Below are positions 1 through 64,000 of a DNA stretch of 64,000 nucleotides, in pieces; the first letter of the stretch is position 1, and every line of letters starts with the position of its first letter. The notes below the pieces were generated by a model. The model ran no database searches and was not told the origin of the DNA. It saw only the letters and a list, made by a program, of their open reading frames with translations. The DNA is from Flavobacteriales bacterium (lineage in GTDB: Bacteria > Bacteroidota > Bacteroidia > UBA10329), in NCBI GenBank assembly GCA_016124845.1, contig WGMW01000015.1, positions 1 through 64,000 on the forward strand, in the 5' to 3' direction. Position numbers and translations under genes: made by a program.

Positions 1-229
1 CATGGTCTGTCCCCGCCCCGAAGGTGATCCATTGGGAACCGTCATGCACCTGGAAGTTGGTACCGTCCCATCGCATGGAACCTGCCACCCCGTTGGAGGT
101 GCTGCCGATACGCAGACCGCCCGCGACATCAAGCTTCTGTAAGGGGGTCGATACGTCCACGCCTACGTTTTGGCTATGAGCGGTCATTGCCAGAAATAAT
201 GCTAAGGGTAAGAGGTAAATATTTTTCAT
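1..229 (-). CDS. Secreted protein, N-terminal part only (runs off the window)
   Basis: The reading frame is open from an ATG at 229 to the left edge, giving 76 residues. It starts with a signal peptide (MKNIYLLPLALFLAMTAHSQ) and continues with a stretch containing LDVAGGLRIG and a tryptophan/glycine-rich segment ending at the window edge. Bacteroidota encode many large secreted proteins that open with a signal peptide and an LDV.G..R.G block, often followed by tail-fibre-like repeats or a peptidase S74 C-terminus. That family reading is my inference from this short piece. The export signal is clear; the function is not known. Confidence 0.7.
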   Translation of the reverse strand, partial: MKNIYLLPLALFLAMTAHSQNVGVDVSTPLQKLDVAGGLRIGSTSNGVAGSMRWDGTNFQVHDGSQWITFGAGTDH

Positions 230-622
230 AGTGCCCAAATTTTTAAAAGTATACCGAAGGGGAGATTCATGAAGACTGTCCGAATATTTTGTCAACGTCT
301 CAACAAATATGAATTTTTCTGAGACAAAAGTTATAGAAAAAACGGTGATAGTATGAAGTTTTATGGGCTTCAAATTAAGACTAAGATTGACGAGTGAGGA
401 TTGGTGAAAATGATTTTAAGAATCACCTCCTTGTATGTAACATTCTAATGTGCTTCGCCAGTCTTTGTCTTCGGTTGAAAGAAAATTAATTTTCAAATTA
501 GTAGGTTATGCATTTTGGAAATGAGTGCAAAGCATTTGCCGAGAATCAATATTGACAGGAAACTGTATGGAAGTACAACGCTTGGAACATGCTAGTGCCT
601 ACTGCCAGCGGATATAGAGGGA
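230..622. other. Gene-free AT-rich spacer
   Basis: About 390 bases separate two minus-strand genes. I see no convincing reading frame, RNA gene or repeat. It should hold the promoter of the secreted protein ending at 229: reading leftward there is a TACTTTTA box at about 244-251, which resembles the Bacteroidota -7 box. Confidence 0.5.
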
Positions 623-994
623 TTAACGATTTTTCACATTTGATTTAATATAAATATGCGCCCAAATGGATCTCGATAGTCTGAAGATCAGCGGGAACAG
701 AATGAGCATGGAGGTAAAGTTCAGACCTAAGTACCACTTAATGTCGAAGTGCCAGAGCACGATCATGGCCACGAAGATGGCCACGCTCAATGCGATTGTG
801 AGCGCGTAGCTGATATACATGGCTCCGTAATAGAATCCTGGCTCGATCCAATATTTCTGTCCACAGACAGGGCACTTGTCGGGCATCTTGTCCAAATTGG
901 TGAAGCTGTAAGGATTCTTGGTAAGGAAAAGATCACCTTCATGACAGCGTGGACATTTGTTCTTGAAAACGCTTGATAGGATGGAAGTTTTCAT
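623..994 (-). CDS. DUF983 family membrane protein
   Basis: A 123-residue protein with two CxxC pairs near the N-terminus (C14/C17 and C41/C44), a WIEPGFYYGAMYISYAL segment, then two hydrophobic helices at about residues 53-110. This matches the DUF983 family of small zinc-ribbon-like membrane proteins. In proteobacteria the family is found near cytochrome oxidase genes; its function is not established. The gene stands alone, facing away from the ABC-F gene at 1089. The four cysteines suggest a bound metal, which is inference. Confidence 0.85.
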   Translation of the reverse strand: MKTSILSSVFKNKCPRCHEGDLFLTKNPYSFTNLDKMPDKCPVCGQKYWIEPGFYYGAMYISYALTIALSVAIFVAMIVLWHFDIKWYLGLNFTSMLILFPLIFRLSRSIWAHIYIKSNVKNR

Positions 995-1076
995 TCTTAG
1001 TGGATTGAGGCGACAAAGGAACTCATTCCTACAAATTTCAACTGCGATTCAGGTCACTTAACCCAAAGCAATTCCG

Positions 1077-1084
1077 CACTTTTG
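1077..1084 (+). promoter_or_regulatory. Probable -7 box of the ABC-F gene
   Basis: CACTTTTG differs in one base from the Bacteroidota -7 consensus TAnnTTTG and ends four bases before the ATG at 1089. Transcription would begin at or very near the start codon, giving a leaderless mRNA. The same TTTTGCGGCATG arrangement occurs at purK. Confidence 0.5.
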
Positions 1085-1088
1085 CGGC

Positions 1089-3032
1089 ATGATCTCACTC
1101 AACCAGGTTTCAGTTCAATTCAACGGGAAATTCCTGTTCAATAACATCTCTTTTCTTGCCAATCCCAAAGACAGGATCGGTCTTGTTGGGAAGAACGGTG
1201 CAGGAAAATCGACCATGCTCAAGGTTATTTCGGGGCAATTGGAACCCGAATCGGGCAACGTTTCCAAACCCAGCGGGACAACCATCGGTTACCTTTCTCA
1301 GGACATCAAACCGAAATTGGGCAAGTCCATTTTTGAGGAAACGTACGGTGCGCTTCAAGAGTTGAAAGAACTTGACGCCAAGGTGAAAAGGCTCACCAAA
1401 GAATTGGAAGAACGGACGGATTACGAGACCGATTCGTACATGGATCTGATCCACGACATGACGGTGGCTACCGAGCGTTTCAGCCTGTTGGGTGGCGACA
1501 CGGCCGATGCAGAGGTCGAGAAGATCCTACTTGGCCTCGGTTTCCTAAGAAGTGACCTTACCCGTAAAGTGGAAGAATTCAGCGGTGGCTGGCAGATGCG
1601 TGTGGAGTTGGCCAAAATTCTTGTGCAACGGCCAGATGTTCTGCTGCTGGATGAGCCGACCAACCACTTGGACATCCTTTCCATCCAATGGTTGGAGGAG
1701 TTTCTGAAGGATCACAACGGAACCGTTCTTCTGGTTTCGCACGACCGCGCATTTTTGGATAACGTGACCAATCGGACCATTGAGATCACACTTGGGCGAA
1801 TTAACGATTACAAGGTTCCATATTCCAAATATGTGAAGCAGCGCGCTGAGCGCATTGAACTGCAGAAGGCCTCTTACGAGAATCAGCAGAAGTTCATTGC
1901 CGACACCGAGAAGTTCATTGAGCGTTTCCGCTATAAGGCATCAAAAGCAACACAGGTCCAGAGCCGCATCAAGGCGTTGGAGAAAGTGGATAGGATAGAA
2001 GTGGAGGAGGTGGATACTTCGGTGATGCGACTGCGATTTCCGCCAGCGCCACGCTCAGGTAAAGTGGTGGTTCTTTCGGAAGGCGTAAGCAAGAGTTATG
2101 GAGATAAGGAAGTGCTGCGCAACGTTGATCTGATGCTTAACCGTGGTGAAAAAGTGGCCTTGCTCGGCAAGAACGGTGAGGGCAAGACCACATTCTCAAA
2201 AATCGTTGTAGGAGAATTGGACCACACAGGAAAGCTTGAATTGGGCCACAACGTCACGATGGGCTATTACGCGCAGGATCAGGCCGAAACGCTGGACGGT
2301 TCCAAAACCGTTCTGGAAACATTGGATGATGTGGCACGGGGCGACATCCGCACAAAATTGCGCGATATTCTCGGCTCATTCCTGTTCAGCGGTGAGGACG
2401 TGGATAAGAAAGTAAGCGTGCTTTCGGGTGGTGAGCGCGGCCGATTGGCATTGGCCAAACTTCTGCTCGAACCTGTGAACCTGTTGGTGTTGGACGAACC
2501 GACCAATCATCTCGATATGCATTCCAAAGATGTGCTGAAACAGGCGCTGCAGAAATATGACGGAGCGATGCTCATCGTTTCGCACGACCGTGATTTCCTC
2601 AGCGGACTGACCTCCAAGGTCTACGAGTTCAAAGACAAGAACGTGCGGGAACATATTGGCGATGTGTACGAGTTCTTGGCCAAAGTGAAGGCAGAAAGTA
2701 TTCAGGAATTCAGTTCAAAACCAAAGGTGGAAGTTCCTAAAAAGGAAGAATCCAGAACGCAGAGCAAGGAGGATTATAAGGAGCGCAAGGCCAAGGAAAA
2801 GGAACTTCGCAACGCAAAGAACAAGGCCGAACGGCTGGAAAAGGAAATTGCCATTATCGAGCAGCAGATTGCCGATCTGGATGAACTGATGCTGGATGCG
2901 GCAGCTTACAAAGAAGCGTTGGAAGAACGTGATGTCTTTAAGGAATATCAGCAGAAGCAAAGCGAGTTGGACGCCAAGATGACCGAGTGGGAGAGTGCTT
3001 TGCACAGTTGGGACGAGTTGAGTAATCAATAA
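1089..3032 (+). CDS. ABC-F family ATPase (ribosome-associated type)
   Basis: A 647-residue protein with two ABC ATPase domains in tandem and no membrane segments. Domain 1 has Walker A GKNGAGKST (about residue 36), signature FSGGWQMR and Walker B LLLDEPTNHLD. Domain 2 has GKNGEGKTT, LSGGERGR and LVLDEPTNHLD. An arginine- and lysine-rich linker of about 80 residues lies between them, and a charged coiled coil fills about 560-640. This is the ABC-F plan (EttA, Uup, YbiT, YheS), whose members act on the ribosome rather than in transport. The C-terminal coiled coil is most like Uup or Bacteroidota paralogues; the exact subgroup is not certain. Confidence 0.92.
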   Translation: MISLNQVSVQFNGKFLFNNISFLANPKDRIGLVGKNGAGKSTMLKVISGQLEPESGNVSKPSGTTIGYLSQDIKPKLGKSIFEETYGALQELKELDAKVKRLTKELEERTDYETDSYMDLIHDMTVATERFSLLGGDTADAEVEKILLGLGFLRSDLTRKVEEFSGGWQMRVELAKILVQRPDVLLLDEPTNHLDILSIQWLEEFLKDHNGTVLLVSHDRAFLDNVTNRTIEITLGRINDYKVPYSKYVKQRAERIELQKASYENQQKFIADTEKFIERFRYKASKATQVQSRIKALEKVDRIEVEEVDTSVMRLRFPPAPRSGKVVVLSEGVSKSYGDKEVLRNVDLMLNRGEKVALLGKNGEGKTTFSKIVVGELDHTGKLELGHNVTMGYYAQDQAETLDGSKTVLETLDDVARGDIRTKLRDILGSFLFSGEDVDKKVSVLSGGERGRLALAKLLLEPVNLLVLDEPTNHLDMHSKDVLKQALQKYDGAMLIVSHDRDFLSGLTSKVYEFKDKNVREHIGDVYEFLAKVKAESIQEFSSKPKVEVPKKEESRTQSKEDYKERKAKEKELRNAKNKAERLEKEIAIIEQQIADLDELMLDAAAYKEALEERDVFKEYQQKQSELDAKMTEWESALHSWDELSNQ

Positions 3033-3119
3033 CCTGCGGTTGAAAAATCCTGTCATTCGTCAATTGCTGGCAACAGCACTTTGGTAACTTCGCTCTCAAA
3101 TCAGAAAAATCACTTGGTC

Positions 3120-3836
3120 ATGAAAAGAAATCTTCAATTGCAAATGCTCTTGGCAGTACTTTCTGCTGGGCTGATGTTCTCATCATGTGGCAACATCGAC
3201 ATCGTAAAACGCAGATACCGTCCTGGATTTCATGTAGATATTTCGAAGAAGCAGAAAAAATCGCATGAGGTGGAAGAACCTGAAGTTGCAGATGCTCGGC
3301 ATGCGGAAAAAGTTGAACCGATGGAATCGAAGCAGCCAACGCTTGCCTCAGAAAAGCCTTCGGAAGAACTTACTGCAAGCACGGAAAACACCCCTTCTGA
3401 CAACTTCAGTGCGGTAGCGGAGAAAAAGGAGAGCATGAAGAAACAGCTTCATTCGCCTGAGTTCAAGGAAATGAGTTTCAAGGACAGAATGAGAACCATT
3501 GAGCACGAGATGAAGAAACCTTCGCCTGTGGCAAGCACAGAGTGGATGAAGTGGGTCTCGTTCGGAACAGGGATCGGTTCATTGGCGTTCGGAGCCATGG
3601 CATTGCTGTTTGCATTCCTTACCGCTGTGTTCTTTACGGGTTTTGTTTGGGGAGCTGCTGTTCTTGCCATCCTGCTTGGCGGAGCGGCCATTACATTCTC
3701 CATTCTTTACAAGAAAAACAGCGGGTCTTCCTCTCAGTCTAAAATGGGAATGTTGTTCGGAATAATCGGGGCTGGACTGGGCGTGCTTGCTATCATTGTG
3801 GGAGCGATATTCTTTGCGATTTTCGTTCTGAATTAG
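3120..3836 (+). CDS. Lipoprotein with C-terminal membrane helices (tandem copy 1)
   Basis: I choose the ATG at 3120 because it places a lipoprotein signal correctly: residues 1-23 end in LMFSSC, with the lipidated cysteine at 23. Residues 21-39 (SSCGNIDIVKRRYRPGFHV) are identical in the next gene. A charged, low-complexity stretch with many Glu and Lys follows (about 40-140), then two to three hydrophobic helices in a small-residue-rich C-terminus like DUF4190 proteins. Bacteroidota carry many lipoproteins with a KRxYxxGxH/Y block just after the lipobox. Function is unknown. An upstream ATG at 3081 would spoil the signal peptide. Confidence 0.75.
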   Translation: MKRNLQLQMLLAVLSAGLMFSSCGNIDIVKRRYRPGFHVDISKKQKKSHEVEEPEVADARHAEKVEPMESKQPTLASEKPSEELTASTENTPSDNFSAVAEKKESMKKQLHSPEFKEMSFKDRMRTIEHEMKKPSPVASTEWMKWVSFGTGIGSLAFGAMALLFAFLTAVFFTGFVWGAAVLAILLGGAAITFSILYKKNSGSSSQSKMGMLFGIIGAGLGVLAIIVGAIFFAIFVLN

Positions 3837-3860
3837 GAAATAGTGAAAATCAGTTATTGC

Positions 3861-3886
3861 AAAGCCCGCTCCATGGAGCGGGCTTT
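3861..3886 (+). terminator. Perfect-palindrome terminator
   Basis: A 26-base perfect palindrome (AAAGCCCGCTCC and its complement around ATGGAG) lies 24 bases after the stop codon at 3836 and runs into TTTTTAT. It should end transcription of the first lipoprotein gene and separate it from its paralogue. Confidence 0.85.
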
Positions 3887-3921
3887 TTATTTGGTGTATT
3901 TTTGAGTATCAGATCTGAAAT

Positions 3922-4674
3922 ATGAAAGCTCAACATATTAGCGGTAAACTGGTTTTGATCGTCCTCGTTGGATTGCTGGTTTCGTCCTGTGGCAATATTG
4001 ATATTGTGAAACGCAGATACCGACCTGGTTTCCATGTCGAGGTTTTGAATAAAAAGAATCACCGAACGGTAACAGAAGTTGCCGAAGTGAAGCAACAGAA
4101 CCTCTCGGTGGAACCATTGGAAACGAAACCTGTGGAACAGGTTAATGCAACGAAGCAGAATGACGAGCCCGCTGCATCGGATGTTCTTGTGGCAAGCGTA
4201 GAAGAGGAGCCTGTGGTGAAGACCAGAAAATCGGACCCTTCCAACGTGAGTGAGGCGTTGCTTCATCCATTCAAAGAACTGAAGAAGGAAAAGTTGAATG
4301 GAGAGTTGCGCAGAGCGGTTTTTCAAGGTGTGGAAGATGAGAAGTTCGGATGGTCGGTGCTTGGTATTGTTTCAACGGGATTGGGAGTTATTGGGCTGAG
4401 TCTGGTAATAACGGGCCTTGCTTTCCTTACCTCGTTCATCTTCTCTGGCGGAATCGCCTTCTGGTGGATATTTGCCCTCGTTGGTCTTTTCTTCGGCATC
4501 GCTGCCATGGTCACAGGAATTATTGGGCTGCGCGAAACGGGACGTGGCGAAAAACGCGGCCGTGGTTTTGCCTTGGCAGGAATGATCTCAGGGATTGTTT
4601 CGCTGGCATTGGCACTCATCGGCCTCTTGTGGGGCGCGATCTACACGTTCATTCAACGGGTAAGCGAAAACTGA
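3922..4674 (+). CDS. Lipoprotein with C-terminal membrane helices (tandem copy 2)
   Basis: A 250-residue paralogue of the preceding gene. The lipidated cysteine is again at residue 23 (LLVSSC), followed by the identical block to FHV at 39. The middle (40-140) is charged and has no visible similarity to copy 1. The C-terminal 120 residues contain two or three hydrophobic segments (around 145-185 and 215-245) separated by a basic loop (ETGRGEKRGRG), as in DUF4190-type proteins. Its own terminator-bounded position suggests separate transcription. Function is unknown; anchoring by both lipid and helices is predicted. Confidence 0.8.
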   Translation: MKAQHISGKLVLIVLVGLLVSSCGNIDIVKRRYRPGFHVEVLNKKNHRTVTEVAEVKQQNLSVEPLETKPVEQVNATKQNDEPAASDVLVASVEEEPVVKTRKSDPSNVSEALLHPFKELKKEKLNGELRRAVFQGVEDEKFGWSVLGIVSTGLGVIGLSLVITGLAFLTSFIFSGGIAFWWIFALVGLFFGIAAMVTGIIGLRETGRGEKRGRGFALAGMISGIVSLALALIGLLWGAIYTFIQRVSEN

Positions 4675-4679
4675 TAGGT

Positions 4680-5318
4680 TCATGTTTCGGCCAGCAGGTA
4701 AAGGTCTTCTGCTGTGTCCAGATCGGAAAGTTCGGTCAGCATTCCGTATGAAAGTCGGTTTTCTTTCAGGTCTTGAATGGTTTCCGATAGAACCGAATCG
4801 GTACTCCATTCTTTGCCTTCAAACAGAAAGGGTAGCAGCCTTTTCATCCCAAACAGGTAGTAACCGCCATCCTTTGCTGGGCCAAGAACAACATCTTTCA
4901 GCTCCAAGATATTGAATGCCTCTTCAATGATCTCAGTGGTAAGTTCAGGGCAGTCGCTTCCAATGATCACAGCTTTTTCCGCGCCCAGCGCAAAGATCTG
5001 CTCAAAGGCATTCTTCATCCGTTTGCCAAGGTCGTTCCCTTCCTGCACAAATTTGTTGAAGGCATCATCATCCCATGCATCGCTTTCAATTTCATCCGAA
5101 TAAAAAACATGCCGCGTGCAATTGGCCTTTTCGGCTGAATTTCGAGTGACCTTCAACAGTTGCATATAAACCTCCAAGGCCTTCGCATTTCCAATATCGG
5201 TGGCCAAACGCGTCTTCACGTTTCCGAGAACGGGGTTCTTCACAAAGACGATGAGATGCCGATTCTGTTGCATTTGTTGCAGGTTATCGTCAAAAGACCG
5301 AAAAATTTCAATTGACAT
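4680..5318 (-). CDS. TIGR04282/DUF2064 family glycosyltransferase-like protein
   Basis: The protein contains LIVFVKNPVLGNVKTRLA near the N-terminus, VIIGSDCPELT in the middle and GPAKDGGYYLFGMK towards the end. These are hallmarks of the TIGR04282 (DUF2064) family, a nucleotide-diphospho-sugar transferase fold often annotated as rSAM/selenodomain-associated transferase 1. The donor and acceptor are unknown. The family usually begins about where Met16 lies (position 5273), so the true start may be there. The gene converges on the second lipoprotein gene with five bases between stops. Confidence 0.8.
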   Translation of the reverse strand: MSIEIFRSFDDNLQQMQQNRHLIVFVKNPVLGNVKTRLATDIGNAKALEVYMQLLKVTRNSAEKANCTRHVFYSDEIESDAWDDDAFNKFVQEGNDLGKRMKNAFEQIFALGAEKAVIIGSDCPELTTEIIEEAFNILELKDVVLGPAKDGGYYLFGMKRLLPFLFEGKEWSTDSVLSETIQDLKENRLSYGMLTELSDLDTAEDLYLLAET

Positions 5319-5395
5319 TTATCAGATGCATGCATAGTTTCTACTTTTAGCAGTCTTCGCATTACGCGCAGATCTACAAAAACACTTTAAGGAAC

Positions 5396-7150
5396 ATGTA
5401 CGAAGTAGGCGTTGCAAAAGCCGACATCACCGCGTTCAAGCTCGGTGTAGGGATGATGGGGTATGGCATGTATTACAACATTGTCAAAGGAGTGGAAACC
5501 GACCTGTTTGCTCGGGCCATGGTTATTCGCGATACCACTACGGGAAAGAAGGTGGCGTTGGTCAATGCCGAGATATGCTTCATCACCATTGCCATTAAGC
5601 GTGGCGTGATGAAAAAACTGAACCGAAAGCACGAGCATCTGGGTTTTACCGAAGATGCGGTGATGCTGACCGCGCAGCACACGCACAGCGCACCTGGCGG
5701 TTATTCGCACTTCGGGCTCTACAACATGTCCATTCCTGGGTTTGTGCCAGAGGTTTACCAAAAGGTGGTGGATGGAATTGTGGAGGCGATCGTTACCGCT
5801 GCGGAAAATCTCCAACCTGCCGCCATTAAACTTTCGCGGGGCGAAGTGGCGGCCGATAAGGAAGTGGCCTACAACCGTTCGTTGGATGCGTACAATGCCA
5901 ATCCTGAAGTAAAAACGAAACTCAAAAAGGAAGAAACCAACCAAGCGGTGGACCGCAACATGTTGCTGATGCGCGTGGATGATCTGGAAGGAAACCCGAT
6001 CGCATCATGGAACTGGTTCGGGGTGCATACCACCAGTTTGAGCAATGACAATCATCGCATTTGCTCCGACAATAAAGGCTATGCGGCCAAGTATCATGAG
6101 AACAAGGTGCGCAAACGCAAGAAAGACAAATTCATTTCTGTTTTTGCGCAGCGGAAGACGGGCGATGTAACTCCCAACTACAAATGGGACCGCAAAAAAA
6201 AGTGGACGCGTGGCAAGTTTGAGGACGATTTCGAAAGTGCCAAATTCAATGGGAACATTCAGTTTGAGCACGCGCACGATCTTTTCAAGTCGGCCAAGAA
6301 GCAAGAAGAACTTCCGCTACAGATCGATTATGCACTTACCTATGTCGATTTCAGAAAGGTGATCGTTGACAGGGAATTCGCCCGCGGACAGGAAGATGCC
6401 CGCACGGGTCCTGCATGTCATGGAGTTTCGTTTTTCGAAGGAACCAAGGAAGGTCCTGGCATGCCACCAGCAGTAGGTGCGTTGGCAAGAACGCTGTGCA
6501 GAGCGCAGAAAGCGTATGAATTGGCAGCGGCTCCGTTCAAACCGAAAGACAAGGCTGAACGGATTCACCTCAAGTACCTTACGCAAGGCCCAAAAGATAT
6601 TCTTGTAGAGGCGGATGACCGAAGAATTCTCGGTACACGCGACATCAAGAATTTGGTCGTTCCAGCGTGGGCCGATCCAGCGGTCGGTCAGTTCAAGCGG
6701 TTCCACGCCAACGGAAGCTTGGGCGAAAAACCGTGGATTCCGCAGGTGCTGCCAATCCAGTTGGTCATTATCGGAAACTTGGCCTTGGCAGGAATTCCCG
6801 CAGAGATCACAACCATTGCAGGCCAGCGCCTGGAGAATTCGCTGCTTGAGATCCTTGCCGACCGTGGTGTGACAGAGGTTGTCTGTTCCACTTACACCAA
6901 CGCGTATTGCGGTTACATCACCACTTATGAAGAGTACCAGCTACAGCTGTATGAAGGAGGTCACACCGTTTTCGGACAACATTTTCTCGGAGCCGTGCAG
7001 ACCAAATTCAAAGGGTTGGCACTCGAAATTCTGAAACCTGAAAGCGATAGGCATGTGGTGGAAGACGGTCGCCCTGCCGAATTCACCGAAGAAGAACTGC
7101 TGTTGCGCTCGTTCGATATCGAAACGCAGAAGCGCTTGATACAATTGTAG
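5396..7150 (+). CDS. Neutral/alkaline ceramidase-like amidohydrolase without signal peptide
   Basis: A 584-residue protein that resembles the neutral/alkaline non-lysosomal ceramidase N-terminal domain: TAQHTHSAPGGY (H95, H97), GVHTTSLS (H211), a GDVTPNY segment corresponding to the family's GDVSPN, and a TNAYCGYITTYEEY stretch (residues 501-514) where the family supplies Glu and Tyr zinc ligands. The family cleaves the amide bond of ceramides. Known bacterial members are secreted, but this one starts directly with MYEVGVAKADIT and has no signal peptide. It also lacks most of the C-terminal immunoglobulin-like domain of full ceramidases. The substrate could be another N-acyl compound. Confidence 0.8.
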   Translation: MYEVGVAKADITAFKLGVGMMGYGMYYNIVKGVETDLFARAMVIRDTTTGKKVALVNAEICFITIAIKRGVMKKLNRKHEHLGFTEDAVMLTAQHTHSAPGGYSHFGLYNMSIPGFVPEVYQKVVDGIVEAIVTAAENLQPAAIKLSRGEVAADKEVAYNRSLDAYNANPEVKTKLKKEETNQAVDRNMLLMRVDDLEGNPIASWNWFGVHTTSLSNDNHRICSDNKGYAAKYHENKVRKRKKDKFISVFAQRKTGDVTPNYKWDRKKKWTRGKFEDDFESAKFNGNIQFEHAHDLFKSAKKQEELPLQIDYALTYVDFRKVIVDREFARGQEDARTGPACHGVSFFEGTKEGPGMPPAVGALARTLCRAQKAYELAAAPFKPKDKAERIHLKYLTQGPKDILVEADDRRILGTRDIKNLVVPAWADPAVGQFKRFHANGSLGEKPWIPQVLPIQLVIIGNLALAGIPAEITTIAGQRLENSLLEILADRGVTEVVCSTYTNAYCGYITTYEEYQLQLYEGGHTVFGQHFLGAVQTKFKGLALEILKPESDRHVVEDGRPAEFTEEELLLRSFDIETQKRLIQL

Positions 7151-7198
7151 CGCATTTTTCTAACAAAAGATTACCGCTGTTTTCTTACTTTCAACGCC

Positions 7199-7771
7199 AT
7201 GTCGTTGGAGAAGATAGATAAGGAGTTGCAGGAAGCTGCACGTGTGCTGGAAGAGTTCATGAGCGATGCTGCAAACCTTCAGGCCATTCGCAAAGCGGCC
7301 AACCTGTTGGTCAATTCCGTGAAGTTGGGAGGACGTATCTATTCGTGCGGCAACGGTGGCTCCATGAGCGATGCCATGCATTTTGCCGAAGAACTCAGCG
7401 GTCGTTTCCGCGATGAGCGCAAACCGATTCCCGCCATGGCCATTTCCGATCCGGGTTACATTTCGTGTGCCGCCAACGATTACGGTTACGAGCACGTTTT
7501 CTCCCGTTTTGTGGAAGGTTTCGGAAAGCAGTATGATGCGCTTTTGGCCATCAGCACATCGGGCAATTCGGCCAATGTGATCAACGCGGCAAAGGCGGCC
7601 AAGGAGAAAGGAATGCATGTTATCGCACTAACAGGAAAAGACGGTGGCGAATTGGCAAAAATCTGCGATGTGGAGATCCGTGCACCCCATTCCAACTACT
7701 CAGACAGAATCCAGGAAATTCATATCAAGGTCATTCACATTCTGGTGATGCTGATTGAACAGGAAACCTAA
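7199..7771 (+). CDS. gmhA: D-sedoheptulose-7-phosphate isomerase GmhA
   Basis: A 190-residue SIS-domain protein, the normal length for GmhA. Diagnostic stretches are [20 protein letters not shown] (residues 51-70), [14 protein letters not shown] and [15 protein letters not shown] at the C-terminus, all nearly identical in spacing to the E. coli enzyme. It converts sedoheptulose 7-phosphate to heptose 7-phosphate, the first step of ADP-heptose synthesis for lipopolysaccharide core or glycoproteins. The rest of the pathway is not next to it. The yifB-like gene follows five bases later, so the two probably share a transcript. Confidence 0.92.
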
Positions 7772-7776
7772 TACCA

Positions 7777-9318
7777 ATGCTTGTCAAAACCTACGGAAGT
7801 GCTGTTTATGGGGTCGATGCTCACATCATCACCGTAGAGAGCAATGTGGCAGGTCAAGGCGTTAATTTTTACATGGTCGGCCTGCCAGATAATGCCGTAA
7901 AGGAAAGCCAATCGCGTATTCGCGCTGCGCTGAAGAATGTAGGTTATCATGTTCCTGGCAAGACCATCACCATCAACATGGCACCTGCCGATCTGCGGAA
8001 GGAAGGTTCCGCATACGACCTGACCATTGCCGCAGGAATTCTCGCTGCTTCGGGGCAGATAAAATCGAACGGCATGTCCGATTACATCATCATGGGAGAG
8101 CTGTCGCTCGATGGTGGGTTGCAACCCATCAAAGGCGCGTTGCCCATTGCCATCAAGGCTCGCGAAGAAGGCTTTAAAGGATTCATCCTGCCAAAGCAGA
8201 ATGCGCGCGAAGCTGCGATTGTAGATGATCTGGATGTGTATGGGATTGAGAACATTCAGGAACTGATCCACTTCTTCGATGGCAAGATGCCGTTGGATAA
8301 AACGGTTGTGAACACACGCGAGGAATTTTACAGGCAACTGAACGATTCCGACCTCGACTTTTCCGATGTAAAAGGGCAAGAGAACATCAAACGCGCCATG
8401 GAAATTGCGGCTGCGGGAGGCCACAATCTGCTGCTTATCGGTCCGCCAGGGGCGGGAAAGACCATGCTTGCCAAGCGACTGCCATCGATTCTTCCTCCGC
8501 TCTCGCTGAAAGAAGCCTTGGAAACAACCAAGATCCATTCTGTATCTGGCAATCTGGGTTCGAGCACATCTTTAATGACCACAAGGCCGTTCAGAAGTCC
8601 GCACCATACGATCTCCGATGCGGCTTTGGTCGGTGGCGGGCAGATTCCGCAACCTGGAGAAATATCTCTTGCACATAATGGTGTACTGTTCTTAGATGAG
8701 CTGCCAGAATTTCAGCGTTCTGTACTTGAAGTAATGCGCCAGCCTTTGGAGGATCGGATGGTGACCATTTCGCGTGCACGGCTTTCGGTAGAGTATCCGA
8801 GCAGTTTGATGCTGGTCGCTTCGATGAATCCGTGTCCGTGCGGGTATTACAACCATCCTGAGAAGGATTGTGTCTGCGCTCCAGGCGTGGTGCAGAAGTA
8901 CCTCAACAAGATCTCGGGGCCACTTCTGGACCGCATCGACATTCATGTGGAAGTGACGCCCGTGCCGATCAATGAGTTGGCAGATTTTCGCCCTGCGGAG
9001 AAAAGTGAGAAAGTACGAGCGCGCGTGATACAAGCACGCGAAAAGCAGATCGAACGGTTCAAGAACAACCCACAGGTGCACAGCAATGCCATGATGGGGA
9101 CGAAATTGTTGAAAGAGGTCTGCAAGATCGATGATTCGGGAAAAGAGATGCTGAAGAAGGCCACCGACAGATTGGGACTTTCTGCCCGCGCATTCGATCG
9201 GATTCTTAAGGTTTCAAGAACCATTGCAGACCTTGAAAATTCGGATGATATTCGACCTGAACATTTGGCCGAGGCCATACAATACCGAAGTTTGGACCGA
9301 CAGAACTGGGCAGGCTGA
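7777..9318 (+). CDS. YifB/ComM family AAA ATPase
   Basis: A 513-residue protein with an N-terminal Lon-protease-like (ChlI) domain (MLVKTYGSAVYGVDAHIITVE onward, to about 165), an AAA domain of Mg-chelatase type with Walker A GPPGAGKTMLAKRL (about 222), GVLFLDELPEF and a four-cysteine insert region (NPCPCGYYNHPEKDCVC), and a helical C-terminus. ComM, the characterised member, is a branch-migration helicase that promotes integration of transformed DNA. The cysteine-containing loop is typical of the family. It overlaps the following kinase gene by one base. Confidence 0.92.
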   Translation: MLVKTYGSAVYGVDAHIITVESNVAGQGVNFYMVGLPDNAVKESQSRIRAALKNVGYHVPGKTITINMAPADLRKEGSAYDLTIAAGILAASGQIKSNGMSDYIIMGELSLDGGLQPIKGALPIAIKAREEGFKGFILPKQNAREAAIVDDLDVYGIENIQELIHFFDGKMPLDKTVVNTREEFYRQLNDSDLDFSDVKGQENIKRAMEIAAAGGHNLLLIGPPGAGKTMLAKRLPSILPPLSLKEALETTKIHSVSGNLGSSTSLMTTRPFRSPHHTISDAALVGGGQIPQPGEISLAHNGVLFLDELPEFQRSVLEVMRQPLEDRMVTISRARLSVEYPSSLMLVASMNPCPCGYYNHPEKDCVCAPGVVQKYLNKISGPLLDRIDIHVEVTPVPINELADFRPAEKSEKVRARVIQAREKQIERFKNNPQVHSNAMMGTKLLKEVCKIDDSGKEMLKKATDRLGLSARAFDRILKVSRTIADLENSDDIRPEHLAEAIQYRSLDRQNWAG

Positions 9319-10868
9319 TGAAAAAAATTCACGAGAACGACCTATACAAACTGGTCTACGAGATCGTTACCGAAGCGATGATCGTGGCCAATAGACACGG
9401 GGTCATTGTGGAGGCAAATCCTTCTGCCGTCAAGCTCTTTAAATATCCCATGGAGCAATTGATAGGAATGAATGTGGATGAACTGCTTCCTTCCGCGCTT
9501 CGGAAAATCCATGCGAACCATCGGCAAAATTATGTGAAACACCCACAGAAACGGACAATGGGGAGTGGAATGGAGCTTAGCGCGCAAGACGCGGAAGGCA
9601 ATTTAATTCCTGTCGAAGTTTCATTGAATCATGCCCAGTTTGATGGCGAGCTGCGCGTGGTTGCGCTCATTTCTGACATCACCACCCGAAAAGAAGCCGA
9701 GGACAAGATCCTACAGATTAACAGAGAGCTGGAGGAAGGTGTGCGCCAACGCACGCAGGAGCTGAATGCGGCCGTAAGAGCATTGGAAGAAAGTCAGCAT
9801 CTCTACACGCTCATCGCACAGAATTTTCCAGATGGGACCATCAATGTGCTGAACAGAGAACTGAATTACATCTTCGCGGAGGGAAGAGAGTTTGTACGAA
9901 GTGGAATTGACCGAAAGAAGGTCATCGGTCTCAATTACATTTCGTTGCTGCCCAAAGAATTCCGCGAAAAGGTGCAGACCGAACTGAACCGCGTTTTTGA
10001 AGGACTGCCACGCAGTTTCGAGATCGTATCGCGAGGCCATACCTACATCATGTCGGCCGTTCCGCTGTACGATGAGGAAGAAGGCGTGAACCGCGTGCTG
10101 TTGGTTGAAAAGAACATCACCGAGCAGAAACAAGCCGAGCAGGATATGATCAACGCGTTGAAAAAAGAACGCGAACTGAACGAACTCAAATCAAGGTTTG
10201 TGTCGATGGCCTCACACGAGTTCCGTACACCGTTGGCCACGGTGCTCAGTTCGGTCAATCTGGTAAGCCGACATGCCGAGGCAGGCAATATGGAATCGGT
10301 GAGCAAGCACGTTGGCCGTATCAAGAATTCCATCCGAAACCTGACATCCATCCTCAACGATTTCCTTTCGTTGGAAAAACTCGAAGCAGGAAAGGTCCAA
10401 TATCGGCCCGAAGAATTTGAGATGTGTGACGTGGTGCGCTCAGTGGTAGAGGACATCGGGGCGATGACCAAATCTGGTCAGACCATTCAGCTCGACTGTG
10501 GTGAAGGGTCGGTGGTAGTGCTCGATCCGCAGCTGCTCCGCAACATCCTTTTCAATCTGCTGTCAAATGCGGTAAAATACAGCAAGGAAAATGCAGAGAT
10601 CGGCCTGACCGTGGAACTGGCGGATTCGCAGTTGACCATTCGGGTTTCCGATAAAGGGATCGGCATTCCAGAAGAGGAACAGAAACACTTGTTCGAGCGG
10701 TTCTTCCGCGCCAAAAACGCAACGAATATTCAAGGAACGGGTCTCGGATTGAACATCGTTTCTAAACACGTGGAATTGATGGGCGGGAGCATTGATTTTA
10801 CCAGTAAATTGAATGAAGGAACTACTTTTATGATCACCTTACCGAGGAATAATCCAGCAGCAGAATAA
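9318..10868 (+). CDS. PAS-domain sensor histidine kinase
   Basis: A 516-residue soluble kinase with no membrane helix: PAS domain 1 at about 10-125 with an associated C-terminal segment, a coiled-coil linker (EEGVRQRTQELNAAV), PAS domain 2 at about 160-275, a HisKA domain with phospho-acceptor H300 in SMASHEFRTPL, and a HATPase_c domain (NLLSNAVKYS, DKGIGIPEEE, GTGLGLNIV). It overlaps the next gene by one base, so the kinase and the receiver-Crp regulator are almost certainly partners. PAS domains can bind haem or flavin, but no ligand-binding residue can be assigned here. Position next to the cbb3 genes suggests redox or oxygen sensing, which is inference. Confidence 0.9.
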   Translation: MKKIHENDLYKLVYEIVTEAMIVANRHGVIVEANPSAVKLFKYPMEQLIGMNVDELLPSALRKIHANHRQNYVKHPQKRTMGSGMELSAQDAEGNLIPVEVSLNHAQFDGELRVVALISDITTRKEAEDKILQINRELEEGVRQRTQELNAAVRALEESQHLYTLIAQNFPDGTINVLNRELNYIFAEGREFVRSGIDRKKVIGLNYISLLPKEFREKVQTELNRVFEGLPRSFEIVSRGHTYIMSAVPLYDEEEGVNRVLLVEKNITEQKQAEQDMINALKKERELNELKSRFVSMASHEFRTPLATVLSSVNLVSRHAEAGNMESVSKHVGRIKNSIRNLTSILNDFLSLEKLEAGKVQYRPEEFEMCDVVRSVVEDIGAMTKSGQTIQLDCGEGSVVVLDPQLLRNILFNLLSNAVKYSKENAEIGLTVELADSQLTIRVSDKGIGIPEEEQKHLFERFFRAKNATNIQGTGLGLNIVSKHVELMGGSIDFTSKLNEGTTFMITLPRNNPAAE

Positions 10869-11926
10869 TGGGAAAGAAAATACTTGTGATCGATGACAAT
10901 TTAGAGATGCGCGAGAACATTGCGGAGATTCTTGAATTGGCCAATTACGATGTGGTAACTGCCGAAGATGGCAAGAAGGGCGTGGCGGCAGCGAAGAGCG
11001 AATCGCCCGACCTGATTATTTGCGATGTGATGATGCCCGAATTGGATGGCTACGGAGTGCTTCACATTCTGAGCAAAGACCCGAAGACGCTCGGAATTCC
11101 GTTCATTTTCCTAACGGCAAAGTCTGAAACCGTGGATATGCGCAAAGGCATGAGCTTGGGTGCTGACGACTACATTACCAAGCCTTTTGAGGAGACCGAC
11201 CTGTTGGATGCAGTGGAAATGCGACTGAAGAAGAGTGCGGCCATGAAAGCAGGTTCCGAACGAACCATCTTGGGCGTTCAAGGGTTCATGGCCACGGCCA
11301 CGGGCAAAGTGGTGGAGCAGATCACCAAGAACCATCGTGTAAAGCATTATGCACTCCGCGAGCATGTTTTCAGAGAAGGCGATGCCCCCATTTTTCTCTA
11401 TTTCCTCAACAAGGGAAAGGTGAAGACCTTTAAGATGAATGAGGACGGGAAGGAATACATCACTGGGCTTTACAACGCTGGCGATTTCTTTGGTTACACG
11501 GCCCTTTTAGAACACGACAATTACACCGATTCGGCCCAAGTGATCGATGATGCAGAAGTGCTGCTCATTCCGAAGGATGACTTTTACCATCTGATGGGTT
11601 CCAACCCAGAGGTCATCAGCAATTTCATCAAGTTGCTGGCAGACAATATTTTACAGAAAGAGGAACAACTCATCGAGCTGGCATACAGTTCGGTGCGCAA
11701 GCGCGTGGCCAATGCATTGGTTCAAGTGTATGAGAAGTACAATGCAGAGCATCGCGATGATTTCACCATCAGCCTCGGGCGCGAGGATATTGCAAGCATT
11801 GTTGGAACGGCCACCGAAACCGTTATCCGCGCCCTTTCAGAGTTCAAAGAAGACGGTTACATCAGTTCCAAAGGCCGCGACATTAAGGTCCTGAACATTC
11901 AGGCGCTGAAGAATTATCGGTTTTAG
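10868..11926 (+). CDS. Response regulator fused to Crp/Fnr-type transcription factor
   Basis: The 352-residue protein joins three domains: a receiver (1-125) with D9/D10, phospho-acceptor D53 in ICDVMMPELDG and KPF at its end; a cyclic-nucleotide-binding-like beta barrel (about 150-265; FREGDAPIFLYFLNKGKVK, FFGYTALL); and a Crp-type winged helix-turn-helix (about 275-350; LGREDIASIVGTATETVIRALSEFK). I see no cysteine cluster like that of E. coli FNR, so oxygen would be sensed by the kinase rather than by an iron-sulphur cluster here. The recognition helix TETVIRALSEF resembles Crp/Fnr, consistent with a TTGAT-N4-ATCAA target; exactly such a site lies 0.7 kb downstream. Confidence 0.9.
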   Translation: MGKKILVIDDNLEMRENIAEILELANYDVVTAEDGKKGVAAAKSESPDLIICDVMMPELDGYGVLHILSKDPKTLGIPFIFLTAKSETVDMRKGMSLGADDYITKPFEETDLLDAVEMRLKKSAAMKAGSERTILGVQGFMATATGKVVEQITKNHRVKHYALREHVFREGDAPIFLYFLNKGKVKTFKMNEDGKEYITGLYNAGDFFGYTALLEHDNYTDSAQVIDDAEVLLIPKDDFYHLMGSNPEVISNFIKLLADNILQKEEQLIELAYSSVRKRVANALVQVYEKYNAEHRDDFTISLGREDIASIVGTATETVIRALSEFKEDGYISSKGRDIKVLNIQALKNYRF

Positions 11927-11928
11927 GA

Positions 11929-12417
11929 ATGCCCAGAATCGAATTGACCACAATTATCGAAGCAGATATCAATGTGGTTTTCGATTTGTCTCGAAGCATA
12001 GACTTACACAAAATCTCAACGAAACACACAAACGAAGAAGCCATCGCTGGACGGACTTCTGGTTTGATTGAGCTGGGTGAAACAGTTACTTGGCGAGCCA
12101 AGCATTTTGGTATTTACCAAAAGTTGACATCGGTAATTACCGAGTTCAATCGACCAAATTCTTTTGTTGATGAGATGGTTCATGGAGCTTTTAAATGGTT
12201 CAGGCATGACCATCATTTTTCTTTCTCCCAAACTTCAGGAAAAACAATCATGAAAGATGTCTTTGAATATGAAAGTCCGTTGGGGTTTCTCGGCAGGATT
12301 GTGGATGATTTGTTCTTGGAAAACTATATGAGAAACCTACTGGAAATTCGGAATCAGACAATCAAGGAATTTTCGGAAAGTGGTAGATGGAAGAAGCTTC
12401 TGGAGATTGATTCTTAG
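11929..12417 (+). CDS. SRPBCC (START-like) family protein
   Basis: A 162-residue protein of the SRPBCC/polyketide-cyclase fold: it opens with a strand (RIELTTIIEADINVVFDLSRSIDLH), has ETVTWRAKHFG in the centre and ends with a long helix (LENYMRNLLEIRNQTIKEF). The fold makes a deep hydrophobic pocket; the ligand cannot be told from sequence. It starts two bases after the receiver-Crp gene stops and so belongs to the same operon. Similar proteins are often annotated as cell-division inhibitor-like, without good evidence. Confidence 0.8.
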   Translation: MPRIELTTIIEADINVVFDLSRSIDLHKISTKHTNEEAIAGRTSGLIELGETVTWRAKHFGIYQKLTSVITEFNRPNSFVDEMVHGAFKWFRHDHHFSFSQTSGKTIMKDVFEYESPLGFLGRIVDDLFLENYMRNLLEIRNQTIKEFSESGRWKKLLEIDS

Positions 12418-12465
12418 GAATCCGTCTCGTTCCTCCACTGTATAAAGCGTTTGTTCGGAGAGTCC

Positions 12466-12539
12466 ATTCTCCCCTTTGGGGAGATGCCGAAGGCAGAGGG
12501 GCTCGCTCCCCTCCTGGTAAGGAGGGGTTGGGGGAGGTC
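12466..12539. repeat. GC-rich intergenic repeat, copy 1
   Basis: Successive small palindromes (CCCCTTTGGGG, CTCCCCTCCTGGTAAGGAGGGG) fill the space upstream of ccoI. Its first 36 bases (12466-12501) occur again, exactly and in reverse orientation, at 31629-31664. Related variants lie at about 19496-19552 and 21061-21156. Confidence 0.8.
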
Positions 12540-12564
12540 ATCCTGACAAACCTCAGTTTTCCGT

Positions 12565-12578
12565 TTGATGGCCATCAA
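12565..12578. promoter_or_regulatory. Perfect FNR-type box upstream of ccoI
   Basis: TTGATGGCCATCAA is an exact match to TTGAT-N4-ATCAA, the FNR/FixK consensus. Its centre (12571.5) lies about 41 bases before the start point expected from the AACCTTTG -7-like box at 12600-12607, which is the classical position of a class II activator site. The receiver-Crp protein encoded just upstream is the obvious candidate to bind it. Confidence 0.75.
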
Positions 12579-12625
12579 GCGGATGCGGTAACTTAGCTTA
12601 ACCTTTGTTGCCGTAAAACCCATCC

Positions 12626-15061
12626 ATGTCAACAGTTACCCAAACTGCTACGTGCTACCATTGTAGCGAACCTTGCGTGGATGAGATCATCCATCACGAT
12701 GGTCACGAATTCTGCTGCAACGGTTGCAGTACGGTCTACCAGCTGCTACAAGATGTGGGGTTGGATGAGGCGTACGCCAACGGGCCGTTGGGCATTCGGC
12801 CTGATGTGGCAAAGGATCAAGAACTGGCCTATTTGGACAATGAGGAAGTGCAGGAAAGTCTGCTCGATTTCTCGGATGGCAACATGGCGCGCATCACGTT
12901 TGAGTTGCCCGCCATCCATTGCAGTGCCTGCGTGTATCTGCTGGAGCGGTTGGAAAAACTGAACGCTGGTGTAAAGAACTGTGAGGTCAACTTCCCAAAG
13001 AAGCGGGCGAACATACTTTTTAATAGGAGTGAGGTTTCGCTTCGTGAATTGGTGCAACTGCTGCATTCCATCGGCTATGCGCCCAATCTCAATCTTCAGA
13101 AGTCGACAGAGAAAGACGACAGGCCAACGACAGATAAGGCATTGCTTTATCGTTTGGGTGTGGCTGGTTTCTGCTTCGGAAATATCATGCTGCTCAGCTT
13201 TCCCGAATACCTTTTGGGCGGGAAGGAATTGGAAGAGAACTGGTCGCAGCTGTTCAATTACTTGAATCTGGTGCTGGCGTTGCCGCTGGTGCTTTTCGCG
13301 GGGCGCGATTATCTGGTTTCGGCCTACAAAGGTCTGAAGGCCGGTCATGTGAACATGGACGTGCCTGTTTCCATCGGCATCTTGGCCATTTTCTTCCGTA
13401 GTTCGTACGATATCGTAATGGGTCTCGGTCCTGGATTCTTTGATTCGCTGGCGGGATTCATCTTCTTTCTGTTGGTCGGAAAATGGTATCAGGCCAAAAC
13501 ATATTCGGGACTTTCGTTCGAGCGCGATTACCGTTCGTTCTTTCCAATTGCCGTAAATCGAATTGGCGAAGATGGAACCGTGGATGCCATCATGATCAAG
13601 CATCTGCTGAAAGGAGATGAGATCCAGATACACAATGATGAGCTGATCCCGTGCGATTGCGAGTTGCTTTCAGATAAGGCTTCCATCGATTACAGTTTTG
13701 TGACGGGCGAGGCTGCGCCAGCTTCGAAAGCGGAGGGAAATCGCATTTATGCGGGAGGTAAGAACCGTGGTTCGGTCATCCGCTTGCGTGTGCTCAAACC
13801 CGTTTCGTCCAGTTATCTCACTTCGCTTTGGAACAGTTCGGAGACGACCAAAAAGGAAGATCTTTCGCCATTGATCCGTTTCTCGGACAAGGTGGCCTCA
13901 TGGTTCAGCGCAGCGGTGCTTGCCATTGCAGCCATTACGGCCATTTATTGGTGGATTGTGGATCCGGTCAATTGGGTCAACACAACAACTGCGGTTTTAA
14001 TTGTGGCCTGCCCGTGTGCATTGGCGTTGAGTATTCCGTTCACCTACGGAAGTATGATGCGGCACTTCGGTAGAAATGGATTCTTTGTTCGTTCGGTAGA
14101 AGCTATCGCGAAGCTTGGAGAGATAACCCAGGTGGTTTTCGATAAGACAGGAACGATTACCATCCGCCAAAAAGGGAGCGTGAATTTCTCTGGACGGAAA
14201 TTGACCGAGGACCAGTTGGAGGCACTGGTGAATATCGCGCGGCAGTCGCTGCATCCGCTCAGCAAAACGTTTGCGGCTGCGTTTCCGAACGCACCACAGC
14301 AGCAGGTGGTCGGTTTTGCCGAAAATGCGGGTGTCGGCATCTACGGAATGGTGAACGGAACATTGGTGGAACTGAAGAACCCGAACCGTTTGGAGGAGAA
14401 ACAGCGGAAGAAGTTCAACTCATGGAAATCGGAACATCACGGAATGGGACAAACGGCCGTTCTGATAGATGGCGTGCTTTGGGCACGGGTTGATTTTACC
14501 ACCAGTTACCGACCTGGATTGAAGGAAACGGTGCATGCTATTGGAGCGGAGTACGGTATCTCGCTCTTATCAGGTGATAACGATTCGGAAGCGGCTGCTT
14601 TGAGTAATGAAGTTATCGCAGGTATTGATCCATCGCACATGCATTTTGAGATGGACCCGCACCAGAAGCGTGAATGGGTTGAGCATGAGCAGGAAGATGG
14701 TCACGAAAAAGTGCTGATGATCGGTGACGGACTGAACGATGCAGGTGCACTTCGCGAAGCGCATTTCGGTATTTCCATTGCTGAGGATAATAGTCAGTTT
14801 ACGCCCGCTTCGGATGGAATTCTGACCGCAGATTCGTTCCAAAAACTTCCGCAGTTGATCAAGCTGGCCAAACGATCGCGCAATGTGGTTCTTGGGGCTT
14901 TTGTACTGTCTCTTCTTTACAACTTGGTGGGACTTTCTTTTGCCGTACAAGGAATGCTTTCGCCCGTAATGGCTGCTATTCTCATGCCGTTGAGTTCCGT
15001 TTCGGTGGTGCTGTTTACAACGGTGACCACGGCTTTGATGGCGAAGCGGAAATTGGGGTGA
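12626..15061 (+). CDS. ccoI: Copper-translocating P1B ATPase, cbb3 oxidase assembly type (CcoI)
   Basis: The 811-residue protein starts with a cysteine-rich metal-binding domain of PF12156 type (C10, C13, C17, C30, C31, C34), then an HMA domain with CSAC at 99-102, followed by eight predicted helices. Catalytic marks are CPC at 462-464 in the membrane, DKTGT with phosphorylated D506, a TGE motif in VTGEAAP, and GDGLND with D701. This architecture is that of FixI/CcoI, which exports copper needed for the CuB centre of cbb3 oxidase. The gene precedes the ccoSNOQPGH cluster and has its own FNR-type promoter. Confidence 0.93.
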   Translation: MSTVTQTATCYHCSEPCVDEIIHHDGHEFCCNGCSTVYQLLQDVGLDEAYANGPLGIRPDVAKDQELAYLDNEEVQESLLDFSDGNMARITFELPAIHCSACVYLLERLEKLNAGVKNCEVNFPKKRANILFNRSEVSLRELVQLLHSIGYAPNLNLQKSTEKDDRPTTDKALLYRLGVAGFCFGNIMLLSFPEYLLGGKELEENWSQLFNYLNLVLALPLVLFAGRDYLVSAYKGLKAGHVNMDVPVSIGILAIFFRSSYDIVMGLGPGFFDSLAGFIFFLLVGKWYQAKTYSGLSFERDYRSFFPIAVNRIGEDGTVDAIMIKHLLKGDEIQIHNDELIPCDCELLSDKASIDYSFVTGEAAPASKAEGNRIYAGGKNRGSVIRLRVLKPVSSSYLTSLWNSSETTKKEDLSPLIRFSDKVASWFSAAVLAIAAITAIYWWIVDPVNWVNTTTAVLIVACPCALALSIPFTYGSMMRHFGRNGFFVRSVEAIAKLGEITQVVFDKTGTITIRQKGSVNFSGRKLTEDQLEALVNIARQSLHPLSKTFAAAFPNAPQQQVVGFAENAGVGIYGMVNGTLVELKNPNRLEEKQRKKFNSWKSEHHGMGQTAVLIDGVLWARVDFTTSYRPGLKETVHAIGAEYGISLLSGDNDSEAAALSNEVIAGIDPSHMHFEMDPHQKREWVEHEQEDGHEKVLMIGDGLNDAGALREAHFGISIAEDNSQFTPASDGILTADSFQKLPQLIKLAKRSRNVVLGAFVLSLLYNLVGLSFAVQGMLSPVMAAILMPLSSVSVVLFTTVTTALMAKRKLG

Positions 15062-15076
15062 GGAGAAGGTTCTATA

Positions 15077-15349
15077 GCCCATACTTTTCGGTTGGAGCTG
15101 TCATCAACGACAAAAGCAGCCTTTGTTTAGCGAAAAGATGACCTTGAGTAACGATGAGACGCCCTTGAAAAATGGTAATCCGCCTTTTTTTAACGAGTGT
15201 ATGCCATTGAAAAATTGTAATCTGCCCGTTAAAATGGAAAGTAAGCCTTAGAAAAAAGGAAAGCAGCCGAGGATAAACGGAAAGATGTCTTTGAAAAATG
15301 GTAGGCTGCCTTTTCGGATAGATAAAGGGAAGTTTAGAGCGGGTAATTC
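15077..15349. repeat. Degenerate 21-bp tandem repeat, 13 units
   Basis: Units begin at 15077, 15098, 15119, 15140, 15161, 15182, 15203, 15224, 15245, 15266, 15287, 15308 and 15329, with no insertions or deletions. The best units read like GCCTTTGAAAAATGGTAATCT; GCC at the unit start and an A-tract at positions 7-12 are the most conserved parts. Stop codons occur in the repeat frame, so it is not coding. It fills the space between ccoI and the convergent small gene that ends at 15350. Confidence 0.85.
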
Positions 15350-15661
15350 TTAGTTTCTTAGGTTCTTCTTCCTGTGCTTTTGAATTTTTTTGGAGGGTTT
15401 TTTCTTTAAGCCTTTGTTGACCCGAAAGGCCACATAGCCGAAAAAGACGATGCAGGCGATAAGAATCATCAGTCCAACACTTTCGGGCACTCCATTAGTA
15501 CTGTTGTAGGGGCGGCTAAACTCTCCCTTGCCATGCGCGTACGGAGGAATCTTGGCAAGCACAAAGAACAAGTGACCCCAACGGAAACATGAGGACTTGA
15601 AGTTAGCATCAAAATCGCTTTGATAAGACCTCGTTGGAAGGGACTTTTTGAAGATTCTCAT
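15350..15661 (-). CDS. Possible small membrane protein, opposite to the cco genes
   Basis: A 103-residue frame on the minus strand. It has one convincing membrane helix (SVGLMILIACIVFFGYVAF, about residues 62-80) followed by a strongly basic tail rich in lysine. The N-terminal half is polar with no recognisable motif. It lies between ccoI and ccoS, with no longer frame on the other strand. I do not recognise a family. The helix followed by positive charges supports a real inner-membrane protein, but the evidence is limited to this. Confidence 0.45.
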   Translation of the reverse strand: MRIFKKSLPTRSYQSDFDANFKSSCFRWGHLFFVLAKIPPYAHGKGEFSRPYNSTNGVPESVGLMILIACIVFFGYVAFRVNKGLKKKPSKKIQKHRKKNLRN

Positions 15662-15699
15662 TAATTGTGTTTGAATATTTCAACCTCATTTTCAGGTTT

Positions 15700-15713
15700 C
15701 TGACATCGATCAG
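15700..15713. promoter_or_regulatory. Weaker Crp/Fnr-like palindrome upstream of ccoS
   Basis: CTGACATCGATCAG contains TGA-N6-TCA, the common core of Crp/Fnr sites, with three deviations from the full FNR consensus. It lies about 60 bases before the ccoS start. A second palindrome, TTGAATATTTCAA, lies at about 15670-15682. Either could let the regulator also drive the oxidase operon. Confidence 0.4.
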
Positions 15714-15773
15714 TTTCATCTGTGACCGCACTCAGCAGGTGCCTAACGGACACTGGGCATTTTTGTGCCTGCA

Positions 15774-15935
15774 ATGAGTGTGATCTATCTACTAATAGCT
15801 GTAAGTATTGTGGCCGCAGCAGGCTTCTTGGGAGCATTTCTGTGGGCTGTGCGCAATGGGCAGTTCGATGATGATGAGACACCGGCCATGCGCATTCTAT
15901 TTGACGACAAAAAATCTTCAGAAACCAATAAATGA
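15774..15935 (+). CDS. ccoS: Cbb3 oxidase assembly protein CcoS
   Basis: A 53-residue protein (MSVIYLLIAVSIVAAAGFLG start) with a single helix, the segment FLWAVRNGQFDDDETPAMRI and a short acidic C-terminus. This is the CcoS/FixS pattern. CcoS is required to insert cofactors into subunit CcoN. Its stop overlaps the ccoN start (ATGA), so the two are translationally coupled. Confidence 0.92.
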   Translation: MSVIYLLIAVSIVAAAGFLGAFLWAVRNGQFDDDETPAMRILFDDKKSSETNK

Positions 15936-18079
15936 TCAAGATGGAAAAGGAAACCTTCCAGTATGACAATGGCATCGTCCGAAAGTTTGCCTTCGCTACT
16001 ATGGCGTTCGGCATCATCGGTATGCTGGTGGGTCTTACCGCTGCCTTGCAGATGGTGGATCCCATGTTCAATTTTTTGACACCGTTCCTCACTTTCGGTA
16101 GGATACGACCGTTGCACACCAACGCGGTGATCTTTGCCTTTGTAGGGAATGGCATCTTCATGGGCGTTTACTACTCATTGCAGCGACTGCTGAAAACGAG
16201 AATGTGGAGCGATGCGCTGAGCAACATCAACTTCTGGGGTTGGCAGCTGATCATTCTTTCGGCCGTGGCCACGCTTCCGTTCGGAATCACCACTGGTAAA
16301 GAATATGCGGAGTTGGAATGGTGGATCGATATCGCGATTGCGCTGGTTTGGGTGGTGTTCGGTCTGAACATGTTCATGACCATTCTCAAAAGAAGGGAAC
16401 GCCACTTGTATGTGGCCATCTGGTTCTACATCGCCACGTTTGTCACGGTGGCCATGCTGCACATCGTGAACAGCTTTGAGCTTCCTGTTTCTTTCTTGAA
16501 AAGCTACAGCTGGTACGCAGGTGTTCAGGATGCGCTGGTGCAGTGGTGGTATGGCCACAATGCGGTGGCATTCTTCCTGACCACGCCTTATCTGGGGTTG
16601 ATGTATTACTTCATTCCGAAGGCATCAGGTCGACCTGTGTATTCATATAGACTTTCCATTATTCACTTTTGGGCGCTGATCTTCATTTACATCTGGGCGG
16701 GCCCGCACCACCTGTTGTACAGTTCATTGCCAAATTGGGCACAGACCCTCGGAACGGTTTTCTCGCTGATGCTGATCGCTCCGAGCTGGGGCGGTATGCT
16801 CAACGGTCTGCTTACCCTGCGTGGTGCGTGGGACAGAGTCCGCGAAAGTGCCGTGCTGAAGTTCATGGTGGTGGCGGTGACCGCTTATGGTATGAGCACC
16901 TTTGAGGGTCCGATGCTTTCGCTGAAAAATGTGAACGCCATCAGTCACTTTACCGATTGGACCATCGCCCACGTGCACATTGGAGGTCTGGGATGGAACG
17001 GATTCCTCACGTTCGGCATCCTTTACTATCTCATCCCAAGACTTTGGAACACCAAGCTCTATTCTGACAAACTGGCCAATTTCCACTTCTGGATCGGTAC
17101 GCTTGGGATTCTGTTCTATGCGTTGCCAATGTATTGGGCAGGTTTTACCCAGAGTTTGATGTGGAAGCAGTTTACGGCCGAAGGGTTTCTTCAGTACCCT
17201 AACTTCTTGGAAACCGTTACGCAGATCAAACCGATGTATGCGGCAAGAGCATTCGGTGGTGGTATCTACATCATTGGGGTAATTACCATGCTCTACAACC
17301 TGGTCGCCACCATGCGCCAAGGTACTTTCCAGGCCGAGGAAGAGGCATCAGCAGTACCGTTGACCAAAGAATACACTTCTCATGGCAATGAGGGTTGGCA
17401 CCGCGTTATTGAGCGCAGACCCGTACAGATGTTAGTGTTCAGTTTGGTGGCCGTTGCCATCGGTGGAATTATTGAGATCATTCCCACCATGCTTGTGAAA
17501 AGCAACGTTCCAACCATTGCCAGCGTGAAACCTTACACACCGCTTGAGTTGGAAGGCCGTGACATCTACATCCGCGAAGGATGCTACAACTGTCATTCGC
17601 AGATGGTACGCCCTTTCCGCAGCGAGACCGAGCGCTACGGAGAATACTCCAAAGCAGGGGAATTCGTTTACGATCACCCGTTCCAGTGGGGTTCTAAACG
17701 AACAGGGCCTGACCTGCACCGTATTGGTGGTAAGTATGGCGACAGCTGGCATTACAACCACATGTGGGATCCATCCTCCATGTCGCCAGGAACCATTATG
17801 CCATCCTATCCTTGGTTGTTTGAGAATGAGTTGAGCACATCGCTAACTCCGAATAAGATCAGGGTCATGCAGACCTTGGGTGTACCCTACGATGAAGGCT
17901 ACGACCAAGTGGCGGTTGACGACCTGATGGCACAAGCACAAAAGATCTCTGACAACTTGAAGAAGGACAACATTGAGGTGCTTCCGCAGACCGAGATCGT
18001 GGCGTTGATCGCGTATCTCCAGCGCCTTGGAACAGACATTAAAGTGAAGGACGCACAAGCGGCCATGGTAACTCAATAA
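15932..18079 (+). CDS. ccoN: Fused cbb3 cytochrome c oxidase subunits I and II (CcoNO)
   Basis: The 715-residue protein is CcoN (about 1-480, with twelve helices and histidines in GRIRPLHTNAV, LVQWWYGHNAVAF and WTIAHVHIGGLGWN that bind haems and CuB) joined to CcoO (about 495-715). The CcoO part has one helix and a c-type haem site CYNCH with C551 and H555, followed by SQMVRPFRSETERYGEYSK and the methionine in SPGTIMPSYP. In most proteobacteria these are two genes; fusion is common in Bacteroidota. The complex reduces oxygen at low concentrations and pumps protons in the inner membrane. Confidence 0.95.
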   Translation: MIKMEKETFQYDNGIVRKFAFATMAFGIIGMLVGLTAALQMVDPMFNFLTPFLTFGRIRPLHTNAVIFAFVGNGIFMGVYYSLQRLLKTRMWSDALSNINFWGWQLIILSAVATLPFGITTGKEYAELEWWIDIAIALVWVVFGLNMFMTILKRRERHLYVAIWFYIATFVTVAMLHIVNSFELPVSFLKSYSWYAGVQDALVQWWYGHNAVAFFLTTPYLGLMYYFIPKASGRPVYSYRLSIIHFWALIFIYIWAGPHHLLYSSLPNWAQTLGTVFSLMLIAPSWGGMLNGLLTLRGAWDRVRESAVLKFMVVAVTAYGMSTFEGPMLSLKNVNAISHFTDWTIAHVHIGGLGWNGFLTFGILYYLIPRLWNTKLYSDKLANFHFWIGTLGILFYALPMYWAGFTQSLMWKQFTAEGFLQYPNFLETVTQIKPMYAARAFGGGIYIIGVITMLYNLVATMRQGTFQAEEEASAVPLTKEYTSHGNEGWHRVIERRPVQMLVFSLVAVAIGGIIEIIPTMLVKSNVPTIASVKPYTPLELEGRDIYIREGCYNCHSQMVRPFRSETERYGEYSKAGEFVYDHPFQWGSKRTGPDLHRIGGKYGDSWHYNHMWDPSSMSPGTIMPSYPWLFENELSTSLTPNKIRVMQTLGVPYDEGYDQVAVDDLMAQAQKISDNLKKDNIEVLPQTEIVALIAYLQRLGTDIKVKDAQAAMVTQ

Positions 18080-18091
18080 AGAATAAAGGTC

Positions 18092-18283
18092 ATGTTAAAG
18101 TTCATCAAACATCATATGGAGACGATCGCTGGGATCGACATCTATCCTGTTCTCTCCTTCATCATCTTCTTCACCTTCTTTTTGGTGGTTGCCGCTTATG
18201 TGTTCAAGCAAAGCAAGTCCTACTTCGATGAGGTAAGCATGCTGCCATTGGAAGACAGTCAGGATTCAACCAATAAAAACTGA
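18092..18283 (+). CDS. ccoQ: Cbb3 oxidase subunit CcoQ
   Basis: A 63-residue single-helix protein (YPVLSFIIFFTFFLVVAAYVF) with a C-terminal acidic tail. Size, position between ccoNO and ccoP and the helix pattern identify it as CcoQ/FixQ, which stabilises the binding of CcoP to the core. It starts 12 bases after ccoNO and ends three bases before ccoP. Confidence 0.9.
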   Translation: MLKFIKHHMETIAGIDIYPVLSFIIFFTFFLVVAAYVFKQSKSYFDEVSMLPLEDSQDSTNKN

Positions 18284-18286
18284 GAT

Positions 18287-19486
18287 ATGAAAACACGTTG
18301 GTTCACAAACAAATACAAGTTGCCTGTAGCGGCTCTTTTAACGCTGTTGGCAACCAGCGCAAACGCGCAGGAATCGAAAGTGCCTGTTCCATGGGAGAAC
18401 ATCGTCTCGGCCAATGATACGGCCGTATTCTGGGTGCTTGCGTCATTCGCAATACTCATGCTCATCCTCATTTGGGTGGTGGCAGGCGTTACCAAAGGAT
18501 TGCTTTCTGATAAAGAACTGTGGAAAGGAAAGTGGGAAGGAGCAGCCAAAAACGTGGCGGCAGTTGTTGGAACAGGTCTGTTGTTCACTTCTGCATCGGC
18601 ATTTGCCCAAGGCGATGCCAGCGCTGCGAAACCCATGTTCGAAATGTCGGACGGCCTTTTCTGGATCATGGTCATCGTTGACCTCTTCCTACTGGTCGTG
18701 CTGTTGGGAATGCTGTTCAACCTGAACAGTCTCATCAGATCTTTGCGAACATCAAAACAAGAAGAGGCGGTGGAAGAGTCCGTTGCCGAAAGCATCTGGA
18801 CGGGCAGTCTTTCGGGTGCCGTTCCTGTTGAGCAGGAAGGCGACATCATGCTCGATCACGAATATGATGGCATCCGCGAGTTGGACAACAAGCTTCCGCC
18901 TTGGTGGTTGTACATGTTCTACTTCACCATTGTGTTCGGTGTGGTTTACATTGCGTATTACCACTTTGGAGGAGGTCTTTCGCAAGAGGAAGAGTACTTG
19001 GCAGAAATGGCCGTGGCCGAAGAACAGAAGGCAGCCTTCTTGGCAAGTTCGGCCAATAATGTGGATGAAAGCAGCGTAGAGTTGCTCACCGATGCCACCT
19101 CTATCGCCAATGGCAAAGAGAAATTCCAAACGCTTTGTATTGCCTGCCACGGTGCCACGGGCGGAAGTATGCCAGGCGGTGTGGGACCAAACCTCACAGA
19201 TCAATACTGGTTGCATGGCGGTGGTATCAAAAACGTGTTCAAGACCATCAAATATGGTGTTCCTGCAAAGGGTATGATCTCGTGGGAATCGCAACTTACG
19301 CCACGGCAGATCCAAGAGGTGGCATCTTATGTTCTTTCATTGCAAGGCTCTAATCCGCCAAATGCGAAAGAACCGCAAGGTGATCTGTGGTCGGGCGAAG
19401 TTGTTGAACCAGCTGCTGCTCCAGCAGATTCTACAGATGTACAGGAAGCTCCCGATGCAGCGGCCACGGCCAATGCTGGGGAGTGA
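18287..19486 (+). CDS. ccoP: Cbb3 oxidase subunit CcoP with a single c-type haem
   Basis: The 399-residue protein begins with a signal-like helix (residues 10-28), has two further helices (about 43-65 and 120-145), then the CcoP N-terminal signature DGIRELDNKLPPWW and its helix, and one cytochrome c domain with CIACH (C284, H288). The distal ligand is probably the methionine in AKGMISWE. Proteobacterial CcoP carries two haem c sites; this one has only one, plus an N-terminal extension with extra helices. A proline/alanine-rich acidic tail ends the protein. Confidence 0.92.
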   Translation: MKTRWFTNKYKLPVAALLTLLATSANAQESKVPVPWENIVSANDTAVFWVLASFAILMLILIWVVAGVTKGLLSDKELWKGKWEGAAKNVAAVVGTGLLFTSASAFAQGDASAAKPMFEMSDGLFWIMVIVDLFLLVVLLGMLFNLNSLIRSLRTSKQEEAVEESVAESIWTGSLSGAVPVEQEGDIMLDHEYDGIRELDNKLPPWWLYMFYFTIVFGVVYIAYYHFGGGLSQEEEYLAEMAVAEEQKAAFLASSANNVDESSVELLTDATSIANGKEKFQTLCIACHGATGGSMPGGVGPNLTDQYWLHGGGIKNVFKTIKYGVPAKGMISWESQLTPRQIQEVASYVLSLQGSNPPNAKEPQGDLWSGEVVEPAAAPADSTDVQEAPDAAATANAGE

Positions 19487-19495
19487 AATGGACCT

Positions 19496-19552
19496 CTCCC
19501 AACGTCTCCCTTGCAAGAGGGAACCGCGAAGCGGAAAGGAGGTCAAAAAAGA
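19496..19552. repeat. GC-rich intergenic repeat inside the cco operon
   Basis: A run of short inverted repeats (CTCCCTTGCAAGAGGGA, CCGCGAAGCGG) between ccoP and ccoG that is related in style to the repeats at 12466 and 21061. It could form a hairpin in the operon mRNA. Confidence 0.6.
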
Positions 19553-19593
19553 TTGAAAAAACCATCGGCATGTCCGACCCAATTGACTGAGAA

Positions 19594-21009
19594 ATGGAGA
19601 CGAAAGACGAAGAAGGGTCATTTAGAGATCACCTGTCAACGCTTGATGAGACAGGTAACAGAAAATGGATCTATCCCAAGAAACCAGCTGGCAGGTATTA
19701 CAACTACCGCAAATGGCTGAGCTACTTTCTGCTTGCGGTGCTCTTCGGGGCACCGTTCATCAAGATCGGTGGTGAGCCGCTTTTGATGGTGAACATCCTG
19801 CAAAGGAAGTTCGTCATCTTCGGACAGGTCTTCTGGCCGCAGGATTTCTACATCTTCGGTCTTGCCATGATCGTTGCGGTACTTTTCATTGTACTGTTCA
19901 CGGTGGCCTTCGGTCGTATTTTCTGTGGTTGGTTCTGTCCGCAGACCATCTTCATGGAAATGCTTTTCCGCAGAATTGAGTATTGGATAGAAGGGGATTG
20001 GAAGCACCAACAGCGGTTGGATGCCATGCCATGGAATGCAGAGAAGATCCGCAAGAAAGGCTTGAAGCACTTCTTGTTTTTGGCGGTTTCGTTTCTCATT
20101 TCCAACACGTTTTTGGCATACATCATCGGCTCAGATGAGTTGATAAGCATCATCACCGATCCGCCTGCGGAGCACATCGTTGGTCTGGTGCTGATCATTG
20201 TTTTCACCTTGGTCTTCTACGGAGTGTTTGCCAGAATGCGCGAACAGGTCTGCACCAACATCTGTCCGTACGGACGATTGCAGGGCGTGATGCTTGACCG
20301 TAACTCCATGATCGTGGCCTACGACCACAAACGGGGCGAAGGCCGCAGCAAGTGGCGCAAAGGCGAAGACCGCGCAGCCGAAGGGAAAGGCGATTGCATC
20401 GATTGTCATCAATGTGTGGATGTGTGTCCAACGGGCATCGACATCCGAAACGGTACGCAGCTGGAATGCATCAATTGCACGGCCTGTATGGATGCGTGCG
20501 ATACGGTGATGGAAAAGGTCGGATTTGAAAAAGCTTTGATCGGTTACAAGAGCGAAGAGACCATTTCTACTGGAAAGCCGTTTCAGTTCACACTTCGGCT
20601 GAAAGCATACACGGCCGTGTTGAGCATTCTGATGATTGTGATGGTGGGATTGATCGTTACGCGTTCTGACATTGGTGCCACCGTTCTCCGCACACCTGGC
20701 ATGCTTTATCAGGAAGGTGAGAACAACACAATAACGAATTTGTACAACTTCAAAGTGATCAACAAAACGGCTGAAGACATGCCGCTCGATCTACGTGTGA
20801 TCAACGGATTCGGAACCATTAAAATGGTAGGCGATTCAGTAACGCTCAAAGCACAGGGAACCACCGAAGGCGTTATGTTTGTGGAGGTTCCACGCGATCA
20901 GGTCAAAGACCGCAAGACAAAAGTTGTGGTAGGAATTTATAGTGGTGACAAGCTGCTGAAGAAAGTGAAGACCAACTTCATCGGCCCTGCACCTGGGTTA
21001 AGTAGATAG
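19594..21009 (+). CDS. ccoG: Cytochrome c oxidase accessory protein CcoG
   Basis: A 471-residue membrane protein with five or so helices and a ferredoxin-like domain. The motifs FCGWFCPQTIFMEML (about 110), CTNICPYGRLQG, and the cluster sites CIDCHQCVDVCP and CINCTACMDACD are those of CcoG/FixG (RdxA). The C-terminal 110 residues form the Ig-like FixG domain. CcoG reduces copper(II) for delivery to CuB. It follows ccoP after a repeat-filled gap. Confidence 0.94.
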   Translation: METKDEEGSFRDHLSTLDETGNRKWIYPKKPAGRYYNYRKWLSYFLLAVLFGAPFIKIGGEPLLMVNILQRKFVIFGQVFWPQDFYIFGLAMIVAVLFIVLFTVAFGRIFCGWFCPQTIFMEMLFRRIEYWIEGDWKHQQRLDAMPWNAEKIRKKGLKHFLFLAVSFLISNTFLAYIIGSDELISIITDPPAEHIVGLVLIIVFTLVFYGVFARMREQVCTNICPYGRLQGVMLDRNSMIVAYDHKRGEGRSKWRKGEDRAAEGKGDCIDCHQCVDVCPTGIDIRNGTQLECINCTACMDACDTVMEKVGFEKALIGYKSEETISTGKPFQFTLRLKAYTAVLSILMIVMVGLIVTRSDIGATVLRTPGMLYQEGENNTITNLYNFKVINKTAEDMPLDLRVINGFGTIKMVGDSVTLKAQGTTEGVMFVEVPRDQVKDRKTKVVVGIYSGDKLLKKVKTNFIGPAPGLSR

Positions 21010-21060
21010 TTGACAAGAAGAATAGTTGACAAGTTGAAAAGAAATGATTCAATCCTCCGC

Positions 21061-21156
21061 CTCGTACTTCGGCACCTCCTTTGAAAGGAGGATGGGGCTC
21101 ATTCCCCCTTTTAAGGGGGTGGCTCGATGGCGAAGCAAATCGAGACGGGGGATTCA
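21061..21156. repeat. GC-rich intergenic repeat upstream of the FixH gene
   Basis: Two small hairpins (CCTCCTTTGAAAGGAGG and CCCCCTTTTAAGGGGG) followed by a GGCTCGATGG...ATCGAGAC stretch. It creates an apparent upstream extension of the fixH reading frame starting at 21081, which should not be taken as coding. Confidence 0.7.
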
Positions 21157-21170
21157 AAAACCAAATTAAA

Positions 21171-21593
21171 ATGGGTTGGGGAACACGTATTGCATTGTTT
21201 TATGGCTCGTTCGTGGCCTTCATGCTGTTCATGGTCTACATGGCTGTCAATCAGGATTTTGACCTTGTGGCAGATGATTACTACGAGCAGGAAATTGCCT
21301 ATCAGGAGCGCATCGATCAAATGAACAACGCCAACAGCGATGGTCAGAAGGTGACCATTACCAAAGCTGCTGATGCGTATCAGCTTGCTTTTTCTGAGAA
21401 GGCCGAGGATGTGAAAATTCAATTTTTCCGCCCTTCTGATGACACCAAGGATATTCTTCTTGTGAAAGATGCGGTTGAATCGGTTCTTGCGGTTCCGTCC
21501 AGCCAACTTATTGCAGGAAAATACTTGGTGAAAGTGGAGTGGAAGGCGAACGGAAAAACCTACTTCCAGCAGGATGACCTGTTCGTAAACTGA
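21171..21593 (+). CDS. ccoH: FixH/CcoH family protein
   Basis: The 140-residue protein has an N-terminal helix (TRIALFYGSFVAFMLFMVYMA) directly followed by DFDLVADDYYEQEIAYQERI, the FixH signature, and a beta-rich periplasmic domain. FixH/CcoH is needed for stable assembly of cbb3 oxidase. I choose the ATG at 21171; the longer frame from 21081 reads through an intergenic repeat. The stop overlaps the next start by one base. Confidence 0.88.
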   Translation: MGWGTRIALFYGSFVAFMLFMVYMAVNQDFDLVADDYYEQEIAYQERIDQMNNANSDGQKVTITKAADAYQLAFSEKAEDVKIQFFRPSDDTKDILLVKDAVESVLAVPSSQLIAGKYLVKVEWKANGKTYFQQDDLFVN

Positions 21594-22300
21594 TGTTTCT
21601 TACCGCATTTGCCATCGGAGCCTTGGGCAGTTTCCATTGCATTGGCATGTGCGGCCCCATTGCGCTTTCGGTGCCAATGGGCGGCAAACATGGCTGGGCA
21701 GGGATCATTCGTGGATTGGCCTACAATTTCGGTCGCGTTTCTACTTACGCTTTACTTGGTCTCATTGTCGGTTTTCTTGGTAAACAGCTTTCGTTCGGAA
21801 ACTTTCAGCAAGGACTTTCCATTGCTGTCGGTGTGCTGATTCTGGCGTTTCTCATTTTGCCAAAAAGCATCACCAAAAAGGTTGACCCGACATCCAAGTT
21901 CGCGCAGCTGTTTCTAAGATTGAAAGGAACATTTCAAGGTGTTTTCAAGAGCAAAAGTCCAGTTGGGCCGTTGGCCCTTGGCCTGGTAAACGGATTGCTT
22001 CCTTGCGGATTGGTATACGTTGGTCTGGCAGGTGCTTTGGCCATGAGCGCACCACTTCAAAGTGCTGCTTTTATGGCTGCTTTCGGACTTGGAACCGTGC
22101 CGATGATGATAACTGTCATTCTTGCGGGTGACCTCATCTCAGTTCAATGGCGCACAAAAGTCCGAAAATTGCTCCCAGTAATGTTTGCTGTGATGGGAGT
22201 GCTTTTCATACTGAGGGGAATGAACCTGGGAATACCTTATGTGAGCCCGAAAATGGAAATGACGCCAGCGGGACAGACCACAGAATGTCACACGCCATGA
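21593..22300 (+). CDS. Sulfite exporter TauE/SafE-like membrane protein of cbb3 clusters
   Basis: A 235-residue protein with about six helices, the N-terminal GALGSFHCIGMCGPIAL and the central LVNGLLPCGLVYVGLAGAL, each with a conserved cysteine-containing loop (HCIGMCGP, LPCG). This is the PF13386-type (DsbD_2/SafE) family found next to ccoGH in many genomes. A role in copper handling or thiol transfer for oxidase assembly is often suggested, not proved. Coupled to ccoH by a one-base overlap and to hemN by ATGA. Confidence 0.85.
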   Translation: MFLTAFAIGALGSFHCIGMCGPIALSVPMGGKHGWAGIIRGLAYNFGRVSTYALLGLIVGFLGKQLSFGNFQQGLSIAVGVLILAFLILPKSITKKVDPTSKFAQLFLRLKGTFQGVFKSKSPVGPLALGLVNGLLPCGLVYVGLAGALAMSAPLQSAAFMAAFGLGTVPMMITVILAGDLISVQWRTKVRKLLPVMFAVMGVLFILRGMNLGIPYVSPKMEMTPAGQTTECHTP

Positions 22301-23652
22301 ACACGGATCTTATCAGAAAATACAACATTCCGAGTCCGCGGTACACCAGTTACCCGACCGTTCCGCATTGGAACACGGCCGGGTTTACGAAGGATGAACA
22401 CCTGAGGCGTCTAAAAGCCAGCTACGCGAAGGACAGGGAAGAGGGGCTTTCGCTCTACATCCATCTGCCTTACTGCGAAAGCCTGTGCACCTATTGCGGC
22501 TGCAACAAGCGGATCACGGTCAATCATACGGTGGAATTACCGTACATCAATGCCATTCTGAAAGAGTGGCGCATGTATGTTGATCTGCTTGGCGAAAAAC
22601 CACGTTTGGCCGAAGTGCATTTGGGTGGCGGAACACCCACATTTTTCTCAGCTGCCAATTTGGGAATGATGATGGACGGCATTTTGGAATTGACCGAAAC
22701 GACCGAAAGGTCGGAGTTCAGTTTTGAAGCGCATCCGCACAATACCACCGAAGAACATCTGCGCGAATTGCGCAAGCGTGGATTCACACGCATCAGTCTC
22801 GGCATTCAGGATTTTGATCCCGTGGTGCAGCAGACCATCAACCGTGTGCAGACGTTCGCGCAGGTTCGTCAGGTTACGGAAGATGCGCGAAGATGGGGAT
22901 ACAGATCGGTGAATTTCGACCTGATCTACGGGCTTCCGAAGCAGACTTTGACAGGCTTGATGGACACCTTCGAGAAGGTTTCAGTATTGCAGCCAGACCG
23001 CATTGCATTTTACAGTTATGCCCACGTTCCATGGAAAAGTCCTTCGCAGCGCGGGTACGATGAGAATGACCTTCCGAAGGAATTGGAAAAATTGGCGCTG
23101 TACAACGCGGGGCGCGAGAAGCTGCTGGAGAACGGTTATGTGGAGATAGGCATGGATCACTTTGCGAAACCTGACGATGGATTGGCCATTGCTGCGCAGA
23201 AAGGAACCATTCACCGCAATTTTATGGGTTACACCACCAATCACAACAACACATTGATCGGTCTGGGAGTTTCTGCCATCAGCGATGCATGGAGTTCGCT
23301 GGCGCAGAATCCGTTGGTGGTGGAAGCGTATTTGGAACGTATAGATGCAGGTGAGATACCATTGGTGAAAGGGCATCTTCACACCGAACGCGACCTCGTT
23401 ATACGCAGAGCAATCCTCGATCTGATGTGTGGTTTCCATTGCGAACTCGATATGTTGAAAGACCGAAAGGAGCGTGAGATCGTGGTCGGTCGGCTTTCGG
23501 AACATTTGGCGGACGATCTGCTCACCATTACTGAAGACGGCATTGACGTGAAACCACAGGGCCGCGCGTTCATCCGCACCATCTGCATGGCCTTGGATGA
23601 TTTTGTTTGGAACGGAACTTCGGCCGAGCAGATGTTCAGCAAGAGCGTATAA
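22297..23652 (+). CDS. hemN: Oxygen-independent coproporphyrinogen III dehydrogenase HemN
   Basis: A radical-SAM enzyme of 451 residues from the ATGA-coupled start at 22297; an in-frame ATG at 22285 is also possible. The cluster cysteines are C60, C64 and C67 in PYCESLCTYCGC, preceded by SPRYTSYPTVPHW, the HemN N-terminal signature. GGGTPTF binds SAM. It converts coproporphyrinogen III to protoporphyrinogen IX without oxygen, supplying haem when oxygen is scarce. Being last in the cbb3 block fits joint control by the FNR-type regulator. Confidence 0.94.
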   Translation: MNTDLIRKYNIPSPRYTSYPTVPHWNTAGFTKDEHLRRLKASYAKDREEGLSLYIHLPYCESLCTYCGCNKRITVNHTVELPYINAILKEWRMYVDLLGEKPRLAEVHLGGGTPTFFSAANLGMMMDGILELTETTERSEFSFEAHPHNTTEEHLRELRKRGFTRISLGIQDFDPVVQQTINRVQTFAQVRQVTEDARRWGYRSVNFDLIYGLPKQTLTGLMDTFEKVSVLQPDRIAFYSYAHVPWKSPSQRGYDENDLPKELEKLALYNAGREKLLENGYVEIGMDHFAKPDDGLAIAAQKGTIHRNFMGYTTNHNNTLIGLGVSAISDAWSSLAQNPLVVEAYLERIDAGEIPLVKGHLHTERDLVIRRAILDLMCGFHCELDMLKDRKEREIVVGRLSEHLADDLLTITEDGIDVKPQGRAFIRTICMALDDFVWNGTSAEQMFSKSV

Positions 23653-23655
23653 TCC

Positions 23656-23663
23656 TAAGTTTG
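23656..23663 (+). promoter_or_regulatory. -7 box of the fucosyltransferase gene
   Basis: TAAGTTTG matches TAnnTTTG exactly and lies 21 bases before the ATG at 23684, just after the hemN stop. It supports both the chosen start and separate transcription. Confidence 0.65.
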
Positions 23664-23683
23664 CTGCAAGGAATCACGCAGCG

Positions 23684-24601
23684 ATGATTATCGTCAAGAT
23701 ATTTCAGGGTCCTGGAAACCAGATGTTTCAATACGCCTATGGTTTGGCCGCTGCCAAACGTGTAGGCACCGAACTGAAACTGGATCTTTCCTGGTTTGAG
23801 AAGAACTCAGGCCACCGTTCGTTCATCTTGGACCGTTTCCATATCCGAACTCCGATCGCTTCCAACCAAGAAATTGAATTCGTCCGAAGCAAAAACGGCA
23901 AGAACTTCTTGGAATACCGTTTCAATCTTCTGCGTGACAGTTGGGCGCCAAGGCATCGGAAAGTAATTGTGAAGGAAGACCTTTCCAAGTTTGATGAGGA
24001 ACTGAAGCGGCCTTACAGGAACAGCTACATCGAAGGATATTTCAGCACCGAGCAGTTCTTTGCTGATGCCGAAAATGAAGTGCGGAATGCATTTCGGTTT
24101 GTAAGACCGATGCCCGCAAATGTTCAGCAAATTGCTGACGCGATCAACGGGAACACAGTTGCTTTCAGCATCCGAAGAGGCGATTTTCTGGGAAATCCGC
24201 TGCACAATATCTGCTCCATCGAATACTTTAAACGGGCTGTTGAACGGATGAAGGAAATCGTTCCCGAACTCAACCTGCTTGTTTTCTCCGATGAGATCGA
24301 TTGGATCGAATCGAACCTGAAATTCGATGTGCCTCACCAGTTTGTGCCAAGTATGGAAGACCACATGGATCACATGCGGTTGATGAGCCTGTGCCAGCAT
24401 CACATCATCCCGAACAGCACTTTCTCGTGGTGGGGCGCGTGGCTTTCGCAACCGAAAACGGTCATTGCTCCCGATCTATGGATCACGGATGATTCAAAAG
24501 TTCATCAGGAAAAATTCGGACATTGGGTGGAAACGCGCCACACGGTTCCGAAGAGTTGGCTCAGAATTCCTGCAAAGTTGGAAGGCGAAACAATGATGTG
24601 A
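23684..24601 (+). CDS. Alpha-1,2-fucosyltransferase-like glycosyltransferase (GT11)
   Basis: A 305-residue protein with GGPGNQMFQYA-like start (IFQGPGNQMFQYAYGLA), the donor-binding motif SIRRGDFLG at about 165, and NSTFSWWGAWLS near the C-terminus. These three blocks define GT11 alpha-1,2-fucosyltransferases, which use GDP-fucose. The first motif is FQGPGNQ instead of LxGGLGNQ. It probably decorates surface polysaccharide. I start at 23684; the longer frame from 23597 would overlap hemN. Its stop directly abuts the stop of the convergent kinase gene. Confidence 0.85.
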   Translation: MIIVKIFQGPGNQMFQYAYGLAAAKRVGTELKLDLSWFEKNSGHRSFILDRFHIRTPIASNQEIEFVRSKNGKNFLEYRFNLLRDSWAPRHRKVIVKEDLSKFDEELKRPYRNSYIEGYFSTEQFFADAENEVRNAFRFVRPMPANVQQIADAINGNTVAFSIRRGDFLGNPLHNICSIEYFKRAVERMKEIVPELNLLVFSDEIDWIESNLKFDVPHQFVPSMEDHMDHMRLMSLCQHHIIPNSTFSWWGAWLSQPKTVIAPDLWITDDSKVHQEKFGHWVETRHTVPKSWLRIPAKLEGETMM

Positions 24602-27289
24602 TCAGGCCACCCACTTTTTGATCATGCGCTCAATGTCGTTGGCCACAACGGGTTTCAGTAGCAGGTCGTCCATATCCGATTTCAGATTTCCATCCTCATC
24701 GCGCTGAAGAATATTACCGCTCAGGCCGATAACAGGAGGCACGTGCTCGTAGCGTTTCTTGATCTCTGATGTTGCCTGAAGTCCGTCCATTTCTGGCATC
24801 TGTATGTCCATGAAAACGATGTCGTACTTGCTCTTGTCGAAGTTCTCCACGGCCTGTTTCCCATTCGAAAGCACATCCACTTTGCAGCCCATTTTCTGTA
24901 GCATGATCTTGAAGGCCTGCTGATTGATCAGGTTGTCCTCTACAAGAAGTACTTTGATGCCTTCCACGTTCCGTTTGATGGGCTTTGGTTCGGGCAATTT
25001 TTTCGACTTCGGAACTTCTTTCAGCTTGCCCGTTACAGGCAATGTGATCCAAAAAGTGCTGCCAACGCTTGGGGTACTTTCCACTCCGATCTCGCCTCCG
25101 AGCAACTGCATCAACTTCTTGCTGATGGAAAGTCCAAGTCCTGTTCCTTCCAAATTCTGTGCGGTGGTGTGCTGTAGTTGCGAGAAATCCTGAAACAACT
25201 TCTTCTGATCCTTTTTCGGAATTCCAGGTCCCGTGTCGGTCACTTTAAAGCGGAGCTTATCGGCCGTTTCGGCTATAACCGTAACGGAAACCGATCCTCT
25301 TTCGGTGAACTTGATGGCGTTGCGGACCAGATTCGAAAGCACCTGTGTCAGTCTTCGTCTGTCGGTGTTCAGCGGAATCTCCTCCTTCGGAATATCGAAC
25401 GAAAGCTTCAGTTTCTTGGCCTTGGCTTCGGGTTCGTACCGCTCCGCGATCGTCTCGATCAACTGGGCAACCGTGAAAGCCTCCTTCTGCAAGGCCACTT
25501 TCCCCGCTTCCAGTTCAGAGAGGTTGAGCACATCGTTTACGATGGAACGCAGGTCTTTGCTGGCACCCAGAATGTTCTGAACCTTGGATTTCTGGTCGTC
25601 TGTCAGTTTTGTGTCGAGCAGGATCTCGCTCAATCCCATGATGCCGTTCAGAGGCGTTCGTATCTCATGGCTCATACTTGCCAAGAAATCTGAGCGGAAC
25701 TTCAGCGAATTTTCCGCCACCTGCTTTTCCTGAAGCAGCTGTTGCGCCTGCTTCTGCTCGGTAATGTCGATGATGGTGCCGAGGTAACCTCTGTATTCGC
25801 CCAAATGACTGAAGAGCGGTTGCGCCTGCTCCAGCACGTGCACCGTTTTGCCCATTTGGGTCCTGAACCGATACTCCATCGAAAACGCTTCTTTCCGTTT
25901 CGAAACCGTATTCCAAGCAGCTTTCACGGCTTTCACATCATCCGTATGGATCTGCTTGGTCCAGCTGCCATCAAGGATGGAGACCATGTCGCAACCGATG
26001 ATCAATTGCAGACTTTCATTGATGTATGTGGCGTTGCCATTGGCGTCAACCTGATAGATCCCGACAGGAAGCAGACTGGCCAGTTTCCTGAATTTCGATT
26101 CATTCTCTTTCAGGGCTTTCTCCGCCTTTTTCCTATCGGTGATGTCGATGGACCAAAGCGTGACACGGTCAATTTCTCCTTTGGAATTCTTGACGGGATT
26201 GATGTGGCGGTCGAACCAATATTCCTTTCCTCCGAACGCAAAATGCTTTTCCACCTGCACTCTTCTTCCCGAAAAGGCGCGCTCGACCTCAACCTTGAAT
26301 TGAACCAGATTTTCTTTCGGGGTGATGTCCACCACGTTCATTCCTGTTTTCAACTCAATATTGTACTGTTCGCGGATAAGGTCGGCAGCAGGTTGGTTAA
26401 AGGCGAGAATGTTCAGTTTTCTATCAAGCAGATAGAACGTTTGCGAACTGCTGTTGAACACCGCACGCAAGTTTTCCTCCGAACGGACCACCGCCCGCTC
26501 CGCCTGCTTCTTGTCCGTGATGTCGAACATCCAGATGGAAACCAGATGCAGGTTTCCCAAACGGTGTTTTACAGGCGTAAAGCGAATCTCTATCGTGCTC
26601 GATTCGGGTGCAGGTTTATCAAACTCAATGGCCACAGTTCCTCCATGCCGCGCCACTTTCAACCCACCCTCAAATTCTTCTCTCCAATAAGGGTGAATGC
26701 TGTCGATGATGTTCTGGCTGTAGTAATCGAGATTCTCTTGTACGGTTGCCAAAAGCATAGCAGCCAGCATGTTGGCGCTGATGATGCGATTGTCCTCATC
26801 CACCAGCACAAATCCGTGCGAGTTGTTGTGGTCAATGGCCTGAAGCACCAGCTCGTTCTCCTGATTTTCGAGTTCCAGTCGTTTACGGTCGGAAATGTTG
26901 ATGTACGAATAGATCACGCCATCAATGTCACCGCTCTTTCCATACATGGGACTGAAACGGCCTTCGATCCACATTTCGCTGCTGGAAGAAGGTTTGGTGA
27001 TCTTCTGTTCTGTACTGATGGTTCGGCCTTTGAGAGCCGTTTGGAAGTTGCGGATGAACCGTTTGTTCTGATTCTGATCCACATAATCCCAGTACGAATT
27101 GCCTGTTTTCAGCTCTTCCTTGAAGAACGAATACATATCGCGCGAAGCGCGCGCATTGAACCAAAGGATCCGGAACTCTTTGTCGATGAAAATGATGCTG
27201 CGGTCGGAATGGTCCAACAGCGACTTCATTTCGGCACTTGGTGCCAAGGACTCAAATTGAGGATTTCCGTTCCCTACCGATTCTCCCAT
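24602..27289 (-). CDS. Hybrid sensor histidine kinase with several PAS domains and a receiver
   Basis: The 895-residue soluble protein has four PAS-like domains (about 20-135, 150-265, 275-395, 400-520), each ending in a PAC-type DITDRKKAE/DITEQKQAQ segment, then HisKA with H541 in SMSHEIRTPLNGIMG, HATPase_c (NLVRNAIKF, DTGPGIPKK, GTGLGLSIS) and a C-terminal receiver with phospho-acceptor D828 in FMDIQMPEMDG. No output domain follows, so it works by phosphorelay or with a partner not seen here. Proline dehydrogenase lies 85 bases upstream on the same strand. Confidence 0.92.
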   Translation of the reverse strand: MGESVGNGNPQFESLAPSAEMKSLLDHSDRSIIFIDKEFRILWFNARASRDMYSFFKEELKTGNSYWDYVDQNQNKRFIRNFQTALKGRTISTEQKITKPSSSSEMWIEGRFSPMYGKSGDIDGVIYSYINISDRKRLELENQENELVLQAIDHNNSHGFVLVDEDNRIISANMLAAMLLATVQENLDYYSQNIIDSIHPYWREEFEGGLKVARHGGTVAIEFDKPAPESSTIEIRFTPVKHRLGNLHLVSIWMFDITDKKQAERAVVRSEENLRAVFNSSSQTFYLLDRKLNILAFNQPAADLIREQYNIELKTGMNVVDITPKENLVQFKVEVERAFSGRRVQVEKHFAFGGKEYWFDRHINPVKNSKGEIDRVTLWSIDITDRKKAEKALKENESKFRKLASLLPVGIYQVDANGNATYINESLQLIIGCDMVSILDGSWTKQIHTDDVKAVKAAWNTVSKRKEAFSMEYRFRTQMGKTVHVLEQAQPLFSHLGEYRGYLGTIIDITEQKQAQQLLQEKQVAENSLKFRSDFLASMSHEIRTPLNGIMGLSEILLDTKLTDDQKSKVQNILGASKDLRSIVNDVLNLSELEAGKVALQKEAFTVAQLIETIAERYEPEAKAKKLKLSFDIPKEEIPLNTDRRRLTQVLSNLVRNAIKFTERGSVSVTVIAETADKLRFKVTDTGPGIPKKDQKKLFQDFSQLQHTTAQNLEGTGLGLSISKKLMQLLGGEIGVESTPSVGSTFWITLPVTGKLKEVPKSKKLPEPKPIKRNVEGIKVLLVEDNLINQQAFKIMLQKMGCKVDVLSNGKQAVENFDKSKYDIVFMDIQMPEMDGLQATSEIKKRYEHVPPVIGLSGNILQRDEDGNLKSDMDDLLLKPVVANDIERMIKKWVA

Positions 27290-27374
27290 ACTACAACGAA
27301 CACCGTTTATTAACTTTTAGTGTACGTTGGTCGGGGTCAAATGTTCAAGTTTTCGACCAATGCCGATAACAGGC

Positions 27375-28541
27375 TCACGAAGCCCGTCTGCGCGCCTTTT
27401 CTTTGATGATAAGAGACAATTCCCGCCCAGTTTGACCCGCGATGGAAGTGTTCTCCTCGGCCCTGCGGATCAGGTAGGGCATCACTTCCAGAATGGGGCC
27501 GTAAGGAACGTATTTCACCACATTGTAGTGCTCTGCCGCCAAGTTGAAACTGATGTTGTCGCTCATGCCATACAACTGCGAGAAAAAGATGTGACCATCG
27601 TTGGGTTGCAGTCCTTTTTCAACCATCAGCTCTGCCAAGTATTTCGAACTTTTCTCGTTGTGTGTTCCCGCCAGCACTTCAATATGCGGGTGATTTTCAA
27701 CGCAGAAGCGAAGCGCCAGGTCATAATCGCGGTCGGTATCTGCTTTGGTGGCATGTATCGGTGACGGATAACCTTGCTCTTTGGCACGGGCGCGCTCCTT
27801 TTCCATGTACGCACCGCGCACCAGTTTCACGCCCAGTTTGTAGCCGTCTTTCTGCGCTTTCGCGAAGCTGTCCTTCAGAAACTGCAAACGGTCTTTCCGA
27901 TAGAGTTGAGCGGTATTATAGATCATGGCGCGTTCGCGATTGTAGGTCTGCATCAGCTCTTCCGCAAGCTCATCTATCGCATCCTGAAACCACGTTTCCT
28001 CGGCATCAATAAAGATCGGAACGTTATTCTCCTTTCCAGCCTCACAGATCATGGTAATGCGCTCCATGGCCAGTTTCCACTCCAATTCTTCCTCCTGGTT
28101 GAATTTGGCCTTTGCATTCTTCTTTGCCAAAAGGCGATGTGGAATGATACCTGTCGGTTTGAAAACCGAGAACGGAACCCGCGGATCCTGATGCGCCATG
28201 CGGATGGTGGCGATGGTCTCGGTGGCCGCATGCTCAAAATCGGCCGTTGTTTCCTTGCCTTCGGCAGAATAATCGAGGAGCGTGTAAATGCCCGAAGAAT
28301 GCAATCGCTCGATGGTGGTCTCACAATCTGTAATGTGCTCTCCACCACAGAAGTGGTTGAAAACCGTGGCACGGATAATTCCCTTGACGGGCAATTTGAG
28401 CGCCAACGCCAGGTTCAAAGCCGATTCTCCGAATTTGACCAGCGCAGGACTTCCCACCAATTTGAACAGCAGATGCGCGCGGTTCAACTCACGGTCTGTT
28501 CGATCGGCAAAGGCGGTTTCCGTATTGTCAAATGATACCAT
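27375..28541 (-). CDS. Proline dehydrogenase
   Basis: The 388-residue protein has a TIM-barrel proline dehydrogenase domain: LLDYSAEG, FSVFKPTGI, IDAEETWFQDAID, YNTAQLYRKD, GVKLVRGAYMEKE, AGTHNEKS and YLIRRAEENTS are all conserved blocks of the family. RRAEEN near the C-terminus binds substrate. It oxidises proline to pyrroline-5-carboxylate with FAD and passes electrons to quinone. This is the monofunctional form; the second step (P5C dehydrogenase) is not adjacent. Length is normal for the Bacteroidota type. Confidence 0.93.
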   Translation of the reverse strand: MVSFDNTETAFADRTDRELNRAHLLFKLVGSPALVKFGESALNLALALKLPVKGIIRATVFNHFCGGEHITDCETTIERLHSSGIYTLLDYSAEGKETTADFEHAATETIATIRMAHQDPRVPFSVFKPTGIIPHRLLAKKNAKAKFNQEEELEWKLAMERITMICEAGKENNVPIFIDAEETWFQDAIDELAEELMQTYNRERAMIYNTAQLYRKDRLQFLKDSFAKAQKDGYKLGVKLVRGAYMEKERARAKEQGYPSPIHATKADTDRDYDLALRFCVENHPHIEVLAGTHNEKSSKYLAELMVEKGLQPNDGHIFFSQLYGMSDNISFNLAAEHYNVVKYVPYGPILEVMPYLIRRAEENTSIAGQTGRELSLIIKEKARRRAS

Positions 28542-28611
28542 TCGTGGGTCTGAAAATCGCGGTAAATATAGGTTTCGGAGTTGCCCGTTCTGAATGATTC
28601 CCGACAGGTTT

Positions 28612-30720
28612 TCAGAACTTGAAACGCAGCTGAACCGTCACGTCCGTTCGGTGCTTGCCATTGATCTGTTCCAAACCCGATCCAACGTGGTCGCGGTTGT
28701 TGTAAAAGATGTTCGAAACGCGCACCCACGCGTCAATGTGCCGCTGAAGTCGTGCATGCAGCGTCAGGTAGGCTTTCATGCCGCGATAATAGTACGCTGG
28801 GAAGGAGTAGGCGTAAAGAACGTTGTTCTCGTAAACGTAGATGCGCGAATCGTAGCTGTCGGTATCGAAATAGGCCAAACGCGCATTGAACGACACAGGA
28901 AAATTGACAGGTGAGAAGATGAAATCCTGATAGATGATGAAGCCTTGCTGTGCGGCCTGATCGCCTCGTTTGTAGCGCGTGTATTCCAGTCGGTTGCGCA
29001 ATTTTATCGTCTTGCTCAGACTGAATTGCAGGTTGAGTCGGTAATTGGTGCGCAGCCCGTTTTCGATTCCCGTGATCGGTGCTTCGGTATACGCAGATGA
29101 TTGATTCAGCTGTTTGTTCTTCTGTCGGAATCGGAAATAGACCTCAAAGGTTTTGGATGGTCGATAGATCAACTGTGCCAAGGTTTCGTACCCGAACGAA
29201 GGTCCGTTCACTTGGTAACGCAACCATGGAAATTTGAAAATGTCGAAATAACCGTTCAGAAACCAGCTTTTGAACGGGTTGAGGCTGAAACCGAGATAGT
29301 AGCCCGTCTCGTTGTTCACCCGCGAATTCTCGGTAACTGCGTTGGCGTAAAGTGCCTGATACTGCGGTTGCAAGTGGCGCACCATGGCGGTGAGCGTAAC
29401 GCGCGGATCCAACGTCATGAAAACACCATTTATCGTGGCGAAGCCCAAATTCTGGCTCAGCGCGAACTCACCGAAAAAGTGAAAGTTCTTCCACACGTAA
29501 CTGTAATCGAGGCCATAGTTGCTGTTCTGCTTGCCCGAGAACTCGTAGATGTTGTAAAGGTCATCACTGCGCTGAACAGGCTTCGAAAAATTGTAGCTCA
29601 CAGCGGTCAGGCCGACCGAAAGCCTTCGTCCTTTGTAACTCACATTTCCACCATAAACGGCTGCCGTAATGGACTGTCGGTCAACCAGTTCGTTCGGGGT
29701 TCGGTGAAAACCGCTGCTGAAAATGGAACTGACAGATTCTTGCGTTTCGGTAAGTGTATCGTTGGATGTGGTGATGTTCGCATCAAGCAATTTGTACGAA
29801 CCGAATGCGGTCACTTCGATCTTCCCGAACTGAAGTGTGGCTCCCGCACCGCGCAGAAATCGGTTCTCATCCACGGAAGTGTAAGGTCGCAGTCCGCGTG
29901 CGCTGCGCTTGATGTTGGTGCCGCTGGCCGATTTCCCGAAGGCAAGACCTGTCCAAAGCGTCAAGCCTTGACCGAACTGCGCCTGAAAATCTCCCAACGC
30001 AGCCGCCTTCACCTTGCCGATATTCCGAATGAAGATGTGTCCGCTGTAGAAATCGAAGCCTTGCTTCATACTGCCTTTGAAGAACTGCTCGCCTGGATCT
30101 TTCTCCATCGTAAGTCCCCAAAGCACTTTATTGCCGTAGTTGAAACGGTATCTCGCGTAGTATTTCTGAGGCGAACCGAGGTAGCGACTGTTCGGGCTTT
30201 GCTCCAAAAGACTGTCTTCGATGGGCGCGTAACCTTGCTGCTGCTCCACTACTTGCTGGTAGCGCAGAACAAGTTCGTGCGTGCCTTCTTTCATCATCTC
30301 TTTAAAAGAGAATTTGGTGGCATCTGGATCGTCCGAAACTTTCACAAACGGCTCAATTTGGCGGATAAGCGGAATGGTAAAACCGTCCACCGCCTGTAGC
30401 TCGTAAATGTTCAGCAGCTTGCCATTCGCATCGATGTGACTCAGGAGGTTGGCCACCTCAATATCATCCAACATCGGAAGCTGTTCAAGTTCCGTTGTGT
30501 TGGTCGAATTGAGATTGATCGGATGTTCCGCAAAATAGAGGAGGTCGTCCAGCAGTGTGTTGTAATCCAAGTTCGGATCGGTGTCGCTCAACTGCTCCGC
30601 AATGGTCTCAATACGTGTCTGGATGAGCTGTTCCTGTTCGGCCTCGGTATCCTGCCCATAGGCAAAAATGCTCCCGAAAAGGAGCATCACCAGCAGACCG
30701 TATTTCAGACCGCTTTTCAC
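28612..30720 (-). CDS. Outer-membrane beta-barrel protein with N-terminal helix-hairpin-helix domain
   Basis: The 702-residue protein starts with a signal peptide ending in FAYGQ. Residues 65-125 contain NLNSTNTTELEQLPMLDD and LLNIYELQAVDGFT, which read as two ComEA-like helix-hairpin-helix units. From about 150 to the end, alternating hydrophobic strands with many aromatic residues, and a C-terminal KF, indicate an outer-membrane barrel. The combination is found in Bacteroidota under helix-hairpin-helix domain-containing protein; its function is not known. Its start overlaps the end of the upstream outer-membrane gene by four bases (30717-30720). Confidence 0.8.
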   Translation of the reverse strand: MKSGLKYGLLVMLLFGSIFAYGQDTEAEQEQLIQTRIETIAEQLSDTDPNLDYNTLLDDLLYFAEHPINLNSTNTTELEQLPMLDDIEVANLLSHIDANGKLLNIYELQAVDGFTIPLIRQIEPFVKVSDDPDATKFSFKEMMKEGTHELVLRYQQVVEQQQGYAPIEDSLLEQSPNSRYLGSPQKYYARYRFNYGNKVLWGLTMEKDPGEQFFKGSMKQGFDFYSGHIFIRNIGKVKAAALGDFQAQFGQGLTLWTGLAFGKSASGTNIKRSARGLRPYTSVDENRFLRGAGATLQFGKIEVTAFGSYKLLDANITTSNDTLTETQESVSSIFSSGFHRTPNELVDRQSITAAVYGGNVSYKGRRLSVGLTAVSYNFSKPVQRSDDLYNIYEFSGKQNSNYGLDYSYVWKNFHFFGEFALSQNLGFATINGVFMTLDPRVTLTAMVRHLQPQYQALYANAVTENSRVNNETGYYLGFSLNPFKSWFLNGYFDIFKFPWLRYQVNGPSFGYETLAQLIYRPSKTFEVYFRFRQKNKQLNQSSAYTEAPITGIENGLRTNYRLNLQFSLSKTIKLRNRLEYTRYKRGDQAAQQGFIIYQDFIFSPVNFPVSFNARLAYFDTDSYDSRIYVYENNVLYAYSFPAYYYRGMKAYLTLHARLQRHIDAWVRVSNIFYNNRDHVGSGLEQINGKHRTDVTVQLRFKF

Positions 30721-31559
30721 TTTTTCTTCTTCTTGTTGAAGGCGTTGAAACGGTAGGCCAGCGAGGCTTTTGGTGAGAATCCGAGTACTGGATGTATCGA
30801 TCCGGCAATATCAAAATGCAAGTATTTCAGGCGGAGTCCGAAACCGAAATCCGCGTGAAATGGCGCGGTTCCGACACCGACACGTATGGCAAAAACATCA
30901 GCAGGAAAATACTCTACACCTGCTTTGAAAACGGGCGGCAGATTCAGGTCTTTTTCACCTTCCACGGCCATGCGCACTTTTTTCGAGAAATCGTACTGCA
31001 TGCCCAATCGGAAGTTCATCGGCACGCGCTCGTCATACGCGTCCGCCAGTTTTGTTCTCGTCAGGTTGAAGGCGTGGAAACCGATTCTCAACTTCGGGGT
31101 CACTTGCGACAGGATGCCGATCTCGGCAATAAAGCTGTGGCGGTTGCCATAATTCTCGGCAATGTGCGTGTTCAGGTAACTGATCTGCAAACCTACCGAG
31201 AGGAATTTCCAAAGTCGTTTTCCGTAGGCCAAACCAACTCGGCTTTGGTTGAAAAGGTTGTTTCCGAATCGCTCGTAGCTCAGACCGAAAACGCCCAATT
31301 TGGGTGTTGGAAGGACTGCCGTTGCTCCTTGCAGATTGAGGTTCGAAATAAGGAAGCGGTTTTCGTAATACGCTGCAACGCCTGCCTGCTCCATTCCCAC
31401 CATGGCCGCTTGGTTATGGTGAATTGCCCAAATGTCGGTAAGACAAACGCTGGCGTTGGCCATTCCCGCAGAGCGCGCGCCAACAGGGAAATCGCTCGTT
31501 TGGGCCATGGAACTCAACGCAAACGAGATGGTGAAAATGGAAAGTAGAAGTTGTTTCAT
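30717..31559 (-). CDS. Outer-membrane beta-barrel protein of PorV/PorQ-like type
   Basis: A 280-residue protein with a signal peptide (to SSMAQ) followed by FPVGARSAGMANASVCLTD and WAIHHNQAAM, the motif of FadL-fold Bacteroidota proteins such as PorV and PorQ (GARAxGMGxA...NPA). Short strands fill the rest, and it ends in a run of lysines. It overlaps the helix-hairpin-helix barrel gene, so the two probably act together at the outer membrane. It is shorter than PorV and I would not assign it to the T9SS on this evidence. Confidence 0.75.
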   Translation of the reverse strand: MKQLLLSIFTISFALSSMAQTSDFPVGARSAGMANASVCLTDIWAIHHNQAAMVGMEQAGVAAYYENRFLISNLNLQGATAVLPTPKLGVFGLSYERFGNNLFNQSRVGLAYGKRLWKFLSVGLQISYLNTHIAENYGNRHSFIAEIGILSQVTPKLRIGFHAFNLTRTKLADAYDERVPMNFRLGMQYDFSKKVRMAVEGEKDLNLPPVFKAGVEYFPADVFAIRVGVGTAPFHADFGFGLRLKYLHFDIAGSIHPVLGFSPKASLAYRFNAFNKKKKK

Positions 31560-31628
31560 GCAGCAACTTGACCTTGCCGAATTTACAACTAAAGCCTTAC
31601 TGCTGAGGTTAAAGTTGGGTTAAGTGAA

Positions 31629-31664
31629 CCCCTCTGCCTTCGGCATCTCCCCAAAGGGGAGAAT
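31629..31664. repeat. GC-rich intergenic repeat, inverted copy of 12466-12501
   Basis: All 36 bases are the exact reverse complement of 12466-12501. It lies between the outer-membrane gene and the MazF toxin gene. The copies are 19 kb apart with no coding similarity around them. Confidence 0.85.
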
Positions 31665-31694
31665 TGATGCTTCAATTGTTCAAAGTTGACGGCA

Positions 31695-32027
31695 CTAAAA
31701 GGTCATGATCTCATTCAAACCCTTCTTGGTCAGTTCCAGTTCTTTTTCGCTGATGGTGCCGAGCCGCTTCATGAGGCGGTCTTTTGAGATGGAGCGGACA
31801 TGGAAATTCAATATCTCTGAAGGTTCCGATAATCCATTTTGGTCAGACGGATGCAGGATGACGTGCCCTTTGTAGTTCTTCAATTTGGAAGTGAGCGGAC
31901 AGGCGATCACCACATTCAAGTACTCGTTCATCAGATTTCCGCTAATGATCACAACAGGTCGGAAACCAGCCTGTTCGCTGCCTTTTGTCGGATTCAGATT
32001 TGCCTGCCAGATCTCGCGCTGTTTCAT
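31695..32027 (-). CDS. MazF/PemK-type toxin endoribonuclease
   Basis: A 110-residue protein with the PemK/MazF opening QREIWQANLNPTKGSEQAGFRPVVI (G-x-E-x-x-x-x-RP motif), NVVIACPLTS in the middle and LNFHVRSISKDRL, where the family has D(Q/H)(I/V)R(S/T)(I/V). Members cut mRNA at short sequence motifs. It overlaps the upstream antitoxin gene by four bases, the usual order for such pairs (antitoxin first). Confidence 0.88.
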   Translation of the reverse strand: MKQREIWQANLNPTKGSEQAGFRPVVIISGNLMNEYLNVVIACPLTSKLKNYKGHVILHPSDQNGLSEPSEILNFHVRSISKDRLMKRLGTISEKELELTKKGLNEIMTF

Positions 32028-32260
32028 TCGTCATTCAATTGACGCAGATAATCCGCCATTCCTTCTTCGGCCATCAACAGCGCATCCGAATCATTGGCCG
32101 CACGCTTATACGATTTCACATATTCGGCTCGCGTCAGCTGTTCGAGATAAACACGAAGTGCCTTTTCTATGAGTTTGTTCTTGGCAAGATGATATTCATC
32201 TGCCTTCTGAGAAAGAAGATCGAGAAGATCGTTCGGGAGAGTGGTGGTGAAGGTTGCCAT
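32024..32260 (-). CDS. Antitoxin, ribbon-helix-helix type
   Basis: A 78-residue protein. The N-terminus MATFTTTLPNDLLDLLSQKA fits a ribbon-helix-helix strand and first helix, NKLIEKALRVYLEQ the second helix, and an acidic C-terminus with hydrophobic residues would bind the toxin. It precedes and overlaps the MazF-type gene. Such proteins usually repress their own promoter, which would lie in 32261-32316. Confidence 0.82.
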   Translation of the reverse strand: MATFTTTLPNDLLDLLSQKADEYHLAKNKLIEKALRVYLEQLTRAEYVKSYKRAANDSDALLMAEEGMADYLRQLNDE

Positions 32261-32316
32261 TGCTAATCATATTTATGAATTGTAAATATAATCAACAATT
32301 ATATGAGATGAGGCAC

Positions 32317-32817
32317 TTAGGATGAATACCCCTCAACCTCGTCCTTGCTTTGCATCACCTTGTCTTTCAGGCTTTCTTTGTAATCGGCCATGCGCTGAAG
32401 CACTTCTTTGTCTGAAGCGCCAATGATCTGAGCAGCAAGAATGCCTGCATTTTTGGCGGCATTCAAGGCAACAGTCGCCACAGGAACACCATTTGGCATT
32501 TGAAGGATGGAAAGAATGCTATCCCAACCGTCAATGGAGTTGGAACTTTTCACAGGAACACCGATTACAGGAAGCGGTGTCAACGAAGCCACCATTCCTG
32601 GCAAATGTGCAGCACCACCAGCACCAGCGATGATCACTTTCAGGCCGCGGTCTGCAGCACTTTTGGCGTAATCGAACATTCGGTCTGGGGTTCGGTGGGC
32701 CGAAACAACCGTCATTTCGAATTCAATGCCCAGTTCTTTGAGAACATCGGCAGCGTCTTTCATCACTTTCAGATCCGAGCTGCTGCCCATGATTATGCCT
32801 ACTTGTGGTTTGCTCAT
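32317..32817 (-). CDS. purE: N5-carboxyaminoimidazole ribonucleotide mutase PurE
   Basis: A 166-residue class I Pur[14 protein letters not shown] at the start, [24 protein letters not shown] and [19 protein letters not shown] are the family blocks, with the catalytic His in AHLPGM. It moves the carboxylate of N5-CAIR to give CAIR in purine synthesis. It overlaps purK by four bases (32814-32817), so the two steps are co-translated. Confidence 0.95.
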
Positions 32818-33947
32818 GCTTTCACTTTCAAGGTTTGTTGCACTTTTTTGGCGGTGCTTTTCGCCTCTTCCAATGTATCTGCAATAATGGTCACGTGGCC
32901 CATTTTGCGGAACGGTTTGGTGAACCGCTTTCCGTAAAGATGCACATTCACACCTTTCAGGGCAAGCACATCTTCCAAGCCTTCGTATTGGGCTTCGCCC
33001 GAAAAACCGTCTTCGCCAAGGAGATTCACCATCACCGAAGGTTTCACTATTTCCGTGTTTCCCAAACTGATATTGAGAATGGCCCGAACGTGCTGCATGA
33101 ACTGCGAAGTGTAATTGCCTTCAATGCTCTGATGGCCGCTGTTGTGTGGCCGCGGAGCAATTTCATTTACCAGCACATTCCCTTCTTTATCAAGGAAAAG
33201 TTCTACTGCCAGAAGACCAACGATCTCCAGTTTTTCCGCGATGGTTCGCGCAATTTCCTGAGCCGTTCTTTCGACTTCGTCCGAAACATTCGCTGGACTG
33301 AAAAGAAACTCCACCAAATTGGCAACTGGGTTGAACTCCAACTCAACCGTTGGGAAGGTTTTCACTTCGCCTGAAGCGTTTCTGGCAACGATAACTGAAA
33401 GTTCCTTTTCAAGATCAACCGCTTTTTCAAGCACGCTTGGTTCTGAGAATGCTTTTTCAAGATGTTCCTCAGATTTCAGCGATTGAACACCTTTTCCATC
33501 GTAACCGCCTTTTCTCAATTTTTGAAAAACAGGGAAGAAATCGGTGTGGTTTTCAGCCTCATTTTCTCCTATCAACCGGTAATCCGAAGTCGGAATTCCA
33601 TGTTCTGCATAAAACTCTTTCTGGGCTCCTTTATCCTGTATGAGCCGGATCACATTCGGTTGCGGATAAACTTTTACGCCTTGCTTCTCCAATTCCTCCA
33701 GCGCATCCACATTCACGTGCTCGATCTCAATGGTCACCACGTCCATGTCTTTTCCGAATGCGAGAACCGTATCGTAATCCTTGAAACTTCCGTTGGTAAA
33801 AGAGTGTGAAATATCGCGGCAAGGCGCATCCGGATCAGGATCCAAAACATGAACATCCACATCAATGTTGATGGTCTCTTGGATCATCATACGGCCCAAC
33901 TGTCCGCCACCCAAAATACCCAGCTTTGTCTTCGGTCGGTAACTCAT
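32814..33947 (-). CDS. purK: N5-carboxyaminoimidazole ribonucleotide synthase PurK
   Basis: An ATP-grasp enzyme of 377 residues: [14 protein letters not shown] near the N-terminus, [22 protein letters not shown], and [23 protein letters not shown]. It carboxylates AIR to N5-CAIR using ATP and bicarbonate. I choose the ATG at 33947 ([10 protein letters not shown]); it sits directly after a perfect -7 box, and a longer frame from 33977 would include that promoter. Confidence 0.94.
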
Positions 33948-33951
33948 GCCG

Positions 33952-33959
33952 CAAAAGTA
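33952..33959 (-). promoter_or_regulatory. -7 box of purKE
   Basis: TACTTTTG read leftward matches TAnnTTTG and is followed by CGGC and then the ATG at 33947. The mRNA is probably leaderless, as suggested for the ABC-F gene. Confidence 0.65.
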
Positions 33960-34030
33960 AAACCTTCCGCCAAGCAATCAGGTGTTGATTAAACGTCTTG
34001 TTGAGACCGAATTCTCAGACCAATTTCAAC

Positions 34031-34038
34031 TACATTTG
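34031..34038 (+). promoter_or_regulatory. -7 box of the thioredoxin-fold gene
   Basis: TACATTTG matches TAnnTTTG and ends 17 bases before the ATG at 34056. It lies close to the divergent purK promoter. Confidence 0.6.
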
Positions 34039-34055
34039 AACACAAATCGAATTTC

Positions 34056-35234
34056 ATGAGAACGACATTTCTTATTGCTGGATTTCTACTTCTGAACACG
34101 CTTGGATTTGCGCAGACCAAATGGTTTGAGGGAACTTGGAAAGAAGCGTTTGATGAGGCGAAAAAGCAGAACAAATACTTGTTTATTGACTGCTACACCG
34201 ATTGGTGCGGATGGTGCAAAGTCGCGGATGAAAAGACATTTCCAACAGATGTGGTTGCAAATGTGTTGAACCAGAATTTCATTTCCGTGAAGGTTGACAT
34301 GGAGCGTGGCGATGGCGTTGTGCTCGGTGCAAAATATCGTGTGCTGGGCTATCCGAGTTACCTGATGTTCACGCCCGATGGAAAGCTTGCGGGGAAGATG
34401 TTCGGTTACAAGGAGAATCCGAGTGATTTTGTGGATGCGGTGAAGGCGGCCCTTGATGAGTCGAACCAACCGAATTACCCATCGAAGGTCACGGACAAGG
34501 TCGAATTTCCTGATTTCTATGTGAATTCATTCACCAACAAGGACAAGGAGGAAAAGCGTCAAAACCCAGAAGAAGGCGAAGTGGAAAAGTGGCTTTCGGC
34601 ACAGAAAGATCGGATGAGCGAAGCTGCATGGTCGGTGATGTACAAGTTCCCGCTGACAGAAAAGTACGTTGAGGAATTCCTGAAAAACCGAAAAGCATAC
34701 ACTGATCTTTACGGAAAAGTAGAGGTAGACGAGAAGGTTTCAGGAATTGCTTACGGAATGCTGCAGAAAGCGATGAAAAGCCAGGATGAATCCGACCTAC
34801 AGACGGTTTTGGATTTCGCTGATACGTTTATTGAAGACGATCTGGAAGCCTCGAAATCCATGTATCAATTGAAATTCTGTGAAGGAAAAGGAGATTGGAG
34901 CGGCTTTGCCGAGTGCGTTCAGAAATTGATCGACTTCTACGGGTTCGAGAATTTCCTCATCGATATCAACAATTACAGTTGGACCATTTACTTGAACGCG
35001 GAGAACAAGGAAGTGATCGCCAAAGCCATCGGCTGGATGTCGAAGGTGGTGGACTTGGATCCGCAGTACATGTATCTCGACACGTATGCTGCGCTACTCT
35101 ACAGATCGGGCGACTATAATTCTGCGCTTAAATGGGCAGACAGCGCCATTGCCGTTGGAAAGGCGAGCGGGGAGAACGTTCAAGAAACGGAGAATCTGCG
35201 AGACAATATCCTGAAAGCCAAAGGCGGTAAGTAA
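34056..35234 (+). CDS. Secreted thioredoxin-fold protein with C-terminal helical region
   Basis: A 392-residue protein with a signal peptide (to GFAQ at 20), then a thioredoxin domain to about 145 with the active site DWCGWCK (C51, C54), DMERGDGVVLGAKYRVLGYPSYLMF and the cis-proline in GYPS. The remaining 240 residues are mostly helical, probably tetratricopeptide-like near the end (LDTYAALLYRSGDYNSALKWADSAI). The CGWC site suggests a periplasmic disulphide reductase. The substrate is unknown. Confidence 0.82.
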   Translation: MRTTFLIAGFLLLNTLGFAQTKWFEGTWKEAFDEAKKQNKYLFIDCYTDWCGWCKVADEKTFPTDVVANVLNQNFISVKVDMERGDGVVLGAKYRVLGYPSYLMFTPDGKLAGKMFGYKENPSDFVDAVKAALDESNQPNYPSKVTDKVEFPDFYVNSFTNKDKEEKRQNPEEGEVEKWLSAQKDRMSEAAWSVMYKFPLTEKYVEEFLKNRKAYTDLYGKVEVDEKVSGIAYGMLQKAMKSQDESDLQTVLDFADTFIEDDLEASKSMYQLKFCEGKGDWSGFAECVQKLIDFYGFENFLIDINNYSWTIYLNAENKEVIAKAIGWMSKVVDLDPQYMYLDTYAALLYRSGDYNSALKWADSAIAVGKASGENVQETENLRDNILKAKGGK

Positions 35235-35259
35235 GCAGCATTCAGTCCTTGTTGTTTGC

Positions 35260-35267
35260 TACATTTG
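35260..35267 (+). promoter_or_regulatory. -7 box of hpt
   Basis: TACATTTG matches TAnnTTTG and ends 12 bases before the ATG at 35280. It supports the internal start chosen for hpt. Confidence 0.6.
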
Positions 35268-35279
35268 CAGGTCTTATTC

Positions 35280-35825
35280 ATGGCAGATACCATTCAACTT
35301 CACGACCTCGAATTTGTGCCTTACTTCTCGGAAGATGAGGTTCGAAAAACCGTGGCTGAAATGGCCGTTAAGGTCAATCAGCGGTTTCAGGGAAAATCAC
35401 CTCTTTTTGTTGTTGTGCTGAATGGAGCCTTCATGTTCGGTTCTGATCTTATTAAGCAGATCACGGTGAATTGCGAAGTGAGCTTTCTACGCGTGAGTTC
35501 TTATCGTGGAACGTCATCCACGGGAGAAGTGAAGGAGATGATGCCGATAGGAACTGATGTTGCTGGAAGAGATGTTGTCTTTTTAGAAGATATTGTGGAC
35601 ACGGGAAAAACCATGGGTGAGATCAAACAGAAGATGTTGGATGCTGGAGCCAGTTCGGTGAGCATTTGCACGCTTCTGTTCAAGCCAGATGCATTTCAAG
35701 GAAGCTATCGCATCGATTTCATCGGGCAGGAAATACCAGACAGATTTGTGGTGGGTTACGGGTTGGACTATGACGGTCTTGGTCGCAATCTGCCAGCTAT
35801 TTACCAGATAAAACCAAATAATTAA
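35280..35825 (+). CDS. hpt: Hypoxanthine phosphoribosyltransferase
   Basis: A 181-residue type I phosphoribosyltransferase: VVLNGAFMFGSDLI near the N-terminus, SSYRGTSSTGEVKEM as the flexible loop, VVFLEDIVDTGKTM as the PRPP-binding motif and FVVGYGLDYDGLGRNLPAIY at the end. It salvages hypoxanthine (and often guanine) to the nucleotide. I start at 35280 because the upstream ATG at 35256 lies inside the promoter. The adk gene follows three bases after the stop. Confidence 0.94.
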   Translation: MADTIQLHDLEFVPYFSEDEVRKTVAEMAVKVNQRFQGKSPLFVVVLNGAFMFGSDLIKQITVNCEVSFLRVSSYRGTSSTGEVKEMMPIGTDVAGRDVVFLEDIVDTGKTMGEIKQKMLDAGASSVSICTLLFKPDAFQGSYRIDFIGQEIPDRFVVGYGLDYDGLGRNLPAIYQIKPNN

Positions 35826-35828
35826 GCC

Positions 35829-36404
35829 ATGTTGAATATTGTGCTGTTCGGCCCTCCGGGAGCTGGAAAGGGAACCCAGTCAGAAAAATTGATCAGCCAC
35901 TATGGGCTCGTTCACATTTCAACCGGAGACGTGTTCCGTTTCAATATCAAAAATGAAACTGACCTCGGAAAATTGGCCAAAAGCTATATGGACGAAGGCG
36001 AGTTGGTACCAGATGAAGTGACCATCAATATGTTGGGTGCTGAGGTTGAGAAGAATCCCAACGCCAAGGGTTTCATCTTTGATGGTTTCCCACGAACCTC
36101 TGCCCAAGCAGCTGCATTGGATAAACTTCTTGAAGGGAAGAACACTTCCGTAAGCATGATGGTAGCGTTGGATGTGCCGGAAGAGGAATTGAAAACGCGT
36201 CTTCTCAAAAGAGCCGAGGTTTCGGGCCGTGCAGATGATGCCGACCCAGCCGTTATCCAAAACAGAATTGACGTCTATAATGCACAGACCGCTCCGGTTG
36301 CAGAGTTCTACAAATCGCAAGGAAAACTCCGATTGGTGAATGGCGTTGGTTCCATTGAGGAGATTTTTGGCCGTATCTGTAGTGCCATTGCAAAGCCTGA
36401 TTGA
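35829..36404 (+). CDS. adk: Adenylate kinase, short type
   Basis: The 191-residue protein has the P-loop GPPGAGKGTQ, STGDVFR, FDGFPRTSAQA and the lid arginine region RLLKRAEVSGRADDADPAVIQNRIDVY. The lid insert is short and lacks zinc cysteines, so this is the short form. It interconverts ATP, AMP and ADP. It probably forms an operon with hpt, linking salvage and nucleotide balance. Confidence 0.95.
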   Translation: MLNIVLFGPPGAGKGTQSEKLISHYGLVHISTGDVFRFNIKNETDLGKLAKSYMDEGELVPDEVTINMLGAEVEKNPNAKGFIFDGFPRTSAQAAALDKLLEGKNTSVSMMVALDVPEEELKTRLLKRAEVSGRADDADPAVIQNRIDVYNAQTAPVAEFYKSQGKLRLVNGVGSIEEIFGRICSAIAKPD

Positions 36405-36414
36405 ACCGCGGTAG

Positions 36415-36434
36415 GGGCGTATGGCCATACGCCC
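36415..36434. repeat. Intergenic palindrome between adk and obg
   Basis: GGGCGTATGGCCATACGCCC is a perfect 20-base palindrome flanked by GTAG/CTAC-like sequence (GTAGG before, CCCCTACC some bases after). It lacks a T-run and so is not a standard terminator. Similar GTAGGGGCG...CGCCCCTAC elements are dispersed in many bacterial genomes. Confidence 0.6.
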
Positions 36435-36455
36435 TTACACTAACCCCTACCGATT

Positions 36456-37457
36456 ATGAAAAGCAATTTCATAGACCACGTCCGAATCTGTTGTCGCAGC
36501 GGCAAAGGAGGTGCAGGTTCATCGCATCTGTTCCGTTCGCGAGGTAACCCGTTGGGCGGGCCCGATGGCGGTGATGGCGGCCGCGGTGGTCATGTCATTA
36601 TGCGCGGCAACAAGCAAATGTGGACGCTTCTTCACCTGCGTTATCGCAAACACATCATTGCAGGGGGTGGTGAGAATGGCGGCAAATCGGAAGCAACCGG
36701 TGCCAGCGGAAAAGATGAGGTCATCGAGGTTCCTTTGGGAACAGTGGCCAAGGATGCCGAAACGGGAGAAGTCCTCTTTGAAATAACCGAAGATGGCGAG
36801 GAGCAGATCCTTGTTGCGGGAGGTCGCGGTGGAAGAGGAAATGTCCACTTCAAATCATCCACCAATCAAACACCACGTTATGCGCAACCGGGCGAGCCCG
36901 GACAGGAAGAATGGAGAATTCTCGAATTGAAAATTCTGGCCGATGTCGGATTGGTAGGTTTTCCCAATGCGGGAAAGTCGACCTTGCTTTCGGTTGTTTC
37001 GGCAGCCAAACCGGAAATTGCGGATTACGCATTCACCACGTTGGTTCCTAATTTGGGTATCGTCAGCTATCGCGATCATCAGTCGTTCGTGATGGCAGAC
37101 ATTCCGGGGATCATTGAAGGTGCTCATGAGGGCAAAGGACTCGGATTGCGTTTCCTGCGCCACATTGAGCGTAACTCAATTCTGCTGTTTCTTGTACCCG
37201 CAGATGCGGATGATGTGGTAAGCGAATATCATGTGCTACTGAATGAACTGGAGCAGTACAATCCAGAGCTTTTGGACAAGGAGCGGGTACTGGCCGTTTC
37301 CAAATGCGATATGTTGGATGAGGAATTGAAAAAGGAGTTGGCTTCCACCATCAACTTGGATATCCCCGTTGTCTACATCTCATCGGTTGCTCAAACTGGA
37401 ATACAGGAACTGAAAGATGTGCTCTGGGAGAAAATGCATATTGATAAGCAATTTTAA
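36456..37457 (+). CDS. obg: GTPase Obg (CgtA)
   Basis: The 333-residue protein has the glycine-rich Obg fold (1-158; [30 protein letters not shown]) and a GTPase domain with G1 GFPNAGKST (about 167), [18 protein letters not shown], and SKCD. The C-terminal OCT domain of some Obg proteins is absent, as in many Bacteroidota. Obg binds the large ribosomal subunit and is essential in most bacteria. Confidence 0.95.
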
Positions 37458-37521
37458 CATTTTCGTTCTCAGATATTACTTACTTTCAGCGCCCTATTAA
37501 CACAACCTTAATCTTTAACAA

Positions 37522-38601
37522 ATGAAAAAAATCTACATGTCTTTATTGGCTGTTGCTGTAACAGGCGGGGCCATGGCGCAATCATTCGTTCAGCAGGAAG
37601 TGACAAAAGTTGTCGCCCGCCAGATCGAACTGCCAACCACTGACGGAAATGCTGCTGCTACGGCAACCGATACGTTGGGTTGGGATGAGTTGGGTGGCTC
37701 ACTTATCCAGTATAGCTCTGCCAGCGGTTACGTATTCGGTACCAATGCACTTACCAATCCACAGAACCCAAGCCAAGTTCAATACAATCTTGAGTACGCC
37801 AGAGGCTTCCTCGCAAACAGTGCTTATACCGTGATCGGTGCCGGATTCATTTTCGGTTCTAAAGAAGACGTCAGTGGTTCTCCGGCTGCGGCTAAAGCCA
37901 AGCTTTATAATATTGCTGCGAACAGAGCATTTGACGATGTGCAGGCAACCTCGGCAACTGCTGATGGCCCATCTGCCACTATGTTGACAAGTGCTGATGT
38001 TGCCTTCGCTGATGCAGATACGAACTTTCCATCCATGACCTGGGTGAATTTTGATTCTGAGGCTTGGGTAGGATCCGATTTTGCAATTGGTCTTGATATT
38101 TCTCCTTTGTACGGAACACCAGCGGACACACTGGTTCTTCTTGCTGACTCCGATGGTGATTCTGATGGCCTGTACACTTGGACGCGCATTGGGCTGAGTC
38201 CAACTGCTGGTCCTTCACAATCATTGTGGTTTCAAAGTACAGCCATGCTGCAAGGCGGTTTGGATGTTAACTTGGCCATCTTTGCCGTTGTAGCTGAAAG
38301 CGGAACTGGCATTGAAGAGCAAGGTTTCTTGAACGGTGTGAAAATGACCACTTATCCAAACCCGTCTTTGGCGTCAGACAACATTACTATCCAGTACGGT
38401 TTGGAAACTGCTGCAAAGCGTGTGGATGTGAACATCTATTCAACAACTGGACAGTTGGTTTACAATGCAGCTCAGGGTGCTAAGGCCAGCGGAGTTTACC
38501 GTTTGAATGTTCCTGCTGGAACATTGAGCGCTGGTTCTTACATCTACACGATTGATGCTGATGGAAAGAGAATGGCTAAGAGAATGGAGGTTCTGAAATA
38601 A
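37522..38601 (+). CDS. Secreted protein with T9SS type A sorting domain
   Basis: The 359-residue protein has a signal peptide ending in GAMAQ, a body rich in Ala, Thr, Asp and Ser with no motif I recognise, and a C-terminal domain starting at MTTYPNPS (about 273) with NIYSTTGQLVYN and KRMEVLK at the end. This is the type A sorting signal of the type IX secretion system, so the protein should be exported through the outer membrane. The body probably adopts a jelly-roll-like fold; no enzyme residues are visible. Confidence 0.88.
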   Translation: MKKIYMSLLAVAVTGGAMAQSFVQQEVTKVVARQIELPTTDGNAAATATDTLGWDELGGSLIQYSSASGYVFGTNALTNPQNPSQVQYNLEYARGFLANSAYTVIGAGFIFGSKEDVSGSPAAAKAKLYNIAANRAFDDVQATSATADGPSATMLTSADVAFADADTNFPSMTWVNFDSEAWVGSDFAIGLDISPLYGTPADTLVLLADSDGDSDGLYTWTRIGLSPTAGPSQSLWFQSTAMLQGGLDVNLAIFAVVAESGTGIEEQGFLNGVKMTTYPNPSLASDNITIQYGLETAAKRVDVNIYSTTGQLVYNAAQGAKASGVYRLNVPAGTLSAGSYIYTIDADGKRMAKRMEVLK

Positions 38602-38624
38602 GAACACTCTCTGACTGAAAATAG

Positions 38625-38648
38625 AAGGGCGGCCAATTGGCCGCCCTT
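38625..38648. terminator. Palindromic terminator between convergent genes
   Basis: A perfect 24-base palindrome centred on AATT (AAGGGCGGCC and its complement) is followed by TTCTTTT and preceded on the other strand by A-rich sequence. It can stop transcription from both the T9SS cargo gene and the mlaF gene that converges on it. Confidence 0.85.
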
Positions 38649-38678
38649 TCTTTTGGCATGAATTGAAAAGTGTGGGAA

Positions 38679-39437
38679 TCATTTCGCCAGGTCGGCCCGC
38701 ACACGCTTCATAAATTTTGAAGCATACACGAAATCCACAACTTCCTGATTATTCGTTTTCAGGATCTCTTCCTTGGAGCCTTCCCACCATTTCTCGCCCT
38801 TATAAATGAAATGGATGTTGTCACCGATCTCGATCACAGAGTTCATATCGTGGGTGATGACGATGGTTGTGATATTGTATTCGTCTGTGATCTCTTTTAT
38901 CAGCTGATCGATAACAAGACCCGTCTTGGGGTCAAGACCTGAGTTCGGTTCATCACAGAACAGGTAATTCGGATTGGTGGCAATGGCACGTGCAATGGCC
39001 ACACGCTTCTTCATACCACCGCTCAATTCGGATGGAAACAATTTGGCGGCATTCGGAAGGTTCACTCTCTCAAGACAAAAAAGAGCACGTTCACGTCTTT
39101 CAGCCATCGATTGATCGGTAAACATCGACAAAGGGAACATCACATTTGCTTCCACGGTCATCGAATCGAAAAGCGCACCACCTTGGAAAAGCATCCCAAT
39201 ATCTTTTCTAATGGACTTCTTTTCCTTAAAACTCATGGAGGCGAAATCCCGTCCATCATATTCGATGGTTCCAGAATCTACATCAAACAGCCCGACCATG
39301 CATTTGGTAAGCACGGTCTTTCCAGAGCCACTTTGTCCGATAATGATGTTGACCTGTCCTTTGATGAACTGAGCATCAATTCCTTTCAGCACATGGTGAT
39401 CACCAAAACTCTTATTCAGCCCCTTTACTTCTATCAT
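38679..39437 (-). CDS. mlaF: ABC transporter ATPase, MlaF type
   Basis: The 252-residue ATPase has Walker A GQSGSGKTVLTK, the Q-loop FQGGALFDSMTV, signature ELSGGMKKRVAIARAI and Walker B YLFCDEPNSGLDP. GALFDSMTV is characteristic of MlaF, the ATPase of retrograde phospholipid transport. I start at 39437, where ATGA overlaps the mlaE stop; the longer frame from 39638 reads through mlaE. The substrate-binding MlaD is not adjacent. Confidence 0.93.
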   Translation of the reverse strand: MIEVKGLNKSFGDHHVLKGIDAQFIKGQVNIIIGQSGSGKTVLTKCMVGLFDVDSGTIEYDGRDFASMSFKEKKSIRKDIGMLFQGGALFDSMTVEANVMFPLSMFTDQSMAERRERALFCLERVNLPNAAKLFPSELSGGMKKRVAIARAIATNPNYLFCDEPNSGLDPKTGLVIDQLIKEITDEYNITTIVITHDMNSVIEIGDNIHFIYKGEKWWEGSKEEILKTNNQEVVDFVYASKFMKRVRADLAK

Positions 39438-40174
39438 TGAAGGATCATTTGGGTGAGAATAAGGTTGAATGTAAGTACGATAACGATGCTGTAAACCACC
39501 GATACCGTACTTGCGCGGCCAACCTCCAAGGCACCTCCTGATGCATGATAGCCGAAGTAAGCAGGAACTGTGGTGATAATAACTGCAAATACCACTGTTT
39601 TGATAAGTGCATAGGTCACGTAAAACGGTTGAAACCAATATTGGATTCCGTAGATGAAAGTGCTTCCCGCAACCTCTCCTGTAAGAATGCCAGCGGCATA
39701 ACCTCCGATCATCCCTAAGATCATACTAATGACCACAATGAAAGGATTGCAGATGATGGCGGCCACCATTTTTGGTCCTACCAGATAGCCCGTTGAGTTC
39801 ACGCCCATGATGTCCAATGCATCAATTTGGTCGGTTACGCGCATGGTCCCGATCTCTCCAGCAATGCTCGAACCCACTTTACCAGCAAGGATAATACTGA
39901 TGATGGTAGGAGAGAATTCCAGAATAAGTGAATCCCGCACACCGAGACCGACCGTGTACATGGGAATGAGCGGACTGTCGATATTATAGGCCAACTGAAT
40001 GGTGAGAACCGCACCCATGAAAGTGCTGACGATAGCTACCAATCCCAACGAAGCATATCCAACATTTTGAACTTCTTCAAAGACCCGTTGCCGATAGATG
40101 CTCCATTTTTCGGGTCTCCTGAATACGCGACCCATCCAAAGTACGTACTGCCCGATGTGATAGAATAAGCCCAT
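39434..40174 (-). CDS. mlaE: ABC transporter permease, MlaE type
   Basis: A 246-residue integral membrane protein with about five helices. The conserved MlaE core GAVLTIQLAY, VGLGVRDSLILEFSPTIISIILAGKVGSSIAGEIGTMRVTDQIDALDIMGV (residues 77-125) and PKMVAAIICNPF is clear. MlaE binds lipid at the interface with MlaD and MlaF. It is the first gene of the pair; its promoter lies in 40175-40262 opposite to a small lipoprotein gene. Confidence 0.94.
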   Translation of the reverse strand: MGLFYHIGQYVLWMGRVFRRPEKWSIYRQRVFEEVQNVGYASLGLVAIVSTFMGAVLTIQLAYNIDSPLIPMYTVGLGVRDSLILEFSPTIISIILAGKVGSSIAGEIGTMRVTDQIDALDIMGVNSTGYLVGPKMVAAIICNPFIVVISMILGMIGGYAAGILTGEVAGSTFIYGIQYWFQPFYVTYALIKTVVFAVIITTVPAYFGYHASGGALEVGRASTVSVVYSIVIVLTFNLILTQMILQ

Positions 40175-40247
40175 GTGTCGCGCCTAAAATTAGATAATCT
40201 GCCTACACACGGAAATAAGTTTCCAGTTTTGATGTTAACACAAGATG

Positions 40248-40255
40248 TACCTTTG
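40248..40255 (+). promoter_or_regulatory. -7 box upstream of the small lipoprotein gene
   Basis: TACCTTTG matches TAnnTTTG and ends seven bases before the ATG at 40263. It may serve the whole lipoprotein-feoA-feoB run, though feoA has a separate TACTTTCG-like box at 40459-40466. Confidence 0.6.
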
Positions 40256-40262
40256 CCGAACG

Positions 40263-40421
40263 ATGAAACGTCACCACATCTTCATTTTCCTGCTGTTAAC
40301 GGCTCTCGCTTTTGGCGGCTGCGCCCGAAAGAGGCAGGGTAAGAACTGCGATTGCCCGCATTTCGGTCAAATGCAACTCGATTCTACGGCTCACTCGCCC
40401 AATACCCTGATTAGGGTATAA
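40263..40421 (+). CDS. Small lipoprotein upstream of feoAB
   Basis: The 52-residue frame starts MKRHHIFIFLLLTALAFGGC, a lipoprotein signal with cysteine at 20, and continues with a basic patch (ARKRQGK), then CDCPHFGQ and a polar tail. The CDCPHF segment has two cysteines and a histidine that could bind a metal. It lies 70 bases upstream of feoA on the same strand and has its own -7 box. I do not recognise a family. The well-formed lipobox makes a real gene likely. Confidence 0.65.
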   Translation: MKRHHIFIFLLLTALAFGGCARKRQGKNCDCPHFGQMQLDSTAHSPNTLIRV

Positions 40422-40491
40422 GTGATTTCTGGTACTTCATTCGGTTGATTTTGTAGCTACTTTCGTCCTGCGAAGAATCATTCTAAATAAC

Positions 40492-40719
40492 GTGACGGCT
40501 AAAGATCTTACACTCGGACAACAGGCAATCGTTTCCTCCTTTTCGGATGAGACGTTGGCTGGGTACTTGGCCGAGCGTGGTGTGGTAGCAGGCGAACGGT
40601 TGTCCATTGAGCGCATTGCTCCATTTGGCGATCCGATCGCGATCAGAGTTTCTGACCACGTACTTTGCCTGAGAAGGAAAGAGGCTTCGTTTATTCAAGT
40701 TCAGCCAGAATCATTCTGA
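40492..40719 (+). CDS. feoA: Ferrous iron transport protein A (FeoA)
   Basis: A 75-residue SH3-like protein: LTLGQQAIVSSF, LAERGVVAGERLSIERIAPFGDPIAIRV and LCLRRKEASFI are the FeoA blocks. It begins with GTG at 40492; no ATG is available close by. FeoA is a cytosolic partner of FeoB. The feoB gene begins 20 bases after the stop. Confidence 0.9.
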   Translation: MTAKDLTLGQQAIVSSFSDETLAGYLAERGVVAGERLSIERIAPFGDPIAIRVSDHVLCLRRKEASFIQVQPESF

Positions 40720-40739
40720 GCTAAACCTCCATTTTACGG

Positions 40740-42629
40740 ATGATAGAAGGGAAAGAGACGTTGAAGGTCGCTTTGGTCGGCAATCCAAACAGCGGCAAAA
40801 CGTCCCTCTTCAACAAACTCACAGGTCTTCATCAGAAGGTCGGGAACTTTCCAGGCATAACGGTTGAGAAAAAGTCGGGTTCGTTCAAACAGAACGGAAC
40901 ATTGGTGGAGGTTGTCGACCTGCCTGGAACGTACAGTTTGCAACCGCGTTCTGTGGATGAGAAAGTTGCTGCCGAAGCACTTTTGGACGCTGCAAATCCA
41001 GACCATCCTGAACTTGTATTGATCGTTGTCGATGCTTCGCATTTGAAAACCAGCATGTATCTGGCGCTTCAGGTGCTTGAGCAGAAAATCCCAGCAATTC
41101 TGGTTCTAAATATGGCCGATCAACTGCCTCGCGTAGCGGCCGAGCTCGATCTGGAAGTGCTTTCCACCGAACTTGGAGTGCCTGTGCTGAAAACAGTCGC
41201 GCGGGAAGGGATCGGCATCCATGAACTGAAAGCTGCGGTCCTGCAACATCCGCTCAACACACCTGTTGTCGGTTGGAATGGCGAGAAGGAAGAACGTCAT
41301 TTTATCATCAAGCGAATCTTGGGAAGAGCTAAAGCAGACAGTCCTGTTGCAGCGCACGAGATCACCAAAAAACTGGATGATGTACTGACACATCCTATCT
41401 GGGGATTGATTATCTTCCTTTCCATGTTGGGACTGATGTTCCAAGGAATCTATTCCTGGGCATCCTATCCCATGGAATGGATCGAGAACCTGTTTGCCGT
41501 GGGTGGGAATTTCCTTTCCGAGGTTCTGCCCAAAAATTTTCTCTCAAGATTATTGGTTGAAGGAATTTGGGCTGGATTGGGCGGTGTGATCATCTTCATA
41601 CCGCAGATCGCCATCCTTTTCCTGTTTGTGATCCTGTTGGAAGAAACGGGCTACATGGCCCGTGTGAGTTTTATTGCAGATGGTTGGCTTCGGAAATTCG
41701 GGTTGCAGGGAAGGTCCATTGTGCCGCTGATCGGTGGCGTGGCCTGCGCGGTCCCAGCGATTCTGGCGGCACGCACTATCTCAAACAGGAAGGAAAGGCT
41801 CATCACCATTATGGTCACGCCATTTATGAGCTGTTCGGCACGTTTACCCGTTTATGCATTGCTTATTGCGTTGGTCATTCCAATAGGTTTTCAGGGTTTG
41901 GCGCTGCTGTTCATGTACCTTCTTGGTGTTGCCATGGCGCTGGTTGCGGCTTTGGTTCTGAAACGCACTATTCCGAATACAGAAGACAGCCATTTCATCT
42001 TGGAACTCCCCGATTATCGGCTTCCCAAATTGAGCAATGTGCTGATGGAGATCACAAGGAAAGTGACGCAGTTCGTCAAAAGTGCGGGAAGCATCATTGT
42101 GTTGGTTTCGGTGCTGCTGTGGTTGGGGGCTTCCTTTGGTCCGAGTGACCGCTTCGAAACCATCGAAAAGAAATACGCGGGCGTTGAACACGCTGAACAG
42201 CAGAAGAATGCCGAACTCTTGGAGAATTCCTACATCGGAATTTTGGGAAAGACCATTCATCCCGTTATTGCTCCATTGGGTTACGACTGGAAGATCGGGA
42301 TTGCGCTGATCACATCTTTCGCTGCGCGCGAAGTATTTGTAGGAACGATGGCCACGATCTACAGCGTGGGTTCGGCAGACGAAATGACCTCTATCCGAGA
42401 GAAAATGGCCGCGCAGAAAGACCCGAAAACGGGCGAGCCGCTCTACGGTCTTCCCTTCGGGCTTTCACTCCTTGTATTTTATGCTTTCGCGATGCAGTGC
42501 ATGAGCACGTTGGCCGTGGTGAAGACGGAAACAGGCACGTGGAAATGGCCGCTGATCCAGTTGGTGATGATGACGGGCGTTGCCTACGTTTCGAGCCTTG
42601 CGGTTTACAGCTTGGCGAGTTTACTTTAG
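40740..42629 (+). CDS. feoB: Ferrous iron transporter FeoB
   Basis: The 629-residue protein has a GTPase domain (G1 VGNPNSGKTSLFNKLTG, G2/G3 PGITVEKK and VDLPGTYSL, G4 LNMAD) followed by a GDI-like spacer and a membrane domain with about nine helices, including GGVACAVPAILAARTI and PFMSCSARLPVYALL, both gate motifs, and AAREVFVGTMATIYSV. It imports ferrous iron, the form available at low oxygen. It is slightly short but complete. Confidence 0.94.
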   Translation: MIEGKETLKVALVGNPNSGKTSLFNKLTGLHQKVGNFPGITVEKKSGSFKQNGTLVEVVDLPGTYSLQPRSVDEKVAAEALLDAANPDHPELVLIVVDASHLKTSMYLALQVLEQKIPAILVLNMADQLPRVAAELDLEVLSTELGVPVLKTVAREGIGIHELKAAVLQHPLNTPVVGWNGEKEERHFIIKRILGRAKADSPVAAHEITKKLDDVLTHPIWGLIIFLSMLGLMFQGIYSWASYPMEWIENLFAVGGNFLSEVLPKNFLSRLLVEGIWAGLGGVIIFIPQIAILFLFVILLEETGYMARVSFIADGWLRKFGLQGRSIVPLIGGVACAVPAILAARTISNRKERLITIMVTPFMSCSARLPVYALLIALVIPIGFQGLALLFMYLLGVAMALVAALVLKRTIPNTEDSHFILELPDYRLPKLSNVLMEITRKVTQFVKSAGSIIVLVSVLLWLGASFGPSDRFETIEKKYAGVEHAEQQKNAELLENSYIGILGKTIHPVIAPLGYDWKIGIALITSFAAREVFVGTMATIYSVGSADEMTSIREKMAAQKDPKTGEPLYGLPFGLSLLVFYAFAMQCMSTLAVVKTETGTWKWPLIQLVMMTGVAYVSSLAVYSLASLL

Positions 42630-42632
42630 CGC

Positions 42633-43241
42633 ATGGATCGCGAAGAGCGCATCAGAAAGGCCATCAGTCCGTTCGTTCCCGAAGGGACGGAAATTCCGTT
42701 GGCTGCGCGGATCGTAAAATACCGTTGCCAACTCACCATTACTCGCGACCGCAAGACCAAAGCGGGCGATTATCGCCATCCGTGGGGAAACAGCGGCCAT
42801 CGCATTTCGGTGAATGGAAGCCTGAATCAGTACGCATTTCTCATCACGTTGGTGCATGAAATGGCGCATCTCATCAATTGGGAACGTCATGGTAGAAAAG
42901 TGTTGCCGCACGGAAAGGAATGGAAAGAGGCATTCAAAGAGGAAATGGCACCTTTTCTTGTGGAAGGTGTGTTTCCGAAAGATGTCCTCACGCAGCTTCG
43001 CAAGCACATGCGCAATCCGAAATCAGCCACCGTGCGCGACCTCGATCTGATGCGTGTGCTGCGCAGCTATGATGAACGCACAGATTCGGTGCTTTTGGAG
43101 GACATTCCCGAAGGAACGGAATTCAAACTCGGTAACCGCAGCTTCGTGAAGGGAGAACGCATGCGAAAACGGTTCCGCTGCGAGCAGGTCGGAACAGGCA
43201 AAACGTATCTTGTAAGTGCCATTGCGGAGGTGGAGGTTTGA
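42633..43241 (+). CDS. SprT-like zinc metallopeptidase-domain protein
   Basis: The 202-residue protein has the zinc motif HEMAH with H75, E76 and H79 (LVHEMAHLINWERHG), preceded by KAGDYRHPWGNSGHRISVNGSL. This is the SprT/Spartan-type fold. The C-terminus has no zinc ribbon. SprT proteins in eukaryotes cut DNA-protein crosslinks; bacterial roles are poorly known. It starts four bases after feoB, which probably reflects compact packing and not shared function. Confidence 0.85.
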   Translation: MDREERIRKAISPFVPEGTEIPLAARIVKYRCQLTITRDRKTKAGDYRHPWGNSGHRISVNGSLNQYAFLITLVHEMAHLINWERHGRKVLPHGKEWKEAFKEEMAPFLVEGVFPKDVLTQLRKHMRNPKSATVRDLDLMRVLRSYDERTDSVLLEDIPEGTEFKLGNRSFVKGERMRKRFRCEQVGTGKTYLVSAIAEVEV

Positions 43242-43296
43242 GCCAACTCCCGATCCCTGATTAATCGTTATCTTCGCGTCCCTTTTCAGACGAAGT

Positions 43297-44580
43297 ATGT
43301 CAGAATCACTTACACAGACGGCAACTACAGTATCGGATCTTGCGGAGAACTTGGTCGGTTCAGAGATCATCAAGATCGCAAGCGAGATCAATGCGCGTAT
43401 TGCCAACGGAGAGCAGATCACCAATTTGACCATCGGTGATTTCGACCCGAAAATATATTCATTGCCCAAGGCACTTTTGAATGAGATTATTCAGGCCTAC
43501 GAGGACGGCCAGACCAATTACCCACAGGCAAACGGAATGGAAGTGCTGCGAAAGGCGGTGAGTGAGTTCATCGAGTCGCGTCAGGGGTTGAAATACGATA
43601 AGGAAGATGTTCTCATCTCTGGTGGTGCGCGTCCATTGATCTATGCGATCTATCGCGCCATCGTGAATCGTGGTGAGAAGGTGATCTTCCCAGTTCCGAG
43701 TTGGAACAATAACCACTACACATATCTGAATTTCGCGGAGCCTGTTGTCGTCAACTCAACGGCAGAGAATAAGTTTTTGCCAACGGCCGATGATATTCGT
43801 CCGCATGTGTCGGGGGCTTCGCTGATCGCGCTGTGTTCGCCATTGAACCCTACAGGAACGTCTTTCACAAAGGCTGGACTTACCGAGATATGTGACCTGA
43901 TCATCGAGGAGAATCGTAAGCGGGTAGGGCAGAAGCCACTTTACCTGTTGTACGATCAGATCTACTCTGCGCTCACGCTTGGAAATACAAAGCACTACGA
44001 CCCCGTTTCGCTTCGGCCAGAAATGCGTGAGTACACCATCTATGTTGATGGAATTTCCAAGACGTTTGCCGCAACAGGTGTGCGTGTAGGGTGGTCTTTC
44101 GGCCCAACAAAAGTGATCGCTAAAATGCGCGCGCTTCTGAGCCACGTGGGAGCTTGGTCGCCAAAACCAGAGCAGATCGCAACGGCCGCATTCCTTGGCC
44201 AGACAGGAGCTGTGGAAGCAACCATCCAGAAGCATAAAGACATGATCTCGGAGCGTGTGAACAAGCTTTACAATGGCTTTTCCGCGTTGCGCGAGGTCGG
44301 ATATCCAGTAGATGCCATTCAAGCGGAAGGTGCCATGTACCTGACGGTGAAGATCGATCTTATCGGCAAGACCGCTCCAGATGGAACGTTATTCACAGAT
44401 GCGCAGGACGTGACGATGTTCCTCATCAGTCAGGCAAAAGTGGGCATCGTACCATTCTACTGTTTCGGTGATTCGCGCCAAAGTCCTTGGTTCAGAATCT
44501 CCGTTGGAACATTGAAAACAGAATCCATTTCGGTTGTGATAGACAACCTTCGCGAAGCTTTAGCTCCGTTCAGAAAATGA
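43297..44580 (+). CDS. Pyridoxal-phosphate aminotransferase, class I/II
   Basis: A 427-residue fold-type I enzyme: LTIGDFDPK, NYPQANGMEVLRKAVSEFI, SPLNPTGTSF, YLLYDQIYS and the PLP lysine in YVDGISKTFAATGVRVGWSF. The C-terminal arginine is in SPWFRISVG. It is in the aspartate-aminotransferase group; the natural substrate cannot be read from the sequence. The stop overlaps the next gene (ATGA), so it is co-translated with the mannose-1-phosphate guanylyltransferase. Confidence 0.9.
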   Translation: MSESLTQTATTVSDLAENLVGSEIIKIASEINARIANGEQITNLTIGDFDPKIYSLPKALLNEIIQAYEDGQTNYPQANGMEVLRKAVSEFIESRQGLKYDKEDVLISGGARPLIYAIYRAIVNRGEKVIFPVPSWNNNHYTYLNFAEPVVVNSTAENKFLPTADDIRPHVSGASLIALCSPLNPTGTSFTKAGLTEICDLIIEENRKRVGQKPLYLLYDQIYSALTLGNTKHYDPVSLRPEMREYTIYVDGISKTFAATGVRVGWSFGPTKVIAKMRALLSHVGAWSPKPEQIATAAFLGQTGAVEATIQKHKDMISERVNKLYNGFSALREVGYPVDAIQAEGAMYLTVKIDLIGKTAPDGTLFTDAQDVTMFLISQAKVGIVPFYCFGDSRQSPWFRISVGTLKTESISVVIDNLREALAPFRK

Positions 44581-45668
44581 GCAATAAAAACCCCAACCAC
44601 TACGTGGTGATCATGGCAGGCGGAATCGGCTCCCGATTCTGGCCAATGAGCCGAACACCGCACCCCAAACAATTTCTCGACATTCTTGGAACAGGCAAAT
44701 CGCTGCTGCAACAGACGTACGAGCGGTCGAAAAAGGTTGTTCCTGCCAAGAATATTTACATCGTAACCAACGCCCAATATCGCGGTTTGGTGAAAGAGCA
44801 ATTGAAAGGCATTCGCCCATCGCAGATTCTTCTGGAACCATCAAGAAGAAACACGGCACCATGCATTGCTTATGCGGCTTTCCGCATCAAGGCCATCAAT
44901 CCAGATGCGTGCATGGTGGTTGCCCCTTCCGATCATCTGATTCTGAAGGATAAGGAATATGCAGACCTCATCAATAAAGCGCTGACCGAGGCGTGTTCGA
45001 GCGATTCGCTGCTGACATTGGGAATAACACCAACGCGCCCCGACACAGGTTACGGTTATATTCAGTTTGAGGAGAAGGAAGGTGATGACGGCATTCATAA
45101 AGTGAAGAGTTTTACCGAAAAGCCAGACCTTGAAATGGCCAAGCAACTGGTGAAAAGCGGAGAGTTCCTGTGGAATGCGGGTATTTTCATCTGGTCGGTG
45201 AAAAGCATCTTGAAAGCGTTGGAAGCACATGTTCCCGAAGAATTTCAGTTGTTTCAAGATGGTGAAGGTTTGTACAACACGCGTGAGGAGAAGAAATTCA
45301 TCGAAACGGCATACATGCAATGCAAGAGTATTTCCATCGACTATGCCGTGATGGAAAAGGCCAAGAATGTTTACACCATTGCAGCGGATATCGGTTGGAG
45401 TGACCTTGGTACGTGGGGCTCGTTGTATTCCTACTCAGACAAGGACGAAGATGGTCATGTGATCCAAGGACGTAACGTTCTTACATACGATTCGAAGAAT
45501 TGCATTGTCAATGTTCCGAAGAACAAATTGGTGGTGCTTCAGGGAATGAAAGACATGATCGTGGTGGAGAATGATGACATTCTTCTTGTGTGCCGTCAGC
45601 AGGACGAGCAGCAGATCAAGCGTATCGTCAACGATGTAAAAGCCACCAAGGGCGAGAAGTTCGTGTAG
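44577..45668 (+). CDS. manC: Mannose-1-phosphate guanylyltransferase
   Basis: The 363-residue enzyme begins NHYVVIMAGGIGSRFWPMSR and contains PKQFLDILG, VAPSDHLI, FTEKPDLEMAK, NAGIFIW and SDLGTWGSLY. These are the blocks of GDP-mannose pyrophosphorylase. There is no C-terminal isomerase domain. It makes GDP-mannose, which is also the precursor of GDP-fucose used by the fucosyltransferase at 23684. Start chosen at the ATGA overlap. The stop abuts the stop of the next, convergent gene. Confidence 0.92.
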   Translation: MSNKNPNHYVVIMAGGIGSRFWPMSRTPHPKQFLDILGTGKSLLQQTYERSKKVVPAKNIYIVTNAQYRGLVKEQLKGIRPSQILLEPSRRNTAPCIAYAAFRIKAINPDACMVVAPSDHLILKDKEYADLINKALTEACSSDSLLTLGITPTRPDTGYGYIQFEEKEGDDGIHKVKSFTEKPDLEMAKQLVKSGEFLWNAGIFIWSVKSILKALEAHVPEEFQLFQDGEGLYNTREEKKFIETAYMQCKSISIDYAVMEKAKNVYTIAADIGWSDLGTWGSLYSYSDKDEDGHVIQGRNVLTYDSKNCIVNVPKNKLVVLQGMKDMIVVENDDILLVCRQQDEQQIKRIVNDVKATKGEKFV

Positions 45669-45935
45669 CTATTCTGGCCAATATTTGCCATGCGAAAGAA
45701 TCATGGCGAACGAATAGAAAATAGCCAGAAATGCGATGATCTTGAGGATGGCGCCAAGCAAAGGAATGATCCAATCATATCGCTTTTTGGGCCGACCGGT
45801 TCTGTCAGTTTTCTCGGACGGATCGGGTTTCTTGGGTTTTCTGCCAGGTTGATACTTTTTCAGTTGTTCAAAGAGTTTGACTCTTCGCTGGCGGTCAAAG
45901 TGCCACTTTGGTAACCCATCTCCCATGTAACCCAT
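45669..45935 (-). CDS. Small basic membrane protein, family not recognised
   Basis: An 88-residue protein from the ATG at 45935 (MGYMGDGLPKWHFDRQRRVK). The first 50 residues are very basic and proline-rich (QPGRKPKKPDPSEKTDRTGR), then one helix (WIIPLLGAILKIIAFLAIFYS, continuing FAMIL) and a short tail. A longer frame from 45968 would read through a terminator hairpin. Short leaders are common here, so a leaderless start fits. I do not recognise a family. Confidence 0.65.
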   Translation of the reverse strand: MGYMGDGLPKWHFDRQRRVKLFEQLKKYQPGRKPKKPDPSEKTDRTGRPKKRYDWIIPLLGAILKIIAFLAIFYSFAMILSHGKYWPE

Positions 45936-45949
45936 GTTGGAAGGTACAA

Positions 45950-45983
45950 AAAAGCCGCGTTCCAACATTGAAACGCGGCTTTT
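45950..45983 (-). terminator. Terminator of fumC
   Basis: Stem AAAAGCCGCGTT/AACGCGGCTTTT (12 bp) with a ten-base loop lies 20 bases beyond the fumC stop and is followed, reading leftward, by TTTTTTG. Confidence 0.85.
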
Positions 45984-46002
45984 TCAAAGTGTTCCGTTCG
46001 GA

Positions 46003-47403
46003 TCAATCCAAACTGCCGATCATCTTCTTCGGGTCAACCCACTCATCGTATTCTTCTGAAGTAAGATAACCCAATGCCAGAGCGGCAGCCTTCAAGGTTG
46101 TTCCTTCAGCGTGCGCCTTTCCTGCAATTTCAGCAGCCTTGTAGTAACCAATTTTGGTGTTGAGGGCCGTTACCAACATCAAACTGTTGTTCACCAATTC
46201 GGTGATGCGAGCGTGGTTCGGTTCAATGCCTTGCGCACAGTGCTCATCGAAAGAAACACATGCATCTCCGATCAATCGTGCTGATTGAAGCACGTTGTAA
46301 GCCATTACGGGTTTGAATACGTTCAACTCGTAGTGTCCTTGTGTTCCAGCAACGGAAACCGTTGTGTCGTTACCGATCACCTGTGCGCAAACCATGGTCA
46401 TGGCCTCAGCCTGAGTTGGGTTCACTTTTCCTGGCATGATGGAAGAACCGGGTTCGTTGGCAGGAATGATCAATTCACCGATTCCTGAACGCGGACCAGA
46501 CGCCATCATTCGGATGTCGTTGGCAATCTTGTTCAACGAAACAGCCAATTGCTTCAAAGCTCCGTGGGTTTCCACCAATGCATCGTGCGCGGCCAATGCT
46601 TCAAACTTGTTCTCGGCAGAAACGAATGGAAGTCCAGAGAATTCTGCGATCTTCTTCGCTACCAACTCAGCATAACCTTTTGGCGTGTTGATGCCAGTTC
46701 CGACAGCAGTTCCTCCAAGTGCCAATTCGCTCAAATGCGGAAGCGTATTCTTCAACGCTTTCAATCCGTGATCCAATTGCGAAACGTAACCGCTGAACTC
46801 CTGTCCAAGTGTCAATGGTGTAGCATCCATCAGGTGCGTACGACCGATCTTCACCACATCCTTGAACTCAACGGATTTCCTTTTCAGCGTATCGCGAAGA
46901 ATTTCCACTCCTGGAATGGTTGTTTCCATCACCATCTTGTAACACGCGATGTGCATGCCAGTTGGGTAGGTGTCGTTCGATGACTGACTCTTGTTCACGT
47001 CATCGTTCGGTTTCAGCACCTTGTCCTTGTCATCCAATTTCCCACCGCTGATCACATGCGCACGGTTGGCAATTACCTCGTTGCAGTTCATGTTGCTCTG
47101 GGTTCCAGAACCTGTTTGCCAGATCACCAACGGAAATTGGTCATCATGTTTTCCTTCAAGGATCTCATCACAAACGGCAGAGATCAGATCACGTTTCTTC
47201 TCATCCAACACTCCCAGTTCGCAGTTGGTGTGGGCTGCAGCTTTCTTCAGGTAAGCGAATCCGTAGATCACTTCCAGCGGCATGCTGGCCGATGGCCCGA
47301 TCTTGAAATTGTTGCGCGAACGCTCCGTCTGTGCTCCCCAATATTTATCGGCAGGTACTTGCACCTCGCCCATGGTGTCTTTCTCTATTCTGAAATCTGA
47401 CAT
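46003..47403 (-). CDS. fumC: Fumarate hydratase class II
   Basis: The 466-residue protein shows [20 protein letters not shown] at the N-terminus, [40 protein letters not shown] and the signature [16 protein letters not shown]. It hydrates fumarate to malate in the citric-acid cycle. I start at 47403 (MSDFRIEK), where an exact -7 box lies 28 bases upstream; the longer frame from 47460 is not supported. Confidence 0.96.
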
Positions 47404-47430
47404 GATGAATTTTTTCGTTTGAATCGGCCG

Positions 47431-47438
47431 CAAATTTA
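47431..47438 (-). promoter_or_regulatory. -7 box of fumC
   Basis: Read leftward, TAAATTTG matches TAnnTTTG and lies 27 bases before the fumC ATG at 47403. Confidence 0.6.
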
Positions 47439-47508
47439 TTGTCTGAACCCACGCGAACAAATGAGCTTTGACATATCCTTACCTTTATTCGAAATACTGA
47501 AATTGAAT

Positions 47509-48651
47509 ATGAAGAAACTTCTAACTAACCTACTGCTGATGCTTCCTGTTGCAGGGCTGTTTGCGCAGACCACAATTGTTGATAGCATCATCCACGACAA
47601 TATTGAGCGCAACTACCGTTTGTATGTTCCCGCCAGTTACAATGGTTCGGTAGCGGTGCCGTTGGTCTTCAACCTTCATGGTTATACATCCAACGCGATG
47701 CAACAGGAACTTTATGGAGATTTCAGAGCCATCGCGGACACGGCCAATTTCTTGGTGGTGCATCCCAACGGCACGTTGGATGGAACAGGAACCACGTTCT
47801 GGAATGCGTTTGATGTACCGACCGAAACCGTAGATGATGTAGGTTTTCTCTCTGCGCTGATCGATTCGTTGAACGCGGAATACAACATTGATCTGAACCG
47901 TGTTTACACCACAGGCATGAGCAATGGTGGTTTTATGAGCTACAAACTTGCGTGCGATCTGAGCTACAGAATTGCAGCTATGGCATCGGTAACAGGATCG
48001 ATGGTCACCACTCAAATTGCATCCTGCTCACCGACCCATCCGATGCCCGTCATGGAAATCCATGGGACGGCCGACCCCACGGTTCCGTACACAGGGAGTG
48101 GAACGCTTGGTTCGCAGCCAATCGTGGATGTGGTAGACTACTGGGTCAACTTCAACAATTGCAATTCTACAGCGGTACAGACGGCTGTGCCAAATACAAG
48201 TACCACTGATGGCTGCACCACGGACCATTTCTTATATACAGGAGGTGATAATGGTGCAACCGTGGAACACTACAGAGTAAACGGTGGTGGTCATACGTGG
48301 CCAGGTGCTCCAATTGATATTGGTGTAACGAGCCACGATTTTTCAGCCTCCGTGGAGATCTGGAGGTTTTTCAGTCAGTACACATTGGATCAACTGGTTT
48401 CTGTTGAGGAGGCCACAAATGTGGAACAACCATTTTCGGTCTATCCGAATCCTTCAGAAGGACAGTTCTCGCTGCGATTTAAGAACACGGTTTCGGCTAA
48501 AATCCGCGTATTCGATGCGGTCGGTAAATTGGTGCTGAATGAAACTTCTCGATCGAAAACTGTACGTCTGGAATTGCCAAGTTCTGGAATCTACTTTTTA
48601 CAGGTCGAAACGGGCCACGGGATATTCACAGAAAAGTTGATCCGTAATTGA
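47509..48651 (+). CDS. Secreted polyhydroxybutyrate-depolymerase/feruloyl-esterase-like enzyme with T9SS signal
   Basis: The 380-residue protein has a signal peptide ending in GLFAQ, an alpha/beta-hydrolase domain with nucleophile S138 in TTGMSNGGFMS, an Asp in GTADPTVPY and a His in GGGHTWPG, and a C-terminal type A sorting domain from VYPNPSEG to the end. The catalytic domain is the LpqC/Poly(3-hydroxyalkanoate) depolymerase family, which also includes feruloyl and acetylxylan esterases. The protein should be exported via T9SS. The substrate cannot be told. Start is the ATG at 47509, directly before the signal peptide. Confidence 0.88.
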   Translation: MKKLLTNLLLMLPVAGLFAQTTIVDSIIHDNIERNYRLYVPASYNGSVAVPLVFNLHGYTSNAMQQELYGDFRAIADTANFLVVHPNGTLDGTGTTFWNAFDVPTETVDDVGFLSALIDSLNAEYNIDLNRVYTTGMSNGGFMSYKLACDLSYRIAAMASVTGSMVTTQIASCSPTHPMPVMEIHGTADPTVPYTGSGTLGSQPIVDVVDYWVNFNNCNSTAVQTAVPNTSTTDGCTTDHFLYTGGDNGATVEHYRVNGGGHTWPGAPIDIGVTSHDFSASVEIWRFFSQYTLDQLVSVEEATNVEQPFSVYPNPSEGQFSLRFKNTVSAKIRVFDAVGKLVLNETSRSKTVRLELPSSGIYFLQVETGHGIFTEKLIRN

Positions 48652-48710
48652 TCAATTCATTTTGCGCATATTGACCGCAAGCATTACTTTCGCCATCAAA
48701 TTCTACAGAA

Positions 48711-48875
48711 ATGACAGTTGGTATCGTTGTAATTTTCGCTTATATGCTTCTTGGATTCTGGATGTTGACCTTCTTGGGTCTGTGGATTCCGTTGATGGCA
48801 ACGTTGCTTTTCATGGAGCGTTTCAGCCCAGAATTGGGCGAGAAGCTGGCGGCTTTTATCGCGCCACGCGACTAA
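48711..48875 (+). CDS. Small membrane protein of 54 residues
   Basis: The frame reads MTVGIVVIFAYMLLGFWMLT, then FLGLWIPLMATLLFMERFSP, and ends ELGEKLAAFIAPRD. It has one long or two short hydrophobic helices and a short amphipathic tail. A TACTTTCG -7-like box lies at 48685-48692. I do not recognise a family. The hydrophobic length, start and promoter-like box make a real gene plausible. Confidence 0.6.
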   Translation: MTVGIVVIFAYMLLGFWMLTFLGLWIPLMATLLFMERFSPELGEKLAAFIAPRD

Positions 48876-48878
48876 GAC

Positions 48879-49217
48879 TTATAAAAGCGTTTTAACGTTT
48901 TCGGGAGGTCGTCCAAGGACGGCCTTCTTTTGTTTTACAACGATCGGTCGCTCAATCAGTTTGGGGTATTTCACCATGGCAGCGATCCACTCATCATCCG
49001 AAAGCTCCTTGCCCTTGAAGTTGTCTTTGAAATCAGCTTCGCCACGTCTCAGCAGGTCGTAAGGTTTGATGCCGAGCATTTCAATTAATTCCTTCAATTC
49101 AGCCTCGGTAGGTACATCATTCAGATACTCAATGATCTCTGGTTCAATGCCTGCCTCGCGGATCAATTGAAGCGTTTGTCTGGACTTTGTACAGCGTGGG
49201 TTGTGGTAGATTTTCAT
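48879..49217 (-). CDS. ArsC/Spx-family thioredoxin-fold protein
   Basis: The 112-residue protein starts MKIYHNPRCTKSRQTLQLI with a single active cysteine C9, and contains LRRGEADFK and ERPIVVKQKKAVLGRPPENV, where the ArsC family has its conserved arginine and cis-proline region. It fits arsenate reductase (glutaredoxin type). Many family members are not arsenic enzymes, and no arsenic genes are adjacent. Confidence 0.88.
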   Translation of the reverse strand: MKIYHNPRCTKSRQTLQLIREAGIEPEIIEYLNDVPTEAELKELIEMLGIKPYDLLRRGEADFKDNFKGKELSDDEWIAAMVKYPKLIERPIVVKQKKAVLGRPPENVKTLL

Positions 49218-49280
49218 GGGTTACGAACTTAGTGAAGCGTTCTCATCGAATAAAATGAGATAATATGACGAATTCAATTT

Positions 49281-49367
49281 AACCGCGGAGAACACAGAGA
49301 AGATGCACAGAGTTCACCAAGCATTTTTCTCTGTGAATCTCTCAAACTCATGATGTTCTCTGTGCAA
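49281..49367. repeat. Dispersed CACAGAG-type intergenic repeat
   Basis: The stretch contains AACCGCGGAGAACACAGAG, TGCACAGAGTTCACC and, in the opposite sense, TTCTCTGTGAATCTC and GTTCTCTGTGCA. CTCTGTG/CACAGAG words are repeated in both orientations and can pair (TGCACAGAG with CTCTGTGCA). Similar elements are scattered in many bacterial genomes. Confidence 0.6.
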
Positions 49368-49380
49368 TATTCATAAAAAG

Positions 49381-49395
49381 TCCCCCTTTGGGGGA
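49381..49395 (-). terminator. Terminator of prfB
   Basis: Short hairpin TCCCCC-TTT-GGGGGA two bases after the prfB stop (49397), followed leftward by CTTTTTATG. Confidence 0.65.
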
Positions 49396-49396
49396 T

Positions 49397-50497
49397 TTAG
49401 GAGGTCTTTTCCTCGTTTCCGAATTGCAGCAGATACCCTTTAATGAACTTGTTCAGGTCACCGTCCATTACTCCTTGTACGTCCGATGTTTCAATTCCCG
49501 AACGGAGGTCTTTTACCAATTTGTACGGATGAAAAACGTAGTTACGGATCTGTGCTCCGAACTCCACTTTCATCTTCGAGCCTTCCACCTCTGCACGCTT
49601 CGCTAATCGCTTTCTAAGCTCAATGTCGTACAGCTGAGACTTGAGGAGTTTCAGCGCAGCTTCTCGGTTTGCCAACTGAGAACGGCTTTCGGTGTTTCGG
49701 ATGATGATACCACTCGGATGGTGCGTAACGCGCACTCCCGTTTCAACCTTGTTCACGTTCTGTCCACCTGCACCGCCCGATCGGAACGTGTCCCACGAAA
49801 TATCTGCGGGATTGATCTCAATATTGATGGAATCATCCACCACAGGATAAACGAAAACGGAAGCGAAAGAGGTATGTCTTCGGGCATTGCTGTCAAATGG
49901 CGAAATACGCACCAATCGATGCACACCATTCTCGCCTTTCAAGTTTCCGTAAGCGTATTCTCCTTCAATTTGAAGCGAGCATGAACGAATTCCAGCAATA
50001 TCGTCTTCCTGAATATCATTCTCAGTGACCTTGAAACCGTTCTTCTCGGCCCACATGATGTACATCCGCATCAGCATGCCGGCCCAGTCGCAACTTTCGG
50101 TTCCACCTGCACCCGAGTTGATCTCCAGCACGGCACTCAACTCATCACCTTCATCACCCAACATGTTTCGAAATTCCAGGTCTTCGAGCAATTCGGTAAA
50201 CGTCTCTTCCTGCGCTTCAACCTCTTCTTCGCTGGCCTCGCCTTCTTTATTGAACTCAAAAAGTACAACCAGATCTTCCAAGGCCGATTCTGCTTCCGCA
50301 AACGCTTTTGTCCACTCCTTTTTACCGTTGATCTTCTTCATCAATGCTTCGGCCTGCGCTGGATCGTCCCAAAAACCAGGCGATAGGGTGGTCTGCGTTT
50401 CCTCTTCAATTTCACGTAGTTTACGGTCAATGTCCAAGTAGCCGCGAAGAGCGGTAAGGCGTTTTTTAAGGTCGTTCAGTTGATCGGTTGTGACCAT
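49397..50497 (-). CDS. prfB: Peptide chain release factor 2 (no programmed frameshift)
   Basis: The 366-residue protein carries the RF2 anticodon-mimic SPF (ISPFDSNARRHTSF) and the GGQ motif (SGGAGGQNVNKVETG). The N-terminus reads MVTTDQLNDLKKRLTALRGY then LDIDRKL in one continuous frame. Many bacteria have an in-frame UGA and +1 frameshift exactly after RGYL; here the codons are TAC TTG GAC, so release factor 2 is made without frameshifting. Start chosen at 50497. Confidence 0.95.
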   Translation of the reverse strand: MVTTDQLNDLKKRLTALRGYLDIDRKLREIEEETQTTLSPGFWDDPAQAEALMKKINGKKEWTKAFAEAESALEDLVVLFEFNKEGEASEEEVEAQEETFTELLEDLEFRNMLGDEGDELSAVLEINSGAGGTESCDWAGMLMRMYIMWAEKNGFKVTENDIQEDDIAGIRSCSLQIEGEYAYGNLKGENGVHRLVRISPFDSNARRHTSFASVFVYPVVDDSINIEINPADISWDTFRSGGAGGQNVNKVETGVRVTHHPSGIIIRNTESRSQLANREAALKLLKSQLYDIELRKRLAKRAEVEGSKMKVEFGAQIRNYVFHPYKLVKDLRSGIETSDVQGVMDGDLNKFIKGYLLQFGNEEKTS

Positions 50498-50518
50498 GCG
50501 GATGTTTGATTGGGGGCG

Positions 50519-50526
50519 CAAATGTA
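50519..50526 (-). promoter_or_regulatory. -7 box of prfB
   Basis: Read leftward, TACATTTG matches TAnnTTTG and lies 21 bases before the ATG at 50497. Confidence 0.6.
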
Positions 50527-50537
50527 CGATTGGAGAA

Positions 50538-50605
50538 TTAGTCCACGGTTGATAGACCATGGTCAACAGATATGTAAAGCGCTATGGACTGTCGACCGTG
50601 GACTA
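50538..50605. repeat. GACCATGGTC-type palindromic repeat, left of recX
   Basis: Contains GTTGATAGACCATGGTCAAC and the inverted pair GTCCACGGT (50540-50548) / ACCGTGGAC (50595-50603). The right arm reaches the recX stop codon. Related units lie on the other side of recX at 51073-51109 and 51175-51206. Confidence 0.65.
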
Positions 50606-51055
50606 TTGACTCAATATCTCGTTGATCAACGAAGGCTCAAAACCCCGCTGCGTTGCGAAGCGATAAATGGCCGATTTCCGCTTCCACGGATTCTTTTCTT
50701 TCAAATCAGATCTCTTCAGTTCAATTGTTTCCTGAAGTGTTTGCAAGTAACGGTCTTCATCTATTTCGGTCAGTGCCAGTTGAATACACTTGCTGCCGAC
50801 CTGATGCTGTTTCAGTCCTTGAATGATTTTGATGCGCCCCCATTTTTTGATGTTGAACTTACCACGCACGAAGGCTCGTGCAAACCGTTCTTCATTCAGG
50901 AAATTCTCCTTCATCAAAGACAAGATGAACTCGTCTCGCCATTCCATCGGAACTTTCAGATCCCACATTTTCTGTGTCACATCTGCGTGGCTACGCTCCT
51001 GATACGCGCAGTATTTGCGCAGTTTTTCAAGAAGTGTAGAACGTTCCGTTTCCAT
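50603..51055 (-). CDS. recX: Regulatory protein RecX
   Basis: A 150-residue all-helical protein: KLRKYCAYQERSHADVTQKM, NEERFARAFVRGKFNIKKWGRIKI and YLQTLQETIELK... form the three-helix repeats of RecX. It modulates RecA filaments. Start chosen at 51055 (METERSTLL); the upstream extension to 51094 is made of repeat sequence. Identical-style palindromic repeats flank the gene on both sides. Confidence 0.88.
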   Translation of the reverse strand: METERSTLLEKLRKYCAYQERSHADVTQKMWDLKVPMEWRDEFILSLMKENFLNEERFARAFVRGKFNIKKWGRIKIIQGLKQHQVGSKCIQLALTEIDEDRYLQTLQETIELKRSDLKEKNPWKRKSAIYRFATQRGFEPSLINEILSQ

Positions 51056-51072
51056 GCTTCGAAGGTAGAGTT

Positions 51073-51206
51073 TAGTCGATGGTCCACAGTCCATTGACCA
51101 TGGTCAATAGCATTCGGGTTATGGTCTCAAAGATGCGGTCAGAATAAAATGGATGAGAATTGTTTCGTGTTTTTCCGTGGTCTATCGTCTATCGACCATG
51201 GACTAC
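51073..51206. repeat. GACCATGGTC-type palindromic repeats, right of recX
   Basis: Two units: 51073-51109 with the perfect palindrome ATTGACCATGGTCAAT, and 51175-51206 with TCTATCGTCTATCGACCATG and GGACTAC. Between them lies a unique stretch. The first unit partly forms the upstream region of recX. Confidence 0.65.
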
Positions 51207-51209
51207 ACA

Positions 51210-51217
51210 TAGCTTTG
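51210..51217 (+). promoter_or_regulatory. -7 box of the MFS gene
   Basis: TAGCTTTG matches TAnnTTTG and ends ten bases before the ATG at 51228. Confidence 0.6.
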
Positions 51218-51227
51218 CCGCGCTCCA

Positions 51228-52508
51228 ATGGAAAACAAACGTGCCCTTTCGCTTCTTTTTGCTTCGCATGTCATCAGCAGCTTTGCGCAAGGTATCACCA
51301 TGATGGCCATTCCGTGGTATTTCGCCACCATCGTTCATGAATCCGTGGTGTTCGGGAAAGTGCTGGCCGTGGCCACCTTCATCAGCATTTTCTGGAGCCT
51401 TTTTGCTGGAACGTTGATCGACCGTTACCCACGCAAGAACATCTTTTGGATCGCATCCATTGTCGGTTTTGTGGTGCTTGGCGGTGCGGGAATGTACGGC
51501 CAGCAAATGCAGGAAATGCCTCTGTGGCTGGTCGGTTTCGTATTTGTTTTCACGTTTTTCGGGTTCAATATCCATTATCCGAATCTGTACGCGTTCTCGC
51601 AGCAATTGGCCGCGCGTGGCGATTATGGTCGTGTCAACTCAATGATCGAGGTTCTGGGCCAGAGCACCAATGTGCTTTCGGGCGCGCTCGGTGCCATTCT
51701 GCTTACCGGAACGGATGGCGGGAGCTTGGACATCCTCGGATTTCAAGTGGTGTTTCCGTTTGAAATAGCGCGATGGCGCATCTGGGAGATCTTCCTGTTG
51801 GATGCTTCAACCTATGCGATCGCTGCGTGCATCATTCCGTTCATCAAGTATGTGGATGCGAACCCGCTGCCCATCGATATGGAACGTGTCGTAGAACGTT
51901 TCAAGCGCGGTTGGCGCTTTCTGCTATTGAACAGGGAATTGCTGATTTTCGGACTGGCCACATACTCCATTTTTGTGGTGCTGTTGGTAGAAGTGCAGTA
52001 CCTGCTGCCCATTTTCGTAGACAACCAACTGGAAGCGGGTGCTGATGTGTATGCCAGCAGCGAGGTGTATTTCGCGCTGGGCAGCTTGGCCGCTGGATTT
52101 CTTATTCAGAAACTGACACGGAATTTCGCGCCCGCCAAAACCATTCTGATGATGATGCTGGTGGCGGGAAGCTCATTTGTGCTGGTGGCTTTCAGCAAAA
52201 GCATTATTGGTTTTTATCTCTTCTCGGCTCTCATCGGCTTCACCAATGCGGGAACGCGGATTACGCGGGTCACATTCCTTTTCAATCACGTGCCGAATAA
52301 CATCATCGGCCGCGCCAACAGCATTTTCTACGTGTACAATATCACCGGTCGCGGGTTGCTGCTGACCTTGTTTGCATTACCGTTTTTCTCAGCCTCCAAC
52401 AACATCATTTGGGCGTACGTGATCAGCGGAAGTTTCATCCTTGTTTCGGTAATTCCTTTGATGATGATTTTGGGAAGGTTGGAAGCGATGCGAATTCGTA
52501 CCGAGTGA
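51228..52508 (+). CDS. Major facilitator superfamily transporter
   Basis: A 426-residue protein with twelve predicted helices in two halves separated by a basic central loop (MERVVERFKRGWRFLL). The motif FAGTLIDRYPRKNIFW between helices 2 and 3 is the MFS signature (GxxxDRxGRK). It most resembles the MFS_3/EntS-like group of exporters. The substrate is unknown. It is followed by a highly structured intergenic repeat. Confidence 0.87.
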   Translation: MENKRALSLLFASHVISSFAQGITMMAIPWYFATIVHESVVFGKVLAVATFISIFWSLFAGTLIDRYPRKNIFWIASIVGFVVLGGAGMYGQQMQEMPLWLVGFVFVFTFFGFNIHYPNLYAFSQQLAARGDYGRVNSMIEVLGQSTNVLSGALGAILLTGTDGGSLDILGFQVVFPFEIARWRIWEIFLLDASTYAIAACIIPFIKYVDANPLPIDMERVVERFKRGWRFLLLNRELLIFGLATYSIFVVLLVEVQYLLPIFVDNQLEAGADVYASSEVYFALGSLAAGFLIQKLTRNFAPAKTILMMMLVAGSSFVLVAFSKSIIGFYLFSALIGFTNAGTRITRVTFLFNHVPNNIIGRANSIFYVYNITGRGLLLTLFALPFFSASNNIIWAYVISGSFILVSVIPLMMILGRLEAMRIRTE

Positions 52509-52511
52509 TTC

Positions 52512-52657
52512 GTATCGCCCCGATGGGGCTTGGTTAAATATGCTTGTTCCAAGCTACCATCATATCGTCCCGCTGGGATTTGCGCAGTTCCTGTAGGAAC
52601 GGAATTTTGGTAGAATCGATGTAGACGCTCACGGTCTAAGCCCCATTGGGGCGATAC
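52512..52657. repeat. Nested inverted-repeat element of 146 bp
   Basis: Left arm 52512-52533 and right arm 52636-52657 are inverted copies (20 of 22 positions), each itself containing a GCCCC..GGGGC hairpin. Inside are CTACCA/TGGTAG (52554-52559, 52608-52613), and two hairpins, TCCCGCTGGGA (52568-52578) and GTTCCTGTAGGAAC (52587-52600). It fills the gap between MFS stop and the next gene's stop. Predicted fold: a multi-branched stem. Confidence 0.75.
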
Positions 52658-52864
52658 TCAAAGCTCATTCAGCAGGTCTTTCGCAGAACGCGCTTTCAAC
52701 TTTCCCTTTTTCACTCGGTTCAGGTTGTCAACCGCTTCTTTTATCTCTGCCAGAAGTAGTGCTTTTTCCTCCGTAAGCTGTTTTACTTTGACGTACGGGA
52801 GGCTTTTAAGCACTTCCAACAGGTGCAAAGCCTTTTGATCTTTGATGTCTAACAGGACTTTCAT
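52658..52864 (-). CDS. Small antitoxin-like protein without visible toxin
   Basis: A 68-residue protein, MKVLLDIKDQKALHLLEVLK onward, with a short strand, helices and a C-terminal basic patch (KKGKLKARSAKDLLNEL). This pattern is typical of small Bacteroidota proteins found upstream of RelE/ParE-type toxins. No toxin gene follows; leftward lies only the nested repeat and the convergent MFS gene. It may be an orphan. Confidence 0.65.
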   Translation of the reverse strand: MKVLLDIKDQKALHLLEVLKSLPYVKVKQLTEEKALLLAEIKEAVDNLNRVKKGKLKARSAKDLLNEL

Positions 52865-52883
52865 CTTAAACTCAAAAAATCGA

Positions 52884-53813
52884 TCACTTCAACCAAAAGT
52901 TGTCGCTGAAGATCCAAGCAGGATGATCGGGCGGAAGCAAGGAAGTTTCGAATTTCAAGCCGTTCAGCCCTTTTTTCAGTTTTTCGCTTTCTGAAGCTAC
53001 TTCCTCATTCGTTTTGGTGCTGAAAACAGCGGCTTTCCGAATGTCAGCCGAACCATCTGCATTCAATTTCAAGGAAACTTCTGCCCTGAATTTTGCTTCT
53101 TCCGGAATGGCGGTCTTATCGTTCAAGACGGATGCAACAGCGGTTTCAACCATTTTTCCATCCTCGGTTTTTGGGAAACCTATCGGGAAATATTCTTCCG
53201 AGGTGAATTCTTTCCGTAGTGGAGCGTTTGGAATGGAGTAGTAATTCTGAAAGAAATGGTTGGCACCGTTGCCCGTGTAAATGTGGAACATGGCGTTCAT
53301 ATCGAACACCATCAGCTTCGGGCCATCCATCGAAATATAGAGCTTGTCGTCTGTGATGTAAAACGGGTTCGAGGCCATTTTGTGAAGCAGGCTGTCGTTC
53401 CTCAGCCAGCCGCTTTCGGGCAATCGGTCACGCTGCACTACATCGTCAAGTTCATATTTCAGAAATCGGAAAAGTGATGCTGTGTCAAAATGCTTTCCAT
53501 CACGGAAAAACGAAAGTTGGCAACCGTCCAGCGGCTTGCCATTTTTCTCGGTGATGAGATGCGCAAGCGTGCGGCCATCGTTGCTCACTGCCACCCAACC
53601 GTTCAGGAATTCATCCAAATGGTAGAGCGTATCCTTTCCCGTCTTGTCGGTTACGAAGGTGATTCCTTCGCGGTTGTCCTTTTCGTGCGAGAACGTGAGC
53701 GAAGTGAGTTTGAAGGTGCCGATCTCGTTGATGAGTTCGTACGAAACTTCCTTGTGCTGCGACCGACCCCAAAATGGGACGAGCATCAATATGGCCAGCA
53801 GCAGGTTTTTCAT
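52884..53813 (-). CDS. Secreted protein of unknown function
   Basis: A 309-residue protein with a signal peptide (MKNLLLAILMLVPFWGRSQ) and a mixed body containing GWVAVSNDGRTLAHLITEKN and GPKLMVFDMNAMFHI. Nothing in it matches a family I know; the C-terminus (about 215-300) has strand patterns seen in TonB-like or DUF domains (AEVSLKLNADGSADIR). Its start overlaps the acyl-CoA dehydrogenase stop by four bases (53810-53813), so the two are co-transcribed. Confidence 0.75.
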   Translation of the reverse strand: MKNLLLAILMLVPFWGRSQHKEVSYELINEIGTFKLTSLTFSHEKDNREGITFVTDKTGKDTLYHLDEFLNGWVAVSNDGRTLAHLITEKNGKPLDGCQLSFFRDGKHFDTASLFRFLKYELDDVVQRDRLPESGWLRNDSLLHKMASNPFYITDDKLYISMDGPKLMVFDMNAMFHIYTGNGANHFFQNYYSIPNAPLRKEFTSEEYFPIGFPKTEDGKMVETAVASVLNDKTAIPEEAKFRAEVSLKLNADGSADIRKAAVFSTKTNEEVASESEKLKKGLNGLKFETSLLPPDHPAWIFSDNFWLK

Positions 53814-54991
53814 CCTCCAAACGCGTTGAATCCTGTAACATCCATGCCAGTAATGAGCAGATGGATGTCGTGCGTGCCTTCGTAGGTCACCACGCTTTCC
53901 AAGTTCATCATGTGGCGCATGATCGGGTACTCGCCCGTGATGCCCATTCCGCCCAGCATTTGGCGTGCTTCGCGAGCTGTTCGCAACGCAATTTCCACGT
54001 TATTCCGTTTGGCCATGGAGATCTGCTGTGGCGAAGCGCGATGCTCGTTTTTCAGAACGCCCAACCGCCAAACCAACAGTTGTGCTTTGGTGATCTCGGT
54101 GATCATCTCGGCCAATTTCTTCTGCTGCAATTGGAAACTTCCGATCGGTTTTCCGAACTGAATACGCTCTTTCGAATAGCGCAAGGCCGTATCGTAGCAA
54201 TCGAGTGCGGCACCCAACGCACCCCATGCAATGCCGTAGCGCGCAGAATTCAGGCAGCTCAACGGACCTTTCAGTCCACGTATCTCTGGGAACACATTTT
54301 CCTTCGGAACCTTCACATTATCGAACACCAGTTCGCCTGTGGCTGAGGCGCGCAAGCTCCACTTTCCGTGGGTTGTTGGGGTTGAGAAACCTTCCATGCC
54401 GCGCTCTACGACCAGACCGCGAATGGTTCCTTCCTCATCTTTTGCCCAAACCACTGCGATGTCGGCAAATGGGGCGTTGCTGATCCACATTTTGGCTCCG
54501 TTCAGGATCACGTGGTCGCCCGCATCCTTGAAATTCGTCACCATTCCTGCCGGGTTCGAACCGTGGTCCGGTTCGGTCAATCCGAAACATCCGAGCAATT
54601 CTCCCGTGGCCAATCGCGGTAGCCATTTCTGCTTCTGGCTTTCGGTGGCGTAGCTCCAAATAGGGAACATCACCAACGAACTCTGTACGGAAGCGGTGCT
54701 GCGTAATCCGCTATCGCAGCGTTCCAGTTCCTGCATAATGATGCCGTAGCTGATCTGGTCCAATCCAGGGCCACCATATTCGTGCGGGATGTAAGGCCCG
54801 AACGCCCCGATCTCTCCCAAACCGGGAAGCAGATGTCGCGGGAACTCCGCTTTCTGCGCATATTCCTCAATAATGGGAGAAACGTTCTGCTTTACCCACG
54901 AGCGCACCGTTTCGCGGATGAGTTTGTGCTCATCTGTAAGCAGTTCATCCACCAAATAATAGTCGTGTCCTTGATATCTGTCGTCAGCCAT
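53810..54991 (-). CDS. Acyl-CoA dehydrogenase, glutaryl-CoA dehydrogenase-like
   Basis: The 393-residue flavoenzyme has LLTDEHKLIRETVRSWVKQN, GCFGLTEPDHGSNPAGM, NGAKMWISN, SLNSARYGIAWG-like (CLNSARYGIAWGALGAA), FGKPIGSFQLQQ and the catalytic region MNLESVVTYEGTHDIHLL with a glutamate in TYEGT. These match glutaryl-CoA dehydrogenase, which also decarboxylates, as do others of the subgroup. Start chosen at 54991 (MADDRYQGHDYY). An exact -7 box lies just upstream. Confidence 0.92.
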   Translation of the reverse strand: MADDRYQGHDYYLVDELLTDEHKLIRETVRSWVKQNVSPIIEEYAQKAEFPRHLLPGLGEIGAFGPYIPHEYGGPGLDQISYGIIMQELERCDSGLRSTASVQSSLVMFPIWSYATESQKQKWLPRLATGELLGCFGLTEPDHGSNPAGMVTNFKDAGDHVILNGAKMWISNAPFADIAVVWAKDEEGTIRGLVVERGMEGFSTPTTHGKWSLRASATGELVFDNVKVPKENVFPEIRGLKGPLSCLNSARYGIAWGALGAALDCYDTALRYSKERIQFGKPIGSFQLQQKKLAEMITEITKAQLLVWRLGVLKNEHRASPQQISMAKRNNVEIALRTAREARQMLGGMGITGEYPIMRHMMNLESVVTYEGTHDIHLLITGMDVTGFNAFGG

Positions 54992-55011
54992 GTTATTTAT
55001 GATCAGGTGGC

Positions 55012-55019
55012 CAAAATTA
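55012..55019 (-). promoter_or_regulatory. -7 box of the acyl-CoA dehydrogenase operon
   Basis: Read leftward, TAATTTTG matches TAnnTTTG and lies 20 bases before the ATG at 54991. Confidence 0.6.
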
Positions 55020-55173
55020 GAAAAAGCCGATGGGGAAAATCTGTCAATAAGAAGGCAACCCTTACCGATTGAACCTGTTTGGCAGGTGAACCTTTGGTTG
55101 ATTTGTCCGTAATGCGGCCTTTCCAATTAAAGCTGACATTTATTTTAGCCCAAAATCAAAACCTCATAATTGC

Positions 55174-56004
55174 ATGAAGAAGAAATTTACCCTTGCTCTC
55201 TCGATCTTGTTGATGACCGGAATGGTCTATGACTACAGTTTCAGATCGGCACACACAAACCCCAATGCGGCTCCCGCAGGAAATACCGGTTCGCCCGGAG
55301 ATGGTGGAAATACCTGTGCCAGAAGTGGATGTCACTCAGGTGGACCGGCTGCAACAAATCAGACCGTTACCTTGACCGGTATTCCTACAACAGGTTACGT
55401 GGCCGAGCAGACCTACAACATGACCATCACGATGTCCAACGGAGGTAGCATTTTCGGGTTTTCACTTTCTCCGCAAACGCAGCAGGGTGCTTTGGTGGGT
55501 ACATTGACCGCGTCCATGTCAGGAACAACCCTCAACGGTGGTTCCAAATATCTTACCCAGCTCATTACCGGAACATTCGGTTCTGGAGGTACAAAGACCT
55601 ACACGTTCGATTGGACCGCACCACAGGCCGGAACAGGTGATGTGACCTTCTACGGTTCGTTCAACTTTGCAAACGGTAACGGGAGTAGCAGCGGAGACGT
55701 GATTCTGCCGCAGACGTTCACTTTCAGCGAAAGTTCCGTTGGCATCAGCGAAGCGCAGCTGGAAGCACTCTCAGTTTACCCGAACCCGGTAGTGGACGAG
55801 ATCCATGTGGCAGCAAAGGATGTGGATGAGGAGATCATGATCACCTTGTATGATGTGCAGGGAAGAAAAGTGATCGAGGAGAAGCATAAAGGAGTTGCTG
55901 ACATCAAGATCGATGTCCGTGCCAAGAGCCTGAACACAGGTGTTTACCTGATGCGTTTGGAAGCAGGCGGCAACACCACCGTCAAGAAACTGATGGTGAA
56001 ATAA
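55174..56004 (+). CDS. Secreted choice-of-anchor-V-like protein with T9SS signal
   Basis: The 276-residue protein has an N-terminal hydrophobic signal, then HTNPNAAPAGNTGSPGDGGN and TCARSGCHSGGPA (residues 50-62), a beta-rich domain (65-190) and a type A sorting domain from SVYPNPVVDE to the end. Bacteroidota choice-of-anchor-V proteins share this layout, with a GxTGxPG...C...CHxG block. CARSGCH is a CxxxxCH motif with four residues between the cysteines, not the usual two, so haem binding is possible but unproven. Confidence 0.82.
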   Translation: MKKKFTLALSILLMTGMVYDYSFRSAHTNPNAAPAGNTGSPGDGGNTCARSGCHSGGPAATNQTVTLTGIPTTGYVAEQTYNMTITMSNGGSIFGFSLSPQTQQGALVGTLTASMSGTTLNGGSKYLTQLITGTFGSGGTKTYTFDWTAPQAGTGDVTFYGSFNFANGNGSSSGDVILPQTFTFSESSVGISEAQLEALSVYPNPVVDEIHVAAKDVDEEIMITLYDVQGRKVIEEKHKGVADIKIDVRAKSLNTGVYLMRLEAGGNTTVKKLMVK

Positions 56005-56027
56005 GTGATAGAAATTGCAAAACGAAG

Positions 56028-56051
56028 AAGGTGCTTAACGGCACCTTTTTT
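56028..56051 (+). terminator. Terminator of the choice-of-anchor-V gene
   Basis: Stem AAGGTGC/GCACCTT (7 bp) with a six-base loop followed by a T-run, 24 bases after the stop codon at 56004. Confidence 0.8.
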
Positions 56052-56064
56052 GTTTTTTAGCGGC

Positions 56065-56664
56065 ATGACCCAAATGGCTTCCTCAAGCTTGGTTTCCTCT
56101 CTAAAACGTTGGTTTTTCGGTGCTGTGGCATTGCTCGGTTTCGCAGCTTCGCAACAGTTGGAGGCGCAAACGGTTTACAGCAGCGACAGCAGTTCGGTCT
56201 CGTTCTTTTCGCACACACCGTTGGAAGACATCAAGGCGGTGAACCATGCCTCCACGGCCATGATTGAGATGATGTCGCAGGTGGTGAAGATCCAGGTTCC
56301 TGTGGCCGCATTCCAATTTGAGAATCATTTGATGCAGGAGCATTTCAACGAAGGTTATCTGGAGCCGCAGAAATTTCAGTACGCCACTTTCCGTGGGAAA
56401 CTTTCCGATTCGCTCGACCTTTCCATCGACACGGTTTACATGGTTCAGGCAACGGGAATGTTGAGCTTGCATGGCTTGGACAGGGCACACACATTCGTTG
56501 GGAAGATCGTCTGTCAGGACAGCATTGCCCAACTCACATCAGGTTTTGAACTGGTGCTGGCCGATCACGAAGTGAAAGTACCCGGAGCCGTGTTCGACAA
56601 CATCGCCAAGCTGGTCAAGGTCGATGTCTATTTCCGCATGCATCCTTTCCGAAAGGAGGAGTAA
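56065..56664 (+). CDS. YceI-like secreted lipid-binding protein
   Basis: A 199-residue protein from the ATG at 56065, with a signal peptide ending in LEAQ, then a YceI-type fold: VYSSDSSSVSFFSHTPLEDI, NHASTAMI, FQFENHLMQEHFNEGYLEP, FRGKLS... and HGLDRAHTFVGKIV. YceI proteins bind isoprenoids in a beta barrel. The longer frame from a GTG at 56005 reads through a terminator hairpin. It is the last gene before the cassette-like array, whose first boundary lies in 56670-56696. Confidence 0.85.
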   Translation: MTQMASSSLVSSLKRWFFGAVALLGFAASQQLEAQTVYSSDSSSVSFFSHTPLEDIKAVNHASTAMIEMMSQVVKIQVPVAAFQFENHLMQEHFNEGYLEPQKFQYATFRGKLSDSLDLSIDTVYMVQATGMLSLHGLDRAHTFVGKIVCQDSIAQLTSGFELVLADHEVKVPGAVFDNIAKLVKVDVYFRMHPFRKEE

Positions 56665-56669
56665 CCCTT

Positions 56670-56696
56670 CATTGTATCTTTATCTACCGTTGGCGT
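56670..56696. repeat. Array boundary A (right half only)
   Basis: CATTGTATCTTTATCTACCG then TTGGCG resembles the right end of boundary C (57760-57782). GTTGGC is at 56689-56694. The left half is missing; it may mark the left end of the array. Confidence 0.5.
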
Positions 56697-56705
56697 GCAT
56701 TGAAA

Positions 56706-56981
56706 ATGAAGCATCGAAAACTCATAGCCGACCTTATCGGAATAGCTGTTAGTTTCCTAATCATTGAGGAAACTCTTCGGTTTTTGACGTCTGACTTCGG
56801 GATATCCCTAATCCCTGGTTGGCACACGACAATTTATCCGCGAAATTGGAATCTGATGGCGGGAACGTTTATCCTTCTCGCATTGACATATTTGATATGG
56901 AAACTTGTGAAGGTGATGAGAAGTCTGGCCTTAAAGCTCATCGACAGACTTTCTGGAAACGACACGACTGGAACGAATTGA
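56706..56981 (+). CDS. Cassette gene 1: small two-helix membrane protein
   Basis: The 91-residue protein (MKHRKLIADLIGIAVSFLII after MK) has two hydrophobic helices (about 9-27 and 52-70) joined by a polar loop with a WHTTIYPRNWNLMAG segment, and a basic C-terminal helix. The longer frame from a TTG at 56700 would overlap the boundary element. I do not recognise a family. It is followed by boundary B. Confidence 0.65.
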   Translation: MKHRKLIADLIGIAVSFLIIEETLRFLTSDFGISLIPGWHTTIYPRNWNLMAGTFILLALTYLIWKLVKVMRSLALKLIDRLSGNDTTGTN

Positions 56982-57000
56982 AAAAGAAAGAAACCACGAC

Positions 57001-57131
57001 ACGCCAACACCCGCTAAAATCTAATGCTTGCGACAGTACGTCAGTCAGTCTCAGTTTCGTTCTGTAACGTTACCGTATCTCGAAAACTAAGTAGTTTCAA
57101 AACGCCATACTTTTAGGCGCACCGTTGGCAC
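57001..57131. repeat. Array boundary B
   Basis: Opens with GCCAACACCCGCTAAA (from 57003) and ends CACCGTTGGCACC. The first 65 bases match boundary C at about 85 percent identity by eye; the right 60 bases differ. Confidence 0.65.
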
Positions 57132-57160
57132 CAATTTGAAATGACCGTCACTTATCTGTC

Positions 57161-57640
57161 ATGAAATCGGAAAAAGCTGAACGCAGTTCTGATAATTGGT
57201 ATCCTACTATCATTGGGGCCTTGGCTCGTTATTTTCCCGACACTCATGTTACTGACAACGGAAATGACCTGACGACAACTCTGATGATTTTGAGTTTTGG
57301 TGCTATCGGTGTAACAGTTCTTGTTGCGCTGACAAGTTTGCTTCTCAAACCAAAAGAGACGCTGAAGCCACATTCTGACTACGAACTGAAGGTGAATTCA
57401 AACAAAGAGATACTGAAAATCAAAAAGGTAACCGACATCCGATTTGCTGGTAACTTTCTGACAAACCCTACCCTTGACATGACCTTGGAAATTGACAATT
57501 CCGAAGCCTTTAAATTGCTGACAGGGAAAACGATTCAACCACTGTCGGTAAAGGTTGAAAAAAGGGACACGTCCTTCCTTGAAGAAAGCCCAAAAGAATG
57601 GTTTGACGACTTAATGCATATGGCATGGTCAGCGTCCTGA
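57161..57640 (+). CDS. Cassette gene 2: single-helix membrane protein
   Basis: The 159-residue protein has a polar N-terminus, one strong helix (TTTLMILSFGAIGVTVLVAL, about 38-57), then a soluble domain with a KVNSNKEILKIKKVTDIRF stretch and a hydrophilic end. No known family. Cytoplasmic N-terminus is likely from charge. It is a typical one-gene unit of the array, directly between boundaries B and C. Confidence 0.7.
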   Translation: MKSEKAERSSDNWYPTIIGALARYFPDTHVTDNGNDLTTTLMILSFGAIGVTVLVALTSLLLKPKETLKPHSDYELKVNSNKEILKIKKVTDIRFAGNFLTNPTLDMTLEIDNSEAFKLLTGKTIQPLSVKVEKRDTSFLEESPKEWFDDLMHMAWSAS

Positions 57641-57656
57641 AAAGAAAGAAAAACTG

Positions 57657-57786
57657 GTGCCAACACCCGCTAAATCTAATTCTTGTGACGGTGCGTCAGT
57701 CGGTCTCAGTTTCGTTCTGCGCTGTCCGTGCATGGCGGCAGGAGGGCAGTTTCTAACGCATTATCTTTATCTACCGTTGGCGGCAA
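57657..57786. repeat. Array boundary C
   Basis: Opens with GCCAACACCCGCTAAA at 57659 and ends CTACCGTTGGCGGCAA. The section GCAGTTTCTAACGCATTATC (57747-57766) recurs in boundary E at 59122-59141. Confidence 0.65.
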
Positions 57787-57824
57787 TATGAAAAACCAAA
57801 ACGACAGATAGTATTTCTCATCAA

Positions 57825-58841
57825 GTGACAGAACTTAAACTACATAAGACAACAACGAAAGGACTGAAAATTATCGGGATTTCTATTCCATTTGTTGTTA
57901 TCGGGGTTTGGATGATAACACAAGAGCCAGCAGGGACAACGAATTACATAATGGGTTGGCTTTGTACTTCTTTTTTTGGACTCGGAATACCAGTGGGAAT
58001 TTTCCAATCATTTGATAGACGACCGCAAATTATCCTAAATGAAATCGGGATTTGGGACAGGACGACAAACCAAGACCAAATTAAATGGGAACAGATTATA
58101 GACGCGTATCCTCTCGACATATTTGGACAGAAATTTATCTCAATAGTATCAGACGACACTTTCGTTTTTAAGAAAAAGCCCTACAACTGGGCTTCTAAGA
58201 TTAACAAAGAAATCGGTGCTCAAAATCTAAACCTTCATTTAGGACAAATCAATATTGACGAGCACAAACTGACTGAACTGATTAAAAGTTTGGCGAAAGC
58301 CGAAAAGGGAGACAGAAAAAAAATTCTTCAGTCGTTTAAGATTAGAAAAAGTGGTTTATCCTTTAAAAGTTTTACCAAAATCCTACTTTATATCTCAATC
58401 TCGGTTGCTTTACTCTTATTGTCCTTGACAGGCATTGCTGCTTTTATGACAATAATGATAATTATGGGTTTAGGTGCCATAACAGCTCGTTGGTATTGGG
58501 GAAGCACTGAGAAATCTCTAATAAGAAAATATGCAGGAATAATTACTTGGTTTGGTTTGGTAAATATGGTCTTGTGTTTAGCGACTTTAAAAACTTACGA
58601 CTATGTTTCCGAAAGTGCAGGAAGAAAATTGTCACAGCAAATTGACCACTTCAAAAAAGTTAACTCTTCTTATCCAACTGACTTCAACGCAATTAAAGAA
58701 AATTCAGACTTGAACCTGGTAGAAGGGATTTTTGCAAATAGAGTGCAATACGAAGTAAACGACAACAACTACGAATTACGGACTATCAATTTGTTGAATA
58801 AGGAAAGGACATATGACAAAGACTTGGAAGAATGGAATTAA
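57825..58841 (+). CDS. Cassette gene 3: STM3941-like membrane protein
   Basis: The 338-residue protein starts with GTG at 57825 (ATG is absent nearby in frame). Residues 1-150 resemble STM3941-type proteins: two helices near the N-terminus (GLKIIGISIPFVVIGVWMI; MGWLCTSFFGLGIPVGIFQ), then a PH-like section with NEIGIWDRT and IKWEQIIDAY. A second membrane region at 185-260 has three helices. The C-terminal 75 residues are polar. Base composition is clearly more AT-rich than the flanking genes, suggesting recent acquisition. Confidence 0.7.
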   Translation: MTELKLHKTTTKGLKIIGISIPFVVIGVWMITQEPAGTTNYIMGWLCTSFFGLGIPVGIFQSFDRRPQIILNEIGIWDRTTNQDQIKWEQIIDAYPLDIFGQKFISIVSDDTFVFKKKPYNWASKINKEIGAQNLNLHLGQINIDEHKLTELIKSLAKAEKGDRKKILQSFKIRKSGLSFKSFTKILLYISISVALLLLSLTGIAAFMTIMIIMGLGAITARWYWGSTEKSLIRKYAGIITWFGLVNMVLCLATLKTYDYVSESAGRKLSQQIDHFKKVNSSYPTDFNAIKENSDLNLVEGIFANRVQYEVNDNNYELRTINLLNKERTYDKDLEEWN

Positions 58842-58851
58842 AAAAAATACT

Positions 58852-58921
58852 GCCGCCAACAAAACCTATAAGCAATAGCGCCCTGCGGGACGCTACTGCT
58901 CACAGCTAAACCGTTGGCAAC
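58852..58921. repeat. Array boundary D, folds as a long hairpin
   Basis: GCCAAC (58855-58860) and GTTGGC (58913-58918) are complementary. Inside, AGCAATAGCG (58870-58879) pairs with CGCTACTGCT (58890-58899) with one mismatch, around a CCCTGCGGGA loop region. This is an imperfect hairpin of attC-like design. Confidence 0.7.
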
Positions 58922-58925
58922 AAGT

Positions 58926-59117
58926 ATGAAAACCTACAACTCACTTCTTACTTGGGAACAAATCATTGATCGACTGAAAACCAATCGGTCCCGAGGGTTT
59001 GTTCCAAACATCGACACGGCATACACCTCATTGAAAGTATTTGATGACGAAGTCAAAATTTTTGGCGCCTACTGTGTCGGACAATTGCATCGCGAACATG
59101 ACGGGGTGAGTTTGTAG
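58926..59117 (+). CDS. Cassette gene 4, short and perhaps truncated
   Basis: From the ATG at 58926 the frame gives 63 residues (MKTYNSLLTWEQIIDRLKTN followed by RSRGFVPNIDTAY). It ends at 59117 just before a partial boundary element, so the original gene may have been longer. The sequence looks like a real N-terminus of a small cytoplasmic protein; I do not recognise it. A TTG at 58914 lies within boundary D and is unlikely to be used. Confidence 0.45.
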   Translation: MKTYNSLLTWEQIIDRLKTNRSRGFVPNIDTAYTSLKVFDDEVKIFGAYCVGQLHREHDGVSL

Positions 59118-59120
59118 GAC

Positions 59121-59160
59121 AGCAGTTTCTAACGCATTATCTTTAGCGCTACCCGTTGAC
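59121..59160. repeat. Array boundary E (right part only)
   Basis: AGCAGTTTCTAACGCATTAT (from 59121) matches boundary C, then CTTTAGCGCTACCCGTTGAC. The left GCCAAC half is missing, and the last word is GTTGAC instead of GTTGGC. Confidence 0.5.
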
Positions 59161-59259
59161 TCTGTCAAAACCTGTTTCACAATGCCGGCAGCCGCTGGCG
59201 GTGTTCTTGCCACATGTATTTCAGAATCGGAAGGTCGGTCAGCAACTCTGGCAGCATTT

Positions 59260-59511
59260 TTTGGCGACCCGAAAGGCACTTCTATGGAAACGAAGCGGAC
59301 TACCATGGCAACAAGGCGGTCTGCCATGGAAACGAAGCGGATTGCCATGGAAACAAAGCGGTCTGCAACGGAACCTTACGGCATTACTACGGAATATAGC
59401 GGAATGAAAAAGCAACGAAGCAGAACGATAAAGCAACCGAACGGCATTGCAAAGCAACGGAAGAGCATTGCAAAGCAACCTAAAAGCTCTGCAAAGCAAC
59501 ATTGCTCCTTA
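59260..59511. repeat. 21-bp tandem repeat, about 12 units
   Basis: Exact 21-base units start at 59260 (weak), 59281, 59302, 59323, 59344, 59365, 59386, 59407, 59428, 59449, 59470 and 59491. Early units read like GCCATGGAAACGAAGCGGAT plus T; later ones like GCAAAGCAACGGAAGAGCAT plus T. Because 21 is divisible by 3, a frame of 135 codons (59182-59589) is open across it and encodes heptapeptide repeats such as RSAMETK and GIAKQRK. I regard coding as unlikely because the sister array at 15077 has stops, but it is not excluded. Confidence 0.8.
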
Positions 59512-59618
59512 TTGCGGTCTGTAGCGGTCTATGGCGCACGGTCCGTGGAGGTGCATACCGCAGCAGCACCTTTCACAAACGGTCAATAAGAATGGAATGA
59601 GGAACCGTACTCGCCTTC

Positions 59619-60995
59619 TTAGCTCAGCTCCGCCAGATACTTGTAGAAGAATGGGATGGTCTGAATGCCTTTGAGGTAATTGAAAACCCCGTAATGCTCG
59701 TTGGGCGAGTGGATGGCATCCGAATCCAGTCCGAAACCCATCAGCACCGATTTTACGCCAAGCTCCGCTTCAAACATGGCCACGATGGGAATGCTGCCAC
59801 CGCCACGCATCGGAATGGGTGCCTTGCCAAAAGTGGTCTCCATGGCTTTGTAAGCCGCTTGATATCCTGTAAAATCGGTCGGTGTCAGAAATGGGTCGCC
59901 ACCGTGGTGCGGTGTGGCCTTCACCTTTATCGAAGCGGGCGCAATGGCCACCAAGTGCTTCAAAAGCATATCGGTCACTTTATCGGGGTTCTGTCCCGGA
60001 ACCAATCGGCACGATATCTTGGCGTAAGCCTTGGACGGAAGGACCGTTTTGGCACCCTTGCCGATGTAACCGCCCCAAATTCCGTTCACATCCAATGTTG
60101 GGCGAATGGTACAACGCTCCATGGTGGAATAACCTTTCTCGCCTTGCACGGCATCAATGTCGAGGTCGGCCATGTATTCCTTCTCATCAAATGGTGCCTT
60201 GGCCATTTCGGCCCGGTCGGCCGCACTTACTTCCAGCACGTCATCGTAAAAACCGGGAATGGTGATCTTGCCGTTCTCATCGTGCAACGAGTCGATCATG
60301 TCGCACAGCACATTGATCGGGTTGGCCACCGCGCCACCGTAAATACCCGAATGCAGGTCGCGTTTGGGGCCGGTCACTTCCACCTCAATGTAGCTGAGGC
60401 CGCGCAATCCCACCGTAATGGACGGGACATCATTGGCGATCATGGCCGTGTCTGAAATGAGCACAAGGTCAGACGTCAGTCGTTCCTTGTTCGCTTTTAC
60501 AAAGATCCCGAGGTTGTCCGAACCTACCTCTTCCTCACCTTCAATCATAAACTTGACGTTGCACGGAAGCCCATCGGTTTTCATCATCAGTTCGGCCGCT
60601 TTCACGTGCATGTACATCTGGCCTTTGTCATCGCAGGCACCGCGCGCGTAGATCTTGCCGTCTTTTATCACGGGTTCAAATGCGGGAGAATCCCACAGGT
60701 CCAACGGGTCGGGCGGTTGCACATCATAATGACCGTAAACCAGCACGGTTGGCAGCTTCGGATCCACGATCTTCTCGCCATAAACAATGGGGAAACCTGC
60801 TGTTGGGCAGATCTCCACCTTCTCCACACCGATCTCCCTCAAGCGGTCGGCCAGCAACTTGGCCGTACTATGCACGTCTTTGCTGAACGCTGGGTCGGCA
60901 CTTACCGAGGGAATTCTGAGCAGGTCGATGAGTTCCTGAAGAAAGCGGTCCTTGTTCGATTCAATATAGCTGTCAACTGTCTGTAAATCCATCAT
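59619..60995 (-). CDS. M20-family metallodipeptidase
   Basis: The 458-residue protein has metal ligands in VYGHYDVQPPDP (H89, D91), ARGACDDKGQM, and IEGEEEVGSDN, with the dimerisation lid inserted (about 205-320) and the last ligand in FGLDSDAIHSPNEHYG. This matches CNDP/PepV-like M20 dipeptidases with two zinc ions. It starts at 60995 (MMDLQ) or three bases later. An exact -7 box lies 18 bases upstream. It probably acts in the cytoplasm; there is no signal peptide. Confidence 0.92.
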   Translation of the reverse strand: MMDLQTVDSYIESNKDRFLQELIDLLRIPSVSADPAFSKDVHSTAKLLADRLREIGVEKVEICPTAGFPIVYGEKIVDPKLPTVLVYGHYDVQPPDPLDLWDSPAFEPVIKDGKIYARGACDDKGQMYMHVKAAELMMKTDGLPCNVKFMIEGEEEVGSDNLGIFVKANKERLTSDLVLISDTAMIANDVPSITVGLRGLSYIEVEVTGPKRDLHSGIYGGAVANPINVLCDMIDSLHDENGKITIPGFYDDVLEVSAADRAEMAKAPFDEKEYMADLDIDAVQGEKGYSTMERCTIRPTLDVNGIWGGYIGKGAKTVLPSKAYAKISCRLVPGQNPDKVTDMLLKHLVAIAPASIKVKATPHHGGDPFLTPTDFTGYQAAYKAMETTFGKAPIPMRGGGSIPIVAMFEAELGVKSVLMGFGLDSDAIHSPNEHYGVFNYLKGIQTIPFFYKYLAELS

Positions 60996-61012
60996 TCTCG
61001 TTTTGATCCGGC

Positions 61013-61020
61013 CAAAATTA
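61013..61020 (-). promoter_or_regulatory. -7 box of the M20 dipeptidase
   Basis: Read leftward, TAATTTTG matches TAnnTTTG and lies 17 bases before the ATG. Confidence 0.6.
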
Positions 61021-61082
61021 GTTTTTAAAAACTGCGAAACATCTGTGGCAGAATGGAGTTCAAACTCCGAATGGAGTGTAGT

Positions 61083-61090
61083 TATCTTTG
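61083..61090 (+). promoter_or_regulatory. -7 box of the first choice-of-anchor-L gene
   Basis: TATCTTTG matches TAnnTTTG and ends 13 bases before the ATG at 61104. Confidence 0.6.
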
Positions 61091-61103
61091 TTTCTGATTT
61101 CGA

Positions 61104-63188
61104 ATGAGAAGAATTCTCCCATACCTGTTTTCGGTCTTGCTATCTGGACAGGCCACTGCGCAATTGGTGGTCGATCCCAACTACACGCCTCAGCAGCTGG
61201 TTCAGGACGTTCTGGTGGGTCAGGGAGTTCAGGTAAGCAACGTTCAGTATTCTGGCAACAATGCCTCCAAGGGATATTTTGATGGAAGCAACGCCAATCT
61301 CGGCATTAGCGAAGGCGTGATTCTCTGTACCGGAAAGGCAATTGACGCAGTTGGCCCGAACAATGGGCAGAGTCCCTTTGGAGATGAGGGAACGGATTTT
61401 CATGGCAACGGGGACCCTCAGTTGACCAGCATCTCAGCTACATCCACATTCGATGCGGCAAATCTGGAGTTTGACTTCATTCCTTCTTCCGATACCGTCA
61501 GTTTCCGGTACGTTTTCGCATCCAACGAATACATGTACTGGGTAGGGCAGGGATTTACGGATGTGTTCGCCTTCTTTATCAGCGGCCCGACAATAACAGG
61601 AGAGCAGAACATTGCCTTGATTCCGGGAACGAGTACTCCCGTGACCATCGATAACGTCAACGCCAATTCCAATTCACAGTACTACATCTCGAATGAGAAT
61701 CCACCGGGAACCTCGGTGGAGTACAATGGATTCACTTCCGTGTTCACCGCTACCGCGATCGTCACTGCCTGTCAACAATATCACATTCGTTTGGTAATTG
61801 CTGATGGTGGAAATGGCGAATACGATAGCGCGGTCTTTTTAGAGGCAAGAAGCTTTTCGAGCCCTACGGTAAGCATCGATCCGCAGACCAATTACACCAA
61901 TTCCCAAAGTGGTTTCGACCTGATCGAAGGATGCAGTACCATGTCGCTCACTTTCGAGCGTTCAGCCCCATATTCCAATGCACTGACCGTTGCACTGGAC
62001 GTATCGGGGTCAGCAACCAATGGGGTGGATGTTTCCAATATCCCCAACTCCCTGACCTTTGCTCCTGGAGATTCAACGGTCACGGTCAGTTTTGATGTTC
62101 TGGAAGATGGTCTCACAGAAGGAACGGAAGACCTGACAATAGAAGTTGTGCTCAACAGTCAATGTTCTTCTAATCCAAGTGCTTCGGTAACCGTAACAAT
62201 TGAAGACGCGGAGCCATTTACTGTCCAGACCTCACCCGATGTGGTATTCACGTGCCCTCAGGAATATCAGATCGATGCAACGGCCAGCGGAGGGTATGGC
62301 ACGCTTACCTATGATTGGTCCGTTTCGGGAGAAACAGGTTCATCCATCACGGTTTTTCCGCTGGAGTCCACGGCTTACACGGTCACGGTCACGGACGAAT
62401 GTGGTTTCTCAGAAACGGCAACAACGGTTGTGAACACATCAGGGTATGAACCCTTGCAATTGGAAGTGGCTGATGTGGTGGTATGCGATGGCGAACTGGC
62501 CCAACTGGTGGCAAATGTCGAAGGTGGCCAAGGAAACCGAACGTTTACATGGAACGGTGCCTCCGGGTCGGGCACGTACACGTTTCAGGCCACGCAAAGC
62601 ACAGATGTTGCCGTAACTGTTACAGACGATTGTGGGTTGAGCACTTCAACCACAGCGAGTGTTCAGGTGGATGATGCCATGGCCTTATTCACGCAGCAAT
62701 TGGTCCGTCATAATGCCATTGAGTTTACCAACACAACCCCCAATACGCAGTCGGTCTATTGGGATTTTGGTGATACGCTGACATCCGATGAGGAAATGAT
62801 AACGCACTATTATGATACCGCTGGAACCTACACGGTCACTATGGTCGTGGTGAACACGAATGGATGCGTGGACAGCGTCATTCAGGATGTGACCGTTTAC
62901 CCACCATTGCATGTTTACATTCCGAACGCGTTCACACCCAATGAAGATGGCATCAACGAGACATTCGGGGTGATGGGAGAAGGCTATCTGTATTACGACC
63001 TGGAGATTTTTGACCGTTGGGGAAACAAGATACTGAGCGGAAGATTTACGGACGAGAATGCTTGGGATGGAACGATACACGGCAATAAGGCACCACAGGG
63101 CATGTACGTTTACCGGGTCTGGGTGCAGCCACCCATCGGTATCGAGCACAAAGAATCGGATGTGCTGTATGTGTTGCCGGGCAAATGA
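61104..63188 (+). CDS. Choice-of-anchor-L protein with PKD domain and T9SS type B signal
   Basis: The 694-residue protein has a signal peptide (to ATAQ), a choice-of-anchor-L domain (about 20-250; VQDVLVGQGVQVSNVQY, ISEGVILCTGKA, FRYVFASNEYMYW, ALIPGTSTPVTI), a Calx-beta-like stretch (about 275-370), Ig-like and PKD-like segments (YWDFGDTLTSDEEMITHYYD) and a gliding-motility type C-terminus (YIPNAFTPNEDGINETFGV to VLYVLPGK). This C-terminus is the type B sorting signal of T9SS. Likely a surface protein, perhaps an adhesin. Confidence 0.9.
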   Translation: MRRILPYLFSVLLSGQATAQLVVDPNYTPQQLVQDVLVGQGVQVSNVQYSGNNASKGYFDGSNANLGISEGVILCTGKAIDAVGPNNGQSPFGDEGTDFHGNGDPQLTSISATSTFDAANLEFDFIPSSDTVSFRYVFASNEYMYWVGQGFTDVFAFFISGPTITGEQNIALIPGTSTPVTIDNVNANSNSQYYISNENPPGTSVEYNGFTSVFTATAIVTACQQYHIRLVIADGGNGEYDSAVFLEARSFSSPTVSIDPQTNYTNSQSGFDLIEGCSTMSLTFERSAPYSNALTVALDVSGSATNGVDVSNIPNSLTFAPGDSTVTVSFDVLEDGLTEGTEDLTIEVVLNSQCSSNPSASVTVTIEDAEPFTVQTSPDVVFTCPQEYQIDATASGGYGTLTYDWSVSGETGSSITVFPLESTAYTVTVTDECGFSETATTVVNTSGYEPLQLEVADVVVCDGELAQLVANVEGGQGNRTFTWNGASGSGTYTFQATQSTDVAVTVTDDCGLSTSTTASVQVDDAMALFTQQLVRHNAIEFTNTTPNTQSVYWDFGDTLTSDEEMITHYYDTAGTYTVTMVVVNTNGCVDSVIQDVTVYPPLHVYIPNAFTPNEDGINETFGVMGEGYLYYDLEIFDRWGNKILSGRFTDENAWDGTIHGNKAPQGMYVYRVWVQPPIGIEHKESDVLYVLPGK

Positions 63189-63326
63189 TGTCAGCCTAAG
63201 ACGTGTTTGTCAGTTATTTGACAGATAGCGGCAACCTCGGCTGAGTGATTGCCGTCTTTCACCACAAACCGAAACAGTTCAATAACGTAAGAATTCGTGC
63301 ATCTTTATGTTCCGATAGCAATTAGG

Positions 63327-63334
63327 TAATTTTG
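63327..63334 (+). promoter_or_regulatory. -7 box of the second choice-of-anchor-L gene
   Basis: TAATTTTG matches TAnnTTTG and lies 14-20 bases before the two possible TTG starts at 63349 and 63355. Confidence 0.6.
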
Positions 63335-63354
63335 CGCCCCCGAAAAATTTGAGT

Positions 63355-64000
63355 TTGAGAAAACTATTTACAATCATTTTGTTGAGTGTGGCCTTTCTTT
63401 CGCAGAAGAGTTACGCCCAATTGGTTGTGACCACGGGTCAGACAGCGCAGGCATTGGCCAACATCATTGCAGGGCCGGGCGTGGTTGTTTCCAACGCAAG
63501 TATTACAGGTTCGCCACAGGCGATCGGGGCCTTTACCACAGGTGTTAACACCACGGGGCTTGGTGTTGCTTCGGGAGTTGTTTTCGGAACGGGTGACGTG
63601 AACGATTTCGCGCAGCCTCAGACCAGTTTTTCATCTTCCCCGCTGGGACAGCCCGGAAATCCGTACCTGGCCAATCTTGCCGGAATCACATCGTACGATG
63701 CGTTGACCTTGGAATTCGATTTCGTACCGAATGCCGATTGGGTCTCATTCGATTACGTGTTCGGTTCGGAGGAGCATCCAACGTTTTCGTGCAACCCCAC
63801 GTTCAATGACATTTTTGCCATTACGGTTCAAGGAGTTTCCGTTCCACTTACAGAAACACTCATTACGCTGGTGCCGGGAACGAGCACTCCGGTTTCTATC
63901 GGAAGCATCAATGATGGCGGCTGCGGCAACCCGAACTATTTTGTAGACAATACGGTTCAGAACAGCCAGTACGTGGTGTTCGGTGGATTCACCACGCTTT
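63355..64000 (+). CDS. Choice-of-anchor-L protein, N-terminal part (runs off the window)
   Basis: The open frame starts at TTG 63355 (or TTG 63349, in frame) and continues to the window edge, 215 residues. Signal peptide: RKLFTIILLSVAFLSQKSYA. The next part repeats the anchor-L layout of the preceding protein: TAQALANIIAGPGVVVSNAS, GLGVASGVVFGTGDV, TLEFDFVPNADWVSFDYVFG, SEEHP, TLVPGTSTPVSIG. It is a tandem paralogue. A TTG start is unusual here but no ATG is near the signal peptide. The C-terminus is out of view, probably with a T9SS signal. Confidence 0.82.
   Translation, partial: MRKLFTIILLSVAFLSQKSYAQLVVTTGQTAQALANIIAGPGVVVSNASITGSPQAIGAFTTGVNTTGLGVASGVVFGTGDVNDFAQPQTSFSSSPLGQPGNPYLANLAGITSYDALTLEFDFVPNADWVSFDYVFGSEEHPTFSCNPTFNDIFAITVQGVSVPLTETLITLVPGTSTPVSIGSINDGGCGNPNYFVDNTVQNSQYVVFGGFTTL

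Follow-up and report, generated by a model that had tools for sequence, protein, structure and literature searches.

The palindrome TTGATGGCCATCAA upstream of ccoI, in the 64-kb window analyzed here (the whole stretch of 64,000 nucleotides, from a Flavobacteriales bacterium), would be one of two sites in a paired operator, the one nearer the promoter, at which an activator of the Crp/Fnr family would bind. The two TGAY-N4-RTCA palindromes, centered near -63.5 and -41.5, would lie on one face of the double helix; each would be occupied by an activator dimer, and the two dimers would recruit RNA polymerase by class II activation to a Bacteroidota -7 promoter (TAnnTTTG) without a conserved -33 element. 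Of the candidate activators in this genome, the receiver-Crp fusion encoded upstream is the most likely. The neighboring kinase would phosphorylate it; the N-terminal PAS domain of this kinase is probably a FixL-like heme oxygen sensor, such that low oxygen would lead to transcription of ccoI and ccoS-ccoNO. The system would be equivalent to the FixL-FixJ-FixK cascade, except that a single protein would combine the receiver of FixJ with a FixK-like DNA-binding part. We consider it likely that a paired operator, a receiver-Crp activator and a FixL-like kinase act here as such a cascade, reduced to two proteins. The paired arrangement is common to much of the Bacteroidota, where it probably switches on the high-affinity respiratory oxidase at low oxygen. 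The features of the region are collected in Table 1.

Table 1. Genes and promoter elements of the cco region (positions in the window)
Feature	Position	Strand	Basis
Histidine kinase, N-terminal FixL/DosP-like PAS domain with proximal heme-ligand histidine	9318..10868	+	
Receiver-Crp fusion, putative activator at the paired operators	10868..11926	+	
Upstream operator box CTGACAAACCTCAG, center exactly 22 bp 5' of the downstream-box center	12543..12556	+	
Downstream (promoter-proximal) operator box TTGATGGCCATCAA, 14-base palindrome 5' of ccoI	12565..12578	+	sequence, orthologue conservation
-7-like element AACCTTTG, 5 of 6 fixed bases of TAnnTTTG, offset 28 from the downstream-box center	12600..12607	+	
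ccoI, copper P-type ATPase for cbb3 oxidase assembly	12626..15061	+	
Upstream operator box CTGACATCGATCAG, ccoS-ccoNO promoter	15700..15713	+	
Downstream operator box GTGACCGCACTCAG, ccoS-ccoNO promoter	15722..15735	+	
-7-like element CATTTTTG, offset 29 from the box center	15758..15765	+	
ccoS, cbb3 oxidase assembly protein, first gene 3' of the second paired operator	15774..15935	+	
ccoNO, fused catalytic and mono-heme cbb3 oxidase subunits	15932..18079	+	

The box TTGATGGCCATCAA, which is separated by 47 bp from the ccoI ATG, is the sole perfect match to TTGATNNNNATCAA in the window, with about 0.22 expected from a Markov model. On the scale of the genome, the perfect FNR string is by itself not enriched: TTGAT-N4-ATCAA occurs 15 times in the 4.36 Mb, as compared with 13.5-14.9 expected from a Markov model. 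It is because of conservation and architecture that TTGATGGCCATCAA amounts to more than chance. The sequence-only reading of this DNA had suggested looking for the same box upstream of orthologous ccoI genes; it is present in all five same-genus genomes with a ccoI orthologue (72-80% identity), with its center 54-57 bp before the ATG. A second palindrome, with the consensus CTGAC-N4-GTCAG, lies exactly 22 bp further 5' in each of the five. When these promoters and that of the window are aligned without gaps, anchored on the downstream box, 17 of the 28 box positions are invariant, whereas none is among the 22 positions between the downstream box and the -7 region or the 12 of the upstream flank. 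The single box singled out in that reading is real, but it is half of a pair, the partner of which had been overlooked.

In the same-genus relatives, only a few bases separate the receiver-Crp stop codon from the operator. In the window, an ORF and a repeat element intervene, yet both boxes are intact. The ORF (162 residues, 11929-12417) is missing from this position in the five same-genus loci, and Pfam and NCBIfam searches with it gave no match. The repeat element begins with CTCCCCTTTGGGGAGATGCCGAAGGCAGAGGGG, spans 12469-12539 and ends a few bases 5' of the upstream operator box; the genome holds 18 copies of this type at up to three mismatches, nine of them perfect, and none of a control pattern. 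Irregular A-rich repeats of the type TTGAAAAATGGTAATCCGCC occupy 15100-15340, between ccoI and the ccoS promoter.

Paired boxes recur well outside the genus. An exact TGAY-N4-RTCA core is found within 250 bp upstream in 41 of 105 non-redundant ccoI regions from Bacteroidota and Ignavibacteria, as against 1.7 expected from a first-order model. When exact cores were tabulated with cores of at most one mismatch over 99 ccoI loci (960 kb), 63 pairs were spaced by 22 bp and at most 8 by any other distance from 12 to 60 bp, a contrast unaffected by the few near-duplicates among the loci. In a profile of 63 promoters, the TGA and TCA are at or near 100% in both boxes, and the outer base of the upstream box (-70) is C in 49%, A in 38% and T in 11%. 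With 15 genomic occurrences for about 14 expected and an unconserved outer base, TTGAT-N4-ATCAA was rejected as the family motif; the E. coli FNR consensus is a special case of the family's box. The earlier description of TTGATGGCCATCAA as the full consensus thus fits E. coli FNR/FixK but not the Bacteroidota family, in which the outer base is relaxed. The genes 3' of the pairs in other loci are mainly ccoI, ccoS and those for universal stress proteins; in L025 and L079, where the kinase gene is divergent from ccoI, it too follows a pair. Two loci (L100 around 1294 and L117 around 1293) have what appear to be triple boxes at 22 bp steps, flanked by an ArsR-like gene (identified in L117) and a gene for a universal stress protein in divergent orientation; the central box would be common to both promoters.

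The pair also stands at a fixed distance from a promoter element. For 73 pairs chosen without use of the -7 element, counted in both orientations and at every downstream offset, a TAnnTTTG-like sequence (at most one mismatch) occurs 69 times at offset 29 from the downstream center and 0-7 times at any other offset. An exact TAnnTTTG stands at offset 29 in 22 cases, and at any other offset in no more than two. With near-duplicates removed, offset 29 is found in 68 of 79 oriented cases, a figure that is descriptive only, as that list was preselected for a -7 element at 28-30. In the 63-promoter profile, A-11, T-8, T-7, T-6 and G-5 each reach at least 90%, and there is no conserved -33 element. 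The box centers are assigned to -63.5 and -41.5 because the first base of TAnnTTTG is taken as -12, like the first base of TATAAT. The class II placement first proposed for the ccoI box thus finds support outside the window, in nearly all pairs of the 99 loci: with the fixed 29 bp offset and the lack of a -33 element across loci, the downstream site would be centered about 41.5 bp 5' of the predicted start and replace the upstream promoter element, the offset at the window's ccoI being 28.

That promoter departs slightly from the pattern. Its AACCTTTG lacks the first T and is 1 bp short, which counts against the best explanation, as do the weaker -7 elements of two same-genus promoters (L019 and L020); the offset is 29 in the other three (L017, L018 and L021). 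The original estimate of a box centered about 41 bases upstream of the start agrees well with these coordinates, which give -40.5 and a predicted start at 12612 if the first base of AACCTTTG is -12. A sigma-70 scan of 9000-20000 returned nothing above shuffled sequences and nothing near 12600, a scan that is uninformative for promoters of the -7 TAnnTTTG type.

The window contains a second pair, at the ccoS-ccoNO promoter, which had also been overlooked. Its -7-like element lies at offset 29, so this promoter may be stronger than that of ccoI, with its offset of 28 and absent first T. Genome-wide promoter statistics were based on pattern searches. A scan of the 4.36 Mb genome gave only four pairs with at most one mismatch, and none with the reversed control: those of ccoI, ccoS and two universal stress protein genes. 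A search for a single box plus the -7 element with two mismatches gave 111 matches against 71 in the control, and was dropped as a stand-alone regulon search because it is near background. The weaker one-box candidates, which include thioredoxin, a TauE/SafE-type exporter, a YgaP-like membrane protein and OsmC, are leads only. Elsewhere in the genome, a single TGACTGAGGTCA box (L148/L149, G000 C12:44526-44599) lies between divergent genes that resemble those for tryptophan 2,3-dioxygenase and kynurenine 3-monooxygenase, both of which would use oxygen; a -7-like element is found at offset 29 on both sides, which could be chance. A partly matching pair with an CACATTTG element at offset 29 (L132, G000 C7:48583) precedes a small protein with a CNGKCHLKKQ motif.

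What protein would bind these boxes? The product of the gene upstream consists of a receiver, a cyclic-nucleotide-type domain and a Crp-type HTH (HTH_Crp_2), according to Pfam. The receiver matches Response_reg with an E value of 8e-29 and conserves the acidic pocket, the acceptor Asp and the Lys; with its phospho-acceptor Asp and the adjoining HisKA/HATPase kinase gene, the protein qualifies as a response regulator. The recognition-helix residues of FNR are Glu209, Ser212 and Arg213, and the helix of the window protein (TETVIR) has the Glu and Arg, with Ile at the Ser212 position. Three familiar identities do not fit. FNR is rejected, as the N-terminal cysteine cluster for an oxygen-labile Fe-S center is absent and the only cysteine among its 352 residues lies within the receiver domain. 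A FixK has neither a cysteine cluster nor a receiver, and here a full receiver is fused at the N-terminus; a FixJ joins its receiver to a LuxR-type HTH, and here the output is HTH_Crp_2. The protein is thus not filed as FNR, FixK or FixJ, and is predicted from its domains to act like FixJ and FixK combined.

The sequence-only reading had connected the two-component genes with the copper ATPase and the cbb3 oxidase, and comparison of genomes strengthens that connection. In the same genus, the receiver-Crp gene stands directly beside the ccoI operator, and in 11 further loci no more than 5 kb separates ccoI from the kinase/receiver-Crp gene pair. Full-length relatives of the receiver-Crp protein are encoded in 33 of the 59 genomes compared, and these have more paired sites, with a mean of 7.4 per genome versus 1.8 in genomes without it (p 8e-7, which is optimistic as related genomes are non-independent). 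Genomes that have a receiver-Crp protein but no FNR-like relative still average 5.2 pairs, versus 1.2 in those with neither (p 2e-5, likewise optimistic because kinship is ignored). In its own genome, the window protein is the best Crp match, and a separate FNR-like relative was not found at an E value of 1e-25.

The best solved relatives of the kinase PAS domain are FixL (phmmer E 4e-12), an unnamed multi-sensor kinase and DosP. The proximal histidine of FixL aligns with His65, which is invariant in all 12 kinases (that of the window and the 11 linked ones), so that by alignment this would be a PAS domain of the heme-type, with predicted heme binding. The distal arginine of FixL and DosP is replaced by Met in the window kinase and is variable in its relatives. 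Since this residue is not conserved, oxygen is a likely rather than a settled ligand of the PAS domain, and the kinase could respond to NO or another signal.

At other loci, the neighbor of ccoI is a Crp protein that has an N-terminal cysteine cluster and no receiver (L062, L068, L091, L098 and L122). The recognition helix of these FNR-like proteins is nearly identical to that of the receiver-Crp protein (VGTATETVIRxLSEFK type), and the 22/29 bp geometry is also present at L062, L068 and L098. A strict regular expression, which gives a partial count, detects the cysteine pattern in 6 of 15 FNR-like relatives. These likenesses suggest that one operator may be served by two kinds of sensor.

How else might the box be explained? 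A chance palindrome, produced by searching 64 kb with a degenerate motif, would agree with the 15 perfect matches in the genome where about 14 are expected. It is contradicted by the conservation among orthologues and, across 99 loci, by the pairing at 22 bp and the constant distance to the -7 element, and we regard it as most improbable. A different argument accepts the pair as real and assigns the main activation in this genome to another Crp/Fnr paralogue. The genome does encode further Crp proteins, one of which (C7:43635) carries the related helix TTYESVIRSLAEL (YESVIR), and in other genomes the FNR-like cysteine-cluster proteins with the same helix adjoin ccoI. However, it is the receiver-Crp gene that abuts the operator in five same-genus loci, its product has the same VGTATETVIR helix as the FNR-like proteins, and paired operators persist in genomes where only the receiver-Crp protein is found; a paralogue as the main activator is accordingly unlikely.

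The nature of the signal leaves somewhat more room for doubt. The boxes might be bound as predicted while the signal is NO, redox state, another PAS ligand or an input through the central region of the kinase, and both the Met in place of the oxygen-stabilizing distal arginine and the stress or redox character of other predicted targets (universal stress proteins, thioredoxin, OsmC, TauE) would agree with this. The main conserved targets, however, are classic low-oxygen genes that encode assembly factors and structural subunits of the high-affinity oxidase, and the closest solved PAS domains are those of the oxygen sensors FixL and DosP, so that we give a signal other than oxygen only a modest chance. 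We still favor the view that a FixL-like kinase and the receiver-Crp activator would turn on the paired promoters at low oxygen.

Low-oxygen control in the Bacteroidota is poorly described. The promoter grammar read here from sequence, two TGAY-N4-RTCA boxes 22 bp apart and then TAnnTTTG 29 bp past the second center, predicts a regulator, a sensor and a first list of targets in testable form. It would let regulons be read from the genomes and metagenomes of a large phylum, and it suggests that phosphorelay and cysteine-cluster inputs have been swapped over one conserved operator.

Class II Crp/Fnr-type sites at cbb3 genes are well established in Proteobacteria (FNR, FixK, ANR). We found neither a receiver-Crp protein nor paired Crp/Fnr operators at Bacteroidota cbb3 promoters in the open-access literature; as far as that search shows, the strict Bacteroidota pair, the constant spacing between it and the -7 element, and a likely route from FixL to receiver-Crp are new. 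The passages of a meta-regulon study that concern the Crp/Fnr homologues of Flavobacteriales and Saprospiraceae leave these provisionally as MalR-like, with carbon sensing, a MalR motif and an indeterminate signal; they deal with Crp/Fnr members of related bacteria and, within those passages, describe neither a receiver-Crp protein nor paired operators (PMC8510549).

With E. coli FNR at class II sites (center near -41.5), the window system shares the TGA/TCA palindrome, the promoter distance and the Glu and Arg of the recognition helix in its Crp-type HTH. It differs in that the protein has no N-terminal cysteine cluster, has Ile in place of Ser212 and begins with a receiver, and in that the promoters add a regular second box 22 bp upstream. 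Another parallel is the alphaproteobacterial FixL-FixJ-FixK system, which also combines a heme-PAS-like kinase, a receiver, a Crp/Fnr output, cbb3 targets and a similar box, the FixK/FnrN motif being TTGANCNNGATCAANG (PMC4999443). Unlike that system, the one in the window fuses the receiver to the Crp output and dispenses with the LuxR-type output of FixJ, and its operators are paired at 22 bp, with relaxed outer bases and a Bacteroidota -7 element. Within the Bacteroidota, the FNR-like proteins have nearly the same helix as the window regulator and, in several loci, the same pair spacing, but they carry a cysteine cluster where the window regulator has a receiver and a partner kinase instead. 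We lean, by a narrow measure, toward a picture in which a FixL-like kinase signals to a one-protein FixJ-FixK at a rigid -63.5/-41.5 pair, FNR-like cysteine-cluster proteins take that place elsewhere, and the DNA has been conserved while the sensor was exchanged.

Follow-up and report, generated by a model that had tools for sequence, protein, structure and literature searches.

What kind of locus carries four small genes in a row, set off by related boundaries that start with GCCAAC and end with GTTGGC, and which system could have assembled it? The initial annotation of the window (here, the whole stretch of 64,000 nucleotides from contig WGMW01000015.1 of a Flavobacteriales bacterium) reported no integrase in it, which proved correct, and suggested either a divergent family of integrons or some other cassette-shuffling system. 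Our analysis supports this proposal. With a probability of about 0.87, the window appears to contain a short, partly decayed cassette array without a local integrase, which would belong to an integron-like system of a non-IntI tyrosine recombinase.

Organization of the array

The array (56689-59157) is flanked by a YceI-like gene, ending at 56664, and by an M20 peptidase gene on the opposite strand (59619-60995). It has three complete cassettes and a truncated fourth, with boundary elements B, C and D complete and A and E present as remnants:

56669..56694, + strand: element A, right-half remnant whose terminal G/TT joint is the start of cassette 1; shares 21 identical bp with the right end of C; GTT at 56689
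56690..57124, + strand: cassette 1 (gene 1 and element B), exact-match chain
56706..56981, + strand: gene 1, 91 aa if started at ATG, 93 aa if started at a TTG further upstream
57003..57129, + strand: element B, complete attC-like, type 1 right half (AAC 57006 to GTT 57124-57126)
57125..57776, + strand: cassette 2 (gene 2 and element C)
57161..57640, + strand: gene 2, 159 aa
57659..57781, + strand: element C, complete attC-like, type 2 (AAC 57662 to GTT 57776-57778)
57777..58913, + strand: cassette 3 (gene 3 and element D), exact-match chain
57825..58841, + strand: gene 3, 338 aa, GC 0.36
58855..58918, + strand: element D, complete short attC-like, strong bottom-strand hairpin (AAC 58858 to GTT 58913-58915)
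58914..59116, + strand: cassette 4, truncated; gene fragment of about 63 aa with ATG at 58926; own end and left half of its element lost
59117..59157, + strand: element E, of type 2, with its right half only and the word GTTGAC

All four genes were on the plus strand, as annotated, and the boundary words were found in place (GTTGGC at 56689, 57124, 57776 and 58913; GCCAAC at 57003, 57659 and 58855). The claim that each of the four genes is followed by such a boundary held for B, C and D, while A and E turned out to be right halves only. It failed for the fourth gene, which is truncated and lacks a boundary. Decay is shown by this truncation and by the half elements with which the array begins and ends. 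The reported likenesses between boundaries were borne out, with 90% identity over 62 bp at the left ends of B and C and 93% over 30 bp between C and E.

No match to Pfam or PADLOC was found for any of the four genes. The GC content of the three intact genes was 0.435, 0.425 and 0.359, the third alone being below 0.41; cassette GC was 0.37-0.44 compared to 0.49 outside. Between element E and the M20 peptidase gene (59240-59480) we also observed degenerate short tandem repeats with units like ATGGAAACGAAGCGG and AAAGCAACGGAAG.

The boundary words by themselves carried little information. The pattern GCCAAC-N60-90-GTTGGC occurred 34 times in the source genome compared to 28 times in a reversed control, which is not significant, and a scan of the window for the word pair gave one match where 0.22 were expected. 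The signals above chance are the homology among elements and the complementarity within cassettes.

Complementarity of the two ends of a cassette

In a correction to the initial annotation, the ends that pair belong to one cassette; those of a single boundary do not pair. Each cassette starts with the reverse complement of its own end, and the sequence differs from cassette to cassette through compensatory changes. For example, the start of cassette 1, GTTGGCGTG, is complementary to its end, CACGCCAAC, over 9 bp. The start and end of cassette 2 (GTTGGCACCA and TGGTGCCAAC) pair over 10 bp, a mismatch and 3 bp, and so do those of cassette 3 (GTTGGCGGCA and TGCCGCCAAC). For the start of cassette 4 the exact-match chain search found no partner. 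Exact matches were used in the chains, as allowing one mismatch let chance matches swamp the results.

In the genus, 33 cassettes were delimited by element models that excluded the variable stem, of which 30 remained once their ends had been snapped to AAC and GTT; the set of 33 gave the same picture. The models were blind to the stem, though they were seeded from elements first found via pairing chains, so that the sample is not wholly independent. Over positions 4-10 of the 30 cassettes, pairing reached 94.8% within a cassette, compared to 54.3% at array junctions and 46.2 +/- 3.6% for permuted ends (maximum of 1000 permutations, 58.6%). Each of positions 6-9 was occupied by four pair types. 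Position 11 was unpaired in all 30 cassettes (C.A in 26, G.A in 4), and positions 12-14 were paired in 26-27 of them.

We read these data as a predicted stem at the cassette joint, G/TT, in which 10 bp are followed by an invariant mismatch and roughly 3 more bp. As the first ~10 and last ~10 bases of a cassette are reverse complements, the stem would be complete only when the cassette is circular. With this rule, cassettes could be called without a covariance model.

In folding predictions, the circular form did better than the array form. On the bottom strand, the circular forms had a mean z of -4.44 compared to -2.80 for the array form and to -3.28 for the top strand; z was below -2 in 29 of 30 circular forms, and the bottom strand was slightly the more stable one (-31.2 compared to -27.8 kcal/mol for the top). 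What the pairing shows at position 11 is a constant mismatch and not a proven extrahelical base. Element D alone gave z = -4.24 on the bottom strand and -2.74 on the top strand. Elements B and C alone gave no significant fold (z about -1), as expected for elements whose stem partner lies at the far end of the cassette; the circular forms of cassettes 1 and 2, also with z about -1, did not fold significantly either.

Repeats that can form hairpins might also be ordinary intergenic ones, such as terminators or REP-like palindromes, lying between horizontally acquired genes, and the lower GC of the array compared to the genome would agree with that origin. Such repeats would leave unexplained the pairing of a cassette's own ends across a whole gene, as well as the linkage to an integrase and the exact junction difference described below, and the elements had no match in Rfam. 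We find this explanation scarcely credible.

Elements elsewhere in the genome and in the genus

Homologs of the elements were found at 12 other places in the source genome at E ≤ 4.1e-30. Altogether it has more than 25 dispersed elements, on many contigs and often at contig ends. Congeners carry them too, with 22 matches in one genome (G004) and fewer in G002, G003 and G008. As grounds for refutation, the initial annotation had named genes and boundaries that keep their order in distant genomes, or a lack of further elements beside unrelated genes. Neither applied. Among the genomes covered no such conserved order was seen, as in eight congeners the matches sit on elements and not on genes, and dozens of further elements bounding unrelated genes were found.

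In a GTDB scan, from which the source genome itself may be absent, the exact core string occurred in two congeners only, and the element sub-family of the window therefore looks genus-specific. VCR sites are likewise genus-specific, in Vibrio. The core string had no match in viral contigs. Element length was 117-123 nt in 29 of the 30 cassettes, though the loops are of several sequence types; outside the genus the width varies widely.

At the place orthologous to the array, G002 and G004 have the same flanking genes, but these enclose a conserved 5-gene operon instead of cassettes, so the array is not shared by these two genomes at that place. A clean empty site was not found in congeners, because they carry this different operon.

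Dispersed copies, many at contig ends, could suggest that transposable elements bounded by terminal inverted repeats, whether MITE-like or carrying genes, are scattered over the genome. A fixed-end transposase, however, would not yield terminal repeats that vary between units yet stay complementary within a unit, and the units here are contiguous, have single joints in common and in relatives lie beside an integrase gene. We consider transposition of this kind very unlikely.

A separate observation concerns a 90-bp sequence present at seven contig ends of the source genome (C8, C13, C19, C42, C43, C49 and C64). At six of the seven an attC-like element adjoins it, always at one and the same base within the AAC core (...GCAACGGGC/ACAMYSC). 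The sequence resembles the terminus of an insertion sequence that is present in several copies and inserts into the core of the elements; its body is absent from the assembly. IS1111-attC elements target attC similarly.

Linkage of arrays to a tyrosine recombinase

The source genome (98.9% complete) had no detected cassette integrase and no IntI over the cut-off. Recombinases on four of its contigs were considered for the role and rejected: those on C49 and C16 are, by their neighbours, XerD-like and XerC-like, respectively, and those on C59 and C51 are not near elements. At C59 22063-23846, a 735-aa primase-like ORF is followed by a pair of neighbouring tyrosine recombinase genes, of 304 and 290 aa; this pair is probably a separate integrative element.

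In relatives, arrays start just downstream of a tyrosine recombinase gene of the same direction, so the search proposed initially for such a gene beside a similar site had a positive outcome there. For example, contig C45 of congener G004 has a 426-aa tyrosine recombinase gene that ends ...CCCC-TAG, with the stop codon overlapping the cassette start GTTGTGGTTAATA. Relatives of this integrase at E ≤ 1e-40 were present in 198 of 395 genomes of the class, often with such cassettes downstream and some in other contexts, e.g., near IS91. Also in G004 (C38, about 27200-28700), we observed a broken relative of the cassette integrase with the SAM-like and catalytic parts in separate frames; this genome may have carried more than one cassette integrase.

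Among the 24 integrase loci with enough sequence, 17 had a GTT word no further than about 330 bp from the stop codon and with a downstream partner pairing at 6 or more of 7 positions, compared to 2 of 18 control recombinases. A full 7/7 partner was found at 9 integrase loci and at none of the controls. A few of the 6/7 cases, judged by their position and missing flanking signature, are probably due to chance; at 7 of the 24 loci there was no convincing first cassette. An attI-like site beside the integrase gene, with the first cassette joined there, was found in relatives and not in the source genome.

A difference exactly at the GTT word, which the initial annotation had suggested looking for between strains, was detected at draft contig ends of G004. 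Three of them have one 139-bp sequence in common. Contig C45, with the integrase, and contig C9, with an array ending in a type-4 element, run into this sequence, and contig C16, with eight cassettes, starts with it at GTT. On the left side of GTT, one context has CCCCTA and the other TAAAAC. We infer that the same cassette follows an attI-like site in one context and an attC-like site in the other, the contexts diverging exactly at GTT; as these are ends of draft-assembly contigs, the genome could simply have the cassette in two copies. Two further integrase contigs stop at CGTT or CGTTA (G145, G388), which would be expected if the next cassette differs among members of a population.

Exact-match chains gave 10 consecutive cassettes in contig C23 of G004, 8 in C16 and 7 in G355, compared to at most 3 in shuffles of those loci. 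In G355, a single-contig genome of another family, the chain begins just after an integrase gene. Most cassettes hold a single forward ORF with start and stop near the cassette ends; a few have no intact ORF. The products in sister arrays included HNH, TonB_C, RNase_T plus BRCT, a NIF phosphatase and a Por-tail protein, while several others matched nothing. In Rufibacter tibetensis (integrase WP_245652382.1) and Pontibacter kalidii, complete plasmids carry an integrase gene with small co-directional genes and such sites behind it. A transposase gene of the IS110 family is located within the cassette array of P. kalidii plasmid pls1 (10553-11908), and another at the array end of R. tibetensis plasmid 1 (14647-15705).

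Position of the integrase among tyrosine recombinases

In the phylogenetic tree the integrases grouped together (SH-aLRT 97), with IntI (98) as their neighbour and XerC/XerD separate (99). The spacing from GKGxKxR to HxxRH was 65 residues in all 15 measurable integrases, compared to 107 in 11 of 11 IntI and 73 in XerD. When aligned to IntI4 (2a3v), the match is interrupted at the insert, with 27 residues against 70 in IntI4, and the integrases score below the cut-off of NCBIfam TIGR02249. Most of them have an N-terminal extension of roughly 100 residues. On this evidence the Bacteroidia integrases are the sister clade of IntI, devoid of the IntI-specific insert.

The nearest solved structures were those of archaeal XerA (4a8e, 5hxy). 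We know of no cassette arrays associated with XerA or with XerC/XerD. Two of three IS91-linked recombinases tested fall in or near the clade, and two are on long branches with unsure placement; because of such members the clade is not exclusively one of cassette integrases. The IS91-associated proteins (e.g., TnpF-type, Acinetobacter tet(X3) plasmid) have a related recombinase domain. On the other hand, they are shorter, lie beside an IS91 transposase or a resistance gene, and have no cassette array in the loci covered.

These results bear on two further explanations. First, the array might be an ordinary CALIN of canonical IntI-type integrons with standard attC sites, IntI being merely missing from the source genome. 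The cassette layout is the same, and canonical IntI over the cut-off does occur elsewhere in the phylum, in 20 of 46 sampled genomes outside class Bacteroidia. However, the noncanonical character of the words, already pointed out initially, extended to the whole set, with a single one of the 30 cassettes fitting both GTTRRRY and RYYYAAC; IntI over the cut-off was found in none of the genus and in 1 of 197 relatives, mostly within class Bacteroidia; and the recombinase adjoining the arrays has no IntI insert. We regard this origin as unlikely. Second, Xer-dependent (pdif-like) modules could be moved by the host XerC and XerD, both of which the source genome has in addition to lacking a detected cassette integrase. 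Yet we saw no conserved dif-type spacer with fixed arms, the arms differing cassette by cassette, and the arrays are linked to another recombinase clade than XerC/XerD. There is very little chance, in our view, that this explanation applies.

Proposed mechanism and comparison with integrons

In the non-IntI integron-like system that we favour, the integrase would release cassettes in circular form through recombination between two attC sites (attC x attC) and insert the circles into the attI-like site that adjoins the integrase gene. Recombination would act on a folded single strand, most likely the bottom one. The array in the window would derive from an integrase-bearing relative or ancestor; in the source genome the cassettes are dispersed, and the integrase would have been lost or never acquired. 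As no integrase was detected in that genome, the array may be inert.

The likeness to integrons and CALINs (PMC9024848, PMC9668308, PMC8618304) includes one gene and one site per cassette, an outer stem owned by the cassette, the G/TT joint and an attI-like site beside the integrase; most sites, at 117-123 nt, resemble long chromosomal attC. The differences are an integrase that has an N-terminal extension and not the IntI insert, words outside RYYYAAC/GTTRRRY, an outer stem of 10 bp, a mismatch and 3 bp instead of 7, and an integrase gene co-directional with the array. In the wide sense of the term the window does hold a CALIN (at least two attC-type sites, three of them complete, and no integrase detected in the genome). 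We would describe the array as an integrase-less variant within the known integron-type organisation, from a non-IntI lineage, with recombination that is deduced from sequence.

Integrons have been held to be rare in Bacteroidetes; IntegronFinder 2.0 gave Salinibacter ruber M1 as the sole complete integron in Bacteroidetes proper (PMC9024848). Site recognition by IntI has been linked to the extra domain of this protein (PMC9668308, PMC8138268). A second lineage able to work without this domain would show the essential parts of the machine and would also expose a large pool of unannotated cassettes. We think it probable that Bacteroidia have an integron class of their own, with an IntI-sister recombinase devoid of the insert and a longer cassette-owned stem with an invariant mismatch, common throughout the class on chromosomes and plasmids, of which rAID arrays would be one branch.

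Relation to rAID arrays

The text on recombinase-associated acquired interbacterial defence (rAID) of gut Bacteroidales (PMC12247911) does not mention integrons. In rAID, as in the system proposed here, a recombinase of the same clade heads co-directional short low-GC genes with conserved intergenic motifs. However, rAID cassettes encode immunity proteins, whereas the window genes match no family; the joint there is A/TT compared to G/TT here, and rAID elements are short, about 45 nt. An upstream rAID-type tyrosine recombinase is absent from the source genome, though congener G004 has a member of the clade. The window genes are co-oriented, and GC below 41% was seen in the third intact gene only. 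Orphan immunity genes were not found among them by Pfam or PADLOC, and sister arrays carry unrelated families.

Plasmids of Bacteroides ovatus and Parabacteroides distasonis have a recombinase of the clade (42-43% identity), downstream of which lie SMI1/KNR4, Imm26 and similar genes with GC of 0.33-0.35. By the definition in PMC12247911 we read these arrays as rAID. In the two arrays, all 11 scored cassettes paired their own start and own end at 6-7 of 7 positions, compared to means of 3.4 for swapped ends and 3.6 for ends at the same junction; the cassette ends were picked by eye from intergenic stretches, less strictly than in the genus set. The integron-like system thus appears to be the way in which gut Bacteroides build anti-toxin immunity arrays, which would offer a testable mechanism for an assembly process described as not yet clear (PMC12247911). 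In both gut plasmid arrays, a TetR/AcrR-family regulator gene was located directly upstream of the recombinase gene (2998-3612 and 2938-3558).
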